From Undaria pinnatifida (Eukaryota > Sar > Phaeophyceae > Laminariales > Alariaceae): 64,000 nucleotides of DNA. Positions 1 to 64,000 of this stretch are shown here, piece after piece. The translations under genes and the position numbers were made by a program. Each line of letters starts with the position of its first letter. The stretch's first letter is position 1. Below the pieces are notes generated by a model. It worked only from the letters and a program-made list of their open reading frames with translations. It made no database searches and was not told the origin of the DNA. Location: the NCBI GenBank assembly GCA_012845835.1, contig JABAKD010000029.1, positions 9,288,231-9,352,230 on the forward strand. The letters run 5' to 3'.

Positions 1-152
1 AAAAATCTGTACGAAAAGATGCATATCGCGAGAACGAAAACACACAAATCAAGACTACATTTGTACGAAGTGTTCAACTCCATTCAAATATACACGAAAA
101 CGTACAAGTAAGTTATGATTACTGGTACAGCAGCACCGAAACACACAAAATG

Positions 153-1272
153 TCGACCAAGGCTTACGGCAGGTAGGGGGGATGTTACGGGGATTTTATG
201 ATGACATTACGGTGATGTTATCATGATGTTATCATGATGCTATGATGATGTTATGATGGGGTTATGACGATGTCACGATGATGTTATGGTGATGTTATGA
301 AGATGTTATGATGATGTTATGATGTTATGATGATGTTATGATGATGTTATGATGGTGTTATTATGAAGATGTTATGAAGATGTTATGATGATGTTATGAC
401 GATGTTATGATATACCCCCCTTTTTCAATACCGGTTGGGCCACTCGCACGAGCGACTCTGTACCCATATAAAGGACACAAACAAACGACTATATTTTCTA
501 GGAGATTTTTGGTCGCCGTGTGGCTAACCATTCATTCCATTATGGATTCATATCGCACAATTAAAATATCACGATCAAAGATTCAAGCCACAAAGGAGCG
601 GAGGGGTCAGGGCGGTTCACTCGCGCGAGTGTTCCCCAACCACTGGGAAACAAAAACGGTCACCTCCCTACCGTATAGCCTTGTTGTGCTTTACTTTTTA
701 TCTGGTACGGATCTGTGCGAACAAATTAAATGCAATGTATTATTATCCAAAAACCATTGCGAAAACATTAAAACAGTCGCGAGATTACTTGTACGAAAAC
801 ATTTCATATATATGGCATTGCGCTTGGTATGTGTCCCCCGACTCGGCAGTTCCGATGCCCATATTGCGTTGATTATCTCCTGGCGCGGTGGTCTCCCAGC
901 GTGAACTCCGTTGGCGGTGATCCATTAGCGTGGCGGTCTCCTAGGACCGTGGCCACGGTATCCTGGAGGTTGTTTTTTTGGGCCTCTTTTTGCAGTAGCC
1001 CGACATGCCTCGCGAAAATGACCCGCGTATTCCCGTTGCGATCTTAAGCTAACTACCATATACTCAGTAGTGTGTATTTTCGTGCTATTTTCGGTTTGCG
1101 ATATGAAACCGCCTTGGGATGATTAGCTAAGCTATGGCACCGTCGGACCTAACAAATCGTCTAAAGTCATATTTTCTTTGAGGTGCAGTCACTGGGGCGA
1201 GTGGCTCAAACCCAGTATACTGTAGTGAAAAAGGGTGCCCCCCCCCCCAGCGTAGCCATGGTCCTAGCGCAA
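153..1272. mobile_element. Family G TIR element, large copy (G1)
   Basis: The left end GACCAAGGCTTACGG followed by a G-run and the right end (reverse of GGACCATGGCTACGC) are imperfect terminal inverted repeats. Inside each end lies a second inverted segment reading CCCTTTTTCA...GCCACTCGC, at about 416-450 and 1190-1245. The same ends bound a 277-bp copy at 18,786 and start a third copy at 38,690. The interior contains a palindrome CACTCGCGCGAGTG near 622. The 165-codon open frame at 407-904 has no recognisable motif and I do not call it a gene. A non-autonomous DNA transposon is the best reading; no clean target duplication was found. Confidence 0.5.
176..410. repeat. GATGTTATGAT minisatellite inside element G1
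   Basis: About 235 bp of irregular repeats of GATGTTATGAT/GATGATGTTAT lie next to the left end of G1. A short version (GATGTTATGACGGTGTTATG) sits at the same place in copy G3 near 38,710, so the repeat belongs to the transposon family and expanded in this copy. Confidence 0.75.
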
Positions 1273-1382
1273 AGTCCGTTCGCGGTCCCCCCGCGCGGCG
1301 ATCCCCTATAAGTTAGTAGCGCACTACACCGTCAGTCAGAGATAGGTTTGACCAAAAAGTTTTATACTAAGTATACCCCCCT

Positions 1383-1462
1383 TGTTGCTCTCACATTATC
1401 TCGCTTAATCAAGTCCGCGGTCACACGTCAGGCTCCAGACACTCTCGGGGAGTGGAAGAATA
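1383..1462 (+). mobile_element. SINE-like fragment, family E
   Basis: The segment CTCACATTATCTCGC...CGCGGTCACACGTCAGGCTCC is shared with 49,586, 52,358, 55,137 and, reversed, 57,226. Copies sit next to GTT/CAA runs, as expected of a retroposon 3' end with a simple tail. It shares a CCTGTGACCACGG motif with the S2 SINE tail. Confidence 0.5.
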
Positions 1463-3430
1463 CCCAAGGAAAGAAGGAAAGAAACTAAACAAAACAAAAA
1501 GGGGTAGTTTATATATACATGTACGTAAACTTGGAAAGTGTATCAGTACATACCCCCATCATCGTAGCATTTTTTATTGTCCCGCCGTACCACTCGATCA
1601 ACTGAGAAACAACCTGAACGTCACAAGTATCGTTGCAGAGACTTTTTTTTTCGTTCTACAGCACACTATATCTTGTGTATATGCCTGCTGTGTGTAGACC
1701 ACTATTATAGTATATGAGACTGTTTACAAGGATGAGCTTCCAGTCTCGCGCACAGTCAGGTGTTGGTGGAGGGGCAGAGCTAGGGGCAGAGCTATGGGCA
1801 GTGCAGTGTGCTGAGGTCGCGGACAGCGATAGAGGCAGAAATGTTTGGTCAAACTGTTTTGGCCGCGCGCTGGTTACTATTTGACGACGCTCCTTAACCT
1901 GCTAATAACATCAAGAACAACATCAATGACAATAATAGTAGCAACAACATTAATGACAATATTCAAGTAACAACATTAATATCATCAAGCGAATCATCGA
2001 CATGCCATGTTCTTTGTTTTGCAAACCGATTGTTTTTTACTCCTGGGCGGCCACGGGTTTGTTCACCACGGTGCACAGTCTGTTTTCTCCAAACCAGTTG
2101 TTGTGTTAGGTGAGGTATGGAGTACTTCATCAAGAGAGAAACTCCAGAAAAAAAATGGTTGGTCACCTCTACCCCGCAGCACGTGTCGAGGAGTCTCAGA
2201 ACCAATTGCACACATCAGACAGATCATCCAGATCAGCTAGATCCTATAGCTGACATTATGGTGTGTCGTGCAAGATCTGTAGAACACAGACCCACCCCAG
2301 GAAACACGTGCTAGATCATTCAGAGTGTTATCCAGCTTGCACCCTGCAACTTTATCTGTAGACCATGCAGATCATACAGACCACAGGGATCCGTCTTCTC
2401 TGGAAGACACGGATCATACAGGTGATCAGTATGGGGATCTGATATGTAATGTGCTATGCGTGAACAATTGGTGCCACTTTTTTGCCGTAGCATGCGTCAG
2501 TTCCTTTACGTCTCCGGCGTGGTCTGCTATATTGGGCAATCGGCACTAAGCGATTGGTTGTTGTTTGTGCAACTCCTTCTATCACCACGAGACTCCTGCG
2601 GAGGATACGAATTCTCCTGGCCCTATAGTCTAAGCTGAGAAAATGTTTTCATCATTTATTTTTGACACGAGCCTGTGGGAAAAAATCGCGGGTGGAGACT
2701 CTGTTATGATATTGGGTTTAGTGTATCTGGAGGGTTCGGTTAGTAGTGGTGTCGGAACCTGCCCTTCCTTGCCCGAAACAAACGGAACACTATTTACGAT
2801 TGTGGGGGTAGGTGACCGTGGTCCATGCAAACGGGATTTCGAGCATAGGGGGCCTCGAACGGGGGGGGCTCCATGAGATCCCGTGACATGCTGCGCGCTC
2901 TGATGAATGTGGTATTCTATTACTGGTGGTGTTCAGACCAATAGCAGTGCCAAAGTATTCAGCAGGGCGCACAGTAATCCGGTAGGAACGGTCGCACTCG
3001 GAACGACATTTATTTGGTCAAAAGTGCAAACGGCTCGACAGACCACACTTTGTACCAGAACAAGCAGTCACCTGCCCTCAACCACATCCCTCACCGTCTT
3101 CCTTCGCTTCTTGATAGTGTATCCGTTATGCTATGGCATTCCGTGCCCCCCTTTCGCGGTGTTTGTTGTGGTTTATTAACAGCCTGTGTGGGTGCCCTAG
3201 GAGCAGAGCCAGAGGCACCCCTGCGTACGAGGTGGTACGAAGACGGTATCTACTACCGTAGAAGGCCCATAATTCACGAAAAAAAATCCAGAAAGTAGAA
3301 AGAAGCAAGGCTACTCGTAGTTCTCACTATTACTGCAACGTATTGTAGAGCAAAGACGGCAATTAGTAACAACAGTCTTTTTGAGACCCATGTACATAAA
3401 GCGACCGCAAAAAAGATAGTATAATGCTAC
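1463..3430. other. No gene recognised
   Basis: Roughly 2 kb without a convincing coding region. The open frames are under 100 codons, overlap on both strands and show no motif. A few local runs of CAACATTAATGAC (1,915-1,985) and ATCAGACAGATCATCC-like words (2,205-2,430) are visible. Confidence 0.5.
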
Positions 3431-3751
3431 GGGAAACCCTATTTGCAGGACGGGCCTGCAACGAATTCTTGCAGGACGTGCCTCTGATTGGCCACCTGCC
3501 GCTTTTTATTGCCCGCGTTTTTTTTTTGGCGAACGCCTGCCGAACGCGCGGCGAAGCCGCGCGAGGGCACTTTTAGCTCCACGTACCGGTCAAACGGTCA
3601 GGGGTCGGGTTGGAGTTAGGGTTAGGGTTAGGGTTAGGGTCAGGGTTAGGGTTAGGGTTGGGTGGGGTCTGTGCAGGTACCTGGAACAAAAGTGTGCCAA
3701 AACGTCCTGCAAGAATTCGTTGCAGGCCCGTCCTGCAAATAGGGGCTCCCC
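3431..3751. mobile_element. Mutator-like MITE with 9-bp target duplication
   Basis: The 321-bp element has about 50-bp terminal inverted repeats. A core of about 41 bp from CTATTTGCAGGACGG to CTTGCAGGACGT is perfectly inverted between 3,441-3,481 and 3,700-3,742. It is flanked by a perfect 9-bp direct repeat TAATGCTAC at 3,422-3,430 and 3,752-3,760. Long TIRs beginning with G and a 9-bp duplication are the hallmarks of Mutator-like elements. No transposase is encoded. The centre holds a TTAGGG-type array. Confidence 0.85.
3609..3662 (+). repeat. Interstitial TTAGGG array inside the Mutator-like MITE
   Basis: About seven GTTAGG/GGTCAGGG-type hexamers in a row, mostly GGGTTA with single-base variants. 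It sits centrally between the TIRs of the element at 3,431-3,751, so it was probably carried there by the element rather than left by a chromosome fusion. Confidence 0.8.
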
Positions 3752-4027
3752 TAATGCTACGATCTTGTCGAGTGCAGGCAGCGGTCTGAGTACAGTTGAT
3801 ACCTCCATGTAAGATAACCCGACGAGTTAAGAGCGTTCAGGAGTCAAGAGTGGCCAACTCAGCATGTCCCGACACACTAAATGCTATATATATATATCCC
3901 ACTACAAATATGAGCAATATCTAGTGGAAAGAGCGCTTGTTTTGAATTGTCACGGGGCGCCCTTAAATCCAGGTACCCACCGTATCGACATGCTCCTAAT
4001 CTATACAACAAATTCAATAATGCACTT

Positions 4028-4381
4028 CCATGGAATTTGATGGAAGCTTCCATAGAAGTAGTGGAAGCTTTTCTATATAAGTGAAAGTGAAAGTAAACAT
4101 AGTGGAAGAATTCGCGGAAGCTTCCAATTGAAGCCTTTACGGAAGCTTCCGGCGGCACTTCCCCGGAAGTCCCCACTACTTTTTTCATCGGTCTCCGTAC
4201 CAGCTTCCACTACTTCCACGGAAGCTTCCACTGTTTACACTCCCAATGCTTCCACGGACACTTATATTGTCGTGGAAGCAACAATAGAAGCTTCCATGGA
4301 AGTGGTGATCTCTCTCGAGCGTGCACTGCTTCCATGTTGTTCCATGGAAGCATCTATGGAAGCATCGATGGGAGCATCGAT
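4028..4381. repeat. Palindromic TTCCATGGAA word array, block 1a
   Basis: The sequence is built from the pentamer TTCCA/TGGAA arranged head to head, giving many self-complementary words such as CTTCCATGGAAG and TGGAAGCTTCCA. Spacers are short and irregular, so it is not a simple tandem satellite. Reading frames across it give MEAS/GSFHG-like strings on both strands and are artefacts. Confidence 0.8.
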
Positions 4382-4639
4382 GGACGCGTGGTACGATAAA
4401 GGTGTACCACTTTTTTTCTGAGAGGTTCTTCAATTTTGGAGCTTAAGACCGCCCAAAAACTGATTTGGACGGGGGGAGGGGACTGCTGCACCGGATGAAA
4501 AACCCCACATGGCCTATGTACACGAAGAGAATCGTTCAAAAAACAAATGGTTTATTTCCGACGATTTGGGGTTAAGGAGCCCCGTCATTCAAAACAAAAA
4601 TAGCCAAAAAAAGTTATACCTCTATCGTAGCATGCGTCC
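4382..4639. mobile_element. Family F MITE, copy 1 (258 bp)
   Basis: Inverted ends GGACGCGTGGTACGATAAAG and GGACGCATGCTACGATAGAG (from the right). Copy 2 at 8,881-9,138 has exactly the same length and the same ends; a diverged third copy lies at 15,437. All share an internal TTTCCGACGATTTGGGGTT-like block. This copy interrupts the TTCCATGGAA array and therefore inserted into it. Confidence 0.85.
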
Positions 4640-4862
4640 ACCGTGTGCTTCCATTGCTTCCACGCACTTTCGATGGATTACTACGTGTAGTGGAAGCTTC
4701 CATTGGCAATTCCATAGACGCTTCCGAGGACCTGTGTTTGCATTCATTGACTTCCACAGGCTTCCATTTTGCGTCATGCGCTTCCACGAGGTTCCATCTA
4801 ACATCCTTCCGCTTACTTCCATGAACTTCCATCAGCTTCCACGTGTGTTGCTTGACTCAACC
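4640..4862. repeat. Palindromic TTCCATGGAA word array, block 1b
   Basis: Continuation of the 4,028-4,381 array beyond the inserted MITE, here mostly in the CTTCCA orientation and ending at about 4,862. Confidence 0.75.
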
Positions 4863-4924
4863 TAAGCCTATTGACTTAGACGATGCTTGATTGGTGTGCA
4901 TTGGTAGTAATCTAGATCTCACTG

Positions 4925-5250
4925 CGCTTTTTTTCTATTCATCACGTTTTACTCTTCGGCTCATCTCGTAAGAGGTTGCACCCTCAGCAGCCTTCTGGAC
5001 AAGCCGCGGTCACAAGTGTCTTTCCTTTTCCCCCCCAGTATATGCCTCTATTTTCATCGGGCATTATCGCACTTTTCAGCTTTTATGCTCGTCGACTTTC
5101 GTCAAGCATTTTCTAACTCACGCTCTCGCGCAAGAAATGACCCAAAGAGCACGAGTATGCACTCGCGGGAGGATTCGATCCCGCATTATTGGCTTTAATA
5201 CCAGGGACGGCATTAATTCGCCTACCACTCCACAGGGGACGTCTTCCGGA
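4925..5250 (-). mobile_element. tRNA-derived SINE, family S2, old copy
   Basis: Read on the minus strand, a tRNA-like head has an A-box-like GTGGAGTGGTAGG and a B-box GGATCGAATCC near 5,165-5,240. A body containing ACTCACGCTCTCGCG (reverse) and a T-rich end (A-rich tail) near 4,928 follow. Younger copies lie at 40,428, 46,087 and 53,829. Confidence 0.65.
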
Positions 5251-5380
5251 AGAACTTCATAGTAATCAGAACCCACGATATACGAAAAAAACATTATGTT
5301 CCTCTGTTTTTACCTACTACTTTTGATCCTGATTGCCTCGTTCCCGCGTAATAATGGTAAAGCCTCTAAGTCAGCGTGAT

Positions 5381-5520
5381 TGGCAAGGCCCTAACTCGCT
5401 GCGCTTGGGTATTTGTTTAGGCCGCTGACAGCCTTAAGGTTAGGCCTCTGTGCATGGGCATCTCTAGATCGCTGGCAGCACTATGGTTAGGCCACTGTGC
5501 TTGTGGGAATGCTCTAGGTC
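5381..5520 (+). repeat. Three-unit tandem repeat, about 45 bp
   Basis: Units share GTTAGGCC.CTGTGC.TGGG followed by TCTAG.TCGCTGGCAGC. Three diverged units can be aligned by eye. Confidence 0.55.
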
Positions 5521-5544
5521 GACGAGATAGGAAAATTTAGATGT

Positions 5545-6775
5545 ATGTCCTTGGAAGCTTCCATCTACTCCCATGGAAGCTGTAAGCTTCTACTTCTTGA
5601 AGCTTCCAATACCTCCACCAGTTCAATGGGCGAAATGTAATCCTTCCATGGAAGTGGTGAACGCTTGCTTGGAAGCAGTTTAATCTCACGTGGAATAAGT
5701 AGTGCAATCTTCCGTGGAAGCGGCGGAACTTCACCATGGAAGCATTGGAAGCTGACAGCATCCATTCTTCCAAGCTTCCACTACTTCCAAGGAAAATTTC
5801 ATTACTTCCATGGTTTGCTTCTACTACTTCTATGCAAACTGCTGCCATGGAAACTTCCACTATTCCCATGGAAGCCTCTACTACTCCCAAGTATAGTGCC
5901 GCCATGGAAGCTTCCATCACTTCTATGGAAGCAAGAATGTTCCGCTGCTTCCAAGAAAACTCCCCCTGCTTCCACTACTTCCATTGACTGGTAAACGCTT
6001 GCCTAGAAGTATAGAAACTACCATTGGAGCAGTGGAAGCTACCGTGGAATTGGCGGAAGCTTTCATGAAAGTGGTCGAAGCTTTCATGGAAACAACGCAA
6101 GCTTCCAGCGTCCATGGAAACAGCGGAAGCTTCCAGCTTCCATAGACGTGGAAGCTTCCAAGTTTCTACCATTTTCATGGAAGCTTCCACTATTCCCATG
6201 GAATGTTCTACTACTCCCATGGGAACTGCTTCCTCCATGGAAACTTCGACTACTTCCATGGGATTTTACATCGAAGTTCAAACGGTTCCATAGAGAGTTC
6301 TGTGAAATATTCTACTAATTATATATGAAAGTTTTCACTCCTTCCATGGAAACTGCTTCCATGCAAATCTCCGCAACTTCCTTGGAAATTCCAATGCACC
6401 ACTGCCATAGGAGGCCGCCATGGCAGTGATTTCTTCCGTGTCAGTACGTGGCCCTGAACGAGTCTTCCACAAGCTCCCAAGGAAGTGATTAATCCTTCTG
6501 TGAAAATGCACGAGAGTTTCTATGGAAATAGATTCCATGAAAGTAGTCGAATATTTCAAGGAAACGTTCTGACTTCCATGGAAGCACTGGAAGCCGCCAT
6601 GTAAGTAGTTTCCATGGAAATAGTGGTAACTTCGATGGAGGCAGTGGAAACTTCGTTTTTGACGAGTCCATGTACTTCCTTCGTGGAAGTAGCGAAGAGT
6701 TTCGTGGAAGTAGAAGAAGCTTCTAAAGAAGTAGTGGAACCTTTCATGGAACCTCATATCTGCTTCCACGAACAA
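5545..6775. repeat. Palindromic TTCCATGGAA word array, block 2
   Basis: About 1.2 kb of TTCCATGGAA, GGAAGCTTCC and CTACTTCCATGG words in both orientations, the largest such block in the window. Open frames of up to 147 codons cross it on both strands, but all are repeats of the same words with no plausible protein. Confidence 0.8.
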
Positions 6776-6789
6776 CAACGCGTTCGCAA

Positions 6790-7956
6790 GACCGAAGGAC
6801 CAACCGTCGTTTTGTCGAATGTAGAGCTACGTACCGAGTACATTGAAAATGGCTTCGTTGCTGCACAACAACCATGGTCAGTAGCCAATCGGTTCGTTCT
6901 CTGGGATATGGTCGTCTGATATACCTAGCAGTTCATAGAGCACGGCAGCAGTGCAACGAGCTGCTACATTTCTACAGTAGTAGCACTTTTTGTTCAGAAT
7001 GTTAGATTAGTTCATTAAGAACACCACGTATGGGCTACAGTTGTACGGTTTCATAGGTACCGTTTCATTGTGCGGCCGAACCCCACGAACGCGGTGGAGT
7101 TGACCTGAGGGTTTCTAGTATTGGTTTCCAAGAATCGCGCGGCATTTCCAGAGTTCCCCCTCAACGTATTCTATTTCGGTTTTGTTGAGCTGTGATCGAT
7201 AACCGTGCAACTCGCACTCATTCTTACTCCCTTCGTCTTTCGGCCGTCTCCTCTTCGAGTCAACCGACAACCAACACAACTGGGGCCTTAGAACGCCATC
7301 CGTTTCACCAGCTTTGCAAAGTCAACGCCCATGCTCATACCGGCGAGGTAACACCGAGTCAGAGTGCTTGCCTATGTATGGTAAAATTGTCCAACTCAAC
7401 TCATCTTCTGTCGCAAGATACACGCGACATGCGAGTTAATGTATCCAATAGGTCGTGAGCCTCGACATGTGCAAGCACTGCAGGGCTACGGGTTACAAGG
7501 CAAGTCTCGACTGACGCTTGCTACGATAAGGTTGGTACTGTTTGGCCACAGCGTTTCTGCCTCACGGGGCTCCTCAACTGAGTACCTGCGCAACATCGTC
7601 AGAACACCGTTTACGTTTTGCTACAACATTCGGTATGTACGTACAAAGCCATATGATTGTCCGTCGGGTTGAGCTTTTATTTTTCTCATGCCTCGTTTTT
7701 CGTAACGAGCTTCTCAAGCGAGGATCCTCGGAAAGTAAAACGTGCGCCCTACCGCACAGCACGCATCGAGTACGACCGTGTCCCGAGGACCCCAAACTTC
7801 TGCATCCGTTGTGAACTGGACTGCTCAACAGAGTTGCCAGGATCAGTCATCGTCACCTTCAACAGGAGCTGCGGAGAGCTGCAACAACAGGCTGTGGGCG
7901 GCTGCAACATCCTATCATTGTATCGTCGGCAGACTACCTGAAGCAAAAAGGTATAT
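6790..7956. other. No gene recognised
   Basis: Mixed-composition DNA with short open frames only. A frame at 7,657-7,941 is Cys-containing and not obviously repetitive, but has no recognised motif. Confidence 0.45.
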
Positions 7957-8880
7957 GTAGAACGTCACGAGCAACAACATAAATATCAACCTCGTAAACG
8001 CCGTACGAGGAATTAGGTCTTACGCTGGAGAAGAACCCGAAAACTTCGGAGACAGGCACACAAACAATGGCGTCGTCCTCATCAACCAACGCCCTGACAC
8101 ATGTTCGTTGGCGGAGGGCCAGGTCAAACAGACTGGTGAGGAAGCGGATCGGGCTGAACATGTGAGCGCGCCACCGCTCCTGACTAAAAATTTTCTGTTA
8201 TTATAGTATTTTCACGATTCAAGTTGCATGCGGCATGTTGCTGATTTGCCTTTTCTGGGGAAAACCTGCTGCAACAGGCCGTATTCGACCATGCCAACCG
8301 GGACTTGTACGCAATCTTGTAATTAGTAGCAGACAAGGCGGCGGCTCTCCTGGTGGTCGTTCACGCTTACATAGAGCGCGGGACCCATGATGGCGGGTAG
8401 AAGTCGATTGAAGTCCTGGTGGAAAGGCACCTCCAGATCACCAACGAGGACATCCGCGAGTTGCTGGTGGTGGGAGCGGCAACGGCCGTGAAACCTGATA
8501 ACCCTGGCCCACTATCATACTATAAAGGCAAACCGTTTGCGCAGACGGCTGACCACAGTGAAGGAAGCCGTCTTCTAGCGTCACTTCAAGGACATCATCT
8601 TCCAAGGACTCCAAGAAATTCACCGATATACCAAAATGACGACATGCGAGGACCAACTTTGATCCATTAAAAGTCCAGGCCACCATGTATCTGCCGTCCG
8701 TACCAACAGGAATTGTCACGCGTCAGGCAAGGGTGGGCTTGTCGCAGGGCTTGGTACGTGGAGCCAGCACCTGACCTAGTCAGCATCATCTGCCACCGCT
8801 GCAGAAATCAGGACTGGCCGTGCTCGGCAAGAACAACCCCAAGCGGGGAAACGGCCACCCGTGTATCAACACGAAACCTA
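7957..8880 (+). pseudogene. Ty1/copia-like gag relic, 5' part
   Basis: Reading through stops and frameshifts gives segments typical of copia-type Gag. One near 8,265-8,340 resembles DHANRDLYAIL.LVADKAA. Another near 8,575-8,660 resembles FKDIIFQGLQEIHRYTK, and a possible zinc-knuckle remnant CHRCRNQDWPC lies near 8,790-8,820. Gag would form the particle shell of an LTR retrotransposon. Several stops and frame changes show it is dead. The match is to remembered family patterns, so the call is moderate. Confidence 0.5.
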
Positions 8881-9138
8881 GGACGCGTGCTACGATAGGG
8901 GTGCACCATTTTTTTTCTGAGATTCCTCAATTTGGGAACTTAAGGCATCTCTCCGGAAAAAAAAAACTGCTTTGGTGGAAAAAAAAACTGATATCGGATG
9001 AGAAGTCTCATGGCCTAGGTATGCAACGAAAATCATGAAGAAAAAATTGCCTACTTCCGACGGTTTTGGGTTGAGGAGCGCCACCATGTTCAGAAACCGT
9101 TTCAGAGAAAAGTGCTACCTCTATCGTAGCGTGGGTCC
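8881..9138. mobile_element. Family F MITE, copy 2 (258 bp)
   Basis: TIR GGACGCGTGCTACGATAGGG at the left and the inverse of GGACCCACGCTACGATAGAG at the right. It has the same length as copy 1 and splits the copia gag relic: Gag-like sequence resumes immediately to the right. Confidence 0.85.
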
Positions 9139-9340
9139 TGAGGAGAGTTTGTGGACACTCCGAATACGGGTTGCTCGCTTCACCAAGACCAGCTCTCACG
9201 ACAACGACGACTAATACAAGCATGGAGCCTCACGCCCGAAGGACGGCAGCGTGTTTCCTGATGTTACCTTCGGCGCCCACTCCTTTTCCGGTAAGAGCGA
9301 CTATAATCTGGCCATCTACTTCGACGACTACGGCGGCGGC
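9139..9340 (+). pseudogene. Ty1/copia-like gag relic, 3' part
   Basis: After the MITE, one frame reads RFTKTSSHDNDD, a stop, then YKHGASRPKDG and a C-terminal acidic/aromatic YFDDYGGGFQF before a stop at about 9,340. This resembles the tail of stramenopile copia Gag (KT.SH...CY..GAPRP...FDD...GF.F). No pol domain was recognised further right. Confidence 0.45.
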
Positions 9341-11422
9341 TTCCAGTTCTAAGAGTTCATGAACGCTTGAATCAAAGAGTGATATTGACTGGGATTGCCG
9401 GAGCAGCATCGTTGCCTGGTATCGTCAGCTGTATACTCTACAAGAGCCGTGCAGAGGTATCATCATCTCCAGGTGTCGCCTCAACGTATGGTCACGCCGA
9501 TGAAGACCTTCCACGGGATCGCTGCAAACAGTATAAGCGCGGGAGATTGCCGGAAAGACCACGCTAGGATTCACAGCAGCACTGCTTGTTGAGACTGCCG
9601 GAGTTTCCGGAACCCCCGTAACAGCACGAGGTGGGATCGTCGGGATGTCTTTCGAGACCACATCATGCTTTGAAATTACCGGAGGAGTTCGTCTTCTGCA
9701 ATAGCTGCATCACGAATCGATCGTGTAAGCCTACCGGTACATTGATCATGGGTTTGCTGAACGCCGTCTTCGTTTAGCACTAAATGCCTTATTTGTATGG
9801 AAGGAATCAGAAACGTGGTAGGTTGCTTACATATATCTCTTGGTTTGCAAGCTGACCATTGAAATACTGGCTTTCCTGATATGCAGATCGGAGATTTAGC
9901 AGGAAGACGCATTTTGTCGTTTGGTAACACATGATTGCCTGCCGTCAACTGTCCATCCGCTCTTTGGGCCGTATTTTATAAAAAATATTTTACGGACGTC
10001 AGCTGTGAGTTCGACGGATTTTGCACGATAAAAGTGTGGGGGTGAAACATAACGTATGATAGTGCTGATGTTCGACTGGTATCATATATTAGAAGCAAAG
10101 CCTGCCGCCAACGAAGGACGCGGTAGTATTTTAGCATTCGGAGTAATGTCGTACCGAGTATGCCTGTCTTAGTATATGTATAGTGAGACCCGCAGCGGTC
10201 TCTGAGGTCATAGGTTGTGGCTTTGCTGTTGGTATGCTCGTCCCTTCTCAAAGCCTTTCACAGCAGTATACCTTCGCGTTGTACCTGTTGCGTTAGCTGT
10301 AGACGGATTCATTACCCATCGTAAGCGAGGTGGGCAATAAAAATATATGTTTTTTGCGACGTGGCATAGGAGTCACGAATCTTCGTGGTGGTATAGCAAT
10401 GGATCTAACACGTAAACAGCTGCACGAGGTATCAAGGGATGGTTTCGCCGAGCAGACACAACAATGCATGCTATGACAACCAATCGACAAAATTCAGAGT
10501 AAGTATCATGCACGTACGTTACAGTAGACCAAGTTTTCTACAACATATTTTTCATAGCAAAAGCGGGAATTTACTTTGTCACCTCCATCGAGGGGTCGTG
10601 TTGATGTAGTTATTTCGCAGATCCGTGATGCAGTAGCCTACAGCAGTACCAGCACTACGCTACCAATAGCCAATGGTCGATAGTAGCGTGGGATACTAAA
10701 AATTGAAGACCATACCAATATAGCAATTGGTACGTTTGGTACATAAGCACAACAAACAGCAGAAAGAGTGTATCTACGTACGTGTTTCTTCGCAGTAGTC
10801 GTCAAAATGTGACTACAATGCAGAAAAAACGTTACAAGACAATAGTATTGGTCGAGTCGGCAGTTGGCTGTGGGGATATTAGCCACAACACGGAGTAGCG
10901 ACGTCCACGAGCAATTATCAAGGAACATGGCTGTCGGTCGGTCAGTGCAAAGATCCGTACTGTGCAGCTAACCGTAGAGTGGGCAGTGTGCCGAGCAATG
11001 TCGAGGGTGGTTGCACTCCACCTCGAGCACAACTCTCCCCTTTTGCTTTAGTACTCGTCTTTACCTAGAGAACGCCACCTTTTCAACGTCATACATATCT
11101 TCCGAGGGAAGCTCACGAGTCCGCCCAACAGTGGCTTGATCCAAGCTCCTGGACCAGCTGCCACATTATGCGGACAACCCGCTAACACCTTTTTGCAATA
11201 GCTTAATATGCTAACAGATTTTCATTTCCATCCAATTCATTACCTTTTCTTTGTAGAATTTAGAACCACGTACTGAACTACGCGCGCAGCACTAGGAATC
11301 ACCGCCATACTGCCAAAAAAGGCAGCCTACTTTTGGCACCACATTGGCGTCTACAACAAAATTCAAGTATCGGACGAAAACACGTCGTCAAGTAGTACTA
11401 GAAGACCAAAAATGTCCAAACC
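9341..11422. other. No gene recognised
   Basis: About 2 kb with no convincing exon, repeat or RNA gene. Open frames are short and show no motif. Confidence 0.45.
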
Positions 11423-11580
11423 AAAGCCGTACACGAATACTACGTAAATAGAACAGTTGCCATGTACCCAGATATAATGTAGAGCAGGGTCACAGCAGCA
11501 CAAAGCCGTACACGAATACTACGTAAATAGAACAGTTACCGTGTACCCAGATATAATGTAGAGCAGGGTCACAGCAGCAC
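11423..11580 (+). repeat. Tandem duplication, 78-bp unit, two copies
   Basis: The unit starting CAAAGCCGTACACGAATAC occurs at 11,423 and 11,501 with only about two mismatches, so the duplication is recent. Confidence 0.9.
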
Positions 11581-11906
11581 AAACACCAACAGAAAACAAC
11601 TTCGATTGCATAGCGTACTACTACTAGACGGAGGGAGGCGAGCGGGCCTATTCATAAGCGCGTCCACTTCTTGGGGGGGGGGGACGAACACGAGCGTGAG
11701 TGCTGCATGCAACAACCACAGGTACAGCACGAATCTTCAGAGCAAAATAGAATGAAAACGGAAAAAAGCACTGTCATAAAACTATTCGTTCAAAGCGTTG
11801 GCAAGAATAAACTATCGGACGCGACGCAAATGCGGCAGTCCCTTTTCGTTTCGTGCGTACTCAAGAGCCATCCCACGGTAGGGCTTGCAGCATCAGATCA
11901 GTCCCT

Positions 11907-12066
11907 GAGCTCCTCACATGAGGAACTCAATATCTCACCCGAAAAATACCTTCGAAGGCATTCGTTCGCACTACCCCACCAAGCTTCTATTAATATGCCT
12001 TAGCCCTAAAACAATATGTACTCGTGAAATTGCTTCCCTAACCGGTAGTTCCTCACATGAGGAGCT
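11907..12066. mobile_element. 160-bp MITE with CCTCACATGAGG ends (family N)
   Basis: The TIR reads GAGCTCCTCACATGAGGAAC at the left and GAGCTCCTCATGTGAGGAAC inverted at the right. Each terminus contains its own palindrome CCTCACATGAGG. An internal TTCGAAGGC.TTC.TTCGC block is shared with a degraded copy at 36,795. Confidence 0.75.
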
Positions 12067-14214
12067 CAGTTGGCCAGGGACGTTTTGGCGCAAATAGTGC
12101 AACCCCTCTCGTGTCATGACTTTCAAACAACAATACTACAAGTGGCAACGTTCGCACGCACGCCATTTTCCCACACGAGTAATACGATGAACTCTTGCCT
12201 GCGAGCGTAATCGACTACACATGGGCAATGCCGCACAGGCACCGGAAAACAATATTGAGAGCGGTTTACGTACATGATATATAGCCACAAAAAAAAAAAA
12301 AAAAATGATCGAAAACCCAAGACCCATAAAAGGCGCCGAATCACAAAACGAACAAAGCGGAAAATGAAACGCGATCAACGGATGACCCAATAACCACATT
12401 ACCAGGTACACACCACAGACGACAGGGTGAACATCAACACATTACGAATAATACAAGTTTTACTACTGCTGCTGGGTAAGGCTAAACAAAATCGCTCTGG
12501 TCCGGCGCACACCTCGGAGAGCTGCTGTTTTCGCGCGATTCATAACAATCACGCCGGTAGACTATCGCTCGTCATTTTCATGATGACGGCGGTCAACGCT
12601 AACACACACACATTTCCCAATGTTTTTTTCACTCTAGAAAAGCAACCAAAAGTGATGGGGGGGGGGGGGGGGGGGAGGGGGGGTTTATACTTGAAACGAG
12701 GAGGCCGAAATCTGGAAACAGTTACGCATACGTTCCTATGGCTAGTAAGACTAAAGCTCCATCAAGCTCAGCAACGCAGGCACGAGCTTCCCAAATGGAG
12801 GGGGGGGATACTTTCAAGTGGAGACCAGACAACGGTATTAACGCAATATCTACTCTCCGACCCTCCTTGGACGCTCCTTCTCTCTCTTCGCATAATCTTA
12901 CAATAGTAATTCAACCCATCAATTCAATATCCATCCATCAACGCATAACGGCCAGAAAACTGAAACGAAAAGAACAAAAAACCAAACGAGATAAATGCGG
13001 TCGGTATACAAACCAGCCCGCCGTGGACGCAGGACTGATTCTGCCCCTATAGAGTTACTACAGAGCACATCATTGGTTGTCGACTGCAAATCTGACATAA
13101 TGGAAATGGCTATCCTGGCTTGTGCGCACCTGCTAATATTGCCTATCTGGCTTTGCTGCTCACGTACGTACCTACTGAAAATCTGAAGGAGTCGTGTACC
13201 CTTTCGCCGCTGCGAAACGCATCCCACACTAAAACCAAGTAGTTTGTACCCAAAAATGTGGGCACAGTTCCAAAAGGGACAAGCCGGAAATTGATAAAGA
13301 GTACGCTGGAAATTACGAAATAAGACAAAAGGGGGTGTAAGACTTTCTACCTTCTCCAGTTTCACCAGTCCACGCTAAAAATACAACCGCGAGCAAACTG
13401 CGTGCTCTCCTTTCATCGTGACTTTTTGTTCGGCGTACGTTTTCAATTTTTGACCATTCAAAGTTAAGCATAAAACAACTCAAACGCGAGCAAAAGTTGT
13501 CCTCTCCTCTCCTCTTGTCTATATTTCGGCGAACGTTTTTGTTGTGTACCAACGACATGTCCTCATCTTCCCTCGCCGTACCTCGTCTCTCCTCCTCGCA
13601 GAATAATCATACCACCAGGGCTAGGGTTAGGACCACGTCAAGTATCAACAAAAAAAACACGAGCCCACCAAGCAAAAACCACGAGAAACAAACCGCAAAG
13701 TAAAGATAAGAAGTCTCCCGTGCCTTGTCCCCCCTTCAAAATGAGCACACTTCCAAAACCAAAAGAGTACGTCCAGAGGAGGAAGAAAACGGCCCTCTTC
13801 CCCTCGTCAAAATGAGCAAACACCAAACCGAACAACGAAAGGCCTAGCCTTTGCCGAGAAACAGGTGCTTTCTCTCGCGCACACACGTTTTCGGCACTGG
13901 CCTTCCTCAAGGGAACAAAAAACTATTTCGTCCTCCCACGATGTCCAGGCCGAGTGTAAGCTAGTGAGAAGAGAGACAGAAAAATAATTCAAGGAAGCCA
14001 TCACACTGTACCAGGTAGTTGGTATACTCTATGTTAACTTATCAACATCTTCGCCGTCCTAAAATTGTCCACAGCTCAACATACCAGTCCCCTCATGGTA
14101 TAGCCAAGGCAAGAAGTGGAAAACCCGAAAGATTTTGCTGCAATCCTATCACTAGTGTTTCAACATTGAACCCACGACAGCACATTCCGCAAAGACCAAG
14201 GTCAGTGGATAATC
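12067..14214. other. No gene recognised; poly-G run
   Basis: Contains an A17 run at about 12,288 and a G-rich run at 12,657-12,685. A 148-codon minus-strand frame at 12,919-13,365 has hydrophobic patches but no recognisable domain, and I do not call it. From 13,640 the plus strand becomes purine-rich. Confidence 0.4.
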
Positions 14215-14440
14215 CCATTCCCCACGTTTTGCCCCTCCTCCCCTTTTCGCTTTGTCCTCCCCCGTTTCCCTTTCTTTTCCTCCCACTCGCGCCACCCTCC
14301 CCCTCCTACCCTCCCACCCCTCGCACCCCCCTCCTTCATCTCGAGCCCTGGCCTCCTCCGTGTTCAATTCCGCCCCTCACGCCACCGCGACCCCCCCACC
14401 TCACCCTCCATGAACCCCTCCCACAACTCCAACTCCAACT
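14215..14440 (+). repeat. Pyrimidine-rich tract
   Basis: About 225 bp dominated by CCCCTCC/CCCTTT words on the plus strand. Frames across it give Pro-rich strings and are not treated as coding. Confidence 0.7.
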
Positions 14441-15436
14441 ACTCCACTATCTTGCGGTGAAACAAAGAAACGCGCTATTTGGACTATAGAAGCCTCATCC
14501 CACACCACAAACAAAAACCTTTTAAAAAAAAGCAAGACGGTGGTAAAAGTCAAAGGACCGAAAACCTCTCAAAAATGGGTTTCTGGAGCGTTTTTGATGG
14601 CATGTTTATTTGCTATACGACTAAGGGTAATGACAAATAATAGTAGCCCTCCTCATACAACGGTCGACTGTTGTGAGTCGCCCACTGCGTTTTCCTCCCC
14701 GAACACGCTCCCGTGCATGCTGCCGTGCGGGCTAATAACTGCGTCTGACAATCGATGTGAGCGCAAGGATGAAGAAAAAAGATAAGAATAAGAAAATGAC
14801 AACGATATTTAAGGAACGAGATTACGCAAAATAAGCAACGAGACGACGCGAAAAGAGCAAGGCAAAAGGAGAAAAGATGAAAGGGAAGAATCGTCGTAAC
14901 AACAAGCAGACGATTCGAACTGCACGACTGAGGCGAAATGATGTGAATTTTTAGCCGACAGAAAAAAAAAGGACTAAACAAGAGCAAAACGAAATATGAA
15001 AGATACGGCGCACAATTTGAAACTGCCGTCAAAATTATCAAGACACGGCAAAAGAAAACGAAAGGGGCCAAAGACGAACGAAAAAAGACAAGAAAAAATA
15101 AGACGAAAAAGTTTCAACCGCAGGTCAATAAGAAAAACGGGAAAAGCAAAAAGACGACGTGATACAAAAAAGCCGGAAAAAAAAAAAAAAAAAAGGATAC
15201 GCGACATGCAAAAATCGACGACGCGAAAACCGGGAAAAGGCGGGGTGGATTCACCAAATCGGGGTAGTTTTTGCGATATGGCAGGCGGAAGGATTGCATG
15301 AAAGAGGCAGACGGCGAGGGCCATTTTGAGGGGGTTTGATGTCACTTGGAGGCAGTAGCGGGGGGGGGGGGGGGGGGTCCCTCCATTTGGAGTGGTCAGG
15401 GGTTCCTTGTGCGTAAGGGGGGTTCCCGCAAGAACG
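14441..15436. other. No gene recognised; purine-rich DNA
   Basis: The plus strand is GA/AAAAG-rich (14,760-15,240), with an A-run at 15,179 and a G17 run at 15,361. The long minus-strand frames (up to 221 codons) are Phe/Leu-rich reflections of this composition. Confidence 0.5.
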
Positions 15437-15685
15437 GCAGTGCTCAACGATAGAGGTGCACTACATGTTTTGGGGGGGTTCCTAAATTTTGGAAGCCTGA
15501 GACCTCCCCCAAAAACTGATTCGGAGAATAGCAAACTTTGCTGCAGGATAGAAAATGCCATGGCTCTCGGGTACACAGCAAGAATCATGCCAAAAAAATT
15601 GCTTGTTTCCGACGATTTAGGGCCGAGGAGCCCCATCATTGAGAGACGATTTCAGCCGAAAACTGCTACCTCTACCGTCGACAAA
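15437..15685. mobile_element. Family F MITE, copy 3 (degraded)
   Basis: Aligns with copies 1 and 2 through ACGATAGAGGTGCAC at the left, a TTTCCGACGATTTAGGGCC-like block, and TGCTACCTCTACCGTCG at the right. The outer TIR bases have decayed. It starts about ten bases beyond the stop codon of the RCC1 gene and so probably supplies its 3' untranslated region. Confidence 0.7.
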
Positions 15686-15694
15686 GCAGGAGGT

Positions 15695-55501
<39,807 letters not shown>

Positions 55502-57225
55502 CCTTTTCGTTCTCGTCCTCCTGCCCCACAACAGGATTCCTAGTCTACTCCTCTACAGCACTTGCAACGATGATGCAGCTCCAAGCTTTTTGCGTGGACT
55601 GCTTTTGTTTGCCTGTAGTATCTCCTCGCACGATGTTTTACTCGATTTGGGCGTCGTGTATTTTACGCGCTCGGCACGTTGTTGTGCAAAAGGCCCGTTG
55701 AGATCGCTCCTGCCGACAACTAAGGGGAGATGGTGGTGGTGGTGATGGTGGTGGTGTTAGTGGTGGTGATGCAGATAGAGAGGACTGTAAGGGTCCCGCA
55801 AGTTCGGACCCAGTCCTAGACGATTGAGACGTAAGGAGACTTGCTCCAGGATGCTGCGGACTGATTCGTACTGCGGAGCATATATATGATATCTACCAGG
55901 CACGGAACACCGGTTTTTCGTCTGGGTTGATACTACACATACGTTTCATGGTTGGTGTGATATGTGTCTGTTATGTGATACGCGTTGGTACTTAACTCGT
56001 TGTCTACTTCGTACTGGCTTAGAATGCAATAATAATATAGCTATTATAGCTGACTCGGCTGACCAGCAGAGCAAATAAATGTAAGTAGACTACAGAAGAA
56101 GTCAGTAAGTTACTGCTATGTATGTATGTCGTGCACCCCACTTTGTTTTTGGAAGACACGATGAATAATACGGGATATAGTGGGGACTTACAATTACAGC
56201 GCAGCTCAGTCGTGCATGTAGTCTAGTTACGACGTAGTGTAGTATTATTGGATCTCAACAAACATTCATTAGAAAAACTGCACCCACGTTGTTTTGGGAA
56301 ACACTCTCTACTTACAGTACAGCGATAATATAATAGTTCAGAATTTTAGAAATTACCTGATGTCATACGTCGTTGGTGCTTTATGTGATTTGAGTCATGT
56401 ATCGCAGATGAACTGATTGGCTAAAGGTTGTGGCGCAACCCTCGGAAGCCCCGCCCTTTGAGTTCACGCGTCACTCGGCAGAACATCACTCGCACTAAGA
56501 GTACTCAACAGGTTGATACGAGGCACATGCGACATTTCATGGTATTATAAATATGAAAAAAAAAAGTTCAAATTTTGGTCAAAGATCCTTATACCCAGGC
56601 TCATTCCAACATTTCAAAGTTATAAATCTAAATCTTCAAATCTTCACGTTCTCAACAGAGCTTTTCGGTTTTCTGTCTCTCACAGAAAAGTCTGGTCGTA
56701 GAATTCGTGTCTCTCTCGGACTAGGAATCGGCACGGGAACCGTGGGTGTGTACGGATTATGTCGTTGGGTAGAAAGACGTAAGGAAAATATGCAACACAA
56801 AAGTAGTTCGTAGTGGTGCTGCTGTAATCTTGACCCCATAGTATTAACAGGTGCTCAAGATCTTCTCGAGATGCTAAACCTCGCGGGACTCGAAGCTGAC
56901 CGAACTCTATTAATAGCGTTACGTAGACAATTTCGTTCGTTCGTGAGTTGATTGCTCATTGCATACGATGTCCTCCTCCATGCCCGGCGAGAGTGAAGGG
57001 GTCACAGCTCACAGTAGTTCAAACGACGTACATACTGCTGTAGGGATACTGTACATCGCAGTGAGACGTATGCACCAGTATGGACCTGGCACATAGGCTG
57101 CCTCCCGATTTCACTTTTTATATGTTTCTGGCGGAAGCATGAACTTCGTCAGCTGTGATATACCTGGTATACGTGTACCACCTTTGTTTGGTTTGTGTGT
57201 TTTTCCATGGGGGATTTCTCAGCTC
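55502..57225. other. Upstream of the RCC1 gene, nothing recognised
   Basis: A GGT/GAT-rich repeat at 55,728-55,775. No further RCC1-like exon, signal peptide exon or promoter motif could be identified on the minus strand. Confidence 0.4.
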
Positions 57226-57292
57226 CAGAGTGACTGGAGCCTGTCCAGGTGACCACGGACTTGATTATGCGAGTTAATGTGAGAACAAGACA
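57226..57292 (-). mobile_element. SINE-like fragment, family E, leading into (CAA)n
   Basis: Reverse copy of the family E segment (CAGAGTGACTGGAGCCTGTC on the plus strand) ending GTGAGAACAAGACAAC directly before the CAA microsatellite. Confidence 0.65.
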
Positions 57293-57306
57293 ACAACACC
57301 ACCACC

Positions 57307-57338
<32 letters not shown>

Positions 57339-57403
57339 CAACAACAAACAGCAGCAACAGCAACAGCAACAGCAACAACAACAACAACAATAACAACAAC
57401 AGC

Positions 57404-57491
<88 letters not shown>

Positions 57492-57492
57492 T
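57293..57492 (+). repeat. (ACC)n/(CAA)n microsatellite
   Basis: About 200 bp of CAA with initial ACC and some CAG. It appears to grow out of the tail of the adjacent family E element. Confidence 0.95.
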
Positions 57493-57781
57493 TCACACTA
57501 TTAATACTGTCTGTGTGCTGTAAGAATAGTCATACCAAAGGTATCATATGGGGGAGCGCAAAAACAAACAAAATCTTATACCCACACTTTATTTTAAGGA
57601 GCCAGACAGGGGGTGTTTCAAAACCAAGTGAAAACATAATAACGTGAAAAGGCGTAATTTTCTCCATTGATTGCCACAGAAATCACGACGCTCCGATTTT
57701 TCTTTGCCTTGACCTTGATTTGATTTCTACTTTCTGTTCTAGTAATGAATGTGGCTCGTTTTTCTTTTCTCGATATCTTAG

Positions 57782-58486
57782 TGTGCTCCCTCGGCTCCCA
57801 TGGTGACGTGGACCCTCAATGCGGACCACTTCGCCAAGCTCCGATCAGCCCACCACGAAGTCCTTTTGCGAGTCATTGGCTTCCAGCGCCGATTACGCAC
57901 CGACCACACCACCCTCTCGTACGCGAAGGCCCTCAGGATGACACGATGCGAGAGCATCGAAACGACCATCCGTAAACGGCGGCTCTTCTTTGCCGGGGCC
58001 CTGGTGCGACAACACAAGGGGCGACTGCCCCGTCGGTTGATGTTCGGGACGATCGCTGGTGGGGAGAACCCGAAACCAGGCGGACAACTTAAGACTTGGC
58101 CTAGAGCCATAGCTGAGGACCTTAGGGTGTTCAAAGCCAACGAGGGATCAACGGAACACTCCCCCTTAGTTTTTGGAGTTGGGACCGCGCTGTGGCCCAC
58201 TGCAGCAAAAAAGGTGGGCAAGTGGTACCGGGGGGTCCTCGAAGCAGCTGAACGGTTCATGGGCAGGTGGCACGAGGATGAGACAAAGCTGAGTAGACAG
58301 CGCCGCGCATCCGCCGTGGGTGGTGTCGAAGGGAACGGGGGGAGGGGGGGCAGCAGGAGGGGTAGAAGGAACACCGCCCAAGGGTATGGGGGCAGGGGGG
58401 GGGACAGGAGGAGTAGAAGGGAAACCGCGGTAGATGAAAGTAGGAAGGAGACCGCAGACAGGGTAGCAAGGTACCAGGCCGACTAG
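57782..58486 (+). pseudogene. LINE reverse-transcriptase C-terminal region (L3)
   Basis: An intact frame of about 228 codons from ATG 57,800, preceded by an in-frame TAG that could also be an acceptor. It reads WTLNADHFAKLRSAHHEVLL then RVIGFQRR and later KRRLFFAGALVRQHKGRLP, RRLMFG and GGQLKTW. These are the conserved segments after the polymerase domain of LINE ORF2. A low-complexity Gly/Arg-rich tail follows. The catalytic palm is absent, so this is a 5'-truncated or exon-sized remnant. Confidence 0.7.
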
Positions 58487-58559
58487 TAGGTGGAACCTTT
58501 CTATCTATGCCACTCGTACCGCCAACTGCTGCGGCTGCTCGGAATGTGATGTCTTGGTA

Positions 58560-58860
58560 CTTTGATTTTTCCGTGAATTTATTTATTTTATTTTATTTTA
58601 TTTTATTTTTCTTTCCCCTTCTTATCCTTATGAAGGGAGTCTTGCATGGTGGGTAGGTGACGAGCCTGTTTTATTTGGCCCTCCCAGTCTTCCTTCTTCT
58701 ACTTGTTTCTTTTTTCCGGGGTATTTTTTCTCTTTCCCTTTCTTTCCCCCTTGCATGTCCATTTTGGCTCATGCTCGGGGTATGTTTCTATCTCCCGTGC
58801 TTTGGCTCCCCTTTTTATTTATTTATTTATTTATTTTGTCTTGGTTTCTTTCGTTGTTTC
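58560..58860 (+). repeat. T-rich (TTTTA)n and (TTTA)n stretch
   Basis: 3' flank of L3 with (ATTTT)n at 58,573-58,607 and (ATTT)n at 58,813-58,838. Phe/Leu-rich frames here are not genes. Confidence 0.75.
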
Positions 58861-58889
58861 TCTCTTTTACAAGGTATTTTGGTTTAATG

Positions 58890-59345
58890 AGAAGAACACA
58901 AAGGGGGGAGGGGGGGAAACAGGAGGAGTAGAAGGAAAGCCGTCCAAGGGAATGGGGGCAGGGGGGGCAACAGGAGGAATAGAAGGGAGACCGCGGTGGA
59001 CGAAGGCAGGAAGGAAATGGCAGACAGGGTAGCAAGGTACCAGGCCGACTAGTAGGTACATAGCACTTTTCGTCTTTCTCTGGGGTATTTTTTTCCCCTT
59101 TGTTCCCTCCTTGCGTGTCCAGGTTTTTGGCTCGTGTTCGGATTATCTTATTTTGGTTTTACTTTACTTTATTTTATTTCATTTTATCATGTTTCTTTTC
59201 CGAGCTTTGGCTCTCCTTTGCGGTTGGGTTGTTTCTTCGATTTCCCCTTCATTTTGTTTGTTCCATTTTTTGTTTTATTTTTATCTTTGTTTTTATTTGT
59301 TTTCTTATTTTGTTTTTGTTTTTGTTTTTGTTTTTGTTTATTTCG
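58890..59345 (+). repeat. Tandem copy of the L3 3' end
   Basis: Repeats the Gly/Arg-tail DNA of L3 (GACAGGGTAGCAAGGTACCA then GGCCGACTAGTAGGT at 58,458 and 59,021) and its T-rich 3' flank, ending in (TTTTTG)n at about 59,310-59,340. Confidence 0.75.
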
Positions 59346-59475
59346 TATTTCTCTCTTCCAATGTATTTCTGTTGCTGACGTATGTATGTTGTGCCTGTCG
59401 TACCCAGTACTAGGGCATGACATTGCGTTGTCGAATGCATTACGATGCATTATCTCTGTGTCGTGGCTTGTGACC

Positions 59476-59582
59476 ACAGAGCTGATCTTTCTAGGGTGAA
59501 GAATCAGTACGGACACTGGGTGTGCTGGATGTCGACGAGTAGAAGAACGGTTTAATGTGAAGAACACACACACACACACACA
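59476..59582 (-). repeat. Dispersed repeat family I, copy 2, with (CA)n
   Basis: Reverse of the 23,895 copy, ending in a CA run. As there, it is next to short palindromic words (GAATGCATTACGATGCATTA at 59,433). Confidence 0.75.
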
Positions 59583-59660
59583 TGGGAATGGTGTATGACT
59601 AAAGACTCTAGTCTATGGACTATACAACTACTACTAACACTGCTGCGGTTGTTACAGCAG

Positions 59661-60036
59661 TGTTAAGGCATTAGTGGGGTATTAGTCCGTTTGACCACTT
59701 GCAACTGGTTAGCCAATAGCTTACCCAAACTAAGCCTTATAACACTCTTCCCCCCTGAAACGGCGGGATAGCAGGTCGGCCGGATATACGGCGGGCCTCT
59801 GTCAATATCCTAGCCGTTTCATTCCCTGGGGATACCAGGGAGAGTATTTTTCAAGTTCGACATGGGAAAAATCTGAAAAGTTTATGATTGTGGATGGTGG
59901 GGATCGAACCCACGACCCGAAAACCCAATGGTCTGTCGACGACGCCGTTGGTTAAGGAAATTAGTAGGGTATTAGTCCGTTTGACCACTTGCAAAAGGTT
60001 GACCAATCTAGCCTACCCACTCGAAGCCTTATAACA
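59661..60036 (-). mobile_element. TRIM with tRNA-like interior, copy 1
   Basis: 376 bp, minus orientation. Terminal direct repeats at 59,661-59,744 and 59,949-60,036 begin TGTTATAAGGCTT. The outer end reads CCTTAACA, giving TG...CA termini, and GCAG flanks both sides as a 4-bp target duplication. The interior carries a tRNA-like T-arm (GTGGGTTCGATCCCCAC) and ends in a purine tract GGGGGGAAGAG immediately before the 3' repeat. It encodes no protein. This is the layout of a terminal-repeat retrotransposon in miniature; the tRNA-like insert is unusual. Confidence 0.85.
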
Positions 60037-60734
60037 GCAGTCAGTGTAATAAGGTGTCGTACGCCCAACTCGCACAGGATCGATATATTTATATTTGCTC
60101 GTTTGCTTTTTCTGTGGGTTACCGACCGTCACAAATATAGATCTGGGGAAAAGTCGGCCGCATGTGACACTGCTGTGTGTGTCGTATTATATGTCTCGGT
60201 TGGTTGTTGACTGGTGGTCGATGGTCGATGCGGACGACATAGAGAACCGAAATGGACAAAGCGGTCCACCAATCAGATATCAGGCGCGCAAGAATTTGTC
60301 CGCTTTATCACCAAACTGTCTGTGATTGCGGTGCACTGTGTGTGGTAGAAGAAAAGTGGATCAAAAGACACCCTCCCATAGCCGCGAGAAGGGGGGCGCG
60401 GAACATCGGAACTGCCAGCTGCCAGCTGGCAGAGGTCAACCGCACCGAACCACTGAAGAACCGCACACAACATACAACCCTGTACCAATAACCCTTTTCA
60501 GCACACACGAACACCGCCACCATTGTAAACTATTTCGAGTTTTGGTCGATCGGGGGCGCCGGAAGACGTACCATGTCATATTATGAACGAACCCTGCAGG
60601 TAAAGCATTTTTATATTTTGTTCGCATCCACCTCCGCCCCCCCCCCTCCCCAATCACCACCACACACACCCTTTCCCCGCCCCACCAAAAAGTTACCCCC
60701 CACACACACAACCACCCCCCCCCCCACCCCCTCC
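60037..60734. other. No gene recognised
   Basis: No supported feature apart from C-rich DNA from 60,630. Confidence 0.4.
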
Positions 60735-61645
60735 CTCGCCGCCCCACCTAAAATCAAAATATGCTCGAGTAATAAACACCACCCGACAGGTTATATCGCC
60801 TCTCTTTAACTTTCGAGCCATCCACCATGCGGTAGATCCAATTCATTTGTTGTATAATATATGGTCTTCAACGTAAAATTAACGTCGTCCCCGTCCCCCC
60901 CCCTCCTCCCGCCACCATCGCCTAGACCTACTGTATGTAGTAGCACCACACGTGTAAAGTAAGCTCCTACTTGGTACACATTTATGTGACCTAAAATTGT
61001 TGGGAAAATCCCCCTCCCCTCTTCCTTTTCAACCCCTCCCCCCCGCCTAAAAATTCCGCCCTCCCTCAGCCGGTTATACGAGTTACTACATACAGGATTA
61101 CTATAATACAAAATAATGTATAGTTTCCAGGCACATATTGAGCTGCCCCCCCCGCCCCAACCCCCCCCCCCGCCCCCAATAATATACTGGTGCCAAAACC
61201 GTCAGATTTATCCCCTCGAAAGGATTTATAGCTTACATGCACAAATTGCCCCTCCCCCCCCCCCCCCCCCCCCCCTCCAAACCCGCTCGCTTTTGATCAA
61301 AACCAGGCCCCCACGTCCTTCAAAACTCCGCCCCACCCCCCTCACCGGTTATTCGACTTACAAGATTCACTTGATAAAAAGATACATTTCCCTTCACAGC
61401 TGTCAGATTTTGTCCCCCTCAGAAACGGGTTTTATATTTTCCGCGCACAGACTGACTAAAATCATCCTGTTGACCCTGATAGCTACACTGTAGTTGTAAG
61501 GGGAGTCGCCGACCTATATCCTTAATGAGGACACACAACTCGTAATGCGCGCGATCGGAGTATCACACACAGCTTGCAAAGATGAGTTTCGACGAAATCT
61601 TCGATCTCACAGCTGGAGTGTATTTTCATTTTTTATAATATACTC
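60735..61645 (+). repeat. Family A repeat, body plus T module
   Basis: CACCTAAAATCAAAATATGC and later body modules with C-runs, then the T module at 61,385-61,645. Confidence 0.85.
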
Positions 61646-61885
61646 CGAGTAATTATTATGTTTGCCCTACGAGAATATGGCGTAGATGCCGTTCCGATGT
61701 AAATCGAATATCCTTCCATAAAGCAGTAGTAGTACCTAATATGAAGTCGAATGATCGCACCATAATGCAGTGGCATCTTCCGCCAACCATTTGTCAATTT
61801 CCTTTCCCCACATCTTCTCCCTTTATCAACTCCTTCCTTTCCCTATAATTTAGTCTAGTCTACATGTTTTAGCTGAGAGTCTACC

Positions 61886-62590
61886 TTAATCCTTATCAAC
61901 ATTATTAATATCATTGACACCCCAGGCCAGTGGTCGTAGCCCTCCCGCTTCTTCCTCCCTTCCCCTCGCGGCCTGACGATCCCTCAGAGATAGCCTATAT
62001 CGACGAACTCTGCGCGAAATCGCGACCTGAGTGGTCACAGAGATTATTTGGAATAGGCGCTCCTCGCACACGCCTTTCCGCGCTATTAATAGGGACGATG
62101 CGTTCGTCCCTCCAACGATGCTTGCCGCCACCTGAACGATCACGTCGCTGCCTTCTTTACCGAGGCGCCCAAAGCTTTTCAACGCGAGGATGGCGAGTTT
62201 GTAGCTGCGCTCGTCGAAGGACACCTGTCCCGGACGAGCGTAGTGGTTGCGCTCGCACGGCTCGGAAGCGGAGGCCGCTGATCCGTTTCGATCCGCGCTT
62301 CCTGCCCGCATGTGGACCCCCACTTGTGGGTCCGCATACGTGACGTCGAGGAGTATCGACTTGTCACGATACTCCGATGCCGTAGCATCTCGTAGTCCAC
62401 GTGCCGCAATCACAATGTCCATTCGCAAATCCCTGTCTGCGTGGAACGGGACTCCGCTTTCCACCTGGTGGCGGATGGACATGCCCTTAAGGGTGCGGGA
62501 GAGCGCGTGATCAAGGGGTTGGTGCTGGTTCACTTGCGCGCCCGATAGGTGACACAATCGTGCATGCATGCCGCGTATTAACCTCCGCTA
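61886..62590 (-). pseudogene. LINE C-terminal segment with restriction-like endonuclease features
   Basis: A 227-codon frame without stops (61,886-62,569) continues upstream to about 62,590. It carries a His/Cys stretch (ARLCHLSGAQVNQHQPLDH) and RHQVESGVPFHAD, then DIVIAARG...SILLDVTYADPQ. This resembles the RxxD..V...D.T core of the restriction-like endonuclease in R2/CRE/NeSL-type LINEs. A conserved HYARPGQVSFDERSYKLAIL segment follows. Such an enzyme would nick target DNA for reverse transcription. The polymerase part is missing and a family A repeat begins where the frame ends, so it is a fragment. The family call is from motif memory. Confidence 0.55.
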
Positions 62591-62599
62591 GGATTTTTA

Positions 62600-62910
62600 T
62601 ATGCATGATAAACTGATGCATTCCTTCCACAGGCGCCGTTAGATTGTGCCCCCCTCAAGAACGGTTTTTTTTTTATAGTTTCCGAGCACAGATTGATTAT
62701 CATCACCCAGTTGACACTGGTAACTACAAGCTACAGCAGTGTAGTTATAGAGGGAGTCGCCGACCTATATCGTTAATAAGGACACACCCAGTACTACGCG
62801 CGATCGGAATCACATAACACAACACACCGGTTGCATAGATGAGTTTCGAAGAATCTTCCAAGATCTCTCTCGATCTCAGAGCTGAAGCATTCTTCTATTC
62901 TAATAATAAT
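62600..62910 (+). repeat. Family A repeat, diverged T module
   Basis: Contains GGGAGTCGCCGACCTATATC and GCGCGATCGGA with more substitutions than other copies. Confidence 0.75.
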
Positions 62911-63029
62911 ATGATGTTTGCTCGTTTTCAAACACGATTCCGCGTTCCGACTTCTTTCGACGTGTACGTAATTTCGTTTCACCTCCGCTCTCGACACCTT
63001 CGATCGACATAGTATATACGCCCTCCCCT

Positions 63030-63445
63030 CACCGGTCATGTTATACGACTATATGGTACAGGGCATACTAAGTACCTGGTACTTATGTAGTTGCAAGGGG
63101 AGTCGCCGACCTATATCCTTGATGAGGACACAGAACCCGTAATACGCGCGATCGGAGTATCACACACAGCTTGCACTGATGAGTTTCGACAAAATATTCG
63201 ATCTCACAGCTGGAGTGTATTTTGATTTTCATAATAATGAAGTGGCGCATTCCACAGCCGTCAGATTTTGTCCCCCTCGCAAAAACGTGTTTTCCTATAG
63301 TTTCCGTTCACAGATTGATTAGCACCCCCCCGTTGACCCTCGTAAAAGTTAGCTATGAGAGGAGTCGCCGACCTATGTCCCTGATGAGGGCACACACTCA
63401 CACTCAGCGAGCCATCTATGCGGTAGCTCCAACTCATTGATATGT
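63030..63445 (+). repeat. Family A repeat, two T modules in a row
   Basis: One at 63,085-63,240 and a second, diverged, at 63,241-63,400 that joins a body fragment (GAGCCATCTATGCGGTAGCT). Confidence 0.75.
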
Positions 63446-64000
63446 TCTGTTACGGTTCAGTGACAGTTTCAAGAGTTACTATGGCAGGCGTTTTGTGGTA
63501 GTAGGGGCCACGCTATTTATGTCCCCTCCCTTAGTCGGGTGTGGCTGCCCCACCCTGCCACAATTCTACAATTCCTTGGGTTCACGTTCATATACCTTCG
63601 GATCAGCAATCAAGTTACCATTTTCACGCTACCTTCTCGGGAGACTTCCCATCCTGAGCACTTGCACAAGGGACTTGCTCTCTTTCTCCGAGGAACGCTC
63701 AAGCGCCTTCTGAACTCGGTCGTATCGGACCTTCGGAGGTCAGTTATTATGAATACCTGAGGCGGGCTACAGATTTAGCCTGTGTGTGGACCTTGCGATG
63801 CTAGTAGGCTAGATACCTTCGTCTTCTTCGCCATGAATATACTCGCATGTCCACCCTGATCCCAGACTGACTCCGCCTTTCAGGCTCCGATTCGTAACAG
63901 GTCTTCATTCAGATTCCAATTAACCCCCCTCCCCTTCCCCGCCTTGGGACGTTGATTGGCAACGACGCTGTAAAACATGCCAATCACCGCGTGAGCTAGA
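63446..64000. other. No gene recognised
   Basis: Two overlapping 72-73 codon frames at 63,495-63,760 share no known motif; a gene continuing beyond the window cannot be excluded. Confidence 0.35.

Follow-up and report, generated by a model that had tools for sequence, protein, structure and literature searches.

Helenus elements, as set out in the consulted parts of Kojima 2024 (PMC10886601), are TRIMs with a tRNA-like sequence in the LTR, their hosts being fungi, animals and Selaginella, and the 4-bp duplications of the animal members are linked there to gypsy partners. The tandemly arrayed TRIMs of plants, according to the portion of the account used here (PMC4717578), have a short LTR pair, a primer-binding site (PBS) and polypurine tract, a target duplication, tandem arrays and no expected coding capacity, all of which recur in the element described below, the PBS as a candidate, while differing from it in that it resides in a brown alga and bears a tRNA T-arm-like sequence adjoining the PBS. 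TRIM LTRs are given as 100-250 bp in the part of PMC6934838 drawn upon, as compared to the shorter 84-86 bp here. Ectocarpus TRIMs and LARDs (PMC3145265, consulted in part) are also non-autonomous LTR elements of a brown alga and are likened to the present element by description only; the part of a paper on Ectocarpus transposons that was consulted (PMC12477816) does not mention tRNA, and among the literature titles none concerned TRIMs in Undaria.

The window, that is, the whole stretch of DNA analysed, comprises 64,000 nucleotides of the Undaria pinnatifida genome (contig JABAKD010000029.1, positions 9,288,231 to 9,352,230, forward strand), and contains at 59661-60036 on its minus strand a 376-bp element consisting of an LTR (86 bp), an interior (approximately 206 bp) and a second LTR (84 bp). 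An earlier note, made from the sequence alone, had described direct repeats of about 85 bp with TG/CA ends, a purine tract in the right place and flanking GCAG, and each of these was found: in element sense the 5′ LTR occupies 59951-60036 on the minus strand (TGTTATAAGG...CCTTAAC), the 3′ LTR 59661-59744 (TGTTATAAGG...CCTTAACA), and the target-site duplication GCAG flanks the element at 59657-59660 and 60037-60040. The sense strand of the element is the minus strand of the window, on which the polypurine tract CAGGGGGGAAGAG (59757-59745) abuts the 3′ LTR at 59744. A PBS-like stretch reading CGGCGTCGTCGACAGA in this copy is located at 59932-59947 (minus), followed by a tRNA T-arm-like hairpin, GTGGGTTCGATCCCCAC (59913-59897, minus), which has the same sense as the purine tract, is composed of a 5-bp stem and a 7-nt loop, and includes the B-box consensus at 59900-59910. 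Stop-to-stop frames lying wholly inside 59661-60036 do not exceed 53 codons in sense and 70 codons on the other strand. The copy is old, as its two LTRs are identical at only 73 of the 83 bases aligned, with 4 additional gaps. It was also observed that a portion of the interior's latter half (window 59740-59821) matches the interior profile in reverse complement (E 0.0015), and that a long stem is predicted for the corresponding region of the reference copy, L002.

A second, diverged copy, which the earlier note had placed at 41,270, is indeed organised alike and extends over 41270-41608 on the plus strand, with LTRs at 41270-41353 and 41525-41608 and the B-box consensus GGTTCAAATCC at 41393-41403 (plus); its interior is shorter than that of the copy at 59661, and its flanks, read from the sequence, are GTAA and GTAG, alike at three of four positions. 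The B-box consensus occurs four times in the window as compared to 0.73 occurrences expected, two of the four being those of the two TRIM copies. Elsewhere in the window, 52500-52625 (minus) holds a SINE-like sequence with A-box-like and B-box-like stretches (the latter GGTTCGAGCCC at 52563-52553), and a dispersed repeat of approximately 100-220 bp is present at 27131-27359, 47128-47363, 51636-51865, 61409-61641 and 63010-63238 and, in inverted orientation, near 43061-43304 and 48151-48311 (families D5, D6, D8 and D10 together with inverted pairs). A 197-nt inverted pair, 99% complementary and 27 kb apart (25532-25728 and 52824-53020), likely represents recent copies of an element, and an open frame at 27669-28277 (minus) matches the RCC1 repeat.

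A genome-wide search, as suggested in the earlier note, was conducted with the copy at 59661 against 511,146,479 bases and returned at least 61 matches, the best 40 of 4,047 candidates being scored. Loci were fetched through this search (8) or chosen from its table with a leaning towards arrays (20), and therefore represent a biased set of best-scoring copies, to which the flanks of 30 tRNA loci contributed a few more. Chaining gave 45 matches, of which 25 were complete (18 singles and 7 tandem arrays), the other 20 being broken, partial or otherwise arranged and kept outside the duplication count. Within this biased set, exact 4-bp duplications were present at 17 of the 18 complete singles and 5 of the 7 complete arrays, the exceptions being the single copy L049 and the arrays L009 and L013. 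Element length across L001-L008 is 372-376 bp, and the arrays follow the order LTR-interior-LTR-interior-LTR. Paired LTRs with TG...CA ends, a polypurine tract directly before the 3′ LTR, a length below 1000 bp and the lack of coding capacity, coupled with the fixed 4-bp duplications, establish the family as real and, by these features, as a TRIM of Undaria pinnatifida, as the earlier note had held; paired repeats and the tRNA-like part, whose absence that note considered fatal to its proposal, are both present in the similarity-picked sample. The LTR pairs of L002, L005 and L006 are identical at 84 of 84 bases and point to recent activity. A numerous and apparently recently active TRIM family is hereby recorded for a kelp. 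TRIM copies or fragments lie side by side in opposite orientations at L003, L009, L011 and L015. A targeting of tRNA genes was considered, individual copies (L031, L047-L049) being situated near such genes, but was set aside.

The element is not a whole tRNA, as ARAGORN identified no tRNA gene anywhere in the window, Rfam at the gathering score yielded no match in the window, and the tRNA covariance model, which the earlier note had proposed as a check, was absent among the three Rfam matches listed for 59640-60060 with E up to 10 (one overlapping match of the same clan being omitted by the tool). The sub-threshold tmRNA matches in this interval reflect the T-arm, and the interior profile matches real tRNA-Lys genes weakly (E of approximately 0.002). 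An alignment to tRNA-Lys(TTT) spanning the D-loop to the T-arm was rejected: its score was reached by 0 of 300 full shuffles for both pieces tried, but it failed when only the upstream part was shuffled. The tRNA reference set comprised 22 distinct sequences from 30 loci, with Ser and Leu types missing. When approximately 35 nt upstream were shuffled and the T-arm was kept, the tRNA score was reached in 13, 155, 50, 274, 203, 300 and 300 of 300 shuffles for seven copies, as compared to 0, 0, 0, 10, 0, 33 and 4 of 300 with everything shuffled, the value of 33 belonging to the second window copy. As upstream-only shuffling reaches the score, tRNA support beyond the variable loop and T-arm was dropped, and the tRNA-like passenger of the earlier note was an overstatement; what stands is a single arm. 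An antisense tRNA was likewise discarded, its scores being at shuffle level (51/300 and 62/300). The likeness to tRNA is genuine but confined to a small part, some 21-25 nt of variable loop and T-arm/B box, which is positioned in the interior beside the PBS, outside the LTR.

Such an arm is held by 9 of 20,000 dinucleotide-shuffled versions of the element at 59661. The sense T-arm announced by the earlier note was recovered across a set of 45 interiors, picked by similarity and not unbiased (44 near-complete ones from the loci, including that at 59661, plus that at 41270), in which the B-box consensus is found without exception and all five stem pairs, counting G-T, in 44; the variants GGTTCGAATCC, GGTTCAAATCC and GGTTCAAGTCC all keep the fit to the consensus. 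Over 44 complete interiors chosen for similarity, the variable loop and T-arm differ from L002 at 1.6% of sites, as compared to 7.0% for interior positions 19-33, 10.6% for 55-75, 4.5% for 76-140 and 2.4% for the PBS. Positions 161-190 differ at 1.1% in the same interiors and are equally conserved, and the T-arm is therefore not singled out by conservation. In predicted folding, four of the five T-arm pairs have pair probabilities of 0.83-0.95 in two of three stretches, while in the third, which joins the LTR end to the start of the interior, the predicted probability is only 0.11-0.15.

The earlier note had described a sense T-arm region in the interior instead of only a PBS; the T-arm is present, and so is a PBS candidate, TGGCGTCGTCG, which starts 2 nt after the 5′ LTR in 39 of 46 copies, while 6 of the 46 continue as GGCAGG. 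The junction in L002 reads TTAACA-AA-TGGCGTCGTCG, and both window copies have CGG for TGG at the start of the PBS. The complement would correspond to a tRNA ending CCTGC-CGACGAC-G-CCA, an end typical of tRNA-Ser and consistent with its T-stem and acceptor, that of human tRNA-Ser fitting 16 of 17 positions in five copies. Judged from the sequence, the stretch is probably the complement of a tRNA-Ser 3′ end, with tRNA-Ser as primer. The 30 tRNA loci fetched from the host genome included no tRNA-Ser gene, and none of the 22 distinct tRNA sequences, Ser and Leu being missing from them, pairs with the PBS beyond 5 consecutive bases from its start. The 13-nt CCTGCCGACGACG was encountered in 8 of 58 loci, and none of these sites is a tRNA gene, as all eight occupy the PBS place next to a TRIM LTR.

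The anatomy and the duplications argue for retrotransposition through LTR-type machinery, and movement presumably takes place in trans by means of another element's enzymes. We consider it reasonably probable, although well short of assured, that a TRIM copied in trans and primed by tRNA-Ser, with a T-arm hairpin near the PBS acting in RNA, jointly explains these features. RNA of the TRIM would be reverse-transcribed by enzymes of another LTR retrotransposon, with a tRNA, probably tRNA-Ser, priming at TGGCGTCGTCG and the purine tract priming the second strand, whereupon an integrase would produce the 4-bp target duplication. The tandem arrays may have originated by recombination between LTRs or by insertion of multi-unit DNA. 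The T-arm-like hairpin, which may descend from a tRNA, would most likely work at the RNA level, as a structure of fixed shape close to the site of priming.

It is possible, if on balance doubtful, that the T-arm has no function and is carried along passively in an ordinary TRIM, either as what is left of an inserted tRNA or SINE or as a match due to chance. This would agree with the upstream-only shuffles, which left only one arm tRNA-like in the seven copies, and with the equal conservation of positions 161-190, but the rarity of a full T-arm among shuffled elements and the continued fit of the variant copies to the B-box consensus speak against it. An RNA hairpin next to the PBS and a relic without function, two readings that these data separate poorly, both agree better with the evidence than does a Pol III promoter. 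The latter would employ the T-arm as B box of an internal, TRIMp3-like promoter, as proposed for Helenus, its A box lying within the PBS or close to it, and is supported by the B-box consensus in all 45 interiors. The A-box consensus is TRGCNNAGYNGG, which TGGCGTCGTCGG of a rarer subfamily, approximately 37 bases before the B box, fits at 11 of 12 positions and the common form at 10 of 12, both assessed by eye. Against such a promoter, runs of four or more T occur in 45 of 45 interiors, and in 44 of these such a run falls among the opening 39 bases, ahead of the B box; a run of at least five T is found somewhere in 41 of 45, and runs of this kind should stop Pol III. In addition, the LTR of L002 lacks a B box and bears no clear likeness to a tRNA, its tRNA score being reached by 16 of 300 shuffles in sense and 124 of 300 in antisense with the 22 tRNAs, lacking Ser and Leu, as reference. 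We regard a Pol III promoter as unlikely owing to these T-runs, and hold out still less hope for the specific arrangement in which the PBS doubles as A box and the T-arm as B box, providing an interior Pol III promoter instead of one in the LTR; were it true, one 50-nt stretch would set both the RNA start and the start of reverse transcription. That a SINE or other non-LTR element in tandem was taken for a TRIM is extremely improbable, for although the element is short, tRNA-like, repeated and arrayed in tandem, the fixed 4-bp duplications strongly disfavour this, and TG/CA ends and a purine tract beside the 3′ repeat are likewise at odds with it.

In comparison with known systems, the Undaria element shares with Helenus, as far as described in the consulted parts of PMC10886601, the TRIM structure, a box-B sequence, 4-bp duplications (animal Helenus) and tandem arrays (LTR-11_DR), whereas the tRNA-like part of Helenus lies in the LTR and that of the Undaria element in the interior, as one arm with no clear box A. 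With regard to the Helenus-type boxes (A: TRGCY ... YGG; B: GGTTC), box B is in the interior and box A has only a loose fit, by eye, in the PBS. As its tRNA-like sequence is outside the LTR, the defining location, the Undaria element is not Helenus. Cassandra (PMC10886601, in the part consulted) is also a TRIM with a piece derived from a small RNA, in its case 5S rRNA in the LTR, and this feature is absent here, Rfam having given no 5S rRNA match in the window or at 59640-60060; nor was there a hammerhead ribozyme match in either, so that the retrozyme feature is absent as well. The biv-TRIM of bivalves, in the sections of PMC6934838 relied upon, shows in two species a resemblance to tRNA-Tyr immediately past the 5′ repeat, has interior hairpins and arrays, and is in these respects like the present element; that resemblance, however, concerns the middle of tRNA-Tyr, with no PBS nameable, whereas in the Undaria element a PBS candidate starting with TGG comes first. 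The "different type" proposed by the earlier note calls for caution, Helenus and biv-TRIM (PMC10886601 and PMC6934838, as far as consulted) having gone before. A T-arm adjoining the PBS is a TRIM variant worth recording, of modest interest pending its role, and a tRNA-like sequence beside the PBS rather than in the LTR bears on whether such pieces serve transcription or priming.
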